A stretch of 64,000 nucleotides of DNA from a virus, in the IMG/VR virus record IMGVR_UViG_3300036834_000211, positions 50,542 through 114,541 of that record; one strand, written 5' to 3'. Shown piece after piece: positions 1-64,000 of the stretch (its first letter is position 1; each line of letters starts with the position of its first letter). The notes under the pieces were generated by a model. It saw only the letters and a program-made list of their open reading frames with translations. It made no database searches and had not been told where the DNA came from. The translations under genes were made by a program, and so were the position numbers.

Positions 1-1
1 G

Positions 2-631
2 GCGTTCTCCATGGGCTGGGCCGCGGCGCTCGACTTCCCCAGGCTGAACGGCCGACAGACGGCGGCGTTCAAGTCCTACGTCGGGGGCCTGCCGGACGTC
101 ACCAACGGCACGATCGCGCAGGTCCTCGCGGGCTCGCCGCAGAGCGGAACTTTCGGATACGGCATCAACTTCTACGGAGACTACACGACTCGCAGTCAGG
201 GGTTCCCCGAGTACCAGCGCGGCCTGGTCTCGGGCCCGTTCGTCTGGGACGACAGCTACACCAACCAGATACAGCTGAACAACGCCCTGCAGAATGCGAT
301 AATGATCGGACTGTCGGCCGCCAACTCGGTCCCCTACGCCAATCCGGGCTACGCCCAGATCGAGTCCTGGTGCCTCGATCCGATCCTCGCGGCGCTGAAC
401 TTCGGATCCATCGTGCCGGGAGTGCAGCTCAGCCAGGCGCAGACGCAGTCGGTCAACCAGTCCGCCGGCATCGACATCGCGACCACACTGTTCCAACGGG
501 GCTGGTACTTACAGATCAGCCCGGCATCTGCCGCGACGCGCTCCATCCGAGCGAGCCCGCCGTGCACGCTGTGGTACGCGGACGGGGGGAGCGTCCAGGC
601 GATCACGCTGGCGTCGATCACCGTTCAATAG
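2..631 (+). CDS. Tail sheath protein, DUF3383 family (C-terminal part)
   Basis: The frame is open from the left edge, so the N-terminus lies outside the window; the first Met at 11 is internal. The visible part matches the C-terminal half of DUF3383 proteins, the sheath-like structural protein of several small-baseplate myophages. Recognisable features are a GPFVWDDSYTNQI block, an aromatic and Gly-rich NFYGDY stretch, a FQRGWYLQI block and an ending rich in SPPCTLWYADGGSVQ-type sequence. It would form the contractile outer tail tube. Its position just before a tube-like protein and a tail chaperone supports the call. The family is recognised from memory; the sheath role is inferred from family and gene order. 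Confidence 0.8.
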   Translation, partial: AFSMGWAAALDFPRLNGRQTAAFKSYVGGLPDVTNGTIAQVLAGSPQSGTFGYGINFYGDYTTRSQGFPEYQRGLVSGPFVWDDSYTNQIQLNNALQNAIMIGLSAANSVPYANPGYAQIESWCLDPILAALNFGSIVPGVQLSQAQTQSVNQSAGIDIATTLFQRGWYLQISPASAATRSIRASPPCTLWYADGGSVQAITLASITVQ

Positions 632-845
632 GGATGGTGAAGATCTCCCAGCTGTCAACTGGGACGGCTTCTCCACTTAGAATCTTGAACCAAAACGCCA
701 TCCTCAGCTCGATGATTGCGGTCTGTCCAGTGCTCGGGTGTTGAAGCGTCATGCGCAGCTTGCCACCTTGCTGAAGTGCCTTGATCGATCCATTGTTCGC
801 ACTGATGACCTGCTTCTCGTCTACGTCCAGATCGGATATTTTCAC
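618..845 (-). CDS. Small hypothetical protein in the tail operon (antisense)
   Basis: A 75-residue protein starting at a GTG with a GGAG box about 6 nt upstream. The start overlaps the stop of the 842-1231 gene in a GTGA, so the two are translationally coupled. The sequence is polar with basic and hydrophobic alternation (KISDLDVDEKQ, then GKLRMTLQHP) and ends near FTIPIER. The last 14 nt overlap the sheath gene tail to tail. No family is recognised. It is a moron-like minus-strand insert in a plus-strand late operon. Confidence 0.6.
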   Translation of the reverse strand: MKISDLDVDEKQVISANNGSIKALQQGGKLRMTLQHPSTGQTAIIELRMAFWFKILSGEAVPVDSWEIFTIPIER

Positions 846-1231
846 GTCTGATCTCCATTGGGGAACTCCGGCTCTGTGAGGTCGACCCAGCCGCGTGGTG
901 CGAGCGGGGTCTCGAACTCCGAGTGAGCCTCGAACCACCAGTCTGGAATGACTGTCCATGGACCCCAGCCCTCACCGCTCTCGTCCTCGTACACTCCGCC
1001 TCCCCAGACGGCTACGAAGTAGCCCTTGTCCTTCGTGTATCCCAGGCCCTCGCAGTGGGCACCGTAGATGGTCAGGATGGTTCTTTCTGGCGGGGATCTG
1101 AGATCCTCCGTCTCTATGTCCACATAGATACCGTCGTCGGGACGGGATTCGTAGTACGGGTCGCTGTCGTGGTCGTGCCAGACTAGGATCGGCCGGTCCG
1201 TCGGGGCATCCTTCATCGGTCTCAGCTTCAT
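842..1231 (-). CDS. Hypothetical protein with an RPMKDAPTD-type N-terminus
   Basis: A 129-residue protein with a GGGAGA ribosome site just upstream of its ATG. The first 20 residues (MKLRPMKDAPTDRPILVW) resemble the opening of a widespread class of small phage proteins of unknown function (W-x-P-M-x-x-A-P-x-D-G-x-x-I-L). The rest is acidic and very rich in Trp and Gly (VWGGGVYEDESGEGWGPW). It is coupled to the next minus-strand gene by GTGA. The two form a short antisense unit between sheath and tube genes, suggesting a late acquisition. Function unknown. Confidence 0.65.
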   Translation of the reverse strand: MKLRPMKDAPTDRPILVWHDHDSDPYYESRPDDGIYVDIETEDLRSPPERTILTIYGAHCEGLGYTKDKGYFVAVWGGGVYEDESGEGWGPWTVIPDWWFEAHSEFETPLAPRGWVDLTEPEFPNGDQT

Positions 1232-1266
1232 TCGGATCTCCCTATCAGGTCAGGAATAAATATACC

Positions 1267-1725
1267 ATGGCGTTCAACACGATCACGTCGGCCTCCGCGA
1301 CGTTCTACCTGACCATCGCCCAGGTCTACCCGCAGGGCGTCAACCTGATCGGATTCGGCGTGGACGACGCGTTCGTCGCCGAGACGGTAGACGCTGCGGA
1401 GACCCGGGTGGGCGTCGACGCGTACGGCGTGATGGGTTACAGACCGCGCGAGGTCCCGATGTCGATCCGCTTCCTCGCGGCGTCTCCGTCCATAGTTGTG
1501 TTCGAGAACTGGTTAGCGGCCGAGGATCAGCTCAACGACAAGTTGCCGGCAACCGCTATAATCACGCAGCCCGCGGTCAACCGCAAGTACGCGTGTGCCT
1601 TCGGCGCGCTGATGCGCGTCTCGACCCTGGCTGAGGCACGTCGCGTCTTGCAGGACCGGGAGTGGCGTATCACGTGGCTGCCCCAGGGGCCCGGCCGGCC
1701 GGCGGTCAGCGCGGCGCCGATGTAG
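1267..1725 (+). CDS. Putative tail tube protein
   Basis: A 152-residue protein with an AGGA box before its ATG. The opening MAFNTITSASATFYL, the GVDAYGVMGYRPREVPMSI block and the WRITW ending resemble the small structural protein that follows the DUF3383 sheath in related phages, where it occupies the tube position. Size and position (sheath, tube, chaperone, tape measure) fit a tube subunit. The family is often labelled only as tail fibre or structural protein in databases, so the tube role is an inference from gene order. Confidence 0.65.
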   Translation: MAFNTITSASATFYLTIAQVYPQGVNLIGFGVDDAFVAETVDAAETRVGVDAYGVMGYRPREVPMSIRFLAASPSIVVFENWLAAEDQLNDKLPATAIITQPAVNRKYACAFGALMRVSTLAEARRVLQDREWRITWLPQGPGRPAVSAAPM

Positions 1726-1728
1726 CGT

Positions 1729-1956
1729 CTAGCGAGCCAGGTTCCAGGCCGGGACACTTCTCGACATGCACGCGTAGTACGGCAAGGCCGCGCCGGGTTC
1801 GACTGTCCCACCATTCGCATCGTTCATCTCCATGGCCTTCGCCTTGCAGGTACTCGCGGAGGGATGATTGGAAGTCGTCTCGTCCCACGGTATGACGCCC
1901 GTGCACGGCTGGTTGATGCCGTACCAGCATAGGAAGATCGCGTAGATCGTATTCAT
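1729..1956 (-). CDS. Small secreted Cys-containing protein
   Basis: A 75-residue protein. ATG 1956 is chosen because AGGA lies 9 nt upstream; an upstream in-frame GTG (1974) has a ribosome site only directly abutting it. The N-terminus MNTIYAIFLCWYGI is hydrophobic and could act as a signal or anchor, and four Cys follow. The style (short hydrophobic start, then a polar Cys-bearing tail) resembles the gene at 29826, though similarity is too weak to call homology. It lies antisense between tube and chaperone genes, with an operator-like palindrome in its upstream region. Function unknown. Confidence 0.5.
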   Translation of the reverse strand: MNTIYAIFLCWYGINQPCTGVIPWDETTSNHPSASTCKAKAMEMNDANGGTVEPGAALPYYACMSRSVPAWNLAR

Positions 1957-1998
1957 TTTATCAGATCCTATCACTTCTCATCCGTGATGTAAGCGCGC

Positions 1999-2014
1999 TT
2001 GCGAAAATTTGCAA
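1999..2014. promoter_or_regulatory. Operator-like palindrome, TTGC-N8-GCAA family
   Basis: TTGCGAAAATTTGCAA, in the gap between the divergent genes starting at 1956 (minus) and 2038 (plus). It matches the TTGC-N8-GCAA sites found at 19604, 53728, 60984 and 62530. A binding site for a phage repressor is inferred. Confidence 0.55.
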
Positions 2015-2037
2015 GACTCCACTGAGAGAAATGTTCA

Positions 2038-2253
2038 ATGCCACGTCGAATCTGTCCTACCTGCCACGGGCTGCGTTCCGTCCGCTACGGTGCGGGAATC
2101 TATAGGTGTCCCACGTGTCTCGGATCGGGAGGTGTTCCGCTCGGATTGGCTCCCCTAGACATCTCGCCAGTGGAGCGTCAGAGCGGTCTCAGTCGAGCCG
2201 ACACCCACGTCTCCAGGGGCCGCCCCCCGCCCATACCGGGACCTCCCAGGTAG
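2038..2253 (+). CDS. Small protein with two CPTC zinc-binding motifs
   Basis: A 71-residue protein. The first 35 residues hold two CPTCxG knuckles spaced about 19 residues apart (CPTCHG and CPTCLG), like one half of a DnaJ-type zinc domain. The C-terminal half is Pro, Arg and Gly rich and may be unstructured. A weak GAGAGA lies upstream of the ATG, and the operator-like palindrome at 1999 precedes it. Function unknown; metal binding is inferred from the motif only. Confidence 0.5.
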   Translation: MPRRICPTCHGLRSVRYGAGIYRCPTCLGSGGVPLGLAPLDISPVERQSGLSRADTHVSRGRPPPIPGPPR

Positions 2254-2265
2254 TGGAGGAGCCTA

Positions 2266-2838
2266 GTGCTCAGTTCAGATTGGACCCGCCAGTATGGCAG
2301 TCGGAAGGTCAAGATCGTGACGATCCCCGGCGTCCGGTCCGAGCAGCCCGGACAGAGGGACAACGGCAAGAGCTTCCTGCTGGTGGAGATGGCCGCGCGT
2401 CCAGCGGAGAAGTGGGCGAACCGCGCCTTCCTCGCACTGGCCCACTCCCGGGCCGACATCCCACCCGGCATCGCCGAGAGGTACGCGAGGGTCCGAGGGG
2501 ACATGCGTCAGATCGAGGCCATCGCCGGCCTGCTGGGACACATGCACTTTCCCGAGATCGAGCCCCTCATGGACGAGTTGATGGGTTGCGTCAGCTTCGT
2601 CATCAATTCCGGACCCCCTCCCGTCACCAGATTGCTGAACGATTCCGGCAGCGTGGACGACGACGTCGAAGAGATCTCCACTCGCCAGCACCTGCGCGCG
2701 GAGGTCATCGATCTCCACGTGGGTTTTTCCGTGCCCGCCGCGGTCATCCTCTTGATCTCGGTGGGCTCGACGATGACGGAGATTTCGGAGCCGACCTCGT
2801 CGAGTACCCGAACGTCCCGCCGACGATCGCGGCGATAA
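2266..2838 (+). CDS. Tail assembly chaperone, short form
   Basis: A 190-residue protein starting at GTG with GGAGGA 5 nt upstream. The pattern KIVTIPG, then GKSFLLVEM, AEKWANRAFLAL, and LHVGFS near residue 153 matches the tail assembly chaperone that precedes the tape measure in DUF3383 phages, functionally like lambda gpG. It would bind the tape measure during tail assembly and be absent from the virion. After residue about 153 the zero frame continues into a Ser, Thr and Arg rich tail, while the family-like C-terminal domain lies in the -1 frame (see 2266-2987). Confidence 0.75.
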   Translation: MLSSDWTRQYGSRKVKIVTIPGVRSEQPGQRDNGKSFLLVEMAARPAEKWANRAFLALAHSRADIPPGIAERYARVRGDMRQIEAIAGLLGHMHFPEIEPLMDELMGCVSFVINSGPPPVTRLLNDSGSVDDDVEEISTRQHLRAEVIDLHVGFSVPAAVILLISVGSTMTEISEPTSSSTRTSRRRSRR

Positions 2839-2987
2839 TCTCGTCGTCCTCTGGCAGGGCAATGGCGACCTTGCACGAATTGGATACGGTATACGGGGTC
2901 GAGGATCTCTACGACATGCTGGAGGTCCTGGAGGTGGATGCTCACAATAAGCGCATCGCGCAGGCTGCTCTGAACAAGAGAGACTAG
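2266..2987 (+). CDS. Tail assembly chaperone, long form by -1 frameshift
   Basis: The frame -1 to the short chaperone stays open to 2987. It encodes a segment with VPPTIAAIISSSSGRA, then LHELDTVYGVEDLYDMLEV and a VDAHNKR motif, the classic C-terminal domain of tail chaperone T extensions. The ribosome can reach it at GGGTTTT (2721-2727), read as G GGT TTT in the zero frame. The product would be about 240 residues, with the shared N-terminus followed by FRARRGHPLDLGG. This arrangement is the lambda G/GT logic. Frameshifting itself is inferred. Confidence 0.65.
2721..2727 (+). other. Slippery heptamer for -1 programmed frameshifting
   Basis: GGGTTTT fits X-XXY-YYZ in the zero frame (codons GGT TTT). 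It sits exactly where the chaperone similarity passes from the zero frame to the -1 frame. The GC-rich run just downstream could form a stimulatory structure. Confidence 0.6.
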
Positions 2988-2988
2988 G

Positions 2989-4716
2989 GTGGCTACGGTT
3001 ATAGATGAACTCGTGGTCCGCCTAGGCCTCGACCCGACCGACTTCGACGAGGGCGAGGCCAGGCTCATCGCATCCCTGCGCAGGATGGAGGCCGCGGCCC
3101 AGCGCGGTGGTCGCCAGGTGACCGACACGGTCGGCAGGGACACGATCGCCTTCTTCCGCGCAGTCGAGAACCCGATCTCCGGGCTGCGACGGACCTTCGA
3201 GGGCATGGTACTCCAGACCGAGCGCACCCGCGAGAGCCTGCGGAAGACCGGCGAGGAGGGCGAGGCGTCCGGCGAACGCGTGGCCCGCGGTACGTCTGCC
3301 GCGACCGCGGCGATGCGCGGCCTCGGCGTCGCCGGCCTTGCCGCCTTCGCTGCGTACGAGGCGCTGAGCAAGACGCTCGGTGCAGTCACCGACGTCGCCG
3401 GGCGAGTGTTCGCCACCGGGATAGGTGCCGGTGCTGCCGGCATGGGTATCACCCAGTTCGGTGCGATCAGCCAGGCGCTGTTCGCTGGTGGCAACGTACC
3501 CCAGGCCGAGACTCAGAACTGGCTGGCCCAGTACTCCGAAATGCAAGGGCAGGCTGCCAGGGGTATCAGCCCCGGCATTGGCTTCATAACCAACCTGAAC
3601 AAGCTCCTCAACCAGGAGACCTTCACTGGCATCGACCCATTCCGAGACTCGCCCGAGCAGATAATAACCAAGCTGGCCGCCCAGCTCTCCGCCATGCCGG
3701 AGGCCCGGGCGTACAGCGCCGGCAATGCCCTCGGGCTGAGCCGGCAGATGGTCTCGGGCCTGCGCGCGGAGGGTGAGCGACTCCCGGCCGACATCGCGGA
3801 GCAGCGACGCAGGGCCCCGACCGGCGAGGATCTGAGGGCCGCGCAGCGCCTGATTCTGGCCGAGGACAAACTGGCCACGGCGTGGGAGAAGCTCGAGCGC
3901 GACCTACTACTCAGCGGTATTGCCGAGGGCCTGACCAGGTTGGCGTCGTGGCTCGATACGCTGATAGCCCCCGGATCCAACGACCCCCGCGGGTTCCTGG
4001 GGCGCTTCTTCGGCGGATCTCGCCCGGAGTACGGAGAGGGGGCAGTGGTCAGCGGAGGCTCCGGGGGACAACTGTCGCAGGTCGTCGCCGGCGGCCAGGC
4101 CGACCAGTTGGTCGACTACATCATCAAGCACGAGGGTCACTCCCCCACCGGCGTCGTGAACAACCCGGGCAACATCAAGTTCACCGGCGCCGAGGGGCAG
4201 ACCGACTCCGGCGTCCGCGCCACCGACGGCGGCACCTTCGCGTCCTACCCGACGCCGGAGGCTGGCCGCGCCGCCATCGCCGCTCAGATCAATAGGGCCG
4301 CGAGCGGACTGTCCACTGCGTACGGTCCCAATCCTACCGTCAGCAGTTTCTTGAGCAAGTACAGCGGCGGGGGATACAGCGGCTCGGATCTGGCCATCGC
4401 ACCACCGCCACCGACGACTCCTCCTCCCGCTGGCAAGCCCAGTACGGTGCACGTACCCGACCCGCTGGACTGGATACTGGGGCCGGTCGACCCGGTGGCG
4501 AAGGCTCCCATTCCCGCCAAGCAGGCTGCCCTTCGCTCCATCCAGATGGCAAACGCGACGAATAACACGTCGACGACGCACAACTACGGTGACCAGCACG
4601 TCGACATCACCGTCAACGCCCCGACGAGAGAGGCCACCGCAATTGCCAACTCGGTCAGCGACCAGGTGAGGCAGCTTCCGCCCATGGCCGGACCGGCCAA
4701 CACGGGTCTGGCGTGA
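2989..4716 (+). CDS. Tail tape measure protein with lysozyme-like domain
   Basis: A 575-residue protein starting at GTG 2 nt after the chaperone stop. The N-terminus (DELVVRLGLDPTDFDEGEARL, then heptad-like Glu, Arg and Ala runs) is typical of tape measures. Residues about 100-160 are Ala and Gly rich and hydrophobic and probably membrane-interacting. Residues about 375-445 hold a peptidoglycan-hydrolase-like module (HEGHSPTGVVNNPGNIKF, then TFASYPTPEAGRAAI). A Pro-rich linker and Asn and Thr rich tail follow. It sets tail length; at 575 residues the tail would be short if the usual length relation holds. The embedded hydrolase would help wall penetration. Confidence 0.85.
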   Translation: MATVIDELVVRLGLDPTDFDEGEARLIASLRRMEAAAQRGGRQVTDTVGRDTIAFFRAVENPISGLRRTFEGMVLQTERTRESLRKTGEEGEASGERVARGTSAATAAMRGLGVAGLAAFAAYEALSKTLGAVTDVAGRVFATGIGAGAAGMGITQFGAISQALFAGGNVPQAETQNWLAQYSEMQGQAARGISPGIGFITNLNKLLNQETFTGIDPFRDSPEQIITKLAAQLSAMPEARAYSAGNALGLSRQMVSGLRAEGERLPADIAEQRRRAPTGEDLRAAQRLILAEDKLATAWEKLERDLLLSGIAEGLTRLASWLDTLIAPGSNDPRGFLGRFFGGSRPEYGEGAVVSGGSGGQLSQVVAGGQADQLVDYIIKHEGHSPTGVVNNPGNIKFTGAEGQTDSGVRATDGGTFASYPTPEAGRAAIAAQINRAASGLSTAYGPNPTVSSFLSKYSGGGYSGSDLAIAPPPPTTPPPAGKPSTVHVPDPLDWILGPVDPVAKAPIPAKQAALRSIQMANATNNTSTTHNYGDQHVDITVNAPTREATAIANSVSDQVRQLPPMAGPANTGLA

Positions 4717-5393
4717 GCGGATTACCTCCCCTGCTCCTGCTGACCCAGGATGATCTCAGCATACTGTCGGAGTTCGGTCCACCGCAGTGGGGCATCTTCG
4801 ACGAGGGCGGGCAGCCCGTACTAATCTCGGAGTCTGTCGGAGAACTCGGGTACCACCGTGGGTACGACGTCTCAAACTATCCCCAGGAGATGGGGGCGTT
4901 CGCCAGCTACAACAAGGTTCAGATCCCCTACGACGCGAGGGTGACGCTGCTGTCCAGCCAGACGCGGGGACAGCTCCTCTCGATACTCGAGCCGGTTGCG
5001 GCGTCGCTCCAGTTGGTGGCGGTCGTGATGCCGGAGTACGGATACCCCAGCGCCAACGTGGTGGACTACGAATTCCGGCGCACGGTCAGGAGCGGCGTTA
5101 CACTAATTGCGGTGGAGGTGAGGCTCAAGGAGATCCGGACCCCGACTACCTCCACACTCTCCAGTTCTCAAGGTAACTCCACCTCGCCCGCCGGAGCCGG
5201 AGCCGGAACCTCGAGGCCCGTCGGACAGGTGAGCAACCAGGCGCTGGGAGGTGGACTCACCTCCAGCCTGTTCCCGTCGGCGACCAGCACCAGCTCGACG
5301 AATGCCGCTTTCCCGACTCAGAGCGGACCGGTCCAGCCGACGGATCGGTCGTCCCTCACGTCGCCCTGGGTCGCCATCCAACCCCCGACCTGA
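4713..5393 (+). CDS. Baseplate protein following the tape measure
   Basis: A 226-residue protein starting at GTG that overlaps the tape measure stop (GTGA). The core WGIFDEGGQPVL, then DYEFRRTVRSGVTLI and VEVRLKEIR matches a conserved protein placed directly after the tape measure in small-baseplate myophages, where it forms part of the baseplate core at the tail tube end. Residues beyond 150 are Ser, Thr and Gly rich and low complexity. The exact structural position is inferred from gene order. Confidence 0.65.
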   Translation: MSGLPPLLLLTQDDLSILSEFGPPQWGIFDEGGQPVLISESVGELGYHRGYDVSNYPQEMGAFASYNKVQIPYDARVTLLSSQTRGQLLSILEPVAASLQLVAVVMPEYGYPSANVVDYEFRRTVRSGVTLIAVEVRLKEIRTPTTSTLSSSQGNSTSPAGAGAGTSRPVGQVSNQALGGGLTSSLFPSATSTSSTNAAFPTQSGPVQPTDRSSLTSPWVAIQPPT

Positions 5394-5404
5394 GTGTAAA
5401 GTCG

Positions 5405-6649
5405 ATGCGCAGCCGACTCGGTCTCCTCCTCACGATCCTCCTCGTGCTCTCGCCCGCCGCGGCGAGGGCCCAGACCGCGTGCACGGTTCTCCCCCAGTCG
5501 TCCCTGCTCAATCTGTTCTCCGACGCCGCGCCGGTGGCCTCGATCGTCCCTGCCTACGTGCGCAACGCGATCTGTAGCTCTCTCAATCCGACGAATAATC
5601 TCTCGGACGTGGCGTCGCAGCAAACGTCGATAAATAATCTATTCGGACCTAATACTTATTTGAAGATCCTGGGTAGTGGGGCATTATCCGTTCCGTCATA
5701 TACATCATTGTCCACGCAGGGGACTCTGTCGGGAACGCCTGCGGGATCTTCGATTGATGTCAATTATGGGTCTACGACGCCACTCTCGACCATAGCAGTA
5801 ATCAGCGATACTGCGACGAATCAGCTGTTGGGAGGAGTAATACCAGCTCTCAGCATAGCTCACACGTTTGGCGGTACTGGAGCCGGTCCAGGCGCTCGAC
5901 AGGGGATTTTTGTTGATCTTGTCCAAAATGGAAATGTCGGTTCCGGTACGGGAGCCTTTCAAACTGGGATCTTTTCGAATGTGTGGGCCAGGAGCGGAAC
6001 CGGCGGCGGCCAATTCTACGCCTATGCAGGACAAGTAATCGACGACCTAAACGTCTCTCACTATGGTACGGTCGGTGGCGAGATCGACTTGGCATTGCAC
6101 CAGCCTGGGGCTGGGATCAAAGAAGGATGGGCGGTTGCGTCCACCCCGTTGGGGAGCGGGAACGACACACAGCAAGGTACCAACTATTCGGCCGGCTATG
6201 GGCTGTGGGCCGGCGGCTCGTGCGGGAATGGTGCACTCGCCGGGGGGAGCGCCTGCGCCGGCTTCAACACAGGCATTTCGTTCGGCCGCTCCGATAGTTA
6301 CTGGCCCATTTCCAACGCCGGTACGGTGATCGCCGCAACGCAAGGGGTCGGCACGATTGGTAATATGAAGGCGGCGCAGGGCATCGACATGCACAACGTC
6401 ACCTTCAGCACTTACGCGCTGAATTTCCCTGGATTCCAAGTCACTGGCGACGGCAGCCTATTTGCCGGCGGCGCATCGGGTCTCGGCGTGGCTAAGCAGT
6501 CGAGTGGTCCGGGTGCTGGACCGGGCGCCGCGGTCGTCAGGATAATTGCATTGCCGGGCACAACGGGAGGCACCTGCAAACTGGTGGCCTATGCCGGCAC
6601 GAGCACCACGGGTGTGCTCTTGGCTGATAACATTGGTAGCGGGTGCTGA
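5405..6649 (+). CDS. Fibre-like structural protein with N-terminal signal peptide
   Basis: A 414-residue protein. Residues 1-24 read as a Sec signal peptide (basic n-region, Leu-rich core, then AAARAQ). The rest is Gly, Ser, Ala and Asn rich with no catalytic motif, typical of fibre or virion surface proteins. From about 5570 to 6000 the codon use turns more AT rich than the flanking tail genes, suggesting a mosaic insertion. It is embedded among baseplate genes between the post-tape-measure protein and the plug. A secretion leader is unexpected for a virion part assembled in the cytoplasm. Receptor binding or a secreted role are both possible. Confidence 0.6.
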   Translation: MRSRLGLLLTILLVLSPAAARAQTACTVLPQSSLLNLFSDAAPVASIVPAYVRNAICSSLNPTNNLSDVASQQTSINNLFGPNTYLKILGSGALSVPSYTSLSTQGTLSGTPAGSSIDVNYGSTTPLSTIAVISDTATNQLLGGVIPALSIAHTFGGTGAGPGARQGIFVDLVQNGNVGSGTGAFQTGIFSNVWARSGTGGGQFYAYAGQVIDDLNVSHYGTVGGEIDLALHQPGAGIKEGWAVASTPLGSGNDTQQGTNYSAGYGLWAGGSCGNGALAGGSACAGFNTGISFGRSDSYWPISNAGTVIAATQGVGTIGNMKAAQGIDMHNVTFSTYALNFPGFQVTGDGSLFAGGASGLGVAKQSSGPGAGPGAAVVRIIALPGTTGGTCKLVAYAGTSTTGVLLADNIGSGC

Positions 6650-6653
6650 GTAG

Positions 6654-7304
6654 ATGAGCGGCAGCCCGTGGGGGAGTCAATTTGGTCCCCAGTTCGGGAT
6701 CGGCATCCGTCCCGGTCCCTCGACGCTGCCGGTGCCTGGTGGGATCCCATACATACCGCCGCCGGCCGCGCCAAACCTCTCGACCGCCTACTCGATCGTC
6801 CCGACGAGCGAGGCGCCGGCCCAGCAGATCACGATAACGCTCGCCGGGCAGGCGTGCCTGATCAGACTGTACACGAAGAGCACCAACGTGCCGACGATCG
6901 ACCCGGGGGAGATCCCGACCGACCCCGAGCCGCGCTACGAGAACATCAACCCATGCTTCGTCGACGTGTATACCGGCAGCGGGGCTAACTTGATCGTGGG
7001 CGGGGTCTACGTCCGGCAGGGGACGCTGATCGTGCGCGACGTCTACCTGGGATTCGTCGGCGACCTCGTGGTCGTCGACACGACAGGCGCGGCCGAGGAC
7101 CCGCGCGGGGTGCCGGCGAGGCTGCCGCCGACCTACCTGAGGAATCAGACCCAGCTCGCCGAGTACCCACTGGCCGACGGCGACATGGCCCCACCGGCGG
7201 TGGCCGGCCGCATCCCCGGTATGGGGACTCGTTGGATACTGACGTACTGGCCGGTTGGTTCGTACGTGCCCGGATACTCCTTGCCGCGCTCGGTGGCAGC
7301 GTGA
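6654..7304 (+). CDS. Baseplate plug protein (Pam3 gp18-like)
   Basis: A 216-residue protein. Residues about 55-160 hold the pattern ITLAGQACLIRLY, then FVDVYTGSGANLIVGGVYVR and IVRDVYLGFVGDLVVVDT, which resembles the small baseplate plug fold of simple myophages. The C-terminal MGTRWILTYWPVGSYV is also characteristic. An extended Pro-rich N-terminus (about 50 residues) is unusual compared with the compact family members. It sits between the tail tube end proteins and the hub, and its stop overlaps the hub start in a GTGA. Confidence 0.65.
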   Translation: MSGSPWGSQFGPQFGIGIRPGPSTLPVPGGIPYIPPPAAPNLSTAYSIVPTSEAPAQQITITLAGQACLIRLYTKSTNVPTIDPGEIPTDPEPRYENINPCFVDVYTGSGANLIVGGVYVRQGTLIVRDVYLGFVGDLVVVDTTGAAEDPRGVPARLPPTYLRNQTQLAEYPLADGDMAPPAVAGRIPGMGTRWILTYWPVGSYVPGYSLPRSVAA

Positions 7305-8251
7305 GCAACGGCACCACTACCCTGCCGGACGTCTCGGTCACCGCCCAGGCTCCCTCGCCGGTCGTCACGACGCTCCAGGCACCCTACGCGGTCCGGAAGA
7401 TCGACCTCACGTTCCAGATCGGCACGGGGGACTTCGGTGTGTCCGGAGCGGACCAGCTCACCCTCACCGGCCTGCGCGTTTATGCCCACCTAGAGGCCGT
7501 CGTGTCTCCCCACATGGCCTCGGTCGCGTTGTTGCGCGTTTATGGTATGTCTCTCGACCACATGAACGCCGTCTCGGTGGCTGGATTGCTGTACCAGAGT
7601 CGGAAGAACCTGGTCCAGGTCAGGGCAGGAGACGACGCGTCCGGCATGACGACCGTGTTCGACGGTCTTATCACCGAGGCCTACCCGAAACTCGACGGTG
7701 GCGCTGACGATCGTCACTTCTACGTCTACGCGACGCCGGCCACTGCCATCCAGCTCAAGCCGGTCTCGCCGTCGAGCTACCCCGGCTCGGTGCCAGCGTC
7801 CCAGGTCCTCAAGACCCTGGCTCAGTCCGTCGGCTACACCCTCCAGGACAACGGCGTCACCGCCGTGCTACAGACTCCCTACCTGCCCGGCACGGTGTGG
7901 CAACAGATCCAGGCCGTCGTCGCAGCGGCGGACTGCTTCGCGTTCCTCGACAGCGTCAACAAGGTGCTGATCACCTGGTCGAAGAATAGCAAGACGACAC
8001 CTCCAGTGACGGTGATTGTGGGACCTCAGACCGGCATGATCAATTATCCGATGTTCCAGAATAAGCAGATCATCGTTCGCACGCTGTTCAGCCCGTCCAT
8101 GGCCATCTCTCCGGGCACTACCGTGCTCGTGCAGAGTGAACTGAAGGCTGCCAACAATGCTAAGCTGACCCTCAACATGGTTACCCACGAGCTGGAGTCT
8201 CAAGAGCCAGGTGGTCCCTGGGAGACTATCCTGATTGGGTCGCCGCCGTGA
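7301..8251 (+). CDS. Baseplate hub protein
   Basis: A 316-residue protein. GTG 7301 is preferred because it overlaps the plug stop (GTGA) like most starts in this operon; the frame is open further upstream. The sequence YAVRKIDLTFQIG, GLRVYAHLE, then VFDGLITEAYPKL and PASQVLKTLAQSVGYTLQ fits the hub fold of contractile tails (T4 gp27 or Mu gp44 type). It would form the ring joining tube and spike. Position between plug and spike supports this. Confidence 0.7.
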   Translation: MSNGTTTLPDVSVTAQAPSPVVTTLQAPYAVRKIDLTFQIGTGDFGVSGADQLTLTGLRVYAHLEAVVSPHMASVALLRVYGMSLDHMNAVSVAGLLYQSRKNLVQVRAGDDASGMTTVFDGLITEAYPKLDGGADDRHFYVYATPATAIQLKPVSPSSYPGSVPASQVLKTLAQSVGYTLQDNGVTAVLQTPYLPGTVWQQIQAVVAAADCFAFLDSVNKVLITWSKNSKTTPPVTVIVGPQTGMINYPMFQNKQIIVRTLFSPSMAISPGTTVLVQSELKAANNAKLTLNMVTHELESQEPGGPWETILIGSPP

Positions 8252-8991
8252 GCGACGCCGACACCTACGCCTATGTGGGGGCCCAGGATGCCGGCACCAC
8301 CGTACATCCATTCAATACTACGGACTTCCACATCGACCAGGCCATCGCCGACGTCCGTACGGCTCAGTACGCGAAGGTGATTCGGGGCGCCTACGACGCT
8401 AACGGAAACGACATCCCGCCAGGTACCATAGGACCGATAGGCTTCGTCGACGTCCAGCCGCTGGTCAACCAGGTGGACGGCAACAACGGGAACTCCACAC
8501 CACACGGGACGATCTATAAGATCCCATACTTCCGGTACCAGTCCGCGCTCGGCGCGATCATCTCGAACCCGAAGAAGGACGACATCGGGGAGATCATCAT
8601 GCACGATCGGGACACCAGCGTCGTTCGGGCTACGGGAGCCCAGGGAAACCCGGGGTCGAGAAGACGGCACGACTTTGCTGATGCCGTATTTCACGGCTCG
8701 CACATTGACACCGGGACACCAACCCAGGGAGTAGCCTTCTCAGATACTGGCGTAAAGATATTCGACAAGAACCACAATACGGTCACGCTGGCCAACAACC
8801 TGATCACGATCAAGGTCGGAAATGCAACCTACACGTTCGATCAGAACGGGCTCTTTACAGCTAGTGGGAATGTTATTGCGGGCCAGGGCGGGTCGGATCA
8901 AGTGACGTTACAAGGACATCAGCATACTCAACCTAATGATAGTCATGGAGATACAGAACAACCTACGAATGCTCCTACCGCAGGTACTTAG
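8248..8991 (+). CDS. Baseplate central spike protein (gpV/gp45-like)
   Basis: A 247-residue protein starting at GTG coupled to the hub stop. The N-terminal half carries an OB-fold-like region (GPIGFVDVQPLVNQV, then IYKIPYFRYQSALGAI). The centre switches to beta-helix-like short strands (GVKIFDKNHNTVTLANNLITIKV), and the C-terminus GHQHTQPNDSHGD followed by TNAPTAGT is the hallmark ending of phage puncturing spikes. The HxH motif may hold a metal ion at the tip. It pierces the outer membrane on contraction. Confidence 0.8.
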   Translation: MSDADTYAYVGAQDAGTTVHPFNTTDFHIDQAIADVRTAQYAKVIRGAYDANGNDIPPGTIGPIGFVDVQPLVNQVDGNNGNSTPHGTIYKIPYFRYQSALGAIISNPKKDDIGEIIMHDRDTSVVRATGAQGNPGSRRRHDFADAVFHGSHIDTGTPTQGVAFSDTGVKIFDKNHNTVTLANNLITIKVGNATYTFDQNGLFTASGNVIAGQGGSDQVTLQGHQHTQPNDSHGDTEQPTNAPTAGT

Positions 8992-9009
8992 GCGTAGCCT
9001 GCCAGCGAC

Positions 9010-9102
9010 TGCGCGTGCACTCCAGCTTGAAGAAAAGGGCGGCCGCTATGCGAGTAGCGGTCAGTGGTACCATCAGGCTGGACGAGCCTTAGAGACGATT
9101 TC
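9010..9102 (+). repeat. Intergenic repeat family, copy A
   Basis: This fills most of the 123-nt gap between spike and wedge genes. It begins TGCGCGTGCACTCCAGCTTG and ends GGACGAGCCTTAGAGACG followed by ATTTC. Inside it, GGCCGCTA (9041-9048) pairs with TAGCGGTC (9055-9062) with one G-U, and AGGCT pairs with AGCCT around GGACG. CCAGC near the start can pair with GCTGG near the end, closing the element. Copies B and C share both ends and the hairpin position but not the hairpin sequence. Confidence 0.6.
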
Positions 9103-9114
9103 TGAGACATACAC

Positions 9115-9684
9115 ATGAACACCCTCGCCCTTTCCACCCCCGACCAGGACGGCACCGGCTGGGACCTGGTCGTCGAGAACGGCACCCTCAAGGTGAACTC
9201 CGGTGGTATCGCACTCGCACAGGATGTGGCAAGCGCCGTCCGCACGTTCCGAGGTGAGTGCTGGTACGACTCGACGCTCGGCGTGCCGTACTTCCAGAAC
9301 ATCCTCGGCCTCCGCGTTAGCCTGCAGTTTCTGAAGCAGGCGCTTGTGACGGCTGGGCTGGTCGTCCCCGACGTGGCCTCGATCAAGTGCTTCCTGACCG
9401 GGCCGGGCTCGGGCCGAGAGATCGGTGGTCAGCTCCAGATCACCAGCTCGAGTGGGCAGGTCTCGGTGGTCGAGACCGGAAACCTGCTCGGCGTCGCGCC
9501 GTGGTGGGTGAGTGCGGTCTCGGGAGACATTGCCGCAACTCCTCCGATGGCCGGTGGAAGCGACTTCGGACCGCCGGACTTCGGACCGCCGGACTTCGTC
9601 CAAGGTGATGCTACTGCAACTCAGACTGTACTCACCGGAGGCGGGGTCCCACTTACGGGAGGGGGTAAGGTATTGACACAATGA
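9115..9684 (+). CDS. Baseplate wedge protein (gp25/gpW/Mu gp46-like)
   Basis: A 189-residue protein. The first 110 residues (TGWDLVVENGTLKVNSGGIALAQDVASAVRTF, split by strands, then TLGVPYFQNILG) match the small wedge protein family that contacts the hub and the J protein. Residues about 155-165 contain a short tandem repeat, FGPPDFGPPDF. The C-terminal extension is Gly and Thr rich. The start lies 13 nt after repeat copy A, and the stop overlaps the next start in ATGA. Confidence 0.7.
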   Translation: MNTLALSTPDQDGTGWDLVVENGTLKVNSGGIALAQDVASAVRTFRGECWYDSTLGVPYFQNILGLRVSLQFLKQALVTAGLVVPDVASIKCFLTGPGSGREIGGQLQITSSSGQVSVVETGNLLGVAPWWVSAVSGDIAATPPMAGGSDFGPPDFGPPDFVQGDATATQTVLTGGGVPLTGGGKVLTQ

Positions 9685-11396
9685 GGATCATCCTGCGCAT
9701 CCTCGCCGCGTTCCTGGGTGCCGTCGCGGCTAGTCACTTGGCCCACTCGCAGCAGCAGGAGATAGAGGCGTACGTGTACGGCCAGTCCCAGGCGACTCAG
9801 CCGTACTCATCGGGTCTACTCATCCCGGCAATCCCCAACCCCAATCGATTCTCCCTGCTCAGCATTCCGGCGAATGCCTTCCTGTACACCAGTGGCGTGC
9901 CCAACGCTCCCTTCCTGAGCGGATCTGGTGGCGGCTTCCAGGGATTAACGGGATCTGCGGCGACGGCCCTACTCTCCCCCTGTACCTCGACGGTCCAAGG
10001 GGTCGTCCCCACCCCGCCGAACGATGCCACCAAGTTCCTAAATGGGAAGTGCTCGTTCGCTTCCTCCGGCTCCGTAAGTCCGGACGTCATGGGCGCCCCG
10101 CACAACGGGACGTCCGACGACTCGTCAGGCTTCAGCGCAGCGCTGGCGACCGGTATTCCGGTTCAGATGGTGTGCAACGGTACTCCCTACAAGCTGACGA
10201 GTAACGTCATCATAGCCACCCCGGCGCACCTGATGGGCTGCGGGACGATCCTGGGGTCCCCGATCAATCTATCCGGTGCGTCCGCGGGAATAACCATAAC
10301 GTCGAGCGGAGTGATCGTCGAGAACGTCCACGAGGTCGGCGATCGCACTACTGGGCAAGTCGGCATAAAACTGACCGGCGGCAGCCGAGACCTCGTCCGC
10401 AATGTCCAAGTCGAGTTGGCCGACATCTGCTTCCAGCAGGGCGTGGGGGCCGGAGTAATCAACAACTGGGAGCACATCTATGGCAGGAACTGCAAGAGCA
10501 TCTTCGCGACCTTCCAGGACGGTATAGGACCGATCATCGACGAGGCACTTTACGACACCGACGTGGGCTCATACGCGGATCCCCAGGGTATAGTAGTCGA
10601 GACGGAGGGTGTATTCATGACCAGGGCCGACATCCTGGACACCACGTACCCGCTCATAATACAGTGCAACGGGGCTCACCACGCGAACGGTCCGATATGG
10701 GGGGAGTACGGGCTCAACTTCTTCGACATCTCACAGCAAGGGGTCTTGATCACCAACCAGTCCGGTGGGGGATGTTCCGTGAGGGGAGAGCACTTCCACG
10801 GGACGTGGTTTGCCACCTCCACGAACAATGGTCTGACTGTCACTACCGACTCGCTGAGCAGCATCCAGACCGTGCTGTGCGACGGGTGCCAGATTCACAA
10901 TAATGGGGCCCATGGCGTCAGTCTATCGGGTAACTCCAACGACATCATCTTCAACGGCTCCATAATCTCCGGGAACGGGAGCGCGAGCGGCAGCGCCTAC
11001 GACAACGTCAAGATAGCCACCACCGCCCCGCTGGACACCATCGTGTTCAACGGTGGTATAATTGGTAGGGCGGAGGGCGAGACCGCGCTTCCCAAGTACA
11101 ACTTGGAGATAACGACTCCGTCGTACGTCCGGATAACCGGGACGTACTTCGATGTGGGTGGGGTGACAACCGCGAACATCGTGAACCCCGGAGGTGCCAA
11201 CATACAGACGGACGGTCTCTCCGGATTCGAGACTACGGCATCGACGCTCGGTCCCTGCACAACTGGCAACGCCGGGAACAGGACGTCGATATCCGACGCG
11301 ACGTCGGGGACGTTCGGAGCCCCCGTGGGAAGTGGGGGCTCCCACCACGTACTGGCATACTGCGACGTATCGGTATCTGGTTGGGTAGTCCATTAG
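9681..11396 (+). CDS. Right-handed beta-helix tailspike with signal peptide
   Basis: A 571-residue protein. Residues 1-23 form a signal-peptide-like leader (basic start, Ala-rich core, AHSQ). Residues about 95-125 carry a Pro and Asn motif, TVQGVVPTPPNDATK, that recurs in the 11408 gene. From about residue 135 (APHNGTSDDSSGFSAAL) the sequence is a pectate-lyase-like beta-helix with many N-G-x-I and G-V-x-I turns, ending near residue 480, followed by a small C-terminal domain. It probably binds or cleaves surface polysaccharide. The leader is odd for a cytoplasmically assembled spike. Confidence 0.7.
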   Translation: MRIILRILAAFLGAVAASHLAHSQQQEIEAYVYGQSQATQPYSSGLLIPAIPNPNRFSLLSIPANAFLYTSGVPNAPFLSGSGGGFQGLTGSAATALLSPCTSTVQGVVPTPPNDATKFLNGKCSFASSGSVSPDVMGAPHNGTSDDSSGFSAALATGIPVQMVCNGTPYKLTSNVIIATPAHLMGCGTILGSPINLSGASAGITITSSGVIVENVHEVGDRTTGQVGIKLTGGSRDLVRNVQVELADICFQQGVGAGVINNWEHIYGRNCKSIFATFQDGIGPIIDEALYDTDVGSYADPQGIVVETEGVFMTRADILDTTYPLIIQCNGAHHANGPIWGEYGLNFFDISQQGVLITNQSGGGCSVRGEHFHGTWFATSTNNGLTVTTDSLSSIQTVLCDGCQIHNNGAHGVSLSGNSNDIIFNGSIISGNGSASGSAYDNVKIATTAPLDTIVFNGGIIGRAEGETALPKYNLEITTPSYVRITGTYFDVGGVTTANIVNPGGANIQTDGLSGFETTASTLGPCTTGNAGNRTSISDATSGTFGAPVGSGGSHHVLAYCDVSVSGWVVH

Positions 11397-11407
11397 TCGT
11401 GGCTTTC

Positions 11408-12688
11408 ATGGTTAGACTCCTCAAGTACTTCTGCACCATTGTCGTACTCGCCACTGCCACACAGGTGCAGGCTCAGACTATTAAGACGCAGTCGGCGCTG
11501 ATAACCGAGTGGCAGCCCTGCTCTGTGCTCGGTCAGCCAAGCGCGTGCCACGGCAGCTCGACGCAGATTCAGGACATCATTCAGTCGGTGGCTCCCTGGG
11601 CGTGGACGCTCAGTCCGAGCGGGCCGATCCCGTCGGCTCTGCTCTCCCCCTGCACTACGACGGTCCAGGGGGCCGTACCAGCGCCGCCGAACGATGCCAC
11701 CAAGTACCTCAACGGACAGTGTCAGTGGTCGGGGTTGGCGATTGAAGCTCCTAACTACACGAATCCGTCTGGAGGATTGAATGGAGGATTTCGGGTTGAA
11801 AATATCGCTACTCTAGCACCGAGTAACCCTGGGGTAAACAATGCGATTAGCATCTCGGCGTTCATCGATAATCTGAATGGCCGTGGGTCGGGGGGTACAT
11901 TGGCAAACCCTCAGCTCATCGAAGCGATAAATCCGCTCTGCAATCAGTTCGCTGTCGCCCAAGGAGGGTCGGTATCGGACGTACAGTGCGTCGAGAGTGA
12001 TGTACTTCAGAGCTTCGCGCCAACTAATGTCGATGAGCCGTTCAATGCGAACTCTCCGACAGTTTTTGCCTACTCGGCGACCGCCGAACGCAATACTACA
12101 GGAGCGACGCCACAGCGGCCAAATGGCGCCTACATGGTGGTATCGGCCAACACTGCGAACACCAACGATTGGTTTGCTTATGGACTTGTCCTCAGCCGAG
12201 TACAATATGAAGGGATTAGGATCGAGGATTTCCCACTCGACACGCTCCACGGCTTCACTCATGCAGCCATCTCCGATTATAGCAACTCTGCGCGAGTGCT
12301 GAATATTAAGGGCACGCACGCGACTGCCATTGTCGACATGAGTGGGGAGGTTGGCATACCAAATTTCATCCTAGGACCCTCTAGCGTAAGTGCGAATTTC
12401 GTGGTGGCGAATAGCGCAAATTTTAACACCGAGTGGAGTGTGGACTCCGGTGGTACCGCCGCGGAGTTCTCAATAATGGGATGGCGCGACCGCGGCGCAG
12501 AAGAGTATCAAATACTGAAGAACGCGTCCAACAACTTGCAATTTGTCGACTTTGTCCACACTGTGACGTTTATGAATTATGTACAATCGACGCAAGTATT
12601 GGAGATATCCCACATCCCCACCTCGTGCTCCGGACACCCGTCTGGGACTGAGTGGAATAATGCTGGAGTGGTGAATATCTGTCCATGA
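11408..12688 (+). CDS. Fibre protein with signal peptide, leader related to 9681
   Basis: A 426-residue protein; ATG 11408 is chosen because it places a clean signal peptide at the N-terminus (LLKYFCTIVVLATA, then QVQAQ). An in-frame TTG upstream would overlap the previous gene. Residues about 80-105 repeat the module of the 9681 protein (ALLSPCTTTVQGAVPAPPND), so the two share a leader and linker but have different distal parts. The distal 300 residues are Asn, Ser and Thr rich and encoded by more AT-rich DNA than the leader, suggesting domain swapping. Function is probably adsorption. Confidence 0.6.
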   Translation: MVRLLKYFCTIVVLATATQVQAQTIKTQSALITEWQPCSVLGQPSACHGSSTQIQDIIQSVAPWAWTLSPSGPIPSALLSPCTTTVQGAVPAPPNDATKYLNGQCQWSGLAIEAPNYTNPSGGLNGGFRVENIATLAPSNPGVNNAISISAFIDNLNGRGSGGTLANPQLIEAINPLCNQFAVAQGGSVSDVQCVESDVLQSFAPTNVDEPFNANSPTVFAYSATAERNTTGATPQRPNGAYMVVSANTANTNDWFAYGLVLSRVQYEGIRIEDFPLDTLHGFTHAAISDYSNSARVLNIKGTHATAIVDMSGEVGIPNFILGPSSVSANFVVANSANFNTEWSVDSGGTAAEFSIMGWRDRGAEEYQILKNASNNLQFVDFVHTVTFMNYVQSTQVLEISHIPTSCSGHPSGTEWNNAGVVNICP

Positions 12689-14121
12689 GCGACGGCTTCG
12701 TCACCGCCGTCCCCCAGCCGACCTTCGGTCCGAGGGGGGTCGTCCTCCCGACCGAAGACGCGGCGCTCGCCGGCGTCCAGGTCGACATCAATGCTGCACT
12801 CGGCGGGGGCATCAACCCGCAGCTGACGAATCCGACGGGACAGATTGCGGTCACCGAGACCGCGGTCATCGGCGACAGCTGGGCGCAGCTTGCGTGGTTC
12901 TTCTCTCAGATAGATCCGGCGCTCAACTCCGGTCGCGGTCAGGACGCGATCGGCCGCATCTACTTCCAGGACCGGATCTCGGCGCAGCCGACCGTCCAGC
13001 CGTGCACCTGCGTCGGCCTTAACACCACGCCGATCGGCGTCGGCTCCCAGGCGCGGGATCCCAACACGGGCCTGATCTGGCTCTGTACGCAGGCCGGCGA
13101 GATCGGGGTGTCCGGATCGGTCACGCTGGAGTTCTCCTGCGGGACGAGCGGCCCGATCGCCGCCCCGGCGAGCTTGAACATCTACCAGCAGATCTACGGG
13201 TGGGAGAGCGTCACACCGAGTGGACCGGCAGTGCTCGGGAACCTCGTCGAAACCCCCACCCAGTACGAGCTCAGGCGGCAGCTCTCGGTCGCAGCCAACG
13301 CCATTCAGATACTTGACGCGATTCAGGGGACGGTGCTCGCGCTCCCCGGCGTCCTCGACTGCTACTGCCTCGAGAACAATCTGCCCACGGTTGCGGTCGT
13401 CGGGGGTGTCACGATCGGACCAAACTCGATCTACGTCGCCGTCCTGGGTGGGAGTCAGACGGCCATCGCCGCCGCAATTTACTCGAAGAAGGGACCGGGC
13501 TGCGGCTACAACGGCAATACCTTCACGACGGTCCCGGACCCAAATCCCGCCTACAACGCGCCGCCACCGCAGTACAGCGTTGGGTACACGGTTCCGACGA
13601 TCGTTGCGTTCGTCGTACTCGTCACCCTGAGCAACAACCCGGGCGTACCGTCGAACGCGCTGGCGCTGATCCAGCAGTCAATCATCAACGCCTTCAACGG
13701 TCTTGACAACGGGCCTCGCGCTAAGATAGGCTCGCGCGTGCTCGCCAGTCGGTACTACGGTGGCGTGGCGTCCCTCGGGTCGTGGGCTCAGATCGTCGGC
13801 ATCGACCTCGGCGTGCTCGGCAACGGGGCCTCATTCACCGGGTCGATATCCGGCACCACCCTGACGGTGTCGACGGTCGCTGGCGGGACCCTGGCAGCCG
13901 GCCAGATCATCCAGGACGCTGGGGTCGTGTCGATGGGGACGTTGATCCAGTCTCAGTTGCCCGGTGGCACGCCGGGGGGCGTGGGGACGTACCAGGTTAG
14001 CATATCTCAGACCGTGACCCCCGAGTTGATGACGACGACCACCCTCGTGGACTCCACGACGATGAACATCAACCAGGTCCCGGCCGTGTCCGCTCTAAAC
14101 ATAAATTTAATATTGGTATAA
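12685..14121 (+). CDS. Baseplate J-like wedge protein with inserted beta domain
   Basis: A 478-residue protein, ATGA-coupled to the preceding fibre gene. The N-terminus (EDAALAGVQVDINAALGG, then LTNPTGQIAVTETAVIGD) and the middle (YELRRQLSVAANAIQILDAIQGTVLAL) match phage baseplate J proteins, the wedge that links hub to fibres. Residues about 385-450 contain an inserted module, FTGSISGTTLTVSTVAGGTL to GTYQVSISQTV, a self-contained beta domain seen in many unrelated phage surface proteins. It is probably an exposed decoration. Confidence 0.8.
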   Translation: MSDGFVTAVPQPTFGPRGVVLPTEDAALAGVQVDINAALGGGINPQLTNPTGQIAVTETAVIGDSWAQLAWFFSQIDPALNSGRGQDAIGRIYFQDRISAQPTVQPCTCVGLNTTPIGVGSQARDPNTGLIWLCTQAGEIGVSGSVTLEFSCGTSGPIAAPASLNIYQQIYGWESVTPSGPAVLGNLVETPTQYELRRQLSVAANAIQILDAIQGTVLALPGVLDCYCLENNLPTVAVVGGVTIGPNSIYVAVLGGSQTAIAAAIYSKKGPGCGYNGNTFTTVPDPNPAYNAPPPQYSVGYTVPTIVAFVVLVTLSNNPGVPSNALALIQQSIINAFNGLDNGPRAKIGSRVLASRYYGGVASLGSWAQIVGIDLGVLGNGASFTGSISGTTLTVSTVAGGTLAAGQIIQDAGVVSMGTLIQSQLPGGTPGGVGTYQVSISQTVTPELMTTTTLVDSTTMNINQVPAVSALNINLILV

Positions 14122-14122
14122 T
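14114..14122 (+). promoter_or_regulatory. Possible extended -10 promoter, TGGTATAAT
   Basis: TGG directly followed by TATAAT fits an extended -10; no convincing -35 is seen (TCTAAA at 17 nt). It overlaps the end of the J gene and lies in a short AT-rich patch just upstream of the 14153 gene, so it could give that gene its own expression. Confidence 0.4.
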
Positions 14123-14152
14123 TATACGAAGAATGATAGATAGGAAAGTGGA

Positions 14153-14488
14153 ATGTCCAAGCTGTCAGAAGTAATATTGAAATCCGGTCAACTGCGCACC
14201 TACCTGAGTGAGGAAGAGCGAGCCATCCTGGGACTATACGGTGCGGCCTACAAGGTGGTATTCGAGCGATTGAATCCAGACGGCTGCGGTACGGCCGAGT
14301 GGCCCGCGCTCTGTTCGACGGCGGAGGTCCTCCGCAAGTGGGCCGAGACCCAGGAGCCGCAGCTCCGCGAGGTCTACGAGCGGGCGATCGACGACAACGT
14401 GGAGCGTGCCCTCGGGCGGGTAGAGAACATGCGCCGGGCATTCCGCATGAACGAGGTCTATCCAGACCTCCCAAAACCTCCAGTATGA
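14153..14488 (+). CDS. Hypothetical protein, possible moron
   Basis: A 111-residue, helix-rich charged protein (SEEERAILGLYGAAYKVVFERL, then LRKWAETQEPQLREVYERAI) with AGGA before its ATG. It interrupts the usual J to DUF2612 order and has a possible promoter of its own at 14114. No family recognised. It lacks membrane or signal segments. It may be a non-structural passenger gene. Confidence 0.55.
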   Translation: MSKLSEVILKSGQLRTYLSEEERAILGLYGAAYKVVFERLNPDGCGTAEWPALCSTAEVLRKWAETQEPQLREVYERAIDDNVERALGRVENMRRAFRMNEVYPDLPKPPV

Positions 14489-14492
14489 GGCG

Positions 14493-14657
14493 ATGAACGA
14501 ATCCACTTGGAATAGGACGATCGCGCAGCGCGCGCTGTCTATGGGTCGCAGTGCGAGCCGTCACATTAGTTGGCATGATGGCTTCGTAGTTGGCGTGTGG
14601 ACGGGAGCTCTAGGAGTAGCGATTTTTATCGTTATCGCCAAGTTGCTTCTTGGATGA
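14493..14657 (+). CDS. Small single-pass membrane protein
   Basis: A 54-residue protein. Residues about 30-53 (DGFVVGVWTGALGVAIFIVI) form one strong transmembrane segment after a polar, basic N-terminus. The stop overlaps the next start in ATGA. A GAGG lies only 2 nt upstream of the ATG, so initiation may depend on coupling to the 14153 gene. Size and topology would also fit a holin-type or lysis-modulating protein, but nothing else supports that. Confidence 0.45.
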   Translation: MNESTWNRTIAQRALSMGRSASRHISWHDGFVVGVWTGALGVAIFIVIAKLLLG

Positions 14658-15337
14658 AGAACTGGCGGCAGACGGTCCAGTCGGAGTACGCCAGTAGCCC
14701 GCGCCTGATGTCGCTGCTGACCGCGATCGAGGCGTGGCTGTCGCCGGACGCCAACTACGAGAACTTCTACCAGCTAGTCTGGAACGTCGACCAGGCCGCC
14801 GCAAACGACTCCACCTACGGCCTCGACGTGTGGGGTAGGATCGTCAACATTCCCAGGACCGTGACGATCGCCGGCGGTGCCCCGACGTTCGGCTTCGGCG
14901 AGGCCGGCGACAGGGTCGGCTTTGGTCAGGGCCCGTTCTACGAGGCGTCCATCGGGGTCACCGAGAACTTCGTGCTCGCCAACTCGGTCTACTACCAGCT
15001 CATCCTGGCGAAGGCAGCGTACAACATTACGAACGGTTCGACGCAGGCGATAAACGCCCTATTGATGAACCTGTTCGTCGCCCGCGGTAACTGCTGGGTG
15101 ACCGACGGTCGCAACGTCCCTGGATCAACGTCGTTCGGCTTCGGCGAGGCTGGCGACCGGGTGGGCTTCGGCCAGGGGCCGTTCGGAGATCTGATCTACT
15201 CCACGCTGCCGGAAAACATGACGCTGACCTACGTGTTCACATTCCCGCTCGCGCCGTTCGAGAAGGCAATCGTCACATCTGGCGTTCTGCCCAAGCCAAC
15301 CGGCGTGCTGGCAACCTGGGCATTCCTCGGGGGTTAG
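14654..15337 (+). CDS. DUF2612 baseplate protein
   Basis: A 227-residue protein. ATG 14654 is chosen because it is coupled to the upstream stop and gives the family N-terminus. The pattern LLTAIEAWLSPDANYENFYQLVWNV, then YGLDVWGRIVNIPRTV, ILAKAAYNITNGSTQAINALL and LPKPTGV is that of DUF2612, which follows J proteins in Mu-like and DUF3383 phages and probably acts at the wedge tip. The segment FGFGEAGDRVGFGQGPF occurs twice (about residues 78-94 and 160-176), an internal duplication. Confidence 0.75.
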   Translation: MKNWRQTVQSEYASSPRLMSLLTAIEAWLSPDANYENFYQLVWNVDQAAANDSTYGLDVWGRIVNIPRTVTIAGGAPTFGFGEAGDRVGFGQGPFYEASIGVTENFVLANSVYYQLILAKAAYNITNGSTQAINALLMNLFVARGNCWVTDGRNVPGSTSFGFGEAGDRVGFGQGPFGDLIYSTLPENMTLTYVFTFPLAPFEKAIVTSGVLPKPTGVLATWAFLGG

Positions 15338-15343
15338 ACAAAA

Positions 15344-16045
15344 GTGCAGCTCAGCCAAATCCCGACCAAGTTCCCGGCCGTCTGGGCACACGGCGCCGTC
15401 GCTCCGTACATCAACACGATCCCGGCGCCCTCCCAGCAGAGCGTCAGGAGCGGCGCGGCGAGTCTCTTCGACGGCTTCCCGCCGTTGTGCTTCGTGCCGA
15501 TCGCGACCGGTGGTGCCGGGCCGTTTGGTGGGGATACCAACGGCATCCTCAACCAGATAACCGGTGGCCTGCAGTGGCAGCAGGCCGGAGCCCCGTTCAC
15601 ATTCGACCCCGCGTGGGCCGCAGCTGTCGGTGGGTACCCGCTGGGCTCGCTGATCCCGTCGGACTCGACCCCTGGGCAGTTTTGGTACAGCACGGTCGAC
15701 AACAACTCGGCCGACCCGGACACGGGCGGTGCCAACTGGCTGTCGTTCGCGATGCTGCTGGGCGGTACGACGAACGCACAGATCATCCAGACGGGACGCT
15801 CCCCCGCGATCAACCTGTCGGGTGGGGTCGGGCAGGTCACGACTCCATTCCCGAACGCCTTTCCTCACGCCTGCCTCGGAGTGATCGGCTGGGCCGATGG
15901 TATTGACCCGTTCGTAGTGGGTTCCGCGGTGGTCTTCGCAGGCAACACCTACACAGCCTCCAACTTCAACCTACTGGCGGCTACCCCAGCACAGCCCACC
16001 AGTACTGCGACGGTGCACGCCATCTTCGTAGCGGTAGGATACTAA
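15344..16045 (+). CDS. Tail fibre protein (N-terminal attachment type)
   Basis: A 233-residue protein starting at GTG. The N-terminus (IPTKFPAVWAHGAVAPYINTIP, then GAASLFDGFPPLCFVPIATGG, DTNGILNQITGGLQWQQAG) is the conserved attachment region of fibres in many Mu-like and lambdoid phages. The C-terminal third is a short beta-rich domain (VFAGNTYTASNFNLL). The protein is short for a fibre and may be an adaptor carrying other fibres. It sits after DUF2612, the usual fibre position. Confidence 0.75.
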   Translation: MQLSQIPTKFPAVWAHGAVAPYINTIPAPSQQSVRSGAASLFDGFPPLCFVPIATGGAGPFGGDTNGILNQITGGLQWQQAGAPFTFDPAWAAAVGGYPLGSLIPSDSTPGQFWYSTVDNNSADPDTGGANWLSFAMLLGGTTNAQIIQTGRSPAINLSGGVGQVTTPFPNAFPHACLGVIGWADGIDPFVVGSAVVFAGNTYTASNFNLLAATPAQPTSTATVHAIFVAVGY

Positions 16046-16047
16046 CG

Positions 16048-16584
16048 ATGACCCAGTACGCGTACTTCGACCCGACCAAGCCCGACCCCAAGCCGGTACT
16101 CGGCTGGTACGACACGACGTGGGCACACTACCCGAACCTACCCGACGCGTCGAACCTCCTGGGGATGTCTCAGCAACAGTGGGCGGCGCGCCTGGGGGGC
16201 CTCTGGGCGGTGCAGGGTGGTACGCTCGTCCCCTACTCCCCACCGGTGCCGGCTCCATCACTCGCGCAGCAGGCGGCGACGATGCTGGCCGGTGGCCTGA
16301 TGGTATCTAGCTCGGGCGACGGTGCCCTCAACGCGACCTATCCCTGCGACTCACTCACTCAGCAGCACGTGTCCGCCGAGATCGTCAGCCTACTGCTGAA
16401 CGGAACGTTCACTGACGGTGCGACGACGATCTCCTGGCTCGACGCAGCGGGGAATGCCCACGCGCTCTCGATCGATCAGTACAAGTCCTTGGCGACCGCG
16501 CTTGCGGCGTTCGTGACGAGCTGCGTGAGGTGTATCAGCGGCCAGTCGACGACCCTCCCCTCGAACCAGGCGACGATCCAGTGA
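16048..16584 (+). CDS. Tail fibre-associated protein with DUF4376-like domain
   Basis: A 178-residue protein. The N-terminal third (YFDPTKPDPKPVLGWYDT, then QWAARLGGLWAVQGGTLVPY) resembles the short proteins that accompany fibre genes. The C-terminal half (FTDGATTISWLDAAGNAHAL, then LATALAAFVTS) matches DUF4376, a domain of fibre tips or fibre-assembly proteins. It may act as a chaperone or minor fibre part. Its stop overlaps the next start (GTGA). Confidence 0.6.
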   Translation: MTQYAYFDPTKPDPKPVLGWYDTTWAHYPNLPDASNLLGMSQQQWAARLGGLWAVQGGTLVPYSPPVPAPSLAQQAATMLAGGLMVSSSGDGALNATYPCDSLTQQHVSAEIVSLLLNGTFTDGATTISWLDAAGNAHALSIDQYKSLATALAAFVTSCVRCISGQSTTLPSNQATIQ

Positions 16585-17492
16585 CGATCGTCCTGCGCGA
16601 TCCAGCCGGGGAGGACGCCAGCTTCGCGATCAACGCGGCGCTCCAGCAGGCTGCCGTGCTCGGCGGCAGCGAGGTCGTACTCTCGGCGGGGCGCTATCTG
16701 GTGCCGGCGACGTCCAGCATCAGGTGGCCGGCGAACGCCAACGGCGTTAGCCTGATCGGCGAGGGCCCTCTGGCCTCGGTGATCCAGGCCAAGGGAGGCA
16801 GGTACTCCGACCTGCTCGACCTGACCACCGGGAACCTGGCCCACGTCAGGATTGCGGGGGTCGGGATCTCGGCCCTCGGCGTCATCGGCTCCGGGGCGAT
16901 GATCCACGCGGCCAACTGCTACGACCTGCTGATCGACCGCGTGCGGCTGGACGGGCCGTTTAATGACGGCATCGTGATCGACGGCGGACAGAACCAGTAC
17001 CTCACTACGATCACTTGCGTCACGATGCCGGGGGACCCTCGCTCCTACCGCTGCCTGGTCATCGGAGAGAGCGGATACCCGCAGGATACGTACATCAACC
17101 TGTGCAAGTTCGCCGCGACTCAGTACGGGATATGGGTGCAGAACGCCGGAGGCGTCTACCCGTCCTCAACGGAGACTCTCGGCCACGTCCAGCACGGGTT
17201 CATCACCTACCCCGGCGGCGGGCAAAATGTCGACTGGGTCCAGGCGACCCAACTCCTCGCCGACTCGTGCGGGGGAACTGGGATCTACCTCGGATCGGGC
17301 GGGGGAGCCGTCCGCGGCGTCTCGCTCTCGAACTCGTGGTCGTCGTCCAACACCAACGGGGTCGAGATTGCACCGGAGTGCGACGACGTCTGCTTCGACG
17401 CCACGACCCGCTTCCTCGCTAACCGCAACCGGTCGGTGATCGACTACGGCGGGACCAACGTCAGGATCTCGGCCTGGATGGACAGGCCCTAG
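16581..17492 (+). CDS. Pectate-lyase-like beta-helix tailspike
   Basis: A 303-residue protein; GTG 16581 is chosen for its overlap with the upstream stop. The opening (EDASFAINAALQQAAVLGGSE, then VVLSAGRYLVP) is the standard start of pectate-lyase-3-like helices, followed by short repeated coils with Asn and Gly turns to the end. There is no signal peptide. It probably degrades or binds capsule or O-polysaccharide. It is the last plus-strand gene before a converging minus-strand gene and overlaps it by 4 nt. Confidence 0.7.
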   Translation: MTIVLRDPAGEDASFAINAALQQAAVLGGSEVVLSAGRYLVPATSSIRWPANANGVSLIGEGPLASVIQAKGGRYSDLLDLTTGNLAHVRIAGVGISALGVIGSGAMIHAANCYDLLIDRVRLDGPFNDGIVIDGGQNQYLTTITCVTMPGDPRSYRCLVIGESGYPQDTYINLCKFAATQYGIWVQNAGGVYPSSTETLGHVQHGFITYPGGGQNVDWVQATQLLADSCGGTGIYLGSGGGAVRGVSLSNSWSSSNTNGVEIAPECDDVCFDATTRFLANRNRSVIDYGGTNVRISAWMDRP

Positions 17493-17815
17493 TGGACCGG
17501 ATTACCACCATTCGGTTGAGAAGGCTGGGATGGTGGTGGCTGAGACTGGCCGTTAGCTAGCTCGGCCTGCTGCTTGTTGATGCCATCGACGTATTCTTTA
17601 ATCCACTTGTCCTTCGCCGTGACTTGCTCCTGTAGCACCGCCAGTTGGCCCTCGGTCTGCCCCAGCTTGAACAGTAGCTGGGCGGTGCCTATGTGCTGCT
17701 GCGCCTCCGCTGAAAGCGTACTCTGCTGAAGCGTGACCTCCGGGGCGGTCTGGGCATTGGCCGACCACGCGATGAGCGTGCCGACGCCGGCTGCTAGGAT
17801 CCTGTCGCGCATCAT
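17489..17815 (-). CDS. Secreted coiled-coil protein
   Basis: A 108-residue protein with GGAGGAG upstream of a double ATG. Residues 1-22 look like a cleavable signal peptide (DRILAAGVGTLIAWSANAQT). Residues about 40-88 form a Gln and Glu rich coiled coil (QTEGQLAVLQEQVTAKDKW), and the tail is Pro and Gln rich. It is convergent with the tail operon and lies downstream of the hairpin at 17848. A periplasmic helper in lysis or adsorption is possible, but it does not match a spanin pattern (no lipobox). Confidence 0.55.
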   Translation of the reverse strand: MMRDRILAAGVGTLIAWSANAQTAPEVTLQQSTLSAEAQQHIGTAQLLFKLGQTEGQLAVLQEQVTAKDKWIKEYVDGINKQQAELANGQSQPPPSQPSQPNGGNPVH

Positions 17816-17847
17816 TTCAAACTCCTCCTCACTTCCTGATGTAAAAT

Positions 17848-17874
17848 GAGCCCCTGCCTCGGGGCTCTTTTTTT
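17848..17874 (+). terminator. Intrinsic terminator
   Basis: GAGCCCC and GGGGCTC pair around a 6-nt loop, followed on the plus strand by seven T. It follows the tail operon on that strand. Read from the other strand the same hairpin is followed by ATTTTA, so weak two-way action after the sigma-factor operon is possible. Confidence 0.75.
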
Positions 17875-17888
17875 GACATACCCAAGCA

Positions 17889-18380
17889 TTATACCGCCAT
17901 TGACATCAACATCTCGGTCACGGCTGAGAAGGCCACGTTGACTCTCCCTTGCGACAATCCCAATCTCTTCCGAAAGTAGGCTCGGGCCTTGTGGGCAGTC
18001 AGGTCCATCGCCGCCACGTCGTTGAGTACCAAATCCACCATCACGCGCGCGTCCTCAGGCAGGTCGCGGATCAGCTCGGTCAGGAGCAGATTTCGATCTG
18101 GTGCTGGCATCGACCGATCTGGCATCCCCTCGTCGAGTTCGTGTGTAATGGGATGTACGCGCTTGTGCCGGTCGGTTATCCCACACAGGTGACGATAGAC
18201 GCAGTATGTGGCAAACGTGTTGAATGACGACTTGCGCGGGTCGTACTCGACGTTACCGAGGACGCCCTGCTCGGCATTCCAGCGGGCTATCCGAGCCTCC
18301 TGCAGCAGGTCGTCGAGGTCCATACCGCTCGTGGTGGAAAACGAGTAGGCGTACTTGAGTACCGCCGGGTGGTCTTTCAT
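17889..18380 (-). CDS. RNA polymerase sigma factor (short, phage-encoded)
   Basis: A 163-residue protein; ATG 18380 has GGAG upstream and overlaps the previous stop in ATGA. Residues about 4-70 match sigma-70 region 2 (KYAYSFSTTSGMDLDDLLQE, then SSFNTFATYCVYRHL), which binds the polymerase clamp and melts the -10 element. The C-terminal 60 residues (LPEDARVMVDLVLND to VNVAFSAVTEMLM) are helical and may be a diverged region 4. It is shorter than normal sigma factors. It would redirect host polymerase, plausibly to late promoters. The gene ends a minus-strand operon beside the tail genes. Confidence 0.75.
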   Translation of the reverse strand: MKDHPAVLKYAYSFSTTSGMDLDDLLQEARIARWNAEQGVLGNVEYDPRKSSFNTFATYCVYRHLCGITDRHKRVHPITHELDEGMPDRSMPAPDRNLLLTELIRDLPEDARVMVDLVLNDVAAMDLTAHKARAYFRKRLGLSQGRVNVAFSAVTEMLMSMAV

Positions 18381-18565
18381 TGAGATGCTCCAGAAGGCTC
18401 GGAGAATAACCATAGCGCCCACCCGCTGACGGCAATTATGCCACCGGCCTGGAATGTAGTGGGATCGTACTCGCACGCAGCTAGAGCAGCTAGGACAGCA
18501 CCTCCGCCCGACAATGCGAATAGGGCTGTCCACGCCCACCACGGACGCCTCTGTGGCTTTGTCAT
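18377..18565 (-). CDS. Small two-pass membrane protein
   Basis: A 62-residue protein with AGGAG upstream and ATGA overlaps on both sides. Two hydrophobic stretches (about residues 10-28 and 40-55) flank a short Cys and acidic loop, with a basic N-terminus. This topology and size are compatible with a class II holin, but no endolysin neighbour is visible, so function is left open. Confidence 0.55.
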   Translation of the reverse strand: MTKPQRRPWWAWTALFALSGGGAVLAALAACEYDPTTFQAGGIIAVSGWALWLFSEPSGASQ

Positions 18566-18741
18566 ATCTTTACACTCCTGATCTCAGCCTCTTTGGGGAT
18601 GTGCTCGAAGCGGACCGAGCGCTTGGCGACCGATAGGGCAATCTCCTCGGTCGTTGCCATCGTCTTGACGACCGTGGTGCGGGATAGGCTGGAGCCCGGC
18701 AGGCCCCACGTCACCTTGACGTCGAAGTTCTTGGAGGTCAT
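18562..18741 (-). CDS. Small hypothetical protein
   Basis: A 59-residue protein starting MTSKNFDVKVTWG; ATG 18741 has GAGG upstream and overlaps the previous stop. The sequence reads like a compact alpha-beta fold (VKVTWGLPGS, then MATTEEIALSVAKRSVRFEH) with two strands around one helix. No family recognised. Confidence 0.55.
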   Translation of the reverse strand: MTSKNFDVKVTWGLPGSSLSRTTVVKTMATTEEIALSVAKRSVRFEHIPKEAEIRSVKI

Positions 18742-19037
18742 TGATTCAGCCTCACACGACGTCTGAGACGCTTGAACCGTGGCAGTTTGGCACACTCGTC
18801 GCAGAGGTGCCAGTTCTCAACACGTCCAACGGACCACATCGCCGGTCGAGCACATCCCCATCTCTGGTTCGTCGACTTCTGCTCAGTTGCGGGTTCGTCC
18901 CTGAGTGGATTCCACTCACAGTCTTCGATCCTCGTCTGCGTTCCCCTAATCGCAGCGGAGTCTCGTCTCCACTGTAAGGCAAGATCCTTTTCTGTCAATC
19001 TCGATGGTGGTGTGGATTTGTTTACAGTCTTCCTCAC
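18738..19037 (-). CDS. Small hypothetical protein with Cys pairs
   Basis: A 99-residue basic protein starting at GTG, with GGAGG 6 nt upstream and a GTGA overlap with the preceding stop. The C-terminal half has CARPAMW and CDECAKLPRF, so three or four Cys could bind zinc, followed by an Arg-rich end (RFKRLRRRVRL). Function unknown; nucleic acid binding is possible. Confidence 0.55.
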   Translation of the reverse strand: MRKTVNKSTPPSRLTEKDLALQWRRDSAAIRGTQTRIEDCEWNPLRDEPATEQKSTNQRWGCARPAMWSVGRVENWHLCDECAKLPRFKRLRRRVRLNQ

Positions 19038-19213
19038 TGCTTTCCTCCCAGTCGATTGATTACTAAATCCATCGTCCGACGCAAGAAGTCAGCTGCTTCG
19101 ACGAATCCTATGCGTCTTGCGATCTGCTCCAGATCGGCCAGCTGATCGAAGGCAGATTCCTGCGTCCGCTCCCGTTGCGGAAAACTTAGAATCTCATCTT
19201 CTGATAGAATCAT
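19034..19213 (-). CDS. Small hypothetical helical protein
   Basis: A 59-residue protein; ATG 19213 has AAGGA about 7 nt upstream. It is all helical and charged (ILSEDEILSFPQRERTQESA, then DLEQIARRIGFVEAADFLRR). It overlaps the end of the upstream gene by 20 nt. No family recognised. Confidence 0.5.
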   Translation of the reverse strand: MILSEDEILSFPQRERTQESAFDQLADLEQIARRIGFVEAADFLRRTMDLVINRLGGKQ

Positions 19214-19520
19214 AGTTGTCCTTCCACCTAATGATCCACTCGTCCCACTTTTCCGGGTCGAGTAGGGTGAACCTGCCGCTTGGCGCGACCGCGTAGATGC
19301 AGATGCCGAAGGTCCAGTCTCGTTCTCTCGCATAGCGCACTGCCCAAGGGAAGATCTTGAACCGCGTCTCCTTGCGTCCGTTGCGCAATTCGAAGACCGC
19401 GAAGTACGAGGCCCGGTCGAACACGGCGGCCATCCAGTCATACTGGGACTGTCCGAAGTCGTGCTCCGACCTGCCCCTGGGGGCTGTCAGTGGCTGTTGG
19501 TGGCTGGTGGGCATGTGCAT
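19194..19520 (-). CDS. Hypothetical protein, first gene of the sigma operon
   Basis: A protein of about 108 residues. The start is uncertain: ATG 19520 has AGG 7 nt upstream, but it lies very close to a possible -10 element, so a later Met (before AAVFDRASYFAVFEL) is possible. The core AAVFDRASYFAVFELRNGRK, then YARERDWTFGICIYAV and a Trp-rich end (WDEWIIRWKDN) is a compact alpha-beta domain of unknown function. The divergent operator region lies upstream. Confidence 0.5.
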   Translation of the reverse strand: MHMPTSHQQPLTAPRGRSEHDFGQSQYDWMAAVFDRASYFAVFELRNGRKETRFKIFPWAVRYARERDWTFGICIYAVAPSGRFTLLDPEKWDEWIIRWKDNYDSIRR

Positions 19521-19533
19521 ATAAAGGCCTGCC

Positions 19534-19549
19534 CTGCAGAAAATTGCAA
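19534..19549. promoter_or_regulatory. Operator-like palindrome (minus-side copy)
   Basis: CTGCAGAAAATTGCAA is one base off TTGC-N8-GCAA. It lies upstream of the minus-strand operon that begins near 19520. On that strand TTGCAA of the site could serve as a -35 box, with an AT-rich TTTATATG about 18-20 nt further on. Confidence 0.5.
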
Positions 19550-19603
19550 GCGAAAATTGCACGTTTCCGCAAAAAAAAAATGCATCAAACCCCAAAATAG
19601 GGC

Positions 19604-19631
19604 TTGCAGTTTTCTGCAAACCTGCTACTAT
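19604..19631 (+). promoter_or_regulatory. Promoter overlapped by a perfect TTGCAG-TTTT-CTGCAA operator
   Basis: TTGCAGTTTTCTGCAA (19604-19619) is a perfect palindrome. Its first half is also a -35 box; a -10 TACTAT lies 16 nt on (19626-19631), and the first gene starts at 19657. The stretch from the palindrome through the next 8 bases is identical to the opposite-strand sequence in front of the 62493 gene. A repressor bound here would block the promoter. Confidence 0.65.
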
Positions 19632-19656
19632 GCGGAGTCGGAAGGGAATTTGAAAG

Positions 19657-20745
19657 ATGCCAAGTCGGTCGGACGCATTATGGTATCGGAGGGAGTGGCA
19701 GCGGGAGGTGCAGCGGGCTCAGCATGTCGGCTATAGCTACTTCGGTCGTCCTCAATCACCCGTCATCCCGTGGTACCAGGCAGAGATCGCATTCCTGAGG
19801 CGCCGGATCGAGAGCCTGGCCGTCAACCGCATCGCTCAGCAGCAGACAAGACCCGCACTGGATCTGCTGGCACACCCGGTTGCGGAAACGGCTCCCGTAG
19901 CACTCAATGTCCCATCGGAGCCGAGGCCGACGACGGATGTTCCGACGTTCGGGATTGAGATCGAGTGCATCATGCCACAGTCGATGACCCACTCTCGATT
20001 GGCGGGCCTTCTAAGCCAAGTTGATGGGATCCAGGCCTCTGCAGAGATGTACAACCACCAATCCAGAGATTACTGGAAGATCGTAACTGACGGGTCACTG
20101 GGAGATTATAGCAGGGGTGCTGAGTTAGTCAGCCCGATCCTGCGGGGAGAAGAGGGCTTCGAGCAGGTCCGCAAGGTGTGCGGAATTCTCAATGCCAACA
20201 ATGTCAAGGTAAATCGCCGGTGTGGCTTCCACGTCCACGTGGGCGCTCGAGATCGAGGAGTGTCGTTCTTCCGTAGTCTATTGATGCTCTATGCCCACTA
20301 CGAGCCGGTGTTAGACACGTTGGTGTCCCCCAGTCGTCGGGCGAGTGGGAACACGTACTGCCGGTCGACAAAGGTCCTGGTTGACGGCCGCAGGCAGGAG
20401 ATCGAGAGCGCGGTGGACATCGATGGGCTGACGAATGCCTATTCGAGGAGCGGACGTAATGACCGCGGGGGTGACCACGGGAGACTTGTCAAACTTAATC
20501 TGGCCGCATACTGGCGTCACGGGACGGTCGAATTCAGACACCACCAAGGGACGGTGAATGCTGAGAAGGCAGAGACGTGGATTCGGTTGTGCATTGCACT
20601 GGTGGAGGCCGCTGGTGCTGGCGTCGAACCCGGTGAGGAGACAATTGACGCACTGGCCGAGAAGGTTGGTATGGTTGAGACGCTACCGTACTGGCGGCGC
20701 CGGCAGTTGGAGCTGAGTCACATCCAAGTGACGGAGCGGACGTGA
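19657..20745 (+). CDS. Putative amidoligase (amidoligase_2 family)
   Basis: A 362-residue protein. After a basic N-terminal 100 residues, the core FGIEIECIMP, WKIVTDGSL, GAELVSPILRG, RCGFHVHVGARD and VEFRHHQGTVNAEKAETW matches the COOH-NH2 ligase fold of amidoligase_2 proteins, which are predicted to form amide bonds with ATP. The acidic and His residues in FGIEIE, HVHV and RHHQGT are the expected metal and ATP ligands. A gamma-glutamylcyclotransferase-like gene follows two genes on, a pairing known from amidoligase operons. Target (protein, peptide or metabolite) unknown. It is the first gene of the long plus-strand operon. Confidence 0.75.
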   Translation: MPSRSDALWYRREWQREVQRAQHVGYSYFGRPQSPVIPWYQAEIAFLRRRIESLAVNRIAQQQTRPALDLLAHPVAETAPVALNVPSEPRPTTDVPTFGIEIECIMPQSMTHSRLAGLLSQVDGIQASAEMYNHQSRDYWKIVTDGSLGDYSRGAELVSPILRGEEGFEQVRKVCGILNANNVKVNRRCGFHVHVGARDRGVSFFRSLLMLYAHYEPVLDTLVSPSRRASGNTYCRSTKVLVDGRRQEIESAVDIDGLTNAYSRSGRNDRGGDHGRLVKLNLAAYWRHGTVEFRHHQGTVNAEKAETWIRLCIALVEAAGAGVEPGEETIDALAEKVGMVETLPYWRRRQLELSHIQVTERT

Positions 20746-20756
20746 AGGAGAGTGAG

Positions 20757-20993
20757 ATGTACAGGACGAATGATGGTGCAGTGTTACGATCGACCGAGCA
20801 GGTGGACATCGTCCGCGAGCTCCGTGAGATGTCCAACACGCCGACCGAATCTGACTCGCAGTTCATGCGGGAGACGGCCGATCGGATTCGGGCCAAGCTG
20901 GATCGGCGCGTCCGGTACCACAACGAGGTGGTGTTCGTAGCCGACCTGTTGGAGGCCGGTCTACTAATCGACGACGACAAAGGAGAAGGTTGA
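20757..20993 (+). CDS. Small hypothetical protein
   Basis: A 78-residue charged helical protein. ATG 20757 is chosen over GTG 20742 because AGGAG lies 6 nt upstream. The sequence (TEQVDIVRELREMSNTPTES, then ADRIRAKLDRRVRYH) has no recognised family. It lies between amidoligase and cyclotransferase genes and overlaps the latter by 1 nt. Confidence 0.55.
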   Translation: MYRTNDGAVLRSTEQVDIVRELREMSNTPTESDSQFMRETADRIRAKLDRRVRYHNEVVFVADLLEAGLLIDDDKGEG

Positions 20994-21529
20994 TGTTGTA
21001 CTGGGCCTACGGATCGAATCTAAGCGTCGAGGCGATGAAGAGACGCTGCCCCCGAGCCAGGAAGATCAGCAGTCTGATCCTCCCTGACGCCCGCCTGGTG
21101 TTTAGGCACGTTGCCGATGTGGAGTACCACAAGGGGGCCTCCTGCCCGGGCGGCCTGTGGAGGATCACCGAGCAGTGCGAGGCGGTGTTGGATCGCTACG
21201 AGGGAGTGCGAGGCGATCACGGACTGTACAGTAAGATCTACATCAAGCTCCAGTACAATGGTAGGGAGCGGCGCTGTTTGATATACCAGATGAATGAAGA
21301 TGGCATTGCCCCGCCGGGCGAGGGATACTTGGGAGTGATCGCACAGGGTTACATGGACTTCGACCTGGATCTGGCGCAGCTCGACGAGGCGGTGATGAGA
21401 TCGTGGGGTGAGAAGAACAGGACGCCGGCAATCAACAGGCGCATTAGGAGGCGCAAGGACAGGCCACTGGCTCGAGACGTGTTCGAGGTGGTGCTGGGCG
21501 ACGGCTACGAGAGCCTAGGACGGGAATGA
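20993..21529 (+). CDS. Gamma-glutamylcyclotransferase-like (AIG2/GGCT fold)
   Basis: A 178-residue protein; ATG 20993 has GGAG upstream. The opening LYWAYGSNLSVEAMKRRCP is the signature of the GGCT fold (YGSNL substrate loop), with the catalytic-type Glu expected near LDRYEGV. These enzymes release 5-oxoproline from gamma-glutamyl amines. Placed beside an amidoligase, it may remove or process the amide-linked glutamyl group. The C-terminal 40 residues are basic and family-atypical. Confidence 0.75.
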   Translation: MLYWAYGSNLSVEAMKRRCPRARKISSLILPDARLVFRHVADVEYHKGASCPGGLWRITEQCEAVLDRYEGVRGDHGLYSKIYIKLQYNGRERRCLIYQMNEDGIAPPGEGYLGVIAQGYMDFDLDLAQLDEAVMRSWGEKNRTPAINRRIRRRKDRPLARDVFEVVLGDGYESLGRE

Positions 21530-21530
21530 G

Positions 21531-22250
21531 ATGTCCCAGGCAGAAGCGACCGGGAGACTTAGACTGCTCAGGGCTGTCGTTGCCTCCCGCGCCGAGCTCA
21601 CACACAAGATCCTGGATGCGCGCACACTCGATCGCGACGTCGAGTCCTTGGTCCGCCGGGGGTCTGAGCGTGGACGTCAGCGCGCCGCCGTTCGGCTCCG
21701 AGCCTTCCTCCCCGCGGTCTTCGAGTGGAGGCGGGTTACTAGTGGTCTGCTCGGGGCCTACCTGGAGGCCGCTAGATATCCGATCATCCAGACGCCGTCC
21801 GACCCAGGACAGACCCAGCCCTCAGTGGCCGTGGCGTATCTCGTGCTGGGTACCGAAGAGATGCTGACCGCGACCGGGCTGTGGACCCTGGAGGTGCCGG
21901 ACCACGCTCTCCGACGGGCGCTCGAGCGCGACCGCCCCGGCGACGTCGAGGGGAAGATCCGGGAGGCCCACGCGGCTCTCCTGAGGGCCTCGATCGACAG
22001 GAGGCCGCCAATCGGCGGCGAGTTCCTGATACCGACCTCCGGGCCTGGGGTGTTCGTGGCCGAGTGGATTCCAGGCAAGCTGAGGTCGAATGGCAAGCAC
22101 ATGGTGTACGCCCGCGCCCGAACTTGGCTGCACGACGACCAGCTCTCCTCGAGCCAGGCCCGCCAGGTGCTCTCATCCGCTGCGAGTGGGGAGGCGTCCC
22201 TGTACGACGCTGGACTGCTGACCCCGGTGGTACTTAGAAAGCAACTTTGA
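21531..22250 (+). CDS. Hypothetical protein
   Basis: A 239-residue protein beginning 1 nt after the cyclotransferase stop. It is Arg and Ala rich and mostly helical (RLLRAVVASRAELTHKIL, then VRRGSERGRQRAAVRLRAFL), with a beta-like C-terminal part (GPGVFVAEWIPGKLRSNGKH). No family or motif recognised. The position suggests it belongs to the amidoligase cassette. Confidence 0.6.
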   Translation: MSQAEATGRLRLLRAVVASRAELTHKILDARTLDRDVESLVRRGSERGRQRAAVRLRAFLPAVFEWRRVTSGLLGAYLEAARYPIIQTPSDPGQTQPSVAVAYLVLGTEEMLTATGLWTLEVPDHALRRALERDRPGDVEGKIREAHAALLRASIDRRPPIGGEFLIPTSGPGVFVAEWIPGKLRSNGKHMVYARARTWLHDDQLSSSQARQVLSSAASGEASLYDAGLLTPVVLRKQL

Positions 22251-22280
22251 GGCTCTCACATGCAGATTAGGGTCCCTGCG

Positions 22281-22340
22281 TATGCAAGGTAGCACTCGTC
22301 TTCTCAATCAAGCTGGACGGCACGCTCCGTCCAGCGCTGG
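22281..22340 (-). repeat. Intergenic repeat family, copy D
   Basis: It lies in the 113-nt gap before the GIY-YIG gene. The arm TCAAGCTGGACGGCACGC (22308-22325) is shared with copy E and is the reverse complement of the arm of B. GCTGGACGG (22312-22320) and CCGTCCAGC (22327-22335) form a perfect 9-bp stem with a 6-nt loop. With copy E it matches 41 of 45 positions from TATGCAAGGT onward. Confidence 0.6.
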
Positions 22341-22363
22341 CTCGATCGTCGAGGTATCCTAAA

Positions 22364-22777
22364 TTGGAACGTTACGTTATCTACGAAATTATCGGACGAA
22401 AAGTAGGATGCTGTAAGAATCTTAAAAAGCGTATTCGATGGTACGAGAGGATAGAAGGTAAGGCTCCTAAGACTATAGTTCTAGAAATCTTCTATGGAAA
22501 AACAGACCAAGAAGCAGGTGATCGAGAATGGTATTGGGCTGATAAACGAGGTTACTCACGCGGAAAACATTATTCAGTAAGAAATGGTCTTAATACCGGT
22601 ATAGTCGGTAGAATTGGCGCTCGCCGTCTTACGGAAATAACAACTTCCAAAGAACGATCTAAATGGGCTCGTAAAGGAGGGTTTCGACAGAAAATACAAT
22701 GTCCTAATTGCGGTAAGATAGGAGGATTAGCTCCTATGAAGCGCTGGCACTTTGACAACTGCCAGCATAAGTACTAA
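22364..22777 (+). CDS. Free-standing GIY-YIG homing endonuclease
   Basis: A 137-residue protein with a TTG start (GAGG 9 nt upstream; no useful ATG). The N-terminus YVIYEIIGRKVGCCKNLKKR is a variant GIY-YIG module, with the expected downstream REWYWADKRGY (catalytic Glu). The C-terminus IQCPNCGKIGGLAPMKRWHF followed by DNCQHK is the zinc-ribbon DNA-binding motif of phage homing enzymes. The DNA is much more AT rich than the flanking genes, indicating recent arrival. It lies just after repeat D and before primase, with a TAATG overlap. Confidence 0.8.
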   Translation: MERYVIYEIIGRKVGCCKNLKKRIRWYERIEGKAPKTIVLEIFYGKTDQEAGDREWYWADKRGYSRGKHYSVRNGLNTGIVGRIGARRLTEITTSKERSKWARKGGFRQKIQCPNCGKIGGLAPMKRWHFDNCQHKY

Positions 22778-23691
22778 TGAGTATTACAGACATCTATATT
22801 CGCTACGGTGTACCACACCGAATCGACGCAGGTCGGGGCGGGTGGGTCTCGACCCACTGTCCCTTCTGCACCGGCAGTGCCGACTACCACCTGGGATTCA
22901 GTCTCGAGCACTCGTACTTCCGCTGTTGGCGGTGCGGATGGCACGACGCTATCTCGACGTTGTCGAGCCTATGTCACGTAGACCGCAGCGCGGCGTTCGA
23001 CATCTACCAATCAATCAGATCCGGTCCCAGCGGTCCCGTCCGCGGTGCCAAGGACAAGGAAGCGCAGGTCAGGGTCAACCTGTCCCTGTACAAGCGTCCC
23101 CCGGGCGTCGACTCGATGGCGACTAACCACCGACACTACCTCGAGGGTCGAGGATTCGACCCAGATCAGATCGAGCGCGAGTGGGGGGTGATGGGGACGG
23201 GGCCGATGTCGTACCTCGACTGGATCGACTACCGATTCAGGCTCTTCATCCCCGTGCGGTGGAACGACGAGGAGGTGTCCTTCCAGACCCGCGACGTGAC
23301 GGGCAAGTCCGATCGCAAGTACATCGCCTGCCCGACCGAGCGCGAGATCAAGCACCACAAGTACGTCCTCTACGGTCGGCAGGAGTGCTGGGGCGAGACC
23401 GGGATCGTCGTCGAGGGAGTCACCGACGTCTGGCGCTTGGGACCGAGGGCCTGCGCCACATTCGGCATCCAGTACACCGCCGAGCAGGTGGCCGTCATCG
23501 CCCGGGCGTTCCGGCGCGTCGCGATAGTGTTCGATTCGGAGCGTCAGGCGCAGGCGCAGGCGAGGAAGCTCGCAGCCCAGCTGCGCCTGTGGCTTGAGAC
23601 CCCACCGATCGTGGTGGACTTGGGAGCAGGCGTTGACCCAGGATCTATGAAGCAAGATGACGCGGATCACCTGGTGAGGGAATTGACATGA
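22777..23691 (+). CDS. dnaG: DNA primase (CHC2-type zinc finger plus Toprim)
   Basis: A 304-residue protein. Residues about 27-55 hold two Cys pairs (CPFC and CWRC), a CHC2-like primase zinc finger. The central domain contains a Toprim core (IVVEGVTDVWRLG near 210 and VFDSERQAQAQA near 248, supplying the acidic metal ligands). It is shorter than cellular DnaG and lacks the helicase-binding C-terminal domain. It makes RNA primers for the replisome encoded nearby (DnaB-like at 26975). Confidence 0.8.
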   Translation: MSITDIYIRYGVPHRIDAGRGGWVSTHCPFCTGSADYHLGFSLEHSYFRCWRCGWHDAISTLSSLCHVDRSAAFDIYQSIRSGPSGPVRGAKDKEAQVRVNLSLYKRPPGVDSMATNHRHYLEGRGFDPDQIEREWGVMGTGPMSYLDWIDYRFRLFIPVRWNDEEVSFQTRDVTGKSDRKYIACPTEREIKHHKYVLYGRQECWGETGIVVEGVTDVWRLGPRACATFGIQYTAEQVAVIARAFRRVAIVFDSERQAQAQARKLAAQLRLWLETPPIVVDLGAGVDPGSMKQDDADHLVRELT

Positions 23692-23873
23692 ATGAAGATG
23701 TCTTAAAGGAGCACTTAACCAGAACTAGAGATCTGCTGTGCGAGGCGAGGCAGTATGTCGAGATCGTCTACAACGAGACGTCTCATGGCCCAGTCGGTGG
23801 CAGTGCTCGGCGGGACATGGAAATCTTATTGAGAAATATCGACGAGGCACTAGATAACCGGTACGGAGTGTGA
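23688..23873 (+). CDS. Small hypothetical helical protein
   Basis: A 61-residue acidic helical protein (DVLKEHLTRTRDLLCEARQY), ATGA-coupled to primase. No family recognised. Confidence 0.55.
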   Translation: MNEDVLKEHLTRTRDLLCEARQYVEIVYNETSHGPVGGSARRDMEILLRNIDEALDNRYGV

Positions 23874-23874
23874 G

Positions 23875-24249
23875 ATGAATGTGGGTGGCATCGTCGGCCT
23901 CGGCACCGTCAGCCTGATCGTCGGCGGACTCTGTGCCGCCGTGCTATGGCCGGCGCTGCAGCAGCGGCACCGCGCGGAAACGCTACCTCCGTCGCCTCCG
24001 TACATCACGCAGTGGAGCAGTCGGCTGACCGATCCTGTAACCGCGAGCCTCATGGCTGAGTGGGAGTCTGCACACCAGCAGGATGTTGCGGACCATCCGG
24101 CGTCTACGTCTCGTGCTGACCCCTCGACGCTGAGGATGGTCTCGCGTCCGGGTCGCCACCGCCGACATCATCCTCAGCAGTACTTCCCCCATGCCGCCCC
24201 CGGTCAGGATGCCGAGACCCGGAGACTGAACCTGGAGCAGGCAAGATGA
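23875..24249 (+). CDS. Membrane-anchored hypothetical protein
   Basis: A 124-residue protein. Residues about 3-27 form one transmembrane segment (GGIVGLGTVSLIVGGLCAAV). The rest is polar, His and Arg rich and probably disordered (RPGRHRRHHPQQYFPH). GGAG lies upstream. Function unknown. Confidence 0.5.
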   Translation: MNVGGIVGLGTVSLIVGGLCAAVLWPALQQRHRAETLPPSPPYITQWSSRLTDPVTASLMAEWESAHQQDVADHPASTSRADPSTLRMVSRPGRHRRHHPQQYFPHAAPGQDAETRRLNLEQAR

Positions 24250-24259
24250 AGAACTCTAG

Positions 24260-24379
24260 ATGCGCTGGTGGGCTATTGCAACCCACTTCGTTTTATGCTT
24301 ATCCTATACATGCGAATGGCGCGAAGGTGTGAGCCTCCACGCCATTCTGGATCGATTTACCGGACCGAACGGCGAATGA
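24260..24379 (+). CDS. Tiny ORF with hydrophobic N-terminus (tentative)
   Basis: A 39-residue frame (MRWWAIATHFVLCLSYTC then a polar tail), ending in ATGA with the next frame. A competing 28-residue frame starts at ATG 24246, which has GGAG 8 nt upstream and overlaps the previous stop in ATGA. Only one is likely translated. The hydrophobic start suggests a secreted or anchored peptide. Confidence 0.3.
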   Translation: MRWWAIATHFVLCLSYTCEWREGVSLHAILDRFTGPNGE

Positions 24380-24549
24380 TCCTGGGCAAATATAGCTTCC
24401 CCCTCCGGAAGTTGCAAGCCCCAAGGACCCCATTCAAAGTTAGGCTCGGTAGGTGGCTCCAAATCGATAGCCACTCTGGCGTGTTCAGATACGATCGTGC
24501 GAACGAATCGTTGGGGGAACGTAACGCGTGGCACCAGGCACACAAATGA
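24376..24549 (+). CDS. Small basic hypothetical protein
   Basis: A 57-residue basic protein (LGKYSFPLRKLQAPRTPFK, then RLGRWLQIDSHSGVFRYD) in an ATGA chain with its neighbours. The initiation region is weak and depends on coupling. No family recognised. Confidence 0.4.
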   Translation: MILGKYSFPLRKLQAPRTPFKVRLGRWLQIDSHSGVFRYDRANESLGERNAWHQAHK

Positions 24550-24689
24550 TCGCTCTCCTCACCCGAGAGCGGGCCGGAAGTCGTTCTGCTCGCGACGACC
24601 GGGGGACAAGCGTCATGGCGTACGTCCGGGGATCACTGCGACAGGTCCAACCTGCCAAATCCTTGGAACAGCCAGGAGGGGGTGCATAA
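24546..24689 (+). CDS. Tiny ORF, basic (tentative)
   Basis: A 47-residue Arg-rich frame (LLTRERAGSRSARDDRG) linked by ATGA to the previous gene. Supported only by the unbroken chain of overlaps from 24376 to 24690. Confidence 0.3.
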   Translation: MIALLTRERAGSRSARDDRGTSVMAYVRGSLRQVQPAKSLEQPGGGA

Positions 24690-24776
24690 ATGAGGTACAG
24701 CGTGACCGCCTCAACCGACCGGATTAAATTCGGCAACGGTGCACCTGGGAGCAGATTTGCTACTATTTTCAAATAG
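24690..24776 (+). CDS. Tiny ORF with strong ribosome site (tentative)
   Basis: A 28-residue frame (MRYSVTASTDRIKFGNGAP) directly after the previous stop, with AGGAGGGGG 7 nt upstream of its ATG, the best initiation signal in this stretch. It is followed at once by the hairpins at 24793, which close the operon. Confidence 0.35.
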   Translation: MRYSVTASTDRIKFGNGAPGSRFATIFK

Positions 24777-24792
24777 TTAGTAAAGACACCCT

Positions 24793-24826
24793 CTTCCGCC
24801 TTCGGGCGGAAGTGTGTGCTACTTTT
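24793..24826 (+). terminator. Hairpin with TTCG loop, likely terminator
   Basis: CTTCCGCC and GGCGGAAG enclose a TTCG tetraloop, and TTTT follows after a 10-nt gap. It ends the run of tiny genes. The delayed T run makes it a weaker intrinsic terminator than 17848. Confidence 0.55.
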
Positions 24827-24849
24827 CTTAGCTTTCTAAGTAAGCTAAG
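24827..24849 (+). other. Second hairpin in the 24.8 kb intergenic region
   Basis: CTTAGCTT and AAGCTAAG form an 8-bp stem with a 7-nt loop immediately after the terminator-like hairpin. CTTTTG follows at about 24856. The remaining DNA to 25003 holds an operator-like site at 24893, an isolated TATATT at 24949, and no other feature I can support. Confidence 0.4.
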
Positions 24850-24892
24850 CCTAGGCTTTTGATTGTATCACGCGCACGCGCGCGTCCTCAGT

Positions 24893-24908
24893 TTGCGAAA
24901 TTCGACAA
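24893..24908. promoter_or_regulatory. Degenerate operator-like site
   Basis: TTGCGAAATTCGACAA matches TTGC-N8-GCAA except one base in the right arm. It lies in a 227-nt non-coding stretch upstream of the 25004 gene, as expected for the regulatory family. Confidence 0.35.
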
Positions 24909-25003
24909 TTTTTTCTTCGGTAGTCGGATTTTCTGGGCCGGCCACCGGTATATTCTACTGGGAAGTGGGCTGCGGTAGCCTGATTTTCGGGTGAGGTAGT
25001 GAG

Positions 25004-25225
25004 ATGATTAGGGACCAGTTCAATCGTCGACTCTGCAGGACGATCCAGGACTACTGGGCCCGTCGGGGATACGTCGTGAGGGTCGATCCAGTGAGTGGTC
25101 CCTACCGGTGCGCCGAGGGCTTCCCGATCGGGGAGATCGTTAGCGACCTGGGGCCGACGGGGTTCCCCAGCCGTCGGGTGCATCAGGCGGGTGGTGCCAC
25201 CCTCGCGTTGAGAGCGGGTGACTGA
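25004..25225 (+). CDS. Small hypothetical protein
   Basis: A 73-residue protein (MIRDQFNRRLCRTIQDYWARRG, then YRCAEGFPIGEIVSDLG). It reads as a compact alpha-beta fold with a GLPTG-like turn (DLGPTGFP). It starts after GAGGTAGTGAG and ends just before the Dcd-like start. No family recognised. Confidence 0.5.
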   Translation: MIRDQFNRRLCRTIQDYWARRGYVVRVDPVSGPYRCAEGFPIGEIVSDLGPTGFPSRRVHQAGGATLALRAGD

Positions 25226-25226
25226 G

Positions 25227-25880
25227 ATGGTACTGTCCGACATCGAGATACTGACCAGGCGCGCGGCCGGTGAGATCGTCATCGACCCGTTCGACCCGGC
25301 CGACCTCGGTAGCGCGAGCTACGATGTCAGGTTGGGAGAGCACTACTACGAGGCGTCAACAGACGTGAGTAGGATCTACAACATCTACAGCGAGTCCGAC
25401 GTTAGGCGCGTCTGGGTCGGTCCCAAGATGGCCTGCGCGGTTCGCGATCTTAAGGACCTGTGTCCGGGCGCCGACTGGTCCAACATCCGCGACGACGATC
25501 GGATCGTCATGCTCGGACCCAGGGCCAACCTGCTGTGTCACACCCGGGAGTTCATCGGCGCGCGCCGCGGCAGTACCACGATGATGAAGGCTCGTTCGTC
25601 GATCGGGCGCAGTCTGGTTAACGTCTGCCAGTGCGCCGGGATGGGCGACGTGGGCTACTTCAACCGCTGGACGATGGAGATCCACAACCGGAGTGACTAT
25701 TGGATCCCCCTAGTGGCCGGCCGGCGCGTCGCCCAGATCGTCTTCCTGGAGACCGGAGAGACCGAGAGGGTGTATATCAGCAAGTACCAAGGGACCGACG
25801 ACCTGGAATGCCTCGTTCGATCGTGGGCACCGGAGTCGATGCTGCCAGGATTGGACAAGGATCGGGACGTCAGGTCGTGA
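25227..25880 (+). CDS. dcd: dCTP deaminase / dUTPase family protein
   Basis: A 217-residue protein; ATG 25227 gives the family start MVLSDIEILTRRAAGEIVIDPF and then SYDVRLGEHYY. The core KARSSIGRSLVNVCQCAGMGD, then WTMEIHNRSD and VAGRRVAQIVFLE follows dCTP deaminase, including the Glu in the T-x-E motif used for deamination. It would supply dUMP precursors for ThyX (51501). Length is slightly above the usual 190 residues because of an insertion around residues 45-80. A plain dUTPase role is the main alternative. Confidence 0.75.
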   Translation: MVLSDIEILTRRAAGEIVIDPFDPADLGSASYDVRLGEHYYEASTDVSRIYNIYSESDVRRVWVGPKMACAVRDLKDLCPGADWSNIRDDDRIVMLGPRANLLCHTREFIGARRGSTTMMKARSSIGRSLVNVCQCAGMGDVGYFNRWTMEIHNRSDYWIPLVAGRRVAQIVFLETGETERVYISKYQGTDDLECLVRSWAPESMLPGLDKDRDVRS

Positions 25881-25907
25881 CTAGACCAATTTAAGGGAGG
25901 AAAAGAA

Positions 25908-26246
25908 ATGAGGAGGAGGGCTGCGCCGGAGGAGTACTGGATCCAGCGCGACGGCACCAAGATTGCCGTCGGCGACATGGACATCGGTCACCTCCGTAAC
26001 ACGCTGCGCATGATCATTCGGAAGGCGCGCAAGCACCGCGAGAGACAGCAGACTGTGGACGAGATGTTCTGCTTCCCGGACCCCTCAATCTGGGACAGGC
26101 ATTGGGACTACAAGGACGCCAGCGACGCCCAGGCGTATCGGGACCTGGCCAATCCGAACGTCTTGTTCCCGCTGCTCGACGGTGGCGTTAGGGGTAGCCC
26201 TGCGCTACAGGCCAAGTACGGTAAGGGAGTGTTCGATCGCGACTGA
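25908..26246 (+). CDS. Conserved phage hypothetical protein
   Basis: A 112-residue protein with GGGAGG upstream of its ATG. The segment WIQRDGTKIAVGDMDIGHLRNTLRMI and the following basic helix (RKARKHRERQ) recall small phage proteins with a W-x-x-R-x-G-x-x-I-x-V-x-x-M pattern. Function unknown; it sits between nucleotide and replication genes. Confidence 0.6.
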   Translation: MRRRAAPEEYWIQRDGTKIAVGDMDIGHLRNTLRMIIRKARKHRERQQTVDEMFCFPDPSIWDRHWDYKDASDAQAYRDLANPNVLFPLLDGGVRGSPALQAKYGKGVFDRD

Positions 26247-26258
26247 CTGGGGCTCCTC

Positions 26259-26978
26259 GTGCGCACGATCACGTCGTTTCCGAATCATCAGGTCCGCCGA
26301 CGCGAGGAATTCCCCCGCACTGCCGACTTCGTACGCGACCGCTCGAGGATACTGGCTGCCGTGTGCGAGTCCCTCGCTCAGGCTAGACTTGCTCGTTTCA
26401 ATCGATCCACTCCACCCGAGCACTCGGCTAGTTGCGTAAAGTACCTGGAGAAGCTGAGGAGCGAGTTGGGACCTCCCCACCCGCTCCTCCGGATTCTCGA
26501 CGTGGTTCGGTGGTACGAGGCTCACTGGCACGAGGGTCTCGTGCCATGGGTGGAGGGTGGCCCATCTCTCTACTCAAAGTTTAGTCGCCTGGAGGCGATC
26601 ATGCTCGACCGTACACGTCAGGAGCCTACGACTACGGTTGACGAAGTCCTGACCAATCTGTTCAACGGTAGTAAGATTGTATCCGAGGCGTTCAAGTCGG
26701 ACATATTGGTCCGCGCTAAGAGACTGAGCCTCGGGAGCGTGAGTGAAGTCGACTTGATGACCCGGTTGGGTGAGCTCTATGGTAGCATACGTGCCGCGCG
26801 CGTACCGGAGGCAGCCGGTCCGATAGATCTCCTGCGACGGTACATCAATTGGCTGAGCGAGAAGGATTGGCAGATGACGATGCGCGTGTTGAGCACTAGT
26901 AGTCCCGCCTTCCAGCAGTTCAGGCGCGAGGAGGCCTCATTGCATCCACTCGGCGCCGATCCGCTGACTGGAAGATGA
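26259..26978 (+). CDS. Putative replication accessory protein
   Basis: A 239-residue protein starting at GTG, its stop overlapping the helicase start in ATGA. Residues about 70-112 (HPLLRILDVVRWYEAHWHEG, then LVPWVEGGPSLYSKFSRLEA) resemble a segment found in phage replication proteins that load or partner DnaB-type helicases. The remainder is helical. Helicase loading is an inference from this resemblance and from direct coupling to the helicase gene. Confidence 0.5.
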   Translation: MRTITSFPNHQVRRREEFPRTADFVRDRSRILAAVCESLAQARLARFNRSTPPEHSASCVKYLEKLRSELGPPHPLLRILDVVRWYEAHWHEGLVPWVEGGPSLYSKFSRLEAIMLDRTRQEPTTTVDEVLTNLFNGSKIVSEAFKSDILVRAKRLSLGSVSEVDLMTRLGELYGSIRAARVPEAAGPIDLLRRYINWLSEKDWQMTMRVLSTSSPAFQQFRREEASLHPLGADPLTGR

Positions 26979-28555
26979 ACCTCGAGCGTCGAATCATCAC
27001 CGGCCTGATAGTCAGTGCCGACTTCCTCCAGCGCGTCTCGCCGTTCTGGTCCGACGAGCTGATAGAGGCTCCAGAGTTTCGTCGAATCGCGCGCTGGTGC
27101 CTGTCTCACTACGAGCGGTACCAGCGCGCTCCAGATCGCGACATCGAGCAGATCTACCTGTCGGCGATCCGAGATGAGTCCATTCCCAAGGCCGAGGCCG
27201 AGCTGATCGAGGGGATCCTGAGCGCGGTCTCAGACGACTACGAGCGCGGTGATCAGTTCAACTCGGCGTACCTGTACGATCAGACGGTGAAGTTCCTCCG
27301 CGAGCGCGAGCTGGCTCAGCACAACGAGCGCGTGGGAGATCTGATCGAGCGCGGGCAACTGGAGGAGGCCGAGGCACTGGCCTCCGAGTTCCGACCCCGC
27401 AGCTGGGCAACCACCCGCGGTCTCGACCTCGGCACCGAGGCTGGCTACGCGGCGGTCCGGGCCGCGTTCGAGCAGGCTAGTGCGCCGATACTGAGGTACC
27501 CCGGTGCGCTGGGGGAGATGCTCAATCGCCACCTGATCAGGGGAGGTTTCGTCTCGCTTGAGGGGCCCGAGAAGCGCGGTAAGACGTTCTGGCTGACCGA
27601 CATGGCGTTCCGGGGACTGCGTCAGAAGTGCAACGTCGCCTTCTTCCAGGCGGGGGATCTGACCGAGAGTCAGTACCTGCGCCGCATGGCGGTGCACTTG
27701 GCCAGGTGCTCCGACGACCCCGAGTACTGCGAGGCCCACTGGCGTCCAGTGGGCGACTGCGCTCACAATCAGTTCGACCTGTGTCGCCGGTCGGACCGCA
27801 ACTGCGACTGCGGCATCTACGACGAGTCACGCTACGAGGAGTTCAAGGAGAATCCGAACGAGTTGCAGCAGTTGTCCAAGCTGGTCAAGTTGGCCCAGTT
27901 GAATCCGAGCTACTCGCCGTGCGACAGCGCGTCGTGCGACGAGCGCTGGCCCGTCGTGTGGCTCGAGTCCGTACCGTCGAGGGAGCCACTGACCGGCGAC
28001 CGCGCGGCCCGCATCGTCCGGGCGTTCTTCGAGCGGTATAGACGCCGCTTCCGGCTGGCGACGTACCCGAACGGGACGCTGACGACCGACGAGATGCGCT
28101 CGTGCTTGGACGAGTGGGAGCGGGAGGACTTCGTCCCGGACATAATTGCAGCAGACTACGCCGACATCATGTCCGCGCCCGACCGGGAGTACCGGCATCG
28201 GCAGAACGCAATCTGGATGGGGCTCCGCGGGATTAGCCAGGAGCGGCACGCGCTGGTGGTTACCGGGACCCAGACCGATGCCGCCAGCTACCGGTCGGAG
28301 CTGCTCGGGATGGGCAATTTTACCGAGGATAAGAGGAAGCGCGGACACGTTACTGCGTCGTTCGGATTGAACCAGGATCCTCAGGGCCGCGAGAAGACCT
28401 TGGGTATCATGCGGATCAACACGATCGTGGCCCGTGAGGGTGATTTCAACCCGACGCGCGTGGTCACCGTGCTGCAGCACCTAGCTGCAGGCCGTCCCTT
28501 CGTGGAGAGCTTTCGCGAGAGCAATTCGCGACTTCGCGCTGTATCTGGAAATTAG
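26975..28555 (+). CDS. dnaB: DnaB-like replicative helicase with Cys-rich insertion
   Basis: A 526-residue protein. An N-terminal helical domain (about 1-140) is followed by a RecA-type ATPase with Walker A GPEKRGKT (197-204) and Walker B IIAADYAD (near 390). Between them, residues about 245-320 carry around ten Cys (CSDDPEYC, DCAHNQFDLC, CDC, CDSASC), a likely zinc or iron-sulphur module absent from cellular DnaB. The C-terminus has the expected arginine-finger region. It unwinds the fork together with primase at 22777. Confidence 0.8.
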   Translation: MNLERRIITGLIVSADFLQRVSPFWSDELIEAPEFRRIARWCLSHYERYQRAPDRDIEQIYLSAIRDESIPKAEAELIEGILSAVSDDYERGDQFNSAYLYDQTVKFLRERELAQHNERVGDLIERGQLEEAEALASEFRPRSWATTRGLDLGTEAGYAAVRAAFEQASAPILRYPGALGEMLNRHLIRGGFVSLEGPEKRGKTFWLTDMAFRGLRQKCNVAFFQAGDLTESQYLRRMAVHLARCSDDPEYCEAHWRPVGDCAHNQFDLCRRSDRNCDCGIYDESRYEEFKENPNELQQLSKLVKLAQLNPSYSPCDSASCDERWPVVWLESVPSREPLTGDRAARIVRAFFERYRRRFRLATYPNGTLTTDEMRSCLDEWEREDFVPDIIAADYADIMSAPDREYRHRQNAIWMGLRGISQERHALVVTGTQTDAASYRSELLGMGNFTEDKRKRGHVTASFGLNQDPQGREKTLGIMRINTIVAREGDFNPTRVVTVLQHLAAGRPFVESFRESNSRLRAVSGN

Positions 28556-28558
28556 ATG

Positions 28559-28587
28559 TTGACTTTGAGCGGCAGATGTTGTATAAT
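28559..28587 (+). promoter_or_regulatory. Consensus sigma-70 promoter
   Basis: TTGACT, a 17-nt spacer and TATAAT, starting 4 nt after the helicase stop. It is the closest match to the host housekeeping consensus that I see in the window. It would start transcription near 28594 and serve the 28627 gene and perhaps the folE region. Confidence 0.75.
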
Positions 28588-28626
28588 GTTCACGTTCGAG
28601 ATTTTTCTCATTGGAAGGAGGTAGAG

Positions 28627-29094
28627 GTGTTGAAGGTCACCAGGGGCACACTCGTTGACGCGGCCAAGGATCTCAACAAGATATTGGATCCCGACCCACC
28701 GATCGACGTCAAACTTGGGGTACCCGAGCTGCAGGAGCAAGTCCTTGCGGCAGCGAACTTGTTGAAGGAGGGGGATGCCGTGAAGGGTTCCACTCGAGAG
28801 GTGGTGGATCTGCTACGCAGTGGTGGTGAAGACGGAGGTGAGGATAAGGGCGAGGCAGCCCCGACCACGGCCCGGCGTTCCGGCTCGTCGCTCCCAAATC
28901 GATACGAAGGCTCGTCTGCGCAGAGGCTCGACAACGCCCTTCTAAAGGGTGGGAAGATCGAGAAGATTGCGGATGATCTGGGTATGAACAAGGGTCAGGT
29001 CAAAGCGCACGCCAAGTTCCGCGCTAGGTCGGGCAAGTTCTCCCTGAGAGAGGACGAGGACGGTACCCTGAAGTTGACCAAGGTCGCTGCATAG
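28627..29094 (+). CDS. Conserved phage protein with C-terminal HTH-like segment
   Basis: A 155-residue protein. GTG 28627 is chosen: GGAGG lies 5 nt upstream, and the earlier ATG at 28576 falls inside the promoter. The N-terminal part (RGTLVDAAKDLNKILDPDPP, then LQEQVLAAANLLKEGD) resembles a small conserved phage domain next to helicases. Residues about 115-140 (IEKIADDLGMNKGQVKAHAK) look like a helix-turn-helix. A central acidic, Gly-rich linker joins them. DNA binding is inferred; its own consensus promoter suggests early expression. Confidence 0.6.
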   Translation: MLKVTRGTLVDAAKDLNKILDPDPPIDVKLGVPELQEQVLAAANLLKEGDAVKGSTREVVDLLRSGGEDGGEDKGEAAPTTARRSGSSLPNRYEGSSAQRLDNALLKGGKIEKIADDLGMNKGQVKAHAKFRARSGKFSLREDEDGTLKLTKVAA

Positions 29095-29106
29095 AATCGT
29101 AGGGAT

Positions 29107-29135
29107 GACGGCTTCATTTCCTAGGAGCCGTCTTT
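29107..29135 (+). terminator. Terminator-like hairpin
   Basis: GACGGCT and AGCCGTC pair around a 12-nt loop, followed by TTT. It separates the 28627 gene from the folE leader. The short T run makes efficiency uncertain. Confidence 0.5.
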
Positions 29136-29231
29136 CCCCTTATTCCAGCCTTGATTTCGTCTGATCCGGTACCGAGCGGAGTCACCAACCACGAGGCCGG
29201 GAGGTTGCGAGGTCAAGGCTGGAATAAGGGG
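29136..29231 (+). promoter_or_regulatory. Large stem-loop leader of folE (19-bp perfect inverted repeat)
   Basis: CCCCTTATTCCAGCCTTGA (29136-29154) is exactly complementary to 29213-29231, giving a 19-bp stem around a 58-nt loop. The right arm ends 11 nt before the folE ATG and abuts its ribosome site (GGGAGG). The loop has further GC-rich pairing potential. I could not match it to preQ1 or other known riboswitch classes. It is a structured leader or a palindromic mobile fragment. Confidence 0.6.
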
Positions 29232-29242
29232 AGGGAGGTTGA

Positions 29243-29812
29243 ATGGATTGGGATCGAGTTCGCACCGGCGTAGTCGACATCCTGGTGGGTCTAGGCTGCG
29301 ACTTGAGTGATCCGAACTTCCTTGGCACCCCCGATCGGGTCGTCGAGTCTTACAAGGAGATCTTCGGCGGCCTCGACGAGGTGTCTCAGAAGATTGAGGA
29401 CATCCTGAGCAGTTCGTTCCCGTGTAGTCACGATCAGCTCGTCGTCGCACGAGGTATGGAGGTGTACGGGGTCTGTCCTCATCACCTACTACCGGTTCGG
29501 TACTCGGTCGTCGCGGCCTATCTCCCCGGGTCCGCACCCGGTGGACGCGTTGTTGGGTTGAGTAAGATCTATCGGCTCGTCAAGCTGCTGGCTGGTAGGC
29601 CCGTTCTACAGGAGCAGATGGTCAACGACGTTGCCGAGGCGTTGATGCACATCCCTGGTTGTCAAGGATCGGGGGTCGTCGCCCACGGCGAGCACTTGTG
29701 TGTTCGGATGCGCGGGGTACAGCAGGTCGACAGTGTCGTGACGACGAGCAGCCTGCGCGGTGTCTTCCTCAGTGATGGTGACGTCCGAGCCGAGTTCATG
29801 TCCCTGCGTTAA
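29243..29812 (+). CDS. folE: GTP cyclohydrolase I
   Basis: A 189-residue protein. It converts GTP to 7,8-dihydroneopterin triphosphate, the first step toward 7-deazaguanines. The zinc and active-site motifs are present: YGVCPHHLLPV, then VVGLSKIYRLVKLLAGRPVLQE, GCQGSGVVAHGEHLCVRMRGV and the RG-F ending. Length is normal for the core enzyme without an N-terminal extension. It starts after GGGAGG, behind a large stem-loop. With QueD, QueE and QueC elsewhere in the window it completes the preQ0 pathway. Confidence 0.92.
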   Translation: MDWDRVRTGVVDILVGLGCDLSDPNFLGTPDRVVESYKEIFGGLDEVSQKIEDILSSSFPCSHDQLVVARGMEVYGVCPHHLLPVRYSVVAAYLPGSAPGGRVVGLSKIYRLVKLLAGRPVLQEQMVNDVAEALMHIPGCQGSGVVAHGEHLCVRMRGVQQVDSVVTTSSLRGVFLSDGDVRAEFMSLR

Positions 29813-29825
29813 TGGGGGTTTCCTG

Positions 29826-30020
29826 ATGATAGTGACCTTGATTGTTTTCGTCTGCAGCCTATATTCTGCAGGTGAGTGCAAGAACGTTGAACATTCCGAG
29901 TCGTTCCCAAGTTTTGAGGCGTGTCAGTCCAGGATTGACGAGCTTCAGGAGCAGGACTCTCCGATGCCAGACGTGAAGGTAATTGGTTACACCTGTCGGG
30001 ATGTGACTGATGAAGACTGA
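29826..30020 (+). CDS. Small secreted Cys-containing protein
   Basis: A 64-residue protein; ATG 29826 gives a signal-like start (MIVTLIVFVCSLYSAGEC). The mature part holds three more Cys and is acidic (FPSFEACQSRIDELQEQD). It overlaps the following SDR start by 11 nt. Similar in style to the gene at 1729. Function unknown. Confidence 0.5.
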   Translation: MIVTLIVFVCSLYSAGECKNVEHSESFPSFEACQSRIDELQEQDSPMPDVKVIGYTCRDVTDED

Positions 30021-30696
30021 CGAGCGTTTCGTTGTGACGGGGGCGTCTTCTGGTCTTGGCAGGGAGATCTATCAGTACCTCACCTGTCGATATCAGACTT
30101 CTCAAGTCATTGGGGTGTCCCACCACGGGCCCGACATCGTGACCGACTTGTCCAATCAGATGGGCCTCCTGTCGGTAGTTGCGGAGCTGGTGTCGTGCTC
30201 ACCGCCACATCTGTCGAGACCCATCCGCTGCCTGGTGAACTGCGCTGGTGTGCTGCACCTCGGAGATGGCGACGATGCGAATGCGGATCAGATCTTCAAC
30301 GTTAACTTCTGGGCGCCGTATCACTTGTCGATGAATCTCAGGGAGTGCTTTGTGTCCGGTGAGAGCAGCGTCATAAACGTGGCCTCGGTCTCCGGTATGA
30401 TCGCCGATCCTGACACACCCGTCTATGGATCAAGTAAGGCTGCTCTCATCTCGCTGACTAAGAGCCTGGCGATTAAGTGGGCTCCCCACGTCCGAGTGAA
30501 TTGCATCTCTCCTGGATTCTTCGATACGAATCTAGTCCCCGAGCCCACCCCGCAGCATCTGATCGATCGAGTGCCGCTGGGCTTCGAGGCCTCGACTGGG
30601 ATGATAATCTCTGCGGTCGAGATGCTATTGAGCTGTCCGTACGTGACTGGTTCGAATGTCGTGGTTGATGGAGGACTGTCGTGCAGGGCAGTGTGA
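30010..30696 (+). CDS. Short-chain dehydrogenase/reductase (SDR)
   Basis: A 228-residue classical SDR: cofactor loop TGASSGLG (residues 10-17), structural NCAG (near 77), an active-site Ser in NVASVSGM and the YGSSK catalytic pair (Tyr and Lys near 140-144), ending in VVVDGGLS. It would oxidise or reduce a hydroxyl or keto group with NAD(P)H. It lies between folE and a radical SAM gene in the DpdA cluster, so a sugar or deazapurine side chain is a plausible substrate. SDR is not a standard part of preQ0 synthesis. Confidence 0.85.
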   Translation: MKTDERFVVTGASSGLGREIYQYLTCRYQTSQVIGVSHHGPDIVTDLSNQMGLLSVVAELVSCSPPHLSRPIRCLVNCAGVLHLGDGDDANADQIFNVNFWAPYHLSMNLRECFVSGESSVINVASVSGMIADPDTPVYGSSKAALISLTKSLAIKWAPHVRVNCISPGFFDTNLVPEPTPQHLIDRVPLGFEASTGMIISAVEMLLSCPYVTGSNVVVDGGLSCRAV

Positions 30697-31739
30697 CACC
30701 TCGGTACAGTTGCATCTTCATCTCGCGTGCCTGTCCGCGTGCCTGTTCGTACTGTCTCAGCAAGGACGTCCGCGGTGCAGGATCACTGCTCACACCGAAG
30801 GGGTGGGCCGATGCCTTGCGCATACTCGAGTCCCACGGCATCGTCTTCCACCTGATACTCGGGAACGAGCTGTTCACCTACCCGGATCCGGTGGGATTAG
30901 TCGAGGCGCTGAGGCCGTTCTGGGGCCGCTACGCAATCTACTCGACCTTCCCACCCGGCTATGCGAAGCGGTACCTGGACCCTTGCATCGAGGCGGGTCT
31001 GTACAACATCTCCGGTGGAGTGGACGTCCCGGCGGGTATGAAGACTGGCGATCGTCACGTTGATCGGAAGAGCAGTGAGGTGCTGTACTGGCTCGACTAC
31101 TGTCACACCCACGGTGTGCCAGACGTCCAGGCGACCGTGACGATCCACCGGCACAACTACGATAAGCTGGAGCCACTCCTGGACTACTGCACGGAGCGAG
31201 ACATCTGGGTCGGATGCAGTCTGGTTGAGGCGAGTCCCGATGGGAAGCACGACTTCTACGGTTCGGTCGACTCGATGCGCGACTGGTTGATTCCAGAGAA
31301 CGAGCGCGGCAGGTTTAGGAGTGCGATGTCCCGACTCGCCAGCCAGGTTTCGTCGGGTCGGTGGAAGATGCAGGTTCCACCGTCGTACTTCGAGGAGATG
31401 GGAGAGCGCGAGGTCGATCGAGATCCGTGGCACTGCAGCCTCCCTTTGCTGATCCACGTGGAGGAGGACGGTGTCCTCCGCGCGTGCTCCTACCGGGGTG
31501 GACTGGACGAGCGCTACACCGTGTTCGACCTGCGCGAGGGCGGCTCCTTGTCGATGTCGCGGTATATTGAGATGCAGCAGAGGAAGACGAGACAGTGCCC
31601 GGGCTGCGGGGTCGGCGGGGGAGCGTGGAGCTACTGGTACATGGCAGAAGAATGGCAGAAGGGCCTCGTCGAGCTGGGCGACCAGGTGTTCCAGCGGCAC
31701 GTTCCCGGTTACGAATTTGAGAGGACGAGGCAGAAATGA
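30681..31739 (+). CDS. Radical SAM enzyme with C-terminal SPASM-like cluster
   Basis: A 352-residue protein starting at GTG (GGAGG 6 nt upstream), overlapping the SDR end by 16 nt. Cys18, Cys22 and Cys25 form the CxxxCxxC iron-sulphur motif, followed by a radical SAM barrel. The C-terminus has further Cys (DPWHCSLPLL, RACSYRGG, RQCPGCGVGG) like auxiliary-cluster SPASM enzymes. It is not QueE, which is at 52492 and much shorter. Coupled to queC by ATGA, so it probably acts on a 7-deazaguanine or its substituent. Substrate unknown. Confidence 0.75.
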   Translation: MQGSVTPRYSCIFISRACPRACSYCLSKDVRGAGSLLTPKGWADALRILESHGIVFHLILGNELFTYPDPVGLVEALRPFWGRYAIYSTFPPGYAKRYLDPCIEAGLYNISGGVDVPAGMKTGDRHVDRKSSEVLYWLDYCHTHGVPDVQATVTIHRHNYDKLEPLLDYCTERDIWVGCSLVEASPDGKHDFYGSVDSMRDWLIPENERGRFRSAMSRLASQVSSGRWKMQVPPSYFEEMGEREVDRDPWHCSLPLLIHVEEDGVLRACSYRGGLDERYTVFDLREGGSLSMSRYIEMQQRKTRQCPGCGVGGGAWSYWYMAEEWQKGLVELGDQVFQRHVPGYEFERTRQK

Positions 31740-32470
31740 GTGATCCTATCATCTACGTGTTGCTGAGCGGAGGGATCGACAGTGCCACCGCACTGGGCCT
31801 CGCCGTTGAGAAGGTGGACGAGGTGCGATGCGTTACGATCGACTACGGACAGCGTCACCGCCGCGAGATCGAGGCTGCCGCTGCCCTGGCTGAGATATAC
31901 GACTGCGAGTACGATCTCATCTCGATGCCGATGGGACGGACGATGCTGACCGATCCGACGATTGAGGTGCCCGACGTCGACTATAGCGAGATCATCGGCG
32001 TATCACCCACCTACGTCCCATTTCGCAATGGTCTCATGCTGTCGACGGTGGCTTCTTACATTGCGGGTCGGCATCACGACCTATCTCAAAGGTTTATCGA
32101 CCCTGGTGATGGCGGCATTGGAAAGCCACTCAATCCTGATTACGACCGAGACTGTTTGATCTACTGGGGGGCCCACGCTGAGGATGCAGCCGGCGGGGCG
32201 TATCCGGACTGCACTGCCGAGTTCGTGGGTGCGATGTCGTGCGCGATTGCCATCGCAACGTCGCATAAGGTTAGATTGGTGGCACCCTTCGTCGCGATGT
32301 CGAAGGCCGAGGTTGTCGAGCGAGGGTCCCTACTGGGCGTGTCGTATCGGTGGACGTGGAGTTGCTACAAAGGGGGTGAGAAGCACTGTGGGGTCTGTCC
32401 TACGTGTCGAGCTCGCAAGAGGGCCTTCCTCGATGCGGAGGTTGCGGATCCGACTGAGTACGCCGAGTAG
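31736..32470 (+). CDS. queC: 7-cyano-7-deazaguanine (preQ0) synthase QueC
   Basis: A 244-residue protein. The N-terminal PP-loop LLSGGIDSATAL binds ATP; the family signature DYGQRHRREIEAA follows; the C-terminus YKGGEKHCGVCPTCRARKRAF holds the zinc Cys cluster. It converts 7-carboxy-7-deazaguanine to preQ0 with ammonia. It is ATGA-coupled to the radical SAM gene. Full length, no fusion to an amidotransferase. Confidence 0.92.
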   Translation: MSDPIIYVLLSGGIDSATALGLAVEKVDEVRCVTIDYGQRHRREIEAAAALAEIYDCEYDLISMPMGRTMLTDPTIEVPDVDYSEIIGVSPTYVPFRNGLMLSTVASYIAGRHHDLSQRFIDPGDGGIGKPLNPDYDRDCLIYWGAHAEDAAGGAYPDCTAEFVGAMSCAIAIATSHKVRLVAPFVAMSKAEVVERGSLLGVSYRWTWSCYKGGEKHCGVCPTCRARKRAFLDAEVADPTEYAE

Positions 32471-32475
32471 CCGCC

Positions 32476-32568
32476 TGCGCGTGCCGTCCAGCTTGACAAA
32501 AGTATTTTGGGCTATCGCTATAGCCTCCAGGCTCCTCGCTGGGATGGACGAGCCTTAAAGACGATTTC
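32476..32568 (+). repeat. Intergenic repeat family, copy B
   Basis: It starts 5 nt after the queC stop. The first arm, 32476-32496, is followed by an internal 7-bp hairpin (GGGCTAT and ATAGCCT around CGCT, one G-U), and AGGCTC pairs with GAGCCT further on. GTCCA in the first arm can pair with TGGAC near the end. The final GGACGAGCCTT.AAGACGATTTC block, with one variable position, is shared with copy A. The first 22 nt match the reverse complement of copy E exactly. Confidence 0.6.
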
Positions 32569-32581
32569 CTAGGAGAGCAGT

Positions 32582-32953
32582 ATGACTGAGACTTTTACTC
32601 GTTTGGTGGACAAGCATCATTCTCCATTGATTTTAAGGAAATATACGAAATGGGGCTTTCCTGTTTATGTGTCGATCATTGCCGATAACGATTTGAGTGA
32701 CTTTGATGAAGTGGTAGTTGGGTATGTTGAGGAACATAAGGTTGAGGGGTGGGTTAATGATATTCAGAGATTGCGTAATCTTGCTGGTGAATTAACTGAG
32801 TATTTGTGTCGAAAATATGATAAAACTGAGGGGGTAGGTGTGATGCTCTACGTCGACAAACTGTTTGTGGTCTCTCTATTCGGGGATCATATGAATCATG
32901 GTTCGTGCAAACAAGAATTCTATGATTTAGTAAAGATATCTGCCCATATTTGA
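32582..32953 (+). CDS. Hypothetical protein in a low-GC insert
   Basis: A 123-residue protein with AGGAG upstream of its ATG. Alternating strands and helices (WGFPVYVSIIADNDLSDFDE, then LRNLAGELTEYLCRKY) suggest a compact alpha-beta fold. No family recognised. Base and codon use are clearly AT rich, like the HNH gene behind it and unlike the flanking queC. The pair probably entered together. Confidence 0.6.
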   Translation: MTETFTRLVDKHHSPLILRKYTKWGFPVYVSIIADNDLSDFDEVVVGYVEEHKVEGWVNDIQRLRNLAGELTEYLCRKYDKTEGVGVMLYVDKLFVVSLFGDHMNHGSCKQEFYDLVKISAHI

Positions 32954-32963
32954 GGTCACCAGG

Positions 32964-33623
32964 ATGAGAAAAGGGTACAAGCAGACATTAGCACATCGAA
33001 TTTCTCGATTGGCTTGGTTGAAAGATAGTGAGAAACTTAGACAAGCGATTGAGAAGTCGTCGACATCGCAGCGAGGTATTCGACGCCCTTGTATATCCGG
33101 AAGCAGACATCCAAATTATGGTAATATTGGTCATTTGTCTGATCGCAAGTGGGTGACTAATGGGATTGAGAATAAACGGATTTATATTAATGAAGAGATT
33201 CCATTGGGTTGGCGGTCTGGGATGTTATTAAAGAAGAAGAGTAGTAAAGTACACCGTTGTTTAGTTGGTTCATTTACGAATATTGAATGGGAGGGATTAA
33301 AGCGATACTACGATTTTAGATGTCATTGCTGTCGAAAACAAGAACCGGAGGTTAAACTTGAGAAGGATCATATAGTTCCGGTCAGTCTCGGGGGATTGAA
33401 TATTATTGAGAACATTCAGCCTCTTTGTGTTCGATGTAATCGGATTAAGAAAGCCCGTATTATTGCTTATAGAGTTAATAGGTTTCATAGTCTAGTTCGT
33501 ATGCGAGAACGACTAGAGTCTATTCTAAGGAAAAGAGCTGCGTTAGGTTTGCTTGATATTGAGTTTACTAGAATGCTGGCCTTCGAATTGGGGGTGCAGC
33601 TTCCGACGTCGATTGGTATTTGA
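32964..33623 (+). CDS. HNH homing endonuclease
   Basis: A 219-residue protein with GAGG and AGG before its ATG. The HNH core lies in residues about 108-155: FRCHCCRKQE, LEKDHIVPVSLGG, ENIQPLCVRCNRIKKAR, with two Cys pairs for structural zinc and the DH catalytic pair. The N-terminal half is basic and probably binds DNA. Strong AT bias marks it as a recent mobile gene inserted between queC and the deacetylase gene. Its stop overlaps the next start (TGATG). Confidence 0.85.
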   Translation: MRKGYKQTLAHRISRLAWLKDSEKLRQAIEKSSTSQRGIRRPCISGSRHPNYGNIGHLSDRKWVTNGIENKRIYINEEIPLGWRSGMLLKKKSSKVHRCLVGSFTNIEWEGLKRYYDFRCHCCRKQEPEVKLEKDHIVPVSLGGLNIIENIQPLCVRCNRIKKARIIAYRVNRFHSLVRMRERLESILRKRAALGLLDIEFTRMLAFELGVQLPTSIGI

Positions 33624-34108
33624 TGTCTTCCATCTCCATCTGGGCACCCCACCCCGACGATGAGATAATCGGATGCTGGTCCGCCCTGCATCTAAAGCAC
33701 CGAGTTGATGACATATCGGTGATCTACTTGTCGGGTGTTGGTGATCCCGGTATAGAGAGATCACAGGCGAGGTTTGGTTTTCGATATCTGTACGCAGGAT
33801 ACGCGAATATGGAGGCGGCTGGGCCATATAGTACCGTCTTGGCACCCGATCCTGCGTCGGATTGGCACCCGCTGCATCAGCGGGTCGGTCAGGTGGCCCA
33901 GCATATGTTCCGCGACGGTAAGATCAGGCGTTTGATCATGTACACGACGAGGATGTTGGCTCCGTACGTATTCGAGGTGGCGAACCCAGCGGCGAAGCGA
34001 GCGGCGTTGAACGATTGCTATCCCGAGAAGAGCAGCCTTTGGGAGTCCGATCACAGGTTCTTCCTGTTCGAGGGCTACTGCTCCTGGTTGCGCCCCGGTG
34101 AAATATGA
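33623..34108 (+). CDS. PIG-L family deacetylase
   Basis: A 161-residue protein; ATG 33623 gives MSSISIWAPHPDDEIIGC, containing the zinc-binding and catalytic HPDDE motif of GlcNAc deacetylases (PIG-L, MshB, BshB). A second His occurs in PASDWHPLHQRV, as expected for the third zinc ligand. It is short for the family (usually about 220) but has both motifs. Next to a glycosyltransferase and DpdA, it could deacetylate an amino sugar attached to a modified base. Confidence 0.8.
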   Translation: MSSISIWAPHPDDEIIGCWSALHLKHRVDDISVIYLSGVGDPGIERSQARFGFRYLYAGYANMEAAGPYSTVLAPDPASDWHPLHQRVGQVAQHMFRDGKIRRLIMYTTRMLAPYVFEVANPAAKRAALNDCYPEKSSLWESDHRFFLFEGYCSWLRPGEI

Positions 34109-34145
34109 TTACGTAAGAAACGGCCAATGATCAGGAGAACATAAA

Positions 34146-35081
34146 ATGGGAAGACTAATAGTCGTACCTCAGTATCCCGCCAGACTTAGGTATCAAGAGT
34201 GGTATCCGCAGCGGATGCGAGAGTATGCCAATCACTTTGACGAGGTCATCTTCCTCAAGCCCGACACTGAAGCCCTGCTTCCACCATTGGGTGGATTCTC
34301 TCCCGTCGACTTGGCATTAGACTACGAGCTCTGTCAGATCAGGACGTACCTCGATCTGACACTCGAAGATGAAAACGTGCTGTTGCTGTGCGACCTCAGC
34401 TTCCCCGGGCTGTTCGCCTCCGTCCTGTACCACAAGCGCCCCAGTCGTTGCTTTACCATCTGCCACGGGACGTCGAGGAACAAGCACGACTACTTTGCCG
34501 ACTGTCGATCCAGTAAGTGGAGCGTCGAGGGCGGGCACAGTGAGCTGTTCGAAGGGGTATTCGTCGCGACTGAGTACCACCGCCGGAAGTTGGGTTGGTC
34601 CAACTGCCACGTCGTCTCCTTCCCACTCCCTCGAATTAGCGAACTGGGGGATCTTCACCCTTCCATCGTACGTGCGTACCGACCGAGTCGTATCGTCAGC
34701 GTTGCCCGACCCGGCCTGCAGAAGGTGAATCTGGAGGTCGAGCAGGAGATCGAGGAGATGACGGGCAGTCGGATCGTCAGGTTCCACGAGACGGGTGGAC
34801 GGACTTGGTCCGACTATTACTCGTTCCTGCGGGACGCTGACTTCCTGCTGGTCTCGTCGAGGGAGGAGACCTACGGCTACCAGGTAATTGACGCGCTATC
34901 GGTGGGTACGGTTCCCATTGCCCCCCGCGCGTTGTCGTACCCCGAGTTGCTGCCAGCTCGCTGTCTGTACGAACCCGGCAGTGCAGTGGATGCGGTCGCT
35001 GTGATGGAGCGGTATCCCACTTGTCCGGCCTTGTGGGAAGATACATTCATCAGGGACACTGCTCGTATAATGCAAGCATGA
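34146..35081 (+). CDS. Glycosyltransferase, GT-B fold
   Basis: A 311-residue protein with AGGAG upstream. The C-terminal domain carries DADFLLVSSREETYGYQVID, then ALSVGTVPIAPRALSYPELLP, the donor-binding pattern of GT1/GT4-type enzymes (Glu near 245). The N-terminal domain reads as a Rossmann-like acceptor domain. ATGA-coupled to dpdA and preceded by a PIG-L deacetylase, the order seen in GlcNAc transferase plus deacetylase pairs. It probably transfers a sugar to the deazaguanine or to DNA carrying it. Confidence 0.75.
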   Translation: MGRLIVVPQYPARLRYQEWYPQRMREYANHFDEVIFLKPDTEALLPPLGGFSPVDLALDYELCQIRTYLDLTLEDENVLLLCDLSFPGLFASVLYHKRPSRCFTICHGTSRNKHDYFADCRSSKWSVEGGHSELFEGVFVATEYHRRKLGWSNCHVVSFPLPRISELGDLHPSIVRAYRPSRIVSVARPGLQKVNLEVEQEIEEMTGSRIVRFHETGGRTWSDYYSFLRDADFLLVSSREETYGYQVIDALSVGTVPIAPRALSYPELLPARCLYEPGSAVDAVAVMERYPTCPALWEDTFIRDTARIMQA

Positions 35082-36409
35082 CGAAGAGATTCATCTTCAT
35101 GCTCGACAGTGGTGCCTACTCGGTGTGGGCTCGATCCAATTCGAACCCGCATCGATTGGAACTGCGTCGTCGAGTGCTCGAGGCGTTGAAGGTCCACGGG
35201 AGCAAGAAGAGAGCGGCTGAAGAATTGGGTATCCCTCTAGGTCTGGTCCAGACCGTATCCAGTGACGAGGTCGAGCGCAGAGTGACGCTTGAGAACTATG
35301 CCGAATTCGTGAGTGGACACAGACACCTGTTCCGCGGTGGTGTGTGGAATTTTGACGTCATCGGGTCCGACAAGGGCAGTTATGAGAACTGGCTCGAGTT
35401 GCGGCGTCTCGGTGTGGACACCATCCCCGTGCACCACGTCGGCGATGACGTATCGTACTTGACGAAGTATCTCGACGAGTGCGAATTCGTCGGGATTGGT
35501 GCCATTGCCAAGATGGATACGAACAGTAGGATACACGGTCTCGATGACGTGTGGAAGTCTCACTTGTTGACGGGCGACGGATCCCCCCGCTGTCGAGTCC
35601 ACGGACTCGGCTTGACTGACACTTCGATCGTCTTGAGGTACCCTTGGTACTCCGTCGACAGTACGAAGACCATTGCTGCGGCTGCGTACGGTTCGGTCCT
35701 GATCCCAAACTTGAGTAGATCCGAGATCTCATACGACGACCTCATCCCCGTCTCGATAAGTAATCAGTCGAGGAGGGTCGAGTTGCCGAAGGGCAGGTCA
35801 TCGTCGAGTTCAAATTTCTACTTCCTTCCCCAGCGTACTCAAGAGGTACTGTACAAACTGACTGCGGATCTTGGATTTGGGATTAGTCGGACTCTAGAGG
35901 GTCGGGTCCTGCGATCGAAGATGACTTCTCGTAAGAGGCAAGATTCGGTATGGGTCAATGGATTGGGTATCGAAGCTGCTGTCGAAGTGCAGGAATCTGA
36001 GGTTTCGAACAACTTGTCGTCGAGTTGGCGGGCTAGGTATGCTTTTAATCTGCTGATGGTTGATCGGTTTGTCGAGCATTGGCGTCAACTCGGTCGAGCA
36101 ATTCGGATCTACAACGTGGCGGGCGGATCTCACGTGCTCGACGTCTTTACTTCTGTGTCGGACAGTCACCCGGCAAACAGGTCACTCGTCAGTTTCGCTA
36201 AGATGTCCGACAACCTGGTAACCAGATTGGAATGTGCGATCAATGGAGATACAGAGAGAAGTACTATTGTCGGCAATCAAGCTCGTACTGCCGGCGATGG
36301 CTCAGAAGGAACTCTTCGACCAGTCAAACAAGATCGCGTTCGCCGGCGGGAAGGTGGTGGCGTTCAACGACGCCGTCGCAATACTGCATCCCCTTCCTGG
36401 CGGCCTTGA
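35078..36409 (+). CDS. dpdA: DpdA, DNA 7-deazaguanine transglycosylase, with HTH insertion
   Basis: A 443-residue protein; ATG 35078 overlaps the glycosyltransferase stop. It belongs to the phage TGT-like family that swaps guanine in DNA for a 7-deazaguanine. Motifs: MLDSGAYSVW (residues 8-17, Asp for base recognition), VWNFDVIG, FVGIGAIAKM, and RVHGLGLTD followed by RYPWYSVDST with the presumed nucleophile Asp. Residues about 22-68 are an extra helix-turn-helix-like insert (KKRAAEELGIPLGLVQTV). The last 55 residues overlap dnaN out of frame and look non-native. Confidence 0.85.
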   Translation: MTKRFIFMLDSGAYSVWARSNSNPHRLELRRRVLEALKVHGSKKRAAEELGIPLGLVQTVSSDEVERRVTLENYAEFVSGHRHLFRGGVWNFDVIGSDKGSYENWLELRRLGVDTIPVHHVGDDVSYLTKYLDECEFVGIGAIAKMDTNSRIHGLDDVWKSHLLTGDGSPRCRVHGLGLTDTSIVLRYPWYSVDSTKTIAAAAYGSVLIPNLSRSEISYDDLIPVSISNQSRRVELPKGRSSSSSNFYFLPQRTQEVLYKLTADLGFGISRTLEGRVLRSKMTSRKRQDSVWVNGLGIEAAVEVQESEVSNNLSSSWRARYAFNLLMVDRFVEHWRQLGRAIRIYNVAGGSHVLDVFTSVSDSHPANRSLVSFAKMSDNLVTRLECAINGDTERSTIVGNQARTAGDGSEGTLRPVKQDRVRRREGGGVQRRRRNTASPSWRP

Positions 36410-37271
36410 CCTCGAGGGGGCAGTTGATGGTCAGCATCTGTATCGTCTCCTCAACAAGCTGTCTGCCGAAGTTGTCAATCTGACTGTTGACAACGACAAG
36501 ATCCACCTGCGCGCCGGTCGGAGTACGGCATCGTTCAACATACTGCCAGTGACACTACCCATCGACTCGGTCGACATGACGGGGCAGATGGTCGAGTTAC
36601 CCAAGACCTTCGTCGATCAATTGAAATGGGTCAGTTCGAGTTGTGCCCGCGACATGAGCCGACCTGCACTGACCTGCGTCCTGGTCGAGGGTGGATGGAT
36701 GCAGGCCAGCGATTCGTACCGAATCAGTCGAGTCCACCACGGTGACAGCACCACCGGTGCTTGGGACCTCCCTCGATTGATGCTTCCAATTACGCAGATC
36801 GAAGTGCTGGTGGACTATCCGGTCAAGCGCGTGGCACTGTCAGACGGAGGTGAATGGGCTCGATTTGAGACCGAGTCTGGGACCACGTTGTGCGCCAGGT
36901 CGCGGTCCGGTGAATTTCCGAACTTGGCGTCGATGTACGACGTTGAGGGGCATGAGATCCAGTTGACCACCGCACTGGCTCAGGTGATCGAGCGGGCTCA
37001 GATCTTCTCTCGGCGCGAACACTCGATCGACGAGGAGATTCGGATCTCCATGAGGCCCAACCAGATTACGATATCGGCGCAGTACGATGGTGGCAAGTTC
37101 TCCGAGGTGGCTAGATGCGAGGGAGCGGTCGACGGGATCGAGTTCGTGATCCACCCAAAATTCTTATCCGCCGCCCTCGAGTCCGGGACACGATGCGTAT
37201 TGGGTGAGAATAGAGTGAAGTTCAGTGGGACGGATTGGGACCACGTCGTCGCGTTGAAGGTAATGAAATGA
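36243..37271 (+). CDS. dnaN: DNA polymerase sliding clamp (DnaN-like)
   Basis: A 342-residue protein, close to cellular beta-clamp length. ATG 36243 is preferred over GTG 36234. The three-domain pattern is visible: N-terminal LLSAIKLVLPAM, central VDMTGQMVELPKTFVDQLK and TDSYR-type ASDSYRISRVH, C-terminal FVIHPKFLSAALES and VKFSGTDWDHVVALKVMK. It tethers the polymerase to DNA and is loaded by the ATPase at 40676. It overlaps the dpdA 3' end by 167 nt. Confidence 0.85.
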   Translation: MEIQREVLLSAIKLVLPAMAQKELFDQSNKIAFAGGKVVAFNDAVAILHPLPGGLDLEGAVDGQHLYRLLNKLSAEVVNLTVDNDKIHLRAGRSTASFNILPVTLPIDSVDMTGQMVELPKTFVDQLKWVSSSCARDMSRPALTCVLVEGGWMQASDSYRISRVHHGDSTTGAWDLPRLMLPITQIEVLVDYPVKRVALSDGGEWARFETESGTTLCARSRSGEFPNLASMYDVEGHEIQLTTALAQVIERAQIFSRREHSIDEEIRISMRPNQITISAQYDGGKFSEVARCEGAVDGIEFVIHPKFLSAALESGTRCVLGENRVKFSGTDWDHVVALKVMK

Positions 37272-37293
37272 AATCGGATCGGAGGTAGGATGA

Positions 37294-37479
37294 ATGTACT
37301 TCCATTGCGTAGGTCCAGTACACTGCGCGGAGCAGGGTTTGGTGCAGTGCGAATACTGTGAGTGGAGTGATCGAGAGAAGGGTGATCTGCTTCGTCTGTC
37401 GTCTTTAATTCCGACACTGATTAGTCTGGGTATCTTTGCTTGTCTTTGTGGCGCTCGTCTGGTTAACCCGCTGATTTAG
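37294..37479 (+). CDS. Small membrane protein with Cys pair
   Basis: A 61-residue protein. ATG 37294 is used (GGAGG 8 nt upstream); a shorter 23-residue frame starts at ATG 37290. It has HC-x8-C and QCEYC near the start, then one transmembrane segment (LSSLIPTLISLGIFACLCG). No family recognised. Confidence 0.5.
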   Translation: MYFHCVGPVHCAEQGLVQCEYCEWSDREKGDLLRLSSLIPTLISLGIFACLCGARLVNPLI

Positions 37480-37484
37480 TATCG

Positions 37485-38882
37485 ATGTCCGTTCGACCAC
37501 TCTTCGACCTGACTCCGGTTCTCGACGTGCCCGAGCGCGGGCGCACGCTGTCGTGCGTCAGCTGTGGCCTCTACCGGGATGTATTGACGCCGAGGATGCC
37601 GCCCCACGGCGAGAACCGTCGCTCCGTCATGGTCGTTGGCGAGGGACCCGGTGAGACTGAGGACGAGAGGGGCAGGCCCTGGGTCGGCCGCGCTGGTCGA
37701 CTACTGCGGATGGCGCTCGACGACTTCGGACTCGACCTGGATCGCGATTGCGTCTCGCTCAACAGCGTGAATTGCCGACCACCGTCCAACCGCGCGCCGA
37801 CCGGCCACGAGGTTGCCTGCTGCCGATCGAAGGTGGTGTCCCCCGCCGTCGAGCGGTACACTCCCCGAGTCATCCTGTTGATGGGTGGATCGGCCGTCAC
37901 CAGCGTGCTGGGGCCGCTGTGCCCCGAGGCGCTCGGGGCGTCCTCCGGCAAGAAGAAGGCGCCCTCCATTGGCAAGTGGCGCGGGATGACCATCCCCGTC
38001 CCGGAGTGGGGGGCCTGGGTGTGCCCCACGCACCACCCGTCCTACGTCCTGCGAGAGGAGAAGCGCCCCGAGGTCGACACCGTGTGGCGCCAGGATGTCC
38101 GCCGAGCGCTCAAGCTCCTCGATACTCCCGTCCCTCCTCCGGAGGACCTCAGGAGTGAGGTCGAGGTGCTTCGCGTCGAGGTCGACATCCTGCGTGCGAT
38201 CTACCACGCCCACGATGCTCAGTTACTGTCGTACGACTATGAGACGACCGGGCTGCGAGCCTCCCTCCACAAGATCGTGTGCGTCTCGTTTGCGACCTCG
38301 GCCGACAAGGCTTATGCGTTCATGATGCCCGAGTCGGGGCCGATCCGAGGAGCCTGGTCGAAGCTGATGGTCAGGCACCGGGTGGGCAAGATCTCGCACC
38401 ACATGAAGTTTGAGAACGAGTGGACGATCGAGCACTTCGAGGTCGAGGAGATCAACTGGGCGTGGGACTCGATGCTCGCGGCGCACGTCGTCGACAACCG
38501 GGTTGGGATCTGCGGTCTTAAGCACCAGGCATTCTTGAACTTTGGGATCCGGAGCTGGGACGGTCTGATCGCCCCGTACCTGGAATCCGTCGACGAGAAG
38601 GACCCGACCGCGCCCAATCGAATCTGGGAGTTCATTGAGCGCTATGGCGAGGAGGAGTGCCTGATCTACTGTGGGATCGACTCGCTCGTGGCCTTCCGAC
38701 TGGCGATGAGGCAGAGGGAGATTATCGGTGTTGAAGCTCACCATGAAGGGGCTGATCAATCTGCTCAATCTAGGTTATCACATCGAGGTGGAGAAGCCAT
38801 CGGAGGAGGACAAGGTGGAGCGTCGCTCCCCTCGGATGACCATGTGGTATCTAGACGGGGAGACGGGGCTCGGCTCGATTAG
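37485..38882 (+). CDS. Uracil-DNA glycosylase (family 4 type) fused to 3'-5' exonuclease
   Basis: A 465-residue protein. Residues about 24-205 form a family-4 UDG domain: CGLYRD, MVVGEGPGETEDERGRPWVG, LNSVNCRPPSNR and HHPSYVLRE. Residues about 245-410 are the proofreading exonuclease of family A polymerases: Exo I SYDYETTGL, Exo II ISHHMKFENEW, Exo III YCGIDSLVAF. The polymerase domain is on a separate gene (38915). The last 50 residues overlap the 38728 gene out of frame and look non-native. Uracil removal coupled to proofreading is plausible. Confidence 0.8.
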   Translation: MSVRPLFDLTPVLDVPERGRTLSCVSCGLYRDVLTPRMPPHGENRRSVMVVGEGPGETEDERGRPWVGRAGRLLRMALDDFGLDLDRDCVSLNSVNCRPPSNRAPTGHEVACCRSKVVSPAVERYTPRVILLMGGSAVTSVLGPLCPEALGASSGKKKAPSIGKWRGMTIPVPEWGAWVCPTHHPSYVLREEKRPEVDTVWRQDVRRALKLLDTPVPPPEDLRSEVEVLRVEVDILRAIYHAHDAQLLSYDYETTGLRASLHKIVCVSFATSADKAYAFMMPESGPIRGAWSKLMVRHRVGKISHHMKFENEWTIEHFEVEEINWAWDSMLAAHVVDNRVGICGLKHQAFLNFGIRSWDGLIAPYLESVDEKDPTAPNRIWEFIERYGEEECLIYCGIDSLVAFRLAMRQREIIGVEAHHEGADQSAQSRLSHRGGEAIGGGQGGASLPSDDHVVSRRGDGARLD

Positions 38883-38922
38883 TATCAAATCGATCGACGT
38901 GACGCCTGAGAAGGATGGATAG
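38728..38922 (+). CDS. Small hypothetical protein between exonuclease and polymerase
   Basis: A 64-residue protein starting at GTG with GAGGGAG 7 nt upstream. Sequence LTMKGLINLLNLGYHIEVEK, then SIKSIDVTPEKDG, probably a small beta-rich fold. It overlaps the upstream gene by 155 nt and the polymerase gene by 8 nt. No family recognised. Confidence 0.55.
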   Translation: MLKLTMKGLINLLNLGYHIEVEKPSEEDKVERRSPRMTMWYLDGETGLGSISIKSIDVTPEKDG

Positions 38923-40300
38923 CCTCCTCGACGCCTACCAACTGTTTCACGACGGTGCGCTGGCACTCGCCGAGGTCGAGCGTGCTGGTATTAGAATTGA
39001 TACTGAATATTGTCGTGAGAAGCTCGCCTGGTTGGACGAGCAGAGCAGCCGGTATGAACGACGCCTGAGATTGAGCGAGCTGGGCCGGGCCTGGTTGGCT
39101 CGCTTTGGCAGCGCCGCGAGCTTCGGCAGTGGGCCCCAGCTCCAGGCCGTCCTCTACGCCGACCTGGGGGTCAAGCCGTTCAAGCAGACTGCGAGCGGCC
39201 AGGACAGCGTGGATGAGGAGTCTCTCAGGCAGACCGGGGTGGACGGGATCAACCACCTGCTCCGGTTGCGTAGCCTCAAGAAGATGAGTGACGTCCTCGG
39301 GGGGTTTCTCAGGTATCAGATCGCCGGGTATCTCTACCCCACGTTCTGCCTGCACACGGTGGTGACCTACCGGTCGTCCAGCCTCAAGCCAAACCTTCAG
39401 AACGTTCCAGTACGCGACAAGGAGCAGATGGACATCTGCCGGCGTGCGATCGTGCCGTCGCCCGGCAACGTGATACTGGAGATCGACAAGAGCGGCATCG
39501 AGGTATGCGTGGCGGCTTGCTACCACAAGGACCCGACGATGCTGGAATATCTCCATGATCCTGCGTCGGATATGCACTCTGATGCAGCCAAGAAGTTGTT
39601 CTTTCTCGACGGTGCGGTCAGCGACCTGAAGAAGCTGGATGGGTTCTCGCCCGTGCTGCGTCAGGCCGGTAAGAATGCGTTCATATTCCCGGAGTTCTAC
39701 GGTGACTACTACGAGTCGTGCGCCCCCGGCATCGCCTGCGGTTGGTGCAAGCTGCCCCGCATCGGCGACTGGACGGACTACGACGGAGCCTTGCTCGATG
39801 GGGTACCGATAGCTCGGCACCTGCGTCGGCACGACGTCTCCGGCTTGGTGGACTTCACCGAACACGTGAGGAAGGTCGAGGACTGGCTGTGGAACGAGCG
39901 CTTCCCCGTATATTCTAGGTGGCGGAAGGATTGGTACGCCAGGTATCAACGGAGGGGTAGCTTTCGGATGAAGACCGGGTTCGAGTGCAGCGGCGTCATG
40001 GGGAGGAACGAGGCGGTGAACTATCCCGTCCAAGGGCCCGCGTTCCACCTGCTGCTGAAGACATTGATCCTGGTCGTGCAACGCATCCGGAGTTGGCCGT
40101 CCAAGGTAGTCAGTCAGGTACACGACTCGTTGCTCATCGACACACCGCTCGACCGGGTTCCGGCGCTGGTGGAGATGGTCAGGCGCATCGATGCGGAGGA
40201 GCTGCCGCGGATCTGGCCGTGGATCATCGTGCCGCTGCGTGATGAGGCGAAGGTGAGCGAGGTGGACGGGAGCTGGGCAAATATGAGGGTGGTGGAATGA
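38915..40300 (+). CDS. polA: DNA polymerase, family A (polymerase domain only)
   Basis: A 461-residue protein. Motif A is LEIDKSGIEVCV (variant of DYSQIELR, keeping the metal Asp and the Ile-Glu pair). Motif B is RQAGKNAFIFPEFYG with the Lys and YG, and motif C is VHDSLLIDT. Thumb and palm start at the first residue (SLLDAYQLFHDGALALAEVE), so there is no exonuclease domain; that lies on the 37485 gene. A CAPGIACGWCKL insert near 270 adds Cys residues. It is the replicative polymerase candidate of this phage. Confidence 0.85.
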   Translation: MDSLLDAYQLFHDGALALAEVERAGIRIDTEYCREKLAWLDEQSSRYERRLRLSELGRAWLARFGSAASFGSGPQLQAVLYADLGVKPFKQTASGQDSVDEESLRQTGVDGINHLLRLRSLKKMSDVLGGFLRYQIAGYLYPTFCLHTVVTYRSSSLKPNLQNVPVRDKEQMDICRRAIVPSPGNVILEIDKSGIEVCVAACYHKDPTMLEYLHDPASDMHSDAAKKLFFLDGAVSDLKKLDGFSPVLRQAGKNAFIFPEFYGDYYESCAPGIACGWCKLPRIGDWTDYDGALLDGVPIARHLRRHDVSGLVDFTEHVRKVEDWLWNERFPVYSRWRKDWYARYQRRGSFRMKTGFECSGVMGRNEAVNYPVQGPAFHLLLKTLILVVQRIRSWPSKVVSQVHDSLLIDTPLDRVPALVEMVRRIDAEELPRIWPWIIVPLRDEAKVSEVDGSWANMRVVE

Positions 40301-40506
40301 AAGAGCTGCGAACTGTCTTGACGTTCGAGTGCGAGGATTCCGTGTCGGCTATCGAGCTGAGGAGGTTCATCAAGGATGCGCTGGAGTCCTGGGGAGGCCA
40401 GCGACATCCCGACGATCACCTATTTGGATCGTTAGACAAGGTCCGGGTCGGTAAGTTCGAGCGCGCGGAGGTAGCTCGTACCGGTAATTACGTGCCCGTC
40501 GAATGA
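40297..40506 (+). CDS. Small hypothetical protein
   Basis: A 69-residue protein, ATGA-coupled on both sides. The fold reads as a strand, a helix (VSAIELRRFIKDALESWGG) and two more strands. No family recognised. Confidence 0.55.
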   Translation: MKELRTVLTFECEDSVSAIELRRFIKDALESWGGQRHPDDHLFGSLDKVRVGKFERAEVARTGNYVPVE

Positions 40507-40679
40507 TCGGTCCTTACAAGACCGAGAGAGAGTTCGTTACTGCGGTGTCCGATATGGCCAGGCGCGTGTGGAAGTCCACGGAGGAATTTGGATCGAGTGT
40601 CGTCATTCGGGAGTCTTACGCGATAGATGATAGATGCGTGCAGATTGTTTGTGGCGTTGAGGAGATTGAAGAGCAATGA
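40503..40679 (+). CDS. Small hypothetical protein
   Basis: A 58-residue protein (PYKTEREFVTAVSDMARRVW, then FGSSVVIRESYAIDDRCV), ATGA-coupled to the genes on either side, which is the main evidence that it is real. No family recognised. Confidence 0.5.
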   Translation: MIGPYKTEREFVTAVSDMARRVWKSTEEFGSSVVIRESYAIDDRCVQIVCGVEEIEEQ

Positions 40680-41605
40680 ACCTCTACGAGCGCGTCCGAC
40701 CAGCTAGTTTCGACGAGGTCGCTGGCAACGACGACGTTGTCAAGGTACTGACGGTCCTGACGGCCAAGGAGCAGCCTCCCCACGCGTTCCTGCTGACCGG
40801 CCCGCCGGGCTGTGGCAAGACGACCTTGGGTCGGATCGTCGCGCAGGCCATCGGCATCCGCCGTGAGGACGTCCTGACGCAGACTGGTGACTACCGAGAG
40901 TTGAATAATGCCAGCTTCCGGGGCATCGACACGATCCGGGAGATCATGGACGGTGCCGGCTACGTCGGTCTTCACGGGGCCAGGAGGGTCTGGCTGCTCG
41001 ACGAGGTCCACGGCCTCCCCAAACTGTCCCAGGAGGCCCTGCTCAAGTTACTGGAGGATCCGCCGCCCCACGCTTACTTCGTTCTGTGTACGACCGCTCC
41101 CGAGGTCCTACTGGAGACGATCAGGAGTCGGTGCTCGACTCACAAGGTGACCCCGCTCTCCGAGCAGCACATGGTTGCCTTACTCAACCGGGTCGCCAGG
41201 GGAGAGGGCGAGCGCCTGTCCCGTCCGCTTCTCGCGATGGTCTACGAGAAGACCGAGGGCAAGCCGCGCGCTGCCATAAACCTGCTTGAGAAGGTCCTTG
41301 CCGCCGCTCCTGATGATAGGGATGCGATCGTCAAGTCTGCCGAGGCAGTTAAGGAGAAGGTGGATGGTCTCGCACGAGAGCTGATGCGCAGGACCGGCTG
41401 GAGGGCCATTGCGCAGATCCTGGCCCAGGTCGAGGAGGAAGACGTGGAGTCGATACGACGGGGCGTGGTAGGGTACTGCTCGGCAGCTCTGCTGCGCGAG
41501 GAGAACGACCACGCGATGGTCATCCTGGACCAGATGATCGAGCCGTTCTTCAGCTCGGGAAGGGCCGGACTGGTCCACGCGTGCTACACGATCTTGAGGT
41601 CTTAA
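40676..41605 (+). CDS. dnaX: Clamp loader ATPase (DnaX/RFC-like)
   Basis: A 309-residue AAA+ protein. Opening MNLYERVRPASFDEVAGND is typical of clamp loaders. Walker A is GPPGCGKTT (residues 43-51), Walker B LLDEVHGL, sensor and arginine finger RSRCSTHKV. The C-terminal helical domain is complete. The zinc finger of bacterial DnaX is absent, closer to T4 gp44 or RFC-small. It loads the clamp at 36243. A single loader gene is seen, so it probably forms a homo-oligomer. Confidence 0.85.
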   Translation: MNLYERVRPASFDEVAGNDDVVKVLTVLTAKEQPPHAFLLTGPPGCGKTTLGRIVAQAIGIRREDVLTQTGDYRELNNASFRGIDTIREIMDGAGYVGLHGARRVWLLDEVHGLPKLSQEALLKLLEDPPPHAYFVLCTTAPEVLLETIRSRCSTHKVTPLSEQHMVALLNRVARGEGERLSRPLLAMVYEKTEGKPRAAINLLEKVLAAAPDDRDAIVKSAEAVKEKVDGLARELMRRTGWRAIAQILAQVEEEDVESIRRGVVGYCSAALLREENDHAMVILDQMIEPFFSSGRAGLVHACYTILRS

Positions 41606-41606
41606 C

Positions 41607-41840
41607 GTGAGCGATCGTATGACGAGTATTGACCTTCCTGGGGTCCAGGGATCGGCGATCGCCGATTGGGGCCAAAAGCCCATCTCCGCGATGATTAAGC
41701 TGATCCGTGCCAAGGCTCGGCACGACAAGGAGATCGCCGATGCCGTGCTCGCGGCGCCCGACCGCGCGTTTAGAGTAGAGACCCACCGCGGGATCCACGT
41801 CCGTCGCGGCCTCGTCGTTCTTCAGCAAGGCTTCGACTGA
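41607..41840 (+). CDS. Small hypothetical protein
   Basis: A 77-residue protein starting at GTG. A basic middle helix (AMIKLIRAKARHDKEIADAV) and a beta-like end (THRGIHVRRGLVVLQQGFD). Overlaps the next start by 1 nt. No family recognised. Confidence 0.55.
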   Translation: MSDRMTSIDLPGVQGSAIADWGQKPISAMIKLIRAKARHDKEIADAVLAAPDRAFRVETHRGIHVRRGLVVLQQGFD

Positions 41841-42103
41841 TGCCTCGTCCCAGCATCCTCGACGATCCCGATGCGATCCGCTCTCGCCAAGCCGAGATCG
41901 CCATTGAAGAGAGACGCGGGTGTGAGCGCTGTGGATCTGCGGCTGGCGTGTCGCGCGGCCCCCGCGGATGTGCTTACCACTACGAGGGTACAGAGGGCGA
42001 CGCGAACGATCCGAACTACGCCAATCTGTGCCCGCCGTGCTGGGTAGAAGAGCGCGAATACTGGGACGAGATGTGGAAAGAATACTACAGTGGAAGGCTA
42101 TGA
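41840..42103 (+). CDS. Small Cys-rich (zinc ribbon-like) protein
   Basis: An 87-residue protein with GCERCGSAAG and NLCPPCWVEE, two Cys pairs about 38 residues apart, typical of a treble-clef or ribbon. The rest is acidic and aromatic (YWDEMWKEYY). The TGATG overlap supports the start. Function unknown. Confidence 0.55.
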   Translation: MPRPSILDDPDAIRSRQAEIAIEERRGCERCGSAAGVSRGPRGCAYHYEGTEGDANDPNYANLCPPCWVEEREYWDEMWKEYYSGRL

Positions 42104-42106
42104 GAG

Positions 42107-42475
42107 ATGGGCACGAAGAACAATCCCGGGAAGTACGACTGCTACGCCAAGGCCGACCCCGACGAGGAGATATTCACGCTGAGGGCCAAGGACAGGCACG
42201 CGCCGACCTTAGTGTGGTTATGGTCGGCCCTTCGCGAGCTGGACGGCGAGGATGCGGAGTGCGTCGCGGAGGCACGAGCCTCCGTGGTCAAGATGCTTCA
42301 GTGGCAGGCGGATCACGAGCGGAAGGCGGTCGGCCTCGGGCAGGCCACCCTGGCCGGCGTCCTGGAGCTCATTCGCGCCGTTAACGGTCTGATGAAGTTG
42401 GAGGACTCTCTTACTCAGGCTACGGATCTGGAGGTCGTGAGGCGCTTCCTGGCTCAGACGGAATTTGAGAAGTGA
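42107..42475 (+). CDS. Conserved phage hypothetical protein
   Basis: A 122-residue protein with the pattern NNPGKYDCYAKADPDEEIFTL, then RAKDRHAPTLVWLWSALREL found in many phages near replication genes, of unknown function. The C-terminal half is helical. Coupled to the next gene by a GTGA overlap. Confidence 0.65.
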   Translation: MGTKNNPGKYDCYAKADPDEEIFTLRAKDRHAPTLVWLWSALRELDGEDAECVAEARASVVKMLQWQADHERKAVGLGQATLAGVLELIRAVNGLMKLEDSLTQATDLEVVRRFLAQTEFEK

Positions 42476-43053
42476 ACTACGAGGACGATATTGAGATTGA
42501 TGAGCAGGCGTTGGATTGTGAGTGGCTCGACCAGCCGAAGCGGATGCGCGAGTACTGTAAGGTCGCTGCCGAGGCACACAGGCAGATGGACCTGGCGAAG
42601 GAGAACGTCGACTTCGTCAGGGCGACCGTCGAGAGGGCGGTCCGGTCTCGCCCCGCCGAGTACGGCGTCGCCCCGGGCGTCCGCGGTGCTGTCACGGAGG
42701 ACTCGGTGAAGGCCGCCGTCCAGGTGCACGAGCAGTATCAGCTCGCCGTCCGGGAGTATATCGATGCGAAGTATGAGAACGACGTTGCCAATGGTACCAT
42801 CCGTGCTTTTGATCACCGCAAGAGTTCTCTGGAAAGGTTGGTGCAGCTCCACGGTCAGTCGTACTTTGCCGGCCCCGCCGTGCCGAGGGATCTCGCCGCC
42901 GAGCGCTCTCGTCGAGACCAAGCAGTGCAGGCTCGTGTTAGGATAGGGTCTGTTGGGGCCATTGGAAGATCATTCAACGTGCCGGTTGGTCCGGAGCACG
43001 TGGACTTGGACGAGCAACGCCGACGAGAGCCGATGGTGAGACGCAGGAGTTGA
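42472..43053 (+). CDS. Conserved coiled-coil phage protein upstream of SSB
   Basis: A 193-residue protein starting at GTG. Long charged helices (PKRMREYCKVAAEAHRQMDL, then AKENVDFVRATVERAVRSR) are followed by AFDHRKSSLERLVQLHGQSYFAGP and PRDL, a conserved ending of a family seen beside phage SSB and recombinase genes. It may assist recombination or SSB loading; this is inference from position. Confidence 0.6.
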   Translation: MNYEDDIEIDEQALDCEWLDQPKRMREYCKVAAEAHRQMDLAKENVDFVRATVERAVRSRPAEYGVAPGVRGAVTEDSVKAAVQVHEQYQLAVREYIDAKYENDVANGTIRAFDHRKSSLERLVQLHGQSYFAGPAVPRDLAAERSRRDQAVQARVRIGSVGAIGRSFNVPVGPEHVDLDEQRRREPMVRRRS

Positions 43054-43055
43054 GT

Positions 43056-43184
43056 GTGCACTGGTTGTGGATCATTGTACCTGTGGTGGGTCCACTCTAC
43101 GTGTACTACGTCTGCAAGCTCGCAGGAGCAGGGTGGATTGCTGGAGTTCAATTGTATATTAAACGGCAGAAGGAGAGAAGGTAA
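43056..43184 (+). CDS. Small single-pass membrane protein
   Basis: A 42-residue protein starting at GTG with GGAG 6 nt upstream. The first 33 residues are hydrophobic (LWIIVPVVGPLYVYYVCKL) with a basic tail (IKRQKERR), and the stop abuts the SSB ATG. Membrane peptide of unknown role. Confidence 0.45.
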   Translation: MHWLWIIVPVVGPLYVYYVCKLAGAGWIAGVQLYIKRQKERR

Positions 43185-44336
43185 ATGAATAAGTCTCGTC
43201 GGGGCAGCTTCCGAGGTAAGGTGTCCTACAACTCTACGCAACAGCGGTCCAAGGCCGCCAACTATGGGCACTTGTTGCTACCTCGAGGCATCAACATGTT
43301 TAAGGAGGAACCTGGTGGTCGAATTGCACTCGACTTCTTGCCGTACTTCGTAACCGATGCTCACCATCCCGATCGGGACGTCGAGCGCGAGATCGCGATC
43401 CAGGGATCGCTGTGGTATCGGCGTCCCTACAAGCTCCACCGATCAATCGGTGTGCAGAATGCCTCTGTCATTTGTCCGAGCAGTGTTGGTAAGAAGTGTC
43501 CGATCTGTGAGTATCGTGCCAAGCAGTTAAGTGAGGGTGCGAAGTGGCAGGACGAGCAAATTAAGGCAATGCGGCCGTCGGACCGCAACTTGTACTACGT
43601 GGTGCCCAAGGGGGACAGTAAGAAGTACGACGAGAAGCCGTACTTCTGGGACATTGCTCAGTTCCTCTTCCAGGAGGCCCTAAATAACGAGCTCGAGGAG
43701 AACGAAGATTTCGGTGAGTTTCCCGATCTCGAGGCCGGGTTGACACTGCGGATCAGGTTTAGTGAGGAGAAGTTTGAGAGGACTTCGTTCGCCAAGACCA
43801 GCCGCATCGACTTCGAGGAGCGCGACTACGCCTACGACGAGGCAGTGGTGCGAGAGCTTACCTCTCTCGACGAGGTGCTTGACATTAAGGATTACCGAGA
43901 GGTAGAGCGCTTGTTCTTTGAGACCGACGGTGGGGATGAGGAGGGTGCGGATCAGCCTACCGATCAACCAAAGACCGGAAGTGGTGGTTCTAGTGTATCA
44001 CTAACTCGGCCAAAATCTGAAACGACCACCACCTCACCGCGTCAATCAAGTACTATTGAATCCACTACTAGATCGACCATCACGCGCCCTCGCCAAGCTG
44101 CGGAACCTAGCCCAGGTGAGAGTCCTGGTGAGGCAACCCCCTCCACTGTCATCCGGCGGCGCTCCCTATCCTCGCCGACGCAGTCGGTGGAATCGAATAA
44201 GAACCAGAATGGCGAGGCTGACAAGTGCCCCTCGGGTTATCGGTTTGGGGTGGACACCGATGCGAAGGACGAGTGCGAGAGGTGCCAGGTGTGGAATGAG
44301 TGCATGGACGCTCGCGAAGCCGCTGCTGCGCGGTAG
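43185..44336 (+). CDS. Single-stranded DNA-binding protein (gp32-like)
   Basis: A 383-residue protein with AAGGAG upstream. Residues about 45-115 follow the T4 gp32-like core: DFLPYFVTDAHHPD, WYRRPYKLHRSIG and CPSSVGKKCPICEYR, with a zinc-binding Cys set inside the OB fold. Residues about 255-345 are a Ser, Thr and Pro rich linker. The C-terminus adds a second Cys cluster, KCPSGYRFGVDTDAKDECER then CQVWNEC, resembling the gp32-type C-terminal motif of cyano- and other phages. It protects the fork and nucleates the recombinase encoded next. Confidence 0.75.
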   Translation: MNKSRRGSFRGKVSYNSTQQRSKAANYGHLLLPRGINMFKEEPGGRIALDFLPYFVTDAHHPDRDVEREIAIQGSLWYRRPYKLHRSIGVQNASVICPSSVGKKCPICEYRAKQLSEGAKWQDEQIKAMRPSDRNLYYVVPKGDSKKYDEKPYFWDIAQFLFQEALNNELEENEDFGEFPDLEAGLTLRIRFSEEKFERTSFAKTSRIDFEERDYAYDEAVVRELTSLDEVLDIKDYREVERLFFETDGGDEEGADQPTDQPKTGSGGSSVSLTRPKSETTTTSPRQSSTIESTTRSTITRPRQAAEPSPGESPGEATPSTVIRRRSLSSPTQSVESNKNQNGEADKCPSGYRFGVDTDAKDECERCQVWNECMDAREAAAAR

Positions 44337-44351
44337 TAAGCGAATTCGGGT

Positions 44352-44400
44352 TATGCAAGGTATCACCCGACCTCTCAATCAAGCTGGACGGCACGCGCAG
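44352..44400 (-). repeat. Intergenic repeat family, copy E
   Basis: It occupies the gap between SSB and RecA genes. The arm from 44379 to 44400 is the exact reverse complement of the first 22 nt of copy B. From TATGCAAGGT (44352) it matches copy D at 41 of 45 positions. The opposite arm that forms the 9-bp stem in D is missing here. The recA ATG follows 17 nt later, so any structure could affect its translation. Confidence 0.55.
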
Positions 44401-44417
44401 ACTGACGCAGGCTTGAT

Positions 44418-45497
44418 ATGATGGTGCGGCGCTCCTCCGCTCCTGCCGAGACCCTGTCCGATCAGGTGGCAACTAGGCTGTCCAGGGGACGGACTCGAGA
44501 GGCCATCGAGGCCGATCCCAGAGACAAGCTCGGGTATTCCACTGGGAAGGTGATCACCACCGGCTCCACGCTCCTCGACCTGGCCATCTCTGGTGGCATC
44601 TACCCCGAGGGCGGGATCCCGCCCGGAATCATGGTTGAGATCTTCGGTCCGAGTGGATGTGGCAAGACAGTCTTGCTGTGCGAGATCGCTGGCGGTGTGG
44701 AGCGCCAGCACGGCGAGATCATGTTCCGCGATCCCGAGGGACGACTGAACAATCAGTTTGCCGCGCTGTTTGGATTTCACGTTGAGAACGCTGACTACAG
44801 TCGACCCGACACAGTTCCCGAGCTGTTCGAGCCGATCCGGAATTGGAATCCCAGAGCCAACGGCATCAACGGAGTCTTCGCCGACAGCCTCGCTGCCTTG
44901 TCCACAAAGATGGAGATGGAGGGGGACGACAAGTATGGGACAAGGAGGGCGAAGGAGTTCTCCGAGGAGTGTCGGAAGACCTGTCGTGTACTGGCGAACC
45001 GTGGATTCCTCATGGTTTGTTCGAATCAAGTGCGGCAGAACATCGACGCTGGTCCGTTCGAGGAGAAGTACAAATCGCCCGGTGGCGAGGCAGTTGGCTT
45101 CTACGCGTCGCTGCGTCTGCGCTGTCACTCCCCGGTGAAGACCCCACGCGAGATCTCGGTGGGTGGGAAGAAGCACAAGAGGACCGTCGGGGTCCACACC
45201 AAGATCGAGGTGTACAAGAGCTCCATCTGGGAGCCATACCACACGGCTCCAGTCCACATCCTCTACGATTACGGAATAGACGACATCCGGGCCAACTTGG
45301 AGTTTGTGAAGTCGGTGGTTGGAGGTACATTCTACATGCTCGACGAGACCTCTCGTCTCGATGCCGGGCTCGAGCGCAGTATAAAGATGGTCGAGGAGGG
45401 GGATTTGGATCTCAGGGTGAAGCGCTACACGATCCAGTTGTGGCACGAATTGGAGGAGAAGTTCAAGGTGTCGCGCCTCGTCAAGAGGCGCGAGTGA
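44418..45497 (+). CDS. recA: RecA/UvsX-type recombinase
   Basis: A 359-residue protein. Walker A is GPSGCGKT (about residues 76-83), preceded by GSTLLDLAISGG and PGIMVEIF, a RecA-like N-terminal arrangement. Walker B INGVFADSLAAL follows, and the L2-type region SNQVRQNID with PGGEAVGFYASLR matches RecA and phage UvsX proteins. The double ATG leaves the exact start open by one codon. It catalyses strand exchange for recombination-dependent replication with the SSB and SbcCD genes around it. Confidence 0.85.
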   Translation: MMVRRSSAPAETLSDQVATRLSRGRTREAIEADPRDKLGYSTGKVITTGSTLLDLAISGGIYPEGGIPPGIMVEIFGPSGCGKTVLLCEIAGGVERQHGEIMFRDPEGRLNNQFAALFGFHVENADYSRPDTVPELFEPIRNWNPRANGINGVFADSLAALSTKMEMEGDDKYGTRRAKEFSEECRKTCRVLANRGFLMVCSNQVRQNIDAGPFEEKYKSPGGEAVGFYASLRLRCHSPVKTPREISVGGKKHKRTVGVHTKIEVYKSSIWEPYHTAPVHILYDYGIDDIRANLEFVKSVVGGTFYMLDETSRLDAGLERSIKMVEEGDLDLRVKRYTIQLWHELEEKFKVSRLVKRRE

Positions 45498-45820
45498 CCG
45501 ACTGGCACCGCGAGTACCTCGACCTGGTCAAGTATCTCTGGAGGGGATACTCGGTTTACGTGTCGAATGGGGCGACGAACGCGACCTTCGAGCGACACAT
45601 CTGGCCAGTCATCAGGGATGCTAGGAAGAGGCTCAGGGACAATCCGCAGACCAAAGTCCTCTCCACGAATCGTGACAAGTTGGCGAGATCTTTGTACGAA
45701 ATGTTCGAGATGCGCACCAGCCAGGATTGGCAGAACGTTGGGGACGAGGGTAACTATCCCGACATGCACAAGGAGTGGTTGGAAGCGGCGGACGAACTTG
45801 TTGAGAAACTCTCGAAATGA
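45494..45820 (+). CDS. Hypothetical protein
   Basis: A 108-residue protein starting at GTG that overlaps the recA stop (GTGA). Helical and charged (VTDWHREYLDLVKYLWRGY, then RDARKRLRDNPQTKVLSTN). No family recognised. Its position suggests a role in recombination. Confidence 0.55.
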   Translation: MTDWHREYLDLVKYLWRGYSVYVSNGATNATFERHIWPVIRDARKRLRDNPQTKVLSTNRDKLARSLYEMFEMRTSQDWQNVGDEGNYPDMHKEWLEAADELVEKLSK

Positions 45821-46335
45821 AGGCCGGCGGAGGAAGCCCGAAGGGCGGGGAGCGCGAGCGAGGGGTGTGCAAGCGCCTGTCCCTGTGGGTGTCAAATGGT
45901 GCGAGCACCGACTTGTTCTGGCGCAGTGCGATGAGCGGCGGTCGAGCGACCGTCCAGCTGAAGTCCGGCAGGGTGAACGTCAGGCAATCAGGCGACATTT
46001 GCGCGATCGATCCGCTGGGCTACCCGTTCGTGGAGGCCAACTTCACAGAGGTAAAGCACTACAAGGACCTCAACATTGCCCGTGGGTTCGTGTGCCAGAC
46101 CGGTGTTCTGATCAGCTTCTGGCGCCACGCCCGCCGCGAGGCTGCGAAGTACGGCAAGCGACCGCTGCTGGTGGCTCAACAAAATCGATATCCGACCTTG
46201 GCGATTACCGATTGGGGCGCCGGTATATTCGAGGGTGATCCGGTGATCGAGCTGTACCGATGGGAGGCCTGGGTCTACCTGTTCGACGAGGTTACTAGGG
46301 TGAGGACGAGATTGATGAGGAGGAGGGCGAGTTGA
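45817..46335 (+). CDS. PD-(D/E)XK-like endonuclease / putative Holliday junction resolvase
   Basis: A 172-residue protein. The core GGERERGVCKRLSLWVSNGAS, then LFWRSAMSGGRATVQ, GDICAID and FTEVKHYKDL reads as a PD-(D/E)XK nuclease: Glu in the first helix, Asp in GDI, and the E-x-K pair in TEVK. Related phage genes next to recombinases are annotated as resolvases. It would cut branched intermediates before packaging. Confidence 0.6.
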   Translation: MKAGGGSPKGGERERGVCKRLSLWVSNGASTDLFWRSAMSGGRATVQLKSGRVNVRQSGDICAIDPLGYPFVEANFTEVKHYKDLNIARGFVCQTGVLISFWRHARREAAKYGKRPLLVAQQNRYPTLAITDWGAGIFEGDPVIELYRWEAWVYLFDEVTRVRTRLMRRRAS

Positions 46336-46724
46336 TGTCGAATAATCCGCTTGAGGATCTTCTGGGCAGCAGGTCGAGACGCAAGCCTCGACCGTACATC
46401 GACCCGGACGTCGAGGAGACACGCCTCCGCGACGCCTGCGCCGTGTTCCTCCGTGAGTACGGTTTCGTGGTGGGTGACCTCGTGGTTCTCAAGCGGGGCA
46501 TCCGGATCGAGAGCGCCCTCGAAGGGAGAGGGAGCGAGCCCGTCTACGTCGTGTTGGACTTAATCGACGACGCCGAGATGGTACTCGACGTGACTCATTT
46601 GGAGCACTATGGCATCCGCTACGACGTCATCATCGGACACTACGACGAGGACGGGGATTTCATCACGAGCCCGATGGATTCGCGCCGTCTTCAGCCGTGG
46701 GTGCGCCAGGGAACCGAGATGTGA
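46335..46724 (+). CDS. Hypothetical protein with SH3-like segment
   Basis: A 129-residue protein; ATG 46335 overlaps the upstream stop (TGATG). After a basic N-terminus, residues about 35-105 (FVVGDLVVLKRGIRIESALE, then EPVYVVLDLIDDAEMVLD) suggest a small beta barrel found in other phage hypotheticals. GTGA-coupled to the next gene. Confidence 0.55.
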   Translation: MSNNPLEDLLGSRSRRKPRPYIDPDVEETRLRDACAVFLREYGFVVGDLVVLKRGIRIESALEGRGSEPVYVVLDLIDDAEMVLDVTHLEHYGIRYDVIIGHYDEDGDFITSPMDSRRLQPWVRQGTEM

Positions 46725-47161
46725 GCAAGCCGATCCTCTGCGTCGACTTCGACGGCGTGATTCATTCGTACTCCAGTGGATGGCAGGGAGCGACCGCGAT
46801 CCCCGATCCGCCTGTACCCGGTGCGCTGCGCTGGCTCCTCAGGGCGTCGGAGTGGTGGGACGTTCAGGTCTACTCCAGCCGGACCAAGGAACCCGGTGCC
46901 GTCCCGGCCATGCGCGAATGGATGCGGATGTGGGCCGTCGCCGAGTTCTGTACTGGGGTTTATGACGAGAAGCTCCGCGGATACCCGACTGTAGCTTGGG
47001 TTGATACAGAGTTTATGCCGTTGATCAAATTCCCCGAGCAGAAGCCGGCGGCTAACCTGACTATCGACGACCGAGCGATCTGCTTCGACGGCGTGTGGGA
47101 TACGCTCGACCCTCAGGCCTTGCTTGGCTTTAAGCCCTGGAACAAGCGATGCAGTGGCTGA
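46721..47161 (+). CDS. HAD-superfamily phosphatase-like protein
   Basis: A 146-residue protein; GTG 46721 overlaps the previous stop. Motif I is CVDFDGVIHSYSSGW, with the nucleophile Asp and second Asp. Motif II-like VQVYSSRTKEP and motif III-like LTIDDRAICFDG are present. Small HAD proteins of this size in phages may act on nucleotides or as polynucleotide phosphatases. Substrate unknown. Confidence 0.7.
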   Translation: MSKPILCVDFDGVIHSYSSGWQGATAIPDPPVPGALRWLLRASEWWDVQVYSSRTKEPGAVPAMREWMRMWAVAEFCTGVYDEKLRGYPTVAWVDTEFMPLIKFPEQKPAANLTIDDRAICFDGVWDTLDPQALLGFKPWNKRCSG

Positions 47162-47167
47162 CAATTT

Positions 47168-48154
47168 ATGTACCTCCTCTGCACCGACCTCCATCTGGAC
47201 GATCAGAAAGCCAACGAGTACCGCTGGCAGGTATTCGACGAGATCACTCACACTTGCCGGCGTCGCCCCATCTCACGCGTGTACTGCCTGGGGGACATGA
47301 CCGACAAGCGCGACCGGTTCTCGGCCGAGATGCTCAATCGACTCGTGCGATGCTGGTTGGAGATTATGCAGTATGCGAATAGACCGGATCGGATCAGTAT
47401 CATCCGCGGGAATCACGACACGACGGTGGCCGGCCCGGCGTTCTGGGAATTCCTGTCTCAGATTCCGGGCATCGAGTACGTGACGAGACCGACTACCCAC
47501 GGTGATCTGATCTTGCTTCCGTTCTCGCCCAACCCGAGGGTCGAATGGGCCGACATAGTGTGGCGGGACTACGCGGCCGCATTCCTCCACGCCACGCCGC
47601 GGGGCGCCCTCGCCGAGAATGGCTTCGAGCTGTCTGGAACGGACCTGCCCGTACTGCCCGGCTCGCTCAAGATCTACAGCGGCGACGTCCACACTCAGCA
47701 GCGGGTGCGCAACTGGACGATGGTGGGTGCGCCCCACCCGGTCAAGTTCGGTGACCACTATCCGTGTCGATTCCTGCTCCTCGACGAGGACACGTACGAC
47801 GTGGTCGAGGAGATTCCACTAAATCCTATCGGCAAGCGTGTGGTCGAGATCAATTCGATGGACGACTTGTGGCTCGCCGAGACCAGGCCGGGCGACCAGG
47901 TGAAGTTCCGTGCCGTGCTGCCCCCGGGCGAGGTCGACTGGGGCTCGCTGGAAGCCGCGGTCGAGGAGTTCGCCCGCGAGCGCCGCGTCGAGGTCGCGTC
48001 GATCGAGGGGTCGTACGACCTGCCGGCCCAGTCAGGTCAGCCTAGCGAGGAGATGGAGCCCGAGGAGCTCCTCCGCGCATTCGCGAGAGAGGAGGAGGTG
48101 TCCGGCGAGCTGCTGGACGTGGGTATGGGATTGTTGAGGGAGGTGAGGGGATGA
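47168..48154 (+). CDS. sbcD: SbcD/Mre11-like nuclease subunit
   Basis: A 328-residue protein with all metallophosphoesterase motifs: DLHLDD, GDMTDKRD, GNHD, FLHATPRG and the final GDVHTQ (variant of GHxH). A capping region and acidic C-terminus follow, the latter likely contacting the ATPase subunit. With the SbcC-like gene at 49018 it would process DNA ends and hairpins during recombination and replication. Confidence 0.85.
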   Translation: MYLLCTDLHLDDQKANEYRWQVFDEITHTCRRRPISRVYCLGDMTDKRDRFSAEMLNRLVRCWLEIMQYANRPDRISIIRGNHDTTVAGPAFWEFLSQIPGIEYVTRPTTHGDLILLPFSPNPRVEWADIVWRDYAAAFLHATPRGALAENGFELSGTDLPVLPGSLKIYSGDVHTQQRVRNWTMVGAPHPVKFGDHYPCRFLLLDEDTYDVVEEIPLNPIGKRVVEINSMDDLWLAETRPGDQVKFRAVLPPGEVDWGSLEAAVEEFARERRVEVASIEGSYDLPAQSGQPSEEMEPEELLRAFAREEEVSGELLDVGMGLLREVRG

Positions 48155-48765
48155 GTATGAAACTCTATCAGATCGAGCTGACCCACCTGAAGACCACACC
48201 ACATCCCAACGTCGATCCTGGGTCGTGGGCCAGGCTGTCAGAGTCCTTCAAGGACGACCCGGCCACCGCCTGGAGAGTGGTTGAGCGCGGATACCAGTCT
48301 CGCGAGGCCGCTGCCGAGCGCCTGCGCCGACTGACCCACCGCGAGGAGTTCTATCCCACCAGGAGGTCGATCGAGACCGGCGACTACGCCGGTGCCATTT
48401 CCGAGTACGAGCCCCCCGAAGGTCTGCCCTTCATCATTCGGAACGAGAGACTTGAGATTGTCCGCAACGTCGACCCACCGAGGTATCTGATGGCGACTGC
48501 GGCCGCTCACCTGATGGGTGACCTCTCCGAGGATGCCCCGCACCCGTGCGTCATCTACGCCGAGGATTGGGACGTGTACTACGGAACGTGGGTGCTCGGA
48601 GCTGGCTTCGTCGACGTCAGGTTCCCCAAGGAGACGACCAGGCTGCCGACCCCCGGTGAGAAGGAATACTGGGAGAGCAGGACGATTGGTGGCATCGGCC
48701 TGCCGTATCGCATCAGTTTCGACGAGAACAAGCGGATCGTGGATCCGCGCATCCTGGGCGGGTGA
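48151..48765 (+). CDS. Hypothetical protein between sbcD and sbcC
   Basis: A 204-residue protein, ATGA-coupled to sbcD. N-terminal helical part (AWRVVERGYQSREAAAERLR) and C-terminal beta-rich part (HPCVIYAEDWDVYYGTWVLG). No family recognised. Confidence 0.6.
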   Translation: MSMKLYQIELTHLKTTPHPNVDPGSWARLSESFKDDPATAWRVVERGYQSREAAAERLRRLTHREEFYPTRRSIETGDYAGAISEYEPPEGLPFIIRNERLEIVRNVDPPRYLMATAAAHLMGDLSEDAPHPCVIYAEDWDVYYGTWVLGAGFVDVRFPKETTRLPTPGEKEYWESRTIGGIGLPYRISFDENKRIVDPRILGG

Positions 48766-49007
48766 TGTCGAAGCTCGAGATAGACGGCGTGGAGATCGCC
48801 CAGATCGAAGACGGTTGTGCGAGAGCACTCATTCAGATGGCTGAGCGCACGGGGAAGGGACTCGTGGCCAGTGTCGAGCCCTTTCAGGTTCGACGAGATG
48901 ACTTTGACGTCAAGGCGTTAGAATTGGGATTGAGTGGGCACCACGCAGTTTACAGGCATCATCAAGAATGGGAAACTAACTTGAAGATCTGGTTTCGCGA
49001 CAGGTGA
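48765..49007 (+). CDS. Small hypothetical protein
   Basis: An 80-residue protein; ATG 48765 overlaps the previous stop. It reads as a small alpha-beta fold (LEIDGVEIAQIEDGCARALI). No family recognised. Confidence 0.5.
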   Translation: MSKLEIDGVEIAQIEDGCARALIQMAERTGKGLVASVEPFQVRRDDFDVKALELGLSGHHAVYRHHQEWETNLKIWFRDR

Positions 49008-49017
49008 GAATCGGACC

Positions 49018-50862
49018 GTGAGACACATCTCCCTCCAGTCTGTTAGCATGACTAACTTCAAGTCGTTCGCCTCGGCCAGCGTAGACCTGAGGCGGGGACC
49101 CGGCCTGCGGATGATCTTCGGCGAGAACCGGAAGAAGCCGCGCCTCGGCGCGAACGGTGCTGGTAAGTCAACAATCTGGGATGCGGTCGAGTTCAGTCTG
49201 AGTGGGCGGTCCGTGCGCGGCAAGCGCGCGTCCGAGTTGGTGACTACCGGTTGTAAGAAGACCATCGTGGAGACGACCTGGCTGATTGACGGCGAAGTCC
49301 GGACCGTCGTGCGCTCATATCCACCTGAGCGCGTATACGTCGACGGCGAGCAGTCCGATCAGCGCGCTGTGGACGAGCTGATGGGCATGACCCGCGACCG
49401 CCGTCTGGCGTCGGTGATCTTCGGTCAAGCTAAGCCACTGTTCATCGATCTCCCCGTCCCCGAGCGCGGTGACCTGCTCGACGAGGTGCTGGGCCTCGGG
49501 TTCTGGATGCGCGCGGCGGACTTAGCGACGTCGAGGTGGAATGCCGCCGGCGTCGAGATGCAGAAGTTGCAGCGCGAACTGGCCAGGCTGGACGGTGCCC
49601 TGGCCGAGCTACCAAGCGAGGAGAGTCTATCGGCATCCGTCTCGGCCTACGAGGAGGACCGCGATCGGCAGCTCGTCGAACTCCGAGAGCGACGTCGTTC
49701 GCTCGACGCCGAGTACCGGAAGCTGCGTCGCGAGCTGGTAGCTACCCAGGTTGACGTCGATAGGGAGGAGGAAGTTAGTAGGTTGCGCGACGATCTGCGC
49801 GACCTGGCGTCGAAGCAGTCGGCAGAGGTTGCGGTGCTCCAGTCAGAGATCGCCGGCCTGGACGGAGACATCAAGTTCTTCGGCGATACGGGGGAGTGCC
49901 CCACCTGCGGCCAGGAGATATCCGAGAGGCATGCCGAGACGTGTATTAATGAGATGACTGGTGAGCGGGGTGAGAAGTTCGATCTTCTGTGTACGATCCA
50001 GTCTTCCCTGGCTGCGACGCACGAGCGCCTGGACGTCCAGGCGAACGACCTGCGCGCCCTCGTCGACAAGAACCGCGACCGGCACCGGCTGGTACTGGCC
50101 GTGGCTAACAAGAAGTCTGATGTAAGTATCGTCGACAACAGGATCCAGCTGATACTCGACCAGGTCAATCCCCACGAGGAGCAGCTTCGGACGATTGCGG
50201 ATCGTCGCATCGTTCTCGACGGTCAGCTCAAATCCAAGCGAGCGGACGAGGCAGCGCTGTCCATGCGGATCGACCGCCTGGACTTCTGGAGGCAGGGCTT
50301 CCGTCGCGTCCGCGTGTTCTGCCTGGCGCGGGTGCTGGCCGAGCTGGAGGTCGCGACGATGAGTGAGGCGCGCAGCCTGGGCCTGGTGGGCTGGCGTATT
50401 AGGTTTAGCGGTGAGACCGAGACCAAGTCCGGCACCGTCCGGCTGGGCGTCCAGGCCGTCGTCGAGGAGGACGGTGTCCGCCGCGACTTCGACGCCTGGA
50501 GTCCTGGCGAAGGTCAGCGCATACGGTGCGCCTGCGCGCTCGGCCTGGGATCCCTCGTGCAGCGACACTCGGGGGTCTGGTACGACCTGGAGGCGTGGGA
50601 CGAGCCCACCGCCTGGCTGGCGGCCGAGGGCATCGATGATCTGTTCGAGAGCCTGAGGGAGCGCGCCTACTCCCGCAGCAAGTCCATCTGGGTCGTCGAC
50701 CCGCGGGCCGGGCTGTCACACGGCGGTTTCGACGAGGTGTGGAACGTCGTGAAGTATGCCAGCGGATCCCGGATTGACGTCGCGCGGTCGGATCAGGCGA
50801 TGCGCGCCGGGATTGCTCACGCGAAGTCGCAAGGTCGTATAATTAGGCATGGCTCTTGCTAG
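49018..50862 (+). CDS. sbcC: SbcC/Rad50-like ATPase subunit
   Basis: A 614-residue protein starting at GTG. Walker A is GANGAGKST (about residues 44-52), followed by the Q-loop region VIFGQAKPLF. Two coiled-coil arms (about 180-300 and 320-430) flank a zinc hook, CPTCGQEI. The C-terminal lobe has the signature AWSPGEGQRIRCACALGLGS and the Walker B and D-loop EAWDEPTAWL. It is shorter than bacterial SbcC because the coils are short. Partner of the nuclease at 47168. Confidence 0.85.
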   Translation: MRHISLQSVSMTNFKSFASASVDLRRGPGLRMIFGENRKKPRLGANGAGKSTIWDAVEFSLSGRSVRGKRASELVTTGCKKTIVETTWLIDGEVRTVVRSYPPERVYVDGEQSDQRAVDELMGMTRDRRLASVIFGQAKPLFIDLPVPERGDLLDEVLGLGFWMRAADLATSRWNAAGVEMQKLQRELARLDGALAELPSEESLSASVSAYEEDRDRQLVELRERRRSLDAEYRKLRRELVATQVDVDREEEVSRLRDDLRDLASKQSAEVAVLQSEIAGLDGDIKFFGDTGECPTCGQEISERHAETCINEMTGERGEKFDLLCTIQSSLAATHERLDVQANDLRALVDKNRDRHRLVLAVANKKSDVSIVDNRIQLILDQVNPHEEQLRTIADRRIVLDGQLKSKRADEAALSMRIDRLDFWRQGFRRVRVFCLARVLAELEVATMSEARSLGLVGWRIRFSGETETKSGTVRLGVQAVVEEDGVRRDFDAWSPGEGQRIRCACALGLGSLVQRHSGVWYDLEAWDEPTAWLAAEGIDDLFESLRERAYSRSKSIWVVDPRAGLSHGGFDEVWNVVKYASGSRIDVARSDQAMRAGIAHAKSQGRIIRHGSC

Positions 50863-51055
50863 GTACTACCCGCGCCAAAAGGCGGAGATACTCGAGAAGA
50901 TTGCTGCTGTCGAGGAGCAGGGTGATCTTGAGGCTCGCATTCGAATTATGACTGAGCACGAACTGAGCGAGGATGAGCTCCTCGAGTGGCGACGTCGGTT
51001 TGCGATTCGTGGTGTGTCGGCCCTCCGTACGACCAGGACTCAGAATTTTAGGTGA
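50849..51055 (+). CDS. SciP-like DUF1153 transcription regulator
   Basis: A 68-residue protein overlapping sbcC by 14 nt. Residues about 5-68 follow the DUF1153 pattern: YYPRQKAEILEKIAAVEEQG, a second helix, then LSEDELLEWRRRFAIRGVSA and LRTTRTQNFR, close to the SciP ending (GL-R-x-TR-x-Q-x-YR). SciP in alphaproteobacteria blocks CtrA-activated genes during the cell cycle. A TATAAT sits 5 nt before the ATG, so a leaderless message is possible. It would let the phage interfere with host cell-cycle transcription, or regulate its own genes. Confidence 0.7.
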   Translation: MALARYYPRQKAEILEKIAAVEEQGDLEARIRIMTEHELSEDELLEWRRRFAIRGVSALRTTRTQNFR

Positions 51056-51061
51056 CCCCTA

Positions 51062-51496
51062 ATGATTGTCGTGACCGCCAGTCGTTTCCACGATTTTTCT
51101 TATGGACATCGGGTATTTGGGCACGAGAACAAGTGTGCTCACCCCCACGGCCACAATGCCAGGGCCCACTTCAGCTGCTCTGCTCCAGAGCAGGACAGCA
51201 TCGGTCGAATCATTGACTTTGGTGTGATGAAGAGCCTCCTGTGCCAGTGGCTCGAGGACAACTGGGACCACAAGTTCTTGATTTGGGTGAGTGATCCCTC
51301 GTCCTGGGATCTGATCAAGTTGTATCCCGGAGGGGTGGTGAGCGTCCCTTTCAATCCCACCGCTGAGAACATGGCTCGGCACCTGTTGGAAGTCGTTGGT
51401 CCGCGGTGCCTGGTCGGTACGGGTGTCGAGTTGATTGAGGTCGAGGTCGAAGAGACTAGGAAGTGCAGTGCATCTGCCAGGATAGAGAAGGAGTAG
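51062..51496 (+). CDS. queD: 6-carboxy-tetrahydropterin synthase QueD
   Basis: A 144-residue protein. It converts dihydroneopterin triphosphate to 6-carboxy-tetrahydropterin. Motifs: FSYGHRVFG (first zinc His), CAHPHGHNARAHF (catalytic Cys, then two zinc His), IIDFGVMKSLL, NWDHKFLI, and PTAENMARHLLE. Length is slightly above the usual 120 residues. It lies 15 kb from queC and dpdA but close to queE. Confidence 0.9.
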   Translation: MIVVTASRFHDFSYGHRVFGHENKCAHPHGHNARAHFSCSAPEQDSIGRIIDFGVMKSLLCQWLEDNWDHKFLIWVSDPSSWDLIKLYPGGVVSVPFNPTAENMARHLLEVVGPRCLVGTGVELIEVEVEETRKCSASARIEKE

Positions 51497-51500
51497 ATTG

Positions 51501-52478
51501 ATGAGCCATCGTACGTCTGCCAAGGTCGTCCTCGACTCGATCACCCCTCACGGTTCCGAGACGCGCCTGATGTCGATGTATGTCATCTTCCCCAAGATGA
51601 TCATTGGGGAACGCAACCGACATCGGGCGTTTAGCCTCTCCGATCGCTCCTCGCGCGCCGTACCACCCGAGAAGCTGATCGACGAGGTAGTTCTCGATCC
51701 GGCGATGCCGGCGAAGTTTCGCCGCCGATCTAAGGGGATGGGTGGTGGGGAGGAGTTGGTCGGTGACGAACTGGTCGAGGCTCAGGAGCGCTGGAGGAGG
51801 GCTGCCTTCACGGCGGCGGGATGGGCGGGCATTGCGGCGAAGGCTGGTGAGGCCAAGGAGACTGCGAACCGACCGATAGATCCGTACATTCGAATGCACT
51901 CGCTGATGACTGCGACTCGCGACTGCTGGCTGAACTTCTTCGGCCTGCGCCTCGACGAGGGAGCCGACCCGACGATCCAGGTACTGGCTCAGCGGTGCTT
52001 CGAGGTGTACAAAGACTCGACGCCAAAACTCCTGGAGCCGGGCGAGTGGCACCTGCCGTTCGTGGATGACGATGAGGTGTTTCAGAACTCGATGGGACCG
52101 GATGTCTGGACTATCGACGATAGACCTGGGAAGGGGCTGACCGTGATCGAGGTCGCGAAGCGTCTATCCGCCGCACGCTGCGCCCATCTGTCTTACAACG
52201 ATCTGGAGACCGGTAAGCGGATGACGGTCGATCGTGCTCTCTTGATCTACGATAAGCTGGTCACATCTCGTCCGCTTCACGCTAGTCCGTGCGAGCACCA
52301 GGCCACACCGGACGAATGGCGATCTTATGCTATGAAGCGCGAAGAGGTTGATGCGGGAACGCAGTATGGTGAGTGGGTACATCGGTCGGAGCACGGTAAT
52401 CTCCTCGGCTGGCGCCAGGCTCGCAAGATGTTGCCTGGCGAGGCCGTCGCCCCGCTCCCGGAGGGGTATGAATTGTGA
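51501..52478 (+). CDS. thyX: Flavin-dependent thymidylate synthase ThyX
   Basis: A 325-residue protein; ATG 51501 has GGAG upstream. The ThyX signature is present as ERNRHRAFSLSDRSSRAVP (RHR-x7-S-type motif binding FAD and dUMP). The C-terminal half contains AARCAHLSYNDLETGK and PLHASPCEHQATPD, matching phage ThyX proteins that carry extra C-terminal sequence. It makes dTMP from dUMP supplied by the Dcd-like enzyme at 25227. Confidence 0.85.
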   Translation: MSHRTSAKVVLDSITPHGSETRLMSMYVIFPKMIIGERNRHRAFSLSDRSSRAVPPEKLIDEVVLDPAMPAKFRRRSKGMGGGEELVGDELVEAQERWRRAAFTAAGWAGIAAKAGEAKETANRPIDPYIRMHSLMTATRDCWLNFFGLRLDEGADPTIQVLAQRCFEVYKDSTPKLLEPGEWHLPFVDDDEVFQNSMGPDVWTIDDRPGKGLTVIEVAKRLSAARCAHLSYNDLETGKRMTVDRALLIYDKLVTSRPLHASPCEHQATPDEWRSYAMKREEVDAGTQYGEWVHRSEHGNLLGWRQARKMLPGEAVAPLPEGYEL

Positions 52479-52491
52479 TGGAGGAGATTCG

Positions 52492-53313
52492 ATGTTTGGT
52501 CTAAATCAAATTACTACGGCTAAGGATTTTGTGGGTCAGACTCCCTACACGTTGAAGGTTACTTCGATCTTCTATACATTGCAGGGTGAGGGCCCCTTTT
52601 CGGGACATCCTTGCGTATTCGTGCGCTTGTCCCACTGTCACCTCCAGTGCAAGTTCTGCGACACGTGGTTCGACAGTGGTGATGTGATGTCCTTCCCTGG
52701 TATCGTCGGAGCGGCTCGAGGATCCGTGCGACGATTTAATGAGATGCACGGTGGGTCAATTGACGAACTACCGGACTTGTTCGTCATTACGGGCGGTGAA
52801 CCGCTGCTCCAGCCCAATCTAGTGCGGTTTATTGATTACTTATCATTGAGTGGTATCCGAGTGCAGATTGAGACGACTGGGACGATCGATGTTGATGTCC
52901 CGCGCGATGTGGGTGCGTACGTGGTGTGCAGTCCGAAGCTCAATGCTCGTGGATTGCCGTTGCACATCTCACTGTCGATGCTCGAACGTGTTGACTGCAT
53001 GAAGTGCGTCGTGTCCAAGACTGATCTACTTTACAATGACATCCCATTCTTGGTACTGTATTGGCGAGATCAGCATCCCGATCGGCCAGTCTACGTGTCA
53101 CCAATGAACACCTACCTCAAGCCACCAGTCAAGCTGGGGGTTGATGGGTCGCTCGAGGGTCGAAGTGAGACGGACGAGCGCATTTCATTCTGGACGCCCG
53201 GACTGCTTGATCTTGAGGCAAATCGGGTGAACCACGAGTACGCAGCCGAATTGGCACTGCGCCATCGAGTGCGACTGACCCTGCAGACGCACCTGTACGC
53301 GAGTCTGCCGTGA
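52492..53313 (+). CDS. queE: 7-carboxy-7-deazaguanine synthase QueE
   Basis: A 273-residue protein; ATG 52492 has GGAGG upstream. Radical SAM motif CHLQCKFCDTWF (CxxxCxxC) lies near residue 45, preceded by FYTLQGEGPFSGHPCVFVRL, the QueE-specific substrate and SAM region, and followed by ITGGEPLLQPNL and IETTGTID. It converts 6-carboxy-tetrahydropterin to 7-carboxy-7-deazaguanine, the QueC substrate. Longer than minimal QueE (about 220). Confidence 0.92.
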   Translation: MFGLNQITTAKDFVGQTPYTLKVTSIFYTLQGEGPFSGHPCVFVRLSHCHLQCKFCDTWFDSGDVMSFPGIVGAARGSVRRFNEMHGGSIDELPDLFVITGGEPLLQPNLVRFIDYLSLSGIRVQIETTGTIDVDVPRDVGAYVVCSPKLNARGLPLHISLSMLERVDCMKCVVSKTDLLYNDIPFLVLYWRDQHPDRPVYVSPMNTYLKPPVKLGVDGSLEGRSETDERISFWTPGLLDLEANRVNHEYAAELALRHRVRLTLQTHLYASLP

Positions 53314-53720
53314 ACCGGATCGTATTGACTTGGGAGCAGATCGACGATGCGTGTGGTAGATTGGCGCGCCTGCTGAGGAATCCGAAGCCATCGGCCATCG
53401 TCGCGGTCCTGCGTGGGGGACTGGTGCCGGCTACGATACTGTCGTATGCCCTCGGTGCCCCGATCGTCGACGTCGTCGATCCCAGGCGATCCTCGACCTA
53501 TCGTCCCGGTCGCGACCTTCTCGTTGTTGATGACGTGTGCGATACGGGTGCTACACTCGAGCATCTGCGTTCGTACTTCCCCAATGCGCGATTTGCAGCG
53601 TTGTACACAAAGCCAATTGGCGAGGCTTTGTGCAGTTTTGTCGTCCATCCCTTCATCATCCCCGTGCCTCAGGATACGTGGATCACGTTCCCGTGGAGCC
53701 CGAATGACCATCTCGAGTGA
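53310..53720 (+). CDS. Phosphoribosyltransferase
   Basis: A 136-residue type I PRTase starting at GTG overlapping the queE stop. The PRPP-binding loop is LLVVDDVCDTGATLEHL, and an upstream AVLRGGLVPATILS supplies the PPi loop. Closest in pattern to small purine or xanthine-guanine PRTases. Coupling to queE makes a 7-deazaguanine or purine base a plausible substrate, for instance to make a deazaguanine nucleotide, but this is inference. Confidence 0.75.
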   Translation: MNRIVLTWEQIDDACGRLARLLRNPKPSAIVAVLRGGLVPATILSYALGAPIVDVVDPRRSSTYRPGRDLLVVDDVCDTGATLEHLRSYFPNARFAALYTKPIGEALCSFVVHPFIIPVPQDTWITFPWSPNDHLE

Positions 53721-53727
53721 GGAGCCC

Positions 53728-53743
53728 TTGCAATTTCTCGCAA
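53728..53743. promoter_or_regulatory. Operator-like palindrome upstream of the HTH gene
   Basis: TTGCAATTTCTCGCAA fits TTGC-N8-GCAA and lies 55 nt before the HTH regulator start, in the only gap of this region. TTGCAA could act as a -35 box with AATATT 17 nt later. This suggests autoregulation by the downstream gene. Confidence 0.55.
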
Positions 53744-53797
53744 GAACTGCAATATTTTATGCGAACGATTTGTAGGACTTACTGAGGTAATTTGGGA

Positions 53798-54097
53798 ATG
53801 AGAATTCACTCGAGTAACTCCATTGGCAGAGTTCTCAGAGAAGCTCGAGAGGGTCTGAGACTTAGTCAGGGAGATCTAGCGGCACTGCTTGGTATCTCAC
53901 CTTCGTGCCTGAATCGGGTTGAGCATGGTAAGCGAGCATTCGACACGGATTGGATGGTGCGGATGCCTTCCATCATGTGCTCCGCTGTGAGGAGTGCACT
54001 CCTCTTGGAGTTCGAGGATGTTCGGGGACCCCGCGTCGTCCCTCGATTCCGCAGGAGATCGTGTCCTCTTGGTGAGGGCGTACAGATTAGTGAGTGA
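53798..54097 (+). CDS. XRE/Cro-family HTH regulator
   Basis: A 99-residue protein; ATG 53798 is used (GAGG about 10 nt upstream), with TTG 53792 as alternative. Residues about 9-45 (IGRVLREAREGLRLSQGDLA, then LLGISPSCLNRVEHGKRAF) are a canonical Cro/CI-type helix-turn-helix. The C-terminal part is basic and short, without a CI-like protease domain. A TTGC-N8-GCAA operator lies directly upstream, so it is the best candidate for the repressor that reads this site family. Confidence 0.8.
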   Translation: MRIHSSNSIGRVLREAREGLRLSQGDLAALLGISPSCLNRVEHGKRAFDTDWMVRMPSIMCSAVRSALLLEFEDVRGPRVVPRFRRRSCPLGEGVQISE

Positions 54098-54620
54098 TCC
54101 GAGGCCTCTCATCGTCGGGATGAACAATCCGCTGTCGCTGGACCCCTGGTACGCCTTGTACCCGCTTCCCGAGGGGTGCGCCGGTCACCGGCTGTACTCG
54201 ATGCTTGCCGAGGTGCTTCCTACCGTTACAATGCGCGACTACGTCCGTCGCTTCGAGCGCGTTAATCTGGTCTCCGGTCCGTGGGACGCGACGGCCGCTC
54301 GATCCCGCGCTGAGGAGCTCAGGCCGTCTCTCGCTGGCCGCCACGTGATCCTGCTCGGCCAGGAGGTTGCCAAGGCGTTCGGCATCGACCCCCATTATTC
54401 TTGGGTGTGCGACGAGGAGGATGATGCGACCTTCTACTTGCTGCCTCACCCCAGCGGACGCAACCTGCTCTACAACGATCCGGGACGCCGCGCCCACGCT
54501 GGTAAGATCCTAGCGAATCTGTACGAGGGAAGAGATGGCCTCAGTTCTGCAGGACTGGACACACGACCTGTCGTGGAAGAAGCAGACGGTGATGCTCGGG
54601 GCGATAAGATCCCCGGATAG
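54090..54620 (+). CDS. UDG-superfamily protein
   Basis: About 176 residues. GTG 54090 is the likely start, overlapping the HTH gene end. The order PLIVGMNNPLSLDPWYALYP, RLYSMLAEV, FERVNLVSGPWD, HVILLGQEVAKAFG and LPHPSGRNLLYND follows the uracil-DNA glycosylase fold, with the C-terminal HPSG motif. The usual catalytic Asp or Asn of family 1 or 4 is not obvious. It is distinct from the UDG domain at 37485. The final 30 residues overlap the next gene. Confidence 0.65.
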   Translation: MSDPRPLIVGMNNPLSLDPWYALYPLPEGCAGHRLYSMLAEVLPTVTMRDYVRRFERVNLVSGPWDATAARSRAEELRPSLAGRHVILLGQEVAKAFGIDPHYSWVCDEEDDATFYLLPHPSGRNLLYNDPGRRAHAGKILANLYEGRDGLSSAGLDTRPVVEEADGDARGDKIPG

Positions 54621-54963
54621 CCTGACTACCCTGAAGATAAAGGCCATCACGACCTGGATCAGGACTAAGGTCCTGAACAATGCCGACCCCATGACGGGGT
54701 TCATGCACAGCAACTTGACGACGCTCCCGCTGTTCGAGCACATCGATCGGGAGTACGAGAGGCTGCCCCTCCACACGGCTCACCACGTGATGCTGGCCAT
54801 GGAGGTGATCGGATTCGAGCACCCGGATAAGGACATCCGGGAGACCGCCTGGAAGTTCTACAGCGACAGCGTGGATGCCCAGCATCTCAATCCGGAGACT
54901 AGGGATCAGTACGAGTCTCGCTATCAGGACAACGTCGCGCGCCTCGAGACCGGAACATCTTGA
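54535..54963 (+). CDS. Conserved phage protein upstream of ribonucleotide reductase
   Basis: A 142-residue protein. VLQDWTHDLSWKKQTVMLGAI, then RTKVLNNADPMTGFM matches a family found in many phages near nucleotide or replication genes, of unknown function. The C-terminal half is helical (HTAHHVMLAMEVIGFEHPD). It overlaps the UDG-like gene by 86 nt and ends 16 nt before nrdJ. Confidence 0.65.
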   Translation: MASVLQDWTHDLSWKKQTVMLGAIRSPDSLTTLKIKAITTWIRTKVLNNADPMTGFMHSNLTTLPLFEHIDREYERLPLHTAHHVMLAMEVIGFEHPDKDIRETAWKFYSDSVDAQHLNPETRDQYESRYQDNVARLETGTS

Positions 54964-54979
54964 AGGGGAGTAGAAACAT

Positions 54980-57900
54980 ATGAAGTTCACTCGGGTGTTG
55001 ACTGCCGACCAGCCGTTCGACTTCGGCGTTACAGCGTGGATCAGGTGGAAGACCGTCGACACCGTGATCGCCGCTACCGACGGGAGTGTGATTTTCGAAC
55101 AGCGCGGTGTCGAGGTGCCCGAGCAGTGGTCGCAGAACGCGGCGAACATCCTAGCCCAGAAATACTTCCGCAAGGCTGGCGTGCCGGCAGACGGCGAGGC
55201 GATGGCCAGGCATCGGGAGAATGGGATGCCAGACTGGCTCTGGGCGTCCACTCCGCTTCGCGCGTCGGCTGCGATGACTGGTCCGGAGACCTCGGCGAGA
55301 CAGGTGTTCCACCGCATGGCCGGGTGCTGGACCTACTGGGGCTGGCGCGAGGGGATGATCACGGTCGAGGAGGACGCCCGCGTCTTCTACGACGAGGTCT
55401 ACGCTAGCCTGGCCTTTCAGTACGCGGCTCCCAACTCACCGCAGTGGTTCAACACCGGCTTGCACTGGGCCTACGGCATCGAGGGGCCGGACTCCGGTCA
55501 GTGGTACGTCGACGACGTTGACGCCCGTCTTGGTCACTTTCCCGTGCGCCGAATCCACAATAGCTACGAGCGTCCCCAGCCCCACGCCTGCTTCATCCAG
55601 ACCGTCGAGGACGACCTGGTCAACCCGGGAGGCATGATGGATCTGTGGACGAGAGAGGCGCGGCTGTTCAAGCACGGCTCCGGCACTGGGTCTAACTTCA
55701 GCAAGATCAGGGGGAAGGGTGAGCTGCTGTCGGGAGGTGGAGTCAGCAGCGGTCTGATGTCGTTCCTGCGCGTCGGCGACCGCTCAGCTGGCTCGATCAA
55801 GAGCGGTGGCACGACCCGACGCGCCGCCAAGATGGTCGTGCTCGATGCGGACCACCCCGAGATCGAGGACTTCATAGATTGGAAGGCTTCCGAGGAGTAC
55901 AAGGCCGCGTGCATCGCAGTCGGGAGTCGAGTCATTCACGATCGGCTGGTAGGCGTGCCGAGGTTACAAGCTCGGCGTGTTCCTAGATACGATGATGTAC
56001 TGGGTGATGAATTTGGTTGCATACCCCAGTCGCTGATCGAACGAGCGAGGGTTGGCGAGGATAACTGGCCCGTTTATGAGGCGAACTCGTTCGAGGGTGA
56101 GGCCATCGAGACCGTATCGGGTCAGAACTCTAACAACTCGGTGCGCGTTTCGAATGAGTTCCTCCGACGTGTCGATGCAGATGAGAGTCATTGGCTTACG
56201 GCTCGTACTACAGGAGACGTAGTAAGGAGTATTATGGCTCGCGACCTGTGGCTTCGACTGTGCCACGCCGCGTGGGCTAGCGGGGACCCGGGCGTCCAGT
56301 TCGATGATACGATCAACGAGTGGCATACGTGTCCCACCGACGGTCGCATCAATGCGAGCAACCCATGCGCGGAATATCTCTTCCTCGACGACACCGCGTG
56401 TAATCTAGCCTCCCTCCGCCTGACGAGGTTCCTGCCTCTCGATGACGACGCCCTGACAAAGTTCGAGCACGTCGTCCGCTTGTGGACCGTCGTGTTGGAG
56501 ATCTCGGTCCACATGGCGTCGTTCCCATCCGAGGCCATCGCCCGCAACTCCCACTTGTACCGCACATTGGGGCTCGGCTATGCCGACCTCGGTGGCCTGC
56601 TGATGCGGTTGGCCATTCCCTACGCCTCCGACGAGGGCCGCGCCCTGGCCGCGGGTCTGACCGCTCTGATGACGGGCGTCGCCTACCGGACCAGCGCAGA
56701 GATGGCTCAGGAGGTTGGTACATTCCCGCGGTGGGAGGCGAACGAGGAGTGCATGAGGCGGGTGCTGTGCAAGCACGCGAATGGTCTCCGATCCGACGGT
56801 ACTCAGAATATCCGGGATAGGTGCATGTCGGCCTGGGTTAGTGTGATTCATGCCCCGTCCTTCCGCAACGCCCAGGTGACCAACCTCGCACCGACCGGCA
56901 CCATCTCGTTCGTGATGGACTGCGACACCACCGGGGTCGAGCCGGACTTCGCGCTGGTCAAGGAGAAGAAGCTGGCTGGTGGCGGTTCTATGCGGATCGT
57001 CAACCAGGCGGTACCCGAGGCACTCGGCAGGCTTGGCTATACCGACGGGATAAGCAAAGTTATTGTGGATAATATCGAGAAGGGACTGGGTTGGGGTCCG
57101 CCGTTCGGTGTTTCTAAACCTCATATGTCGGTCTTCGCCTGCGCCGGCGACATCAGCGCGGATGACCACGTCAGGATGGTCGCCACGGTGCAGCCCTTCC
57201 TATCCGGCGCGGCGAGTAAGACGGTCAACCTGCCCCGCGACGCGACCATCGACGATGTAGATCGGGTGTTCCGCCTCGCCGCGAGCCTGGGCGTCAAGAC
57301 GATCTCGATCTACCGGGACGGCAGCAAGCTGTCCCAGCCGCTCAGTGCTGGCAATGTATTGCAAGCGATTCGACCGGAATTAGACGTACTTGCGGATTTG
57401 GATCCGGATGAATTCGAAGAAGAGCGTGAGGAGAAACAGGCGGGGGCAAGACCGGACCCGCCTGGGGGCAGGATTGCCGGTCCCTCCCCCGAGCGTGTGG
57501 CCCCGAGCGACGGAGTGTCGGGGCACTCCCTGCACCGCGGCGCCCGCGAGTACCTCCCGTGGAGACGCGAGCACGGCTGGACCCAGAAGATCAAGATAGG
57601 ACAGGACAGGCAGAGCGTGTTCCTGCGCGTATCCGAGTATCCCGACGGCCGTCCCGGCGAGGTATTCCTGGAGATAGCGGGCGAGGGAAGTACGCTCCGC
57701 GCCCTGGCCAACTGCCTCGCCATCTCGATATCGGTGGGGCTCCAGCGCGGCGTCCCAGTGTCCGAGTATGTGGACCAGCTCGTCGGGCTCAAGTTCGAAC
57801 CGGCCGGCTACGTCGAGGGCCATGATCGCATCAGGTTCGCCAGCTCGATCGCCGACTACATCGGGCGCGAACTGGGGATATCCTATCTGGCCCGCGACGA

Positions 57901-58138
57901 TCTGGCCAACGCACCAGCTTCGATCGAGGAGTCCATCGAGCGCATAGCTGAGGCGTCCGAGATGGCGGACCGGGAGTGGCAGGCAGTTCGTCCCGATGAT
58001 CTACTGGTGGCCTATTCCGAGGCTAAGGTCTGGCAACCGACCGGGGATCCGTGCCCTCGGTGCGGCTCGCTACTGCGACGGAGCGGGACCTGCCGCTCGT
58101 GCTCGAACTGCTCGTACGACGAGGGGTGCAGTGGCTAG
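54980..58138 (+). CDS. nrdJ: Class II (adenosylcobalamin-dependent) ribonucleotide reductase
   Basis: A 1052-residue protein with GGGGAG upstream of its ATG. It reduces ribonucleotides to deoxyribonucleotides using vitamin B12. Visible motifs: substrate Cys in PHACFIQTVED, GSGTGSNFSKIRGKGE, the GQNSNNSVRVSNEF stretch, the thiyl-radical NPCAEYLFLDD region, and APTGTISFVMDCDTTGVEP. A C-terminal domain (about 900-1050) ends with CPRCGSLLRRSGTCRSCSNC, the Cys-rich tail that recycles the active site. No separate beta subunit is present or needed. It supplies dNTPs when the host is resting. Confidence 0.9.
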   Translation: MKFTRVLTADQPFDFGVTAWIRWKTVDTVIAATDGSVIFEQRGVEVPEQWSQNAANILAQKYFRKAGVPADGEAMARHRENGMPDWLWASTPLRASAAMTGPETSARQVFHRMAGCWTYWGWREGMITVEEDARVFYDEVYASLAFQYAAPNSPQWFNTGLHWAYGIEGPDSGQWYVDDVDARLGHFPVRRIHNSYERPQPHACFIQTVEDDLVNPGGMMDLWTREARLFKHGSGTGSNFSKIRGKGELLSGGGVSSGLMSFLRVGDRSAGSIKSGGTTRRAAKMVVLDADHPEIEDFIDWKASEEYKAACIAVGSRVIHDRLVGVPRLQARRVPRYDDVLGDEFGCIPQSLIERARVGEDNWPVYEANSFEGEAIETVSGQNSNNSVRVSNEFLRRVDADESHWLTARTTGDVVRSIMARDLWLRLCHAAWASGDPGVQFDDTINEWHTCPTDGRINASNPCAEYLFLDDTACNLASLRLTRFLPLDDDALTKFEHVVRLWTVVLEISVHMASFPSEAIARNSHLYRTLGLGYADLGGLLMRLAIPYASDEGRALAAGLTALMTGVAYRTSAEMAQEVGTFPRWEANEECMRRVLCKHANGLRSDGTQNIRDRCMSAWVSVIHAPSFRNAQVTNLAPTGTISFVMDCDTTGVEPDFALVKEKKLAGGGSMRIVNQAVPEALGRLGYTDGISKVIVDNIEKGLGWGPPFGVSKPHMSVFACAGDISADDHVRMVATVQPFLSGAASKTVNLPRDATIDDVDRVFRLAASLGVKTISIYRDGSKLSQPLSAGNVLQAIRPELDVLADLDPDEFEEEREEKQAGARPDPPGGRIAGPSPERVAPSDGVSGHSLHRGAREYLPWRREHGWTQKIKIGQDRQSVFLRVSEYPDGRPGEVFLEIAGEGSTLRALANCLAISISVGLQRGVPVSEYVDQLVGLKFEPAGYVEGHDRIRFASSIADYIGRELGISYLARDDLANAPASIEESIERIAEASEMADREWQAVRPDDLLVAYSEAKVWQPTGDPCPRCGSLLRRSGTCRSCSNCSYDEGCSG

Positions 58139-58141
58139 ATG

Positions 58142-58232
58142 GAAATCGTCTACAAGGCTCGTCCAGCCCGATGAGAGCAGGGGCCGCCATATGGGTAGCT
58201 CCCAAGCCTTTTGTCAAGCTGGATGGCACGCA
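58142..58232 (-). repeat. Intergenic repeat family, copy C
   Basis: It starts 3 nt after the nrdJ stop, in reverse orientation to A and B. GAAATCGTC at 58142 is the complement of the A/B end block, and TCAAGCTGGATGGCACGCA (58214-58232) is the complement of their start arm. The interior can pair imperfectly (GGGGC with GCTCC), at the place where A and B have hairpins of different sequence. The outer arm extends to CCAGCGCTGG, shared with copy D. Confidence 0.6.
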
Positions 58233-58266
58233 TCTTCCAGCGCTGGGCTGATTGAGGGGGTCTAGT

Positions 58267-58617
58267 ATGTCCCACCGAGTGGGTCGCATGTCTCGCGGGA
58301 AGAATTGGGGCCCGACTCGCTTGATCTCGCCCCCACCGCTGGACCCCAAGATCGCTCGCCTGCGCGCGGCACGATTGGCTCGCGACGCCGACCGACCGAA
58401 GGTCTACCTAAACGAGCACCACCGCGTGTTCGGTCTGGAGGATGAGATCCCGTTCGGCAAGCACAAGGGGATGAAGATCGCTGACATCCTCGACGTCGAG
58501 TACAGTTACGTGACTTGGTTGTTGGAGAACACCGACTTTGAGATGAGCCCCGATGCCGAGGCCGAGTATCAGTCCCGGCTGGATCCGAGGAGGCCGGGAG
58601 GCGTGTGGGTCGATTAG
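58267..58617 (+). CDS. DUF3820-like protein
   Basis: A 116-residue protein; ATG 58267 has GAGGGGG upstream. The second half, EDEIPFGKHKGMKIADILDV then YSYVTWLLENTDFEM, is a DUF3820-like module, also found at the C-terminus of exonuclease X-like proteins. The N-terminus is basic. It has no nuclease domain. Last plus-strand gene before the converging minus-strand operon. Confidence 0.65.
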   Translation: MSHRVGRMSRGKNWGPTRLISPPPLDPKIARLRAARLARDADRPKVYLNEHHRVFGLEDEIPFGKHKGMKIADILDVEYSYVTWLLENTDFEMSPDAEAEYQSRLDPRRPGGVWVD

Positions 58618-58623
58618 AGTTTT

Positions 58624-58647
58624 CGTCCTCTAGTACCTCGGAGGACG
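58624..58647. terminator. Hairpin between convergent genes
   Basis: CGTCCTC and GAGGACG pair around a 10-nt loop, with TT(A)T after it on the plus strand and a run of T just before it. It lies between convergent transcription units, where a bidirectional terminator is expected. Confidence 0.4.
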
Positions 58648-58661
58648 TTATCGAGTGGGAA

Positions 58662-58766
58662 TCAGTTAGCGCCTAGTGCCTTCAGTGTCAATTCCACCGT
58701 AACTGCCAGTCCCAAGGCTATGAAGACGTACAGCGCGGTGATGAAGACTTCGCGCAGTTGGTTCAT
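58662..58766 (-). CDS. Small single-pass membrane protein
   Basis: A 34-residue protein, ATGA-coupled to the zinc-finger gene upstream. Residues about 8-26 (FITALYVFIALGLAVTVEL) form a transmembrane helix. Last gene of the minus-strand operon. Function unknown. Confidence 0.5.
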   Translation of the reverse strand: MNQLREVFITALYVFIALGLAVTVELTLKALGAN

Positions 58767-58945
58767 TCCGTCTCCTCTTCCTCATCTGAAAGATGATGTT
58801 CGTCATAGTGCATGTAGTTCCAGTGCCTCGCGACGTCTTGCTTCTTGGTCTTCCACTTCCTGTACGGAGTGATGTAGTTGCAGTCGCGGCAGCCGTGCTT
58901 TCCGTCCCCCTTGTAGACGATCAGATGTGCGGGCGAGTTGTTCAT
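58763..58945 (-). CDS. Small C2H2 zinc-finger-like protein
   Basis: A 60-residue protein. CRDCNYITPYRKWKTKKQ, then DVARHWNYMHYDEH contains a Cys pair and a His pair with C2H2-like spacing and a basic helix, as in zinc fingers. The C-terminus is very acidic (SDEEEETE). TAATG overlap with the helicase stop. DNA binding is inferred. Confidence 0.6.
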   Translation of the reverse strand: MNNSPAHLIVYKGDGKHGCRDCNYITPYRKWKTKKQDVARHWNYMHYDEHHLSDEEEETE

Positions 58946-60759
58946 TAGAATGGTACCTCGTCCTCGACTAGATCGTTGATCTGCTCGACGACCTCCTTCC
59001 TCCTCTCCTCCAGCGCCCGAAGCGCCTCCGACGTCGCGTCGATCGCTGCTAGTAGCGGATCGGGTTGTGGTGCCTCGATCGTCGGCGTCCTCGCGTCCAT
59101 TGCCGTCGTGATCGTCTCCTGCTTGTCGATGGTCATGTTGGCCATCCAGGAGTCTACGCTGTTGACGAACACCAAGTGCTGGACTAGGACACTGCCGACC
59201 TGACCAATCCGGTGGAGTCGGTCCTCGCACTGGCTCATGTTGCCCGGGACCAGGTCCTCCTCGGCGAAGATCGCGAGCTGTGATGCCGTCAGTGTCAATC
59301 CCACACCCGCCGCTCGGATCGACCCGATGAATAGACGGCAGAACGGGTCGTGCTGGAACCGGTCGACCTCGTCCGTCCTCGCCGCCGCCGGGGTCTCGCC
59401 GGTGACCACGGCTGCGGTCGGGAACGCTTCGCGCAGCGCGTGGGCCACGTCGTGATGATAGATGAAGACGACCACCTTGTCGACGTTTTCTAGGCACTCC
59501 GTCACGTGGCTGATGACGTGCGGTATCTTGGCAACGGCGGTGGCGTGCCTGAGGGCTGCTATCTCCGCGAAGCCCACCTTCAGGTGTCCGTGCAGCTCGC
59601 GCATCGCCGCGACGTAGGCCTCTCGGTCGCCGACCCTCTTCGCCTCCTTGGCGGCCTCCTCGGCCCGATCGATCATCTGCTTGTGACGCTGGAAGGCGGA
59701 CCACTCGCGCTGGACTGTGCTCGAGGCCCCGTTGGTCGGAATGACGATGATCTGGCGTTGCTTGGGCGGCAGCTCGGTCAGGACGTCGGCCTTCAGGCGC
59801 CGGATCATGAACTTGGAGCGCAACTTGGTCTGCAGCTCCTCCAGGTTGGAGGCACCCGAGAAGTCCCAGCCGTAGCCGTTGTGCGTCGCGCCGCAGTAGC
59901 GCATGGCGAATTTGAAGAACGACTTCCCCAGATCGCCCGGGTCGACCTCGTGAACCAGCGTCCACAGTTCCTTTGGTCGGTTGACGATCGGAGTGCCGGT
60001 CATGTACACTCGGCGCCGTGCCTTGACGGGGGTCTCCATCGGTGGGCGGATGCCCCGCTCCACCTCAGCCTTGGTTGGCTTGCGCCGGCCGCCGTATAGT
60101 GCCCGGACGCGCCGGACCACCGCCGGCTCACCCTTGGCGAGGTGGCACTCGTCGACCGCTAGCAGGTCCCAATTGACTTGATCGATCGCCTCGCGATGTC
60201 GGTGGAGGATGTCGTAGTTGATGATGACGATGTCATCATCTGGGAACTGGTCGCCCTCGACGATACCGATCGTCATCGGGACGACGAGCCACTTCGTCAG
60301 CTCGCGTGCCCAGTTGATCTTGAGCGATGCGGGGCAGATGACCAGAACGCGACGGATCGTCCGATCGGCGTTGATTAATCCGCCGACCTCTATTGTTTTT
60401 CCTAATCCCATCTCGTCTCCGAGCAAGGCGTCGTTGTGATCGACGATCCACTCGATCCCGGCGAGCTGGAATGGTTTGTACGCAAGCCCCTCGGGCGCCG
60501 GCACCCGGATGGCTGCGCTCGTCGCCCTGCTGGCTTCGATGCTCGCGTTGACCCTCGCCACCTGCTCCTGAGCCTGCTGCATGGCGCTGGGGTCCAGCCG
60601 AGCGGCGGCGACTGGATCCCGCGTGTACCACAGTTTCTCGGTTGGTGAGAAGAACCAGCCGGCCTTCTTCACGACCTCCTTGGTCTCGTGGGACCACTTG
60701 AATCGAGCGAGCCAGCGCTCGCCCTCCTTGGTTATCGCGATGTGGTTGATCTGGCTCAT
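58945..60759 (-). CDS. SNF2-family helicase (SMARCAL1-like)
   Basis: A 604-residue protein with GGGAGAGGA upstream of its ATG. Motif I is GDEMGLGKTIE, Ia VICPASLKINW, II LLAVDECHLAKG (DECH), III YMTGTPIVNRP, and the C-terminal lobe ends with QCEDRLHRIGQVGSV (motif VI). An N-terminal segment WLARFKWSHETKEVVKKAGW resembles the substrate-recognition extension of annealing helicases. It would remodel forks or displace proteins. The acidic C-terminal 60 residues are helical. Confidence 0.85.
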   Translation of the reverse strand: MSQINHIAITKEGERWLARFKWSHETKEVVKKAGWFFSPTEKLWYTRDPVAAARLDPSAMQQAQEQVARVNASIEASRATSAAIRVPAPEGLAYKPFQLAGIEWIVDHNDALLGDEMGLGKTIEVGGLINADRTIRRVLVICPASLKINWARELTKWLVVPMTIGIVEGDQFPDDDIVIINYDILHRHREAIDQVNWDLLAVDECHLAKGEPAVVRRVRALYGGRRKPTKAEVERGIRPPMETPVKARRRVYMTGTPIVNRPKELWTLVHEVDPGDLGKSFFKFAMRYCGATHNGYGWDFSGASNLEELQTKLRSKFMIRRLKADVLTELPPKQRQIIVIPTNGASSTVQREWSAFQRHKQMIDRAEEAAKEAKRVGDREAYVAAMRELHGHLKVGFAEIAALRHATAVAKIPHVISHVTECLENVDKVVVFIYHHDVAHALREAFPTAAVVTGETPAAARTDEVDRFQHDPFCRLFIGSIRAAGVGLTLTASQLAIFAEEDLVPGNMSQCEDRLHRIGQVGSVLVQHLVFVNSVDSWMANMTIDKQETITTAMDARTPTIEAPQPDPLLAAIDATSEALRALEERRKEVVEQINDLVEDEVPF

Positions 60760-60771
60760 GGTCCTCTCCCT

Positions 60772-60921
60772 CTAGGCGAATTTTTGAGCAAAGGTACGTG
60801 CGTCGTCTAACGATCGGAAATACCAGAAGCTCGCACGATATTGGACTGCATATGGTCGTCGGTTGCGCCTGGTTGCGCCGATGAAGATTTTGGTGGGGCC
60901 GATGCTGTCAATTTGGATCAT
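60772..60921 (-). CDS. Small basic hypothetical protein
   Basis: A 49-residue protein with a strong AGGAGG 6 nt upstream of its ATG. Sequence pattern IQIDSIGPTKIFIGATRR, then PYAVQYRASFWYFRSLDDA, a basic strand-rich fold ending in a short helix, like an Arc/AP2-type mini-domain. It is the first gene after the 60984 operator region. Function unknown. Confidence 0.6.
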   Translation of the reverse strand: MIQIDSIGPTKIFIGATRRNRRPYAVQYRASFWYFRSLDDARTFAQKFA

Positions 60922-60983
60922 TGGAACCTCCTGTTATCTCGCTTTACAATATGCGCTTCTGAGCAGGCGTTCGCAAGCCCTTT

Positions 60984-60999
60984 TTGCAGAAAATCGCAA
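60984..60999. promoter_or_regulatory. Operator-like palindrome upstream of the helicase unit
   Basis: TTGCAGAAAATCGCAA fits TTGC-N8-GCAA. On the minus strand a further TTGCGA lies 9 nt downstream of the palindrome, with CATATT 17 nt beyond it, leading into the 60921 gene. A second promoter inside the minus-strand operon is inferred. Confidence 0.55.
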
Positions 61000-61007
61000 A
61001 AATCTAC

Positions 61008-61079
61008 TTAGCTGACTGCCCAGCAGAGGATCGCCGCGAGCAGGATTGCCCACGGCGCGAGCGCGCCGAGCCAGGTCAC
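61008..61079 (-). CDS. Tiny membrane peptide (tentative)
   Basis: A 23-residue frame starting at GTG that overlaps the alpha-CTD gene stop (GTGA). Almost entirely hydrophobic (WLGALAPWAILLAAILCWAV). The coupling is the only support for translation. Confidence 0.35.
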   Translation of the reverse strand: MTWLGALAPWAILLAAILCWAVS

Positions 61080-61546
61080 GGCACCCTCCGCAGTTCGAGA
61101 CCTACATTGTCGAGGACCTCGACGACCTCGCGGAGCGAGCGCCGGCCGAAGTGCCTCAGTGAGAGCAGCTCCTCCCTCGACTTGGACGCGAGGTCTCCAA
61201 TCGTGGTGATGCCGGCAATGCGCAGGCAGTTGATGGATCGTACCGACAGCTCTAGATCGTCGATGCTCCGGTCTGATACCCTGGCGATCCGTATTGCTTC
61301 GGTACCGCCGAACAGGGCCTCCTCCATCGAGGTGAGGTTCCCGAGTTCCCTGATTAGCTCACCGCGCCGCCGCAGGATCTCCGGGTAGGCCTGTCCCTGG
61401 TAGATCTTGCGCTCCCGCTCGGGGTCCACCTTCCGATCGGTGAAGATGCCGGCCGTAGATATGCGATCGGTGTAGCCTGCTGCCTTGGGGCGGAACCACG
61501 CCTGGTGGTAGTTGGACCAGATGAGGTATGGTAGGTCGGCCATCAC
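61076..61546 (-). CDS. Protein with RNA polymerase alpha C-terminal domain
   Basis: A 156-residue protein with GGAG upstream. Residues about 95-150 (IDDLELSVRSINCLRIAGI, then IGDLASKSREELLSLRHFGR and SLREVVEVLDNVGLELR) match the bacterial alpha-CTD. The residues that bind UP-element DNA in E. coli alpha (R265, N268, C269, G296, S299, E302) have identical counterparts, and K298 is Arg. The N-terminal part starts with a short phage domain (YLIWSNYHQAWFRPKAAGYT). It could recruit or titrate host polymerase at phage or host promoters. Confidence 0.8.
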   Translation of the reverse strand: MMADLPYLIWSNYHQAWFRPKAAGYTDRISTAGIFTDRKVDPERERKIYQGQAYPEILRRRGELIRELGNLTSMEEALFGGTEAIRIARVSDRSIDDLELSVRSINCLRIAGITTIGDLASKSREELLSLRHFGRRSLREVVEVLDNVGLELRRVP

Positions 61547-61734
61547 TCGTGCTCCTCGTATGGATGTAGAACCTTGTCGATGAAATCGCCGAGCGTCAGC
61601 TCCACGCGCACGTCGGCGACTACGACTCCGGTGACTAGGACGTGCTCGTTCTCGCCGAGGTTCTTCCTGGCGAGGCGGAGGGTCTTCAGGAGTCGCAGTG
61701 CGTCCTCTGCGTTCAGGTCACCATTGAAGTTCAT
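61543..61734 (-). CDS. Small hypothetical protein
   Basis: A 63-residue protein; ATG 61734 is chosen for AGGAG 7 nt upstream. An in-frame ATG 61782 overlapping the DUF6011 stop would add 16 residues. Pattern NAEDALRLLKTLRLARKNLG, then VTGVVVADVRVELTLGDFID. ATGA-coupled to the alpha-CTD gene. No family recognised. Confidence 0.5.
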   Translation of the reverse strand: MNFNGDLNAEDALRLLKTLRLARKNLGENEHVLVTGVVVADVRVELTLGDFIDKVLHPYEEHE

Positions 61735-61778
61735 TTGGATTCTCCTGTCCCAGTGTGTCCCTACCTTGTCGGACATTT

Positions 61779-62207
61779 TCATATTCCCATCTTGCCGATG
61801 CACTCGGGGCCGAAGCCCCGGTCGATCGACTCGTCGACGGTCAGCTTGCGACCGCACCGCCCGCAGGTGCCGGCGTGCCTGACCTCGACCTCGGGGGGCA
61901 TTCGCCCCGCGTCGACGTGCTGCCAGAAGTAGCGGAACGCCCGGACCGGCACCGAGTCTTCCTTGTAGCGGGACTTGCCGGTGAGTTTGAACGTCCCGTT
62001 GATCACTCCCACGTAGCTGTAGTCCGATTCGTTGTCCGGGCCGGTCAGGAGCCCGACGAACCACAGATCCTTGTACTGCTCTCGCGGTCCGTCCTTGGCT
62101 CGGCTGACCTTGTAGGTGTACCGCGCGCCGGTGCGCTGGCTCGTGAGTGTCAGGGTCGCGTGCCCGGCCAGAGTGTAGGTCTTGACGTCTGCTGCGTTGT
62201 CGAACAT
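61779..62207 (-). CDS. DUF6011-type zinc-finger protein
   Basis: A 142-residue protein with GGGGG upstream. The C-terminus CGRCGRKLTVDESIDRGFGP followed by EC is the DUF6011 motif, a four-Cys zinc knuckle common in phage proteins. The N-terminal 110 residues (ATLTLTSQRTGARYTYKVSR) are beta rich and include YSYVGVING. Function unknown; often near phage regulatory genes. Confidence 0.7.
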   Translation of the reverse strand: MFDNAADVKTYTLAGHATLTLTSQRTGARYTYKVSRAKDGPREQYKDLWFVGLLTGPDNESDYSYVGVINGTFKLTGKSRYKEDSVPVRAFRYFWQHVDAGRMPPEVEVRHAGTCGRCGRKLTVDESIDRGFGPECIGKMGI

Positions 62208-62220
62208 CTCAAACCCCCTT

Positions 62221-62493
62221 TTATAGCGTCACGTCGGTGCGGCGGATGCAACTCGGATGCTTCTTCGAGTAAACCCGCTTGAGTGTGAATCCGAGGGCTT
62301 CGAAGCAGGATTCGGCGTCGACCATCATGGTCGGAAAGCGCAGCCTCGTGTCCATCCTGATGCAGCTTACTAGGTATGAGACAGACTGGCTCCCGTCCGG
62401 GCACTTTGCCAGGTGCTCCAGGATGTAGGTTTGAAGGGTCTCGACCTGCTTTGGGCTGAATCGGATCGTCGAGTTCCAGAGATCTATGTCCAT
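62221..62493 (-). CDS. Small hypothetical protein, first of the right minus operon
   Basis: A 90-residue protein with GAGG upstream of its ATG. Helical N-terminus (SPKQVETLQTYILEHLAKCP) and a basic C-terminus (LKRVYSKKHPSCIRRTD). It lies directly behind the operator and promoter at 62530. Function unknown. Confidence 0.55.
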   Translation of the reverse strand: MDIDLWNSTIRFSPKQVETLQTYILEHLAKCPDGSQSVSYLVSCIRMDTRLRFPTMMVDAESCFEALGFTLKRVYSKKHPSCIRRTDVTL

Positions 62494-62517
62494 TTCATCT
62501 TCCTCTTCAACGCTACG

Positions 62518-62545
62518 AATTTAGCAGGTTTGCAGAAAACTGCAA
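62518..62545 (-). promoter_or_regulatory. Minus-strand promoter overlapped by a perfect operator
   Basis: TTGCAGAAAACTGCAA (62530-62545) is a perfect palindrome. On the minus strand TTGCAG is a -35, with TAAATT 16 nt later as -10. From the palindrome through the next 8 bases the sequence is identical to the plus-strand promoter at 19604. It drives the 62493 to 58662 operon and would be shut by the operator-binding protein. Confidence 0.6.
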
Positions 62546-62582
62546 GCGAAAAATGCATCAACCTGGAAAAAAAAAATGCCTC

Positions 62583-62611
62583 TTGCAGGAGTGGAGCCTC
62601 TGCTTTATACT
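62583..62611 (+). promoter_or_regulatory. Plus-strand promoter of the late operon
   Basis: TTGCAG, a 17-nt spacer and TATACT. It drives the NusG-like gene at 62675 and the fibre gene behind it. The A-rich run just upstream (62566-62577) could be a UP element for an alpha-CTD. The palindrome at 62530 lies about 40 nt further up. Confidence 0.65.
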
Positions 62612-62674
62612 GCCCGGTAGCGTTCTGCGGGGATCCCAGGGTTTTGAGCCACATGGGAAAGCGGTAGCTACCAG

Positions 62675-63166
62675 ATGGGTTGGTCGGTCGTATTGACTTA
62701 TGGTACCTGCGAGCGCAAGGCCGTTGAGAACCTCAAACGTCAAGATTACGAATCTTTCTGTCCGCTCTTCGAGCGTCCCAGTAAGTCCAATCTGACGCAG
62801 ACGGTTGAGACCCCACTGTTCCCGTGCTACATATTCGTGAGTATCGAACCGGAACAGCCGTGGCATAGTATTAACAGCACGCCCGGTGTCGTTCGATTGC
62901 TGACCGATCGGAATCGATTAAATCCGAAGCCACTCTTCGTACGCGACGAGAAGGTCGATGAGATCCTAGCCTGGTCCAGGACCGCCGAGGATCCGCTCCC
63001 CGCCGGCACCTTGGTGCGAGTGCGCGGTCGGACTAATCCATTCTACGACATGACTGGCACTGTCGTGGGAATGGACAAGCTGATGCGCGTCTCGGTGTTG
63101 ATGAGCGTGTTCAATCGCGACGTGATAGTCGAGTTTGTGCATCCCGCCGAGCTCGAGAAGCTGTAG
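62675..63166 (+). CDS. NusG/RfaH-like transcription factor
   Basis: A 163-residue protein with the NGN domain (WSVVLTYGTCERKAVENLKR, QDYESFCPLFE, TPLFPCYIFVSIEP, TPGVVRLL) and a C-terminal KOW-like part (RVRGRTNPFYDMTGTVVGMD). It would bind the clamp of RNA polymerase and prevent pausing or termination. Placed first behind a strong promoter and ahead of structural genes, it probably works as an operon-specific antiterminator like RfaH. No specific recruitment site (ops) was identified. Confidence 0.85.
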   Translation: MGWSVVLTYGTCERKAVENLKRQDYESFCPLFERPSKSNLTQTVETPLFPCYIFVSIEPEQPWHSINSTPGVVRLLTDRNRLNPKPLFVRDEKVDEILAWSRTAEDPLPAGTLVRVRGRTNPFYDMTGTVVGMDKLMRVSVLMSVFNRDVIVEFVHPAELEKL

Positions 63167-63180
63167 GACTTCCTACCCAA

Positions 63181-64000
63181 ATGAACAGGTTGTTGCGACT
63201 CTCGATCGCCGCGGCTGTCCTCGCGCTCGGGTGGATCCCCATGGCCCACTCTGATCCAGTCTCCCAGCAACTCAGCGTCGCCGGGTACAAGTCCGTCAGT
63301 CTCCCCTGCGCGACGGACGTCCTCATCCCGGTCGTCCCGAGCGGGTCAGCCCTGACGTCGCAGTACCTCTCGTGCGCCAATCTCTTGACGTTCGGTCTCA
63401 TCGGCTCCACACTGCCGGGAACGCCCACGCGGTACCTCGGCCTCGACGCCGGTAACAATCTAGTGACCGGGATACCAGCCGGCGGAGGTGGCGGGGGAAG
63501 TGGCAACGTGTCGGGACCAGGCTTCTCCTCCAACCTGTTCGTCCCGCAGTGGGTTGGGACGACCGGATCGCTCCTCGGTACCGGGCTTCCGGTGAGCCAG
63601 GCCGGCGGCTCCGGTAATGCGATCGTCGAGTCCACGGCGGGCGGTACCATCGCCAACTCGTGGATCTCGGGCCTGCCCAACTCGAACCTGGCCAACTCGA
63701 CGATCGGGGTATCGGTCCCGTCTTGGCTCGTCGCACCCTCGTCGGTTGCACTTGGTGGAACCTTGACGATCGCTGGTGCCTCGCTCCCCTCCAACCAGTT
63801 CCTCGCCACTCCGAACGGTACCTCCGGGGCTCTGGCACCGAGGGCGATCGTATCGGCCGACCTGCCGCTCGGGTCCAGTTCCCAGTCCGGAGTCCTGGAG
63901 TGCGGGACCGGTACGGCCTGCAGTGCCGGCGTGATAACCGCGTACGTCAACCCGACGCTCAATAACGCCCAGTTCCTGGGTTACGGCGCCGGGTCGGGGT
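63181..64000 (+). CDS. Fibre-like protein with signal peptide (cut by window edge)
   Basis: Open to the right edge; 273 residues visible. Residues 1-24 form a signal peptide (LLRLSIAAAVLALGWIPMAH). The following region is Gly, Ser and Thr rich with fibre-type repeats (NLANSTIGVSVPSW, VALGGTLTIAGASLP, then LAPRAIVSADLPLG), common in tail fibres. It is the fourth secreted-looking fibre in the window. The ribosome site is weak. The C-terminal half is missing. Confidence 0.65.
   Translation, partial: MNRLLRLSIAAAVLALGWIPMAHSDPVSQQLSVAGYKSVSLPCATDVLIPVVPSGSALTSQYLSCANLLTFGLIGSTLPGTPTRYLGLDAGNNLVTGIPAGGGGGGSGNVSGPGFSSNLFVPQWVGTTGSLLGTGLPVSQAGGSGNAIVESTAGGTIANSWISGLPNSNLANSTIGVSVPSWLVAPSSVALGGTLTIAGASLPSNQFLATPNGTSGALAPRAIVSADLPLGSSSQSGVLECGTGTACSAGVITAYVNPTLNNAQFLGYGAGSG

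Follow-up and report, generated by a model that had tools for sequence, protein, structure and literature searches.

A Free-Standing RNA Polymerase Alpha-CTD Protein Encoded at a NusG/Helicase Locus of a Phage

Locus and gene organization

We describe here a gene of a tailed phage whose product carries the C-terminal domain of the RNA polymerase alpha subunit (alpha-CTD) outside RpoA, together with its neighborhood, its promoter regions, and its relatives in other phages. The window, meaning the whole stretch of DNA analyzed, is 64,000 nucleotides long and comprises bases 50542-114541 of a 114,541-base virus record (IMG/VR IMGVR_UViG_3300036834_000211). Unless otherwise specified, coordinates are those of the window. 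The locus contains the following features.

61076..61546, minus strand: alpha-CTD protein gene (open frame; preferred ATG at 61543, 155 aa)
61418..61543, minus strand: small phage domain at the N terminus (residues 1-42), LIWSN.H.AW.RP..GYT....AG
61274..61384, minus strand: predicted linker helices, residues 54-77 and 80-90 of the AlphaFold model
61109..61279, minus strand: RNA polymerase alpha-CTD domain, residues 89-145 (PF03118, AlphaFold, Foldseek)
61543..61734, minus strand: 63-aa ORF, stop overlapping the alpha-CTD gene start; translational coupling likely
61779..62207, minus strand: DUF6011 protein (phrog_20259) of the alpha-CTD operon
62221..62493, minus strand: 90-aa ORF, first in the operon
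60772..60921, minus strand: 49-aa ORF upstream of the helicase
58945..60759, minus strand: SNF2-family helicase, downstream neighbor of the alpha-CTD gene
62675..63166, plus strand: NusG/RfaH-type paralog, divergent neighbor (PF02357, E=1.9e-17)

The leftward operon is ordered 90-aa ORF, DUF6011 protein, 63-aa ORF, and alpha-CTD protein, after which come the 49-aa ORF and the SNF2 helicase. The likely start codon of the alpha-CTD protein gene is an ATG one codon past a GTG, with GGAG upstream, and the base composition of the gene at each codon position resembles that of its neighbors. The 63-aa ORF had no family match. The NusG paralog scored 58 bits against TIGR01955 (RfaH), under the cut-off, and had no match among annotated phages and one weak match in IMG/VR. 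For the ribonucleotide reductase of this phage, the closest annotated phage is Bradyrhizobium phage BDU-MI-1 (43%).

Domain architecture

Residues 89-145 match the Pfam family RNA_pol_A_CTD (PF03118) at 78.3 bits (E=3.5e-22; curated cut-off, 23.8 bits), and the protein is the single PF03118 match in a search of the whole record (E=1.5e-23). Among solved chains, its best matches are all to RNA polymerase alpha (top match, 1z3e, E=1.3e-14). AlphaFold modeled residues ~90-150 with a pLDDT of 93-98, and Foldseek aligned the model with RpoA alpha-CTDs (8y5t, TMt 0.94 and rmsd 0.4; 1z3e, TMt 0.95 and rmsd 0.7), with matches that include DNA-bound alpha-CTDs, such as Caulobacter 9zum. Non-RpoA models (e.g., BREX PglW and a 95-aa hypothetical protein) match alpha-CTD-like segments, all below cut-off. 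The identity of the C terminus as an alpha-CTD is far past chance.

No alpha-NTD was found in the protein. The NCBIfam rpoA models align with it by their C-terminal part only, far under cut-off (75 bits versus 277), and the alpha-NTD is therefore absent. Relative to RpoA, the protein has the same Pfam domain and fold, keeps nearly all DNA-contact residues, and shares about 43-57% identity with its best bacterial matches, but it lacks the alpha-NTD and has another N-terminal domain, so the usual assembly into core polymerase is impossible. The preliminary description of this DNA had proposed just such a free-standing alpha-CTD, with a small phage domain replacing the alpha-NTD. The first part is borne out by the HMM match, the predicted fold, the Foldseek alignments, and the absent alpha-NTD, and the second by the recurrence of residues 1-42 in proteins of other phages.

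The domain formed by residues 1-42 recurs in ORFs of Azospirillum phage Cd, Synechococcus phage Ssp-JY42, and Erythrobacter phage ZS04 that are hypothetical or carry no annotation, and it is also present in five IMG/VR contigs. PHROGs returned a weak match to phrog_7674 and nothing more. The domain has a low-confidence fold in the AlphaFold model of the window protein; a model of one other member shows strands around a helix (pLDDT 77), and a fold search of the PDB gave no match (best E about 1). Single-sequence scans of IMG/VR with the full-length protein and with its N-terminal part, which used exact 8-residue patterns and were weak, found no relative. The N-terminal motif is present in 0/80 of the IMG/VR alpha-CTD proteins described below, and the exact architecture has therefore so far been seen only in the window phage. 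In Azospirillum phage Cd (L006), the ORF with the W.RP..GYT domain (2842-3282) is unannotated and lies opposite annotated gene 74, possibly a mis-called gene.

Contact residues

The E. coli alpha-CTD positions compared here are those that, from established knowledge, we take to contact DNA, sigma, and CAP. In E. coli numbering, R265, N268, C269, G296, S299, and E302 of the DNA-contact set are identical in the window protein and K298 is replaced by R, so that seven of the eight positions are identical or conservative; the exception is N294, which is H. The description of almost all UP-element contacts as kept thus stands, with six of eight identical, K298R, and N294H. As read from the alignment, a putative 265-determinant for UP-element binding is present. 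The acidic sigma-facing residues D258, D259, and E261 are present as well and form a predicted patch facing sigma region 4. The CAP-facing 287-determinant (T285, E286, V287, E288, R317) reads S, R, E, E, V and is not kept; CAP-facing positions 286-287 and 315-317 vary among phage alpha-CTDs.

Among 46 non-redundant phage alpha-CTDs, E302 is found in 44, G296 in 42, N294 in 38, and K or R at position 298 in 39. Positions 294, 296, 298, 299, and 302, which fall outside the search patterns that recruited these sequences, have a mean conservation rank of 11 of 61 (permutation p<5e-5). The apparent conservation at 257-265 and 266-269 is biased because the search patterns covered those positions, and the retention of contact residues is partly inheritance from RpoA, in which positions 294, 296, 298, 299, and 302 are invariant (50/50).

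Free-standing alpha-CTD proteins in other phages

A pattern-limited scan of IMG/VR yielded 88 loci, of which 80 were kept, so that the count is a lower bound (at least 80 contigs). An alpha-NTD motif was present in 0/80. The complete ORFs are 97-564 aa long (median, 154), and their N termini differ widely. The best 80 cellular matches, by contrast, are ordinary RpoA to the extent that their contigs show (two contigs are cut). Free-standing alpha-CTD proteins appear to be common and varied in phages. In a 71-column tree of alpha-CTDs from phages (47) and RpoA (50), 61 of 94 inner branches are open, and a single phage clade was not rejected (p-AU 0.22).

Inspection by eye revealed a sigma region-4-like HTH and an alpha-CTD in one chain at L008, L018, L019, L022, L031, L036, L047, L064, L069, L070, and L087. 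Pfam Sigma70_r4 was detected in all four of the fusions scanned (L022, E=2.4e-18; L008, 1.1e-15; L018, 4.8e-10; L019, 2.3e-6), for which no sigma region 2 was listed; L008 additionally contains a Cro/C1-type HTH. Fusion to a sigma region-4-type HTH ties the alpha-CTD module to promoter recognition, and these fusions and their diversity exceed existing annotations.

UniProt and one genome paper (PMC9127768) already name phage alpha-CTD proteins, and a phage alpha-CTD without alpha-NTD is already known as a kind, by annotation. A0A6J5QDR9, Rhodococcus phage Finch A0A2P1JY10, and Erythrobacter phage vB_EliS-L02 ORF40 (PMC9127768) are, like the window protein, phage-encoded alpha-CTDs outside RpoA. 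They are known only as annotation names; the identity of the named structural matches to the window protein is 18-37%, and its N-terminal domain was not noticed in any of the named proteins on overall inspection. The "RNA polymerase subunit alpha" of Bacillus phage Goe8 (QDP42789.1; 210 aa) has a C-terminal alpha-CTD and no alpha-NTD, as in the window protein, but it has another N terminus and belongs to a Firmicute-infecting phage. No functional study of any phage alpha-CTD protein was found in the open-access literature searched. New here are the architecture, the syntenic N-terminal swap, the co-occurrence with a sigma-like protein and a NusG paralog, and the seven-copy promoter dyad.

The phage hits also include MT835508.1 (L007), filed as phage, which at 1751-3208 contains a full-length bacterial rpoA followed by a ribosomal-protein-like ORF and is therefore probably a chromosomal fragment. 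Several other hits filed as phage resemble it.

Related phage L177

The locus is conserved in the IMG/VR contig L177, whose helicase is 67% identical to that of the window. In L177, an alpha-CTD gene (5093-5506) precedes the helicase, with a NusG-like gene divergent from it. The alpha-CTDs of the two phages share 55% identity and the N termini are not recognizably related, which suggests that the alpha-CTD may be under selection at the NusG/helicase locus, with an exchangeable N terminus. In relatives with 55-58% identical helicases, no alpha-CTD was seen in the partial contigs available; either part of the group can do without the protein or those contigs happen not to include its gene. The L177 alpha-CTD protein begins with MSDKV, similar to the frame immediately 5' of the 63-aa ORF of the window. 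The window NusG paralog lies directly 5' of a long putative fiber-type gene, and L177 is arranged alike.

Promoter regions, A-tracts, and dyads

The promoter regions contain the following features; the dyads are given without strand.

62567..62576, plus strand: A10 tract of the divergent promoter region, a candidate site for the alpha-CTD
62583..62611, plus strand: predicted NusG paralog promoter, TTGCAG-N17-TATACT, read by eye
62518..62545, minus strand: predicted alpha-CTD operon promoter, TTGCAG-N16-TAAATT, read by eye
62530..62545: dyad TTGCAGAAAACTGCAA (TTGC-N8-GCAA), one of seven perfect copies
60984..60999: dyad upstream of the 49-aa ORF/helicase promoter; L177 is arranged similarly
19604..19619: dyad in the 19.6 kb promoter, with an A10 tract at 19571
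1999, 19557, and 53728 of the window and base 19297 of G000: remaining perfect TTGC-N8-GCAA copies

An automatic promoter scan listed neither the predicted NusG paralog promoter nor that of the alpha-CTD operon. The 114.5-kb record contains three A/T runs of at least 7, two of which are A10, at 19571 and 62567. Both lie inside the intergenic regions of the 19.5 and 62.5 kb promoters, near which A-tracts had been reported in the preliminary description. The tract at 62567-62576 spans -51 to -42 of the predicted NusG promoter and -56 to -65 of the predicted alpha-CTD operon promoter. It would thus be within or near UP-element range of both and is a sensible candidate for an alpha-CTD site.

A 25-bp cassette, CTTGCAGTTTTCTGCAAACCTGCTA, which contains the TTGC-N8-GCAA dyad, is identical at 19603 (plus strand) and 62522 (minus strand). 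Perfect dyads number seven in 114.5 kb versus about one expected, and the spacing of 8 stands out (seven copies versus 0-2 at other spacings). By ORF-map reading, the copies in the window lie between main genes, mostly at predicted promoters, and both promoter regions of the L177 locus carry similar dyads. The dyad is probably the operator of a phage regulator; at the A-tract promoters it may belong to an HTH regulator other than the alpha-CTD protein.

Other transcription genes

The following gene encodes a possible partner.

17889..18380, minus strand: sigma-like protein, Sigma70 region 2 (PF04542, 27.3 bits; cut-off, 24)

Homologues of the sigma-like protein are 54% identical in the L177 phage and 38-39% identical in two others (three or four contigs). 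No sigma region 4 was found in the virus record by a search whose control worked. A single-subunit polymerase model had no match in the record, and its control likewise matched nowhere. The combination of a sigma-like protein, a NusG paralog, and an alpha-CTD protein suggests reprogramming of the host polymerase.

Interpretation

Our leading reading, held tentatively at a probability of roughly 0.45, is that the alpha-CTD protein binds DNA as an accessory factor and directs host polymerase at phage promoters rich in A/T. The conserved DNA-contact positions, the sigma region-4 fusions of other phage proteins, the NusG and sigma-like genes, and the L177 locus speak for it; the H at position 294, the helicase that follows in both phages, the relatives whose partial contigs gave no alpha-CTD, and the by-eye reading of the promoters speak against it. 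The domain and its fold, the retained residues, the missing alpha-NTD, and the conserved neighborhood are computational findings; beyond these, we infer DNA binding, a sigma contact, a role for the N terminus, and a direction of regulation as follows. As at UP elements, the alpha-CTD would hold A/T-rich DNA by its minor groove upstream of promoters, and the acidic patch facing sigma region 4 would seat the protein beside the sigma that host RNA polymerase carries at the promoter. The phage-specific part would be the N-terminal domain and helical linker, through which the protein would dimerize or would dock to polymerase or to another protein of the phage. Overall, phage promoters would be favored or retimed, for example, the divergent promoter of the NusG paralog and the alpha-CTD operon. 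The earlier suggestion of an adaptor or decoy would fit the retained DNA- and sigma-facing residues and the adjacent NusG paralog. A precedent is known from Bacillus, in which isolated alpha-CTD binds promoter DNA in gel shifts and complexes there with Spx (PMC2801614); in that system, Spx serves as the partner of an alpha-CTD that RNA polymerase normally keeps tethered.

Two other roles are each unlikely. As a decoy or inhibitor, the free alpha-CTD would occupy UP elements or soak up host activators or alpha-CTD-modifying enzymes, and rRNA and other strong host genes would be transcribed less. The retained DNA-contact residues agree with this, as does the fact that phages do act on alpha-CTD, which LUZ19 Rac cleaves off and T4 Alt/ModA ADP-ribosylate at Arg265 (PMC7552054; PMC2988021). 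However, variable phage-specific N-terminal domains and the sigma-4 fusions of relatives exceed what a decoy needs, and activator capture is made less likely by the lack of conservation of the CAP-type activator surface. With about the same low probability, the alpha-CTD would be only a generic DNA-binding module, a helix-hairpin-helix grip that serves replication, recombination, or packaging with the SNF2 helicase. The helicase follows the alpha-CTD gene in both phages, so a DNA-replication role is possible, and the below-cut-off matches of BREX PglW and the 95-aa hypothetical protein show models other than RpoA with alpha-CTD-like segments. Against this stand the retained residues facing sigma region 4, the fusion of relatives to sigma region-4-type domains, and the other neighbor, which is a NusG paralog.

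Less probable again is a docking mimic that chiefly binds proteins, such as alpha-CTD-recognizing regulators or the phage sigma-like protein, with DNA secondary. The alpha-CTD is a known protein-docking surface, for example, in Spx complexes (PMC2801614; Foldseek matches 3gfk and 1z3e), and the phage has a sigma-like protein that is conserved in the L177 relative. The most constrained positions of phage alpha-CTDs, however, include the DNA-contact set. Bacterial contamination or an rpoA fragment, known from some phage-filed records (e.g., MT835508.1), was rejected as having a negligible probability, as phage genes flank it, its N-terminal domain is a phage one, and the independent phage contig L177 shows synteny.

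Beyond the promoter accessory role proposed for this one protein, phages may repeatedly capture alpha-CTD with exchangeable N-terminal modules and so produce untethered, trans-acting promoter-recognition factors that work on host RNA polymerase, a wider claim that we regard as doubtful. The modules would be sigma region 4-type HTHs, Cro/C1-type HTHs, and small phage domains. The known systems T4 MotA/AsiA, Alt/ModA, and LUZ19 Rac are likewise means of phage control over host transcription initiation, but they modify, cleave, or bypass alpha-CTD, whereas the window phage supplies its own. An alpha-CTD supplied in trans would be a strategy unlike these and would probe how far alpha-CTD function depends on its tether. 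Given the sigma region-4/alpha-CTD fusions and the N-terminal swap in synteny, the function of the class is directly testable. If repeated capture is true, it would let a phage exchange the upstream-recognition half of the holoenzyme and keep the polymerase itself, and the window phage would add a sigma-like protein and a NusG paralog of its own to a captured alpha-CTD.
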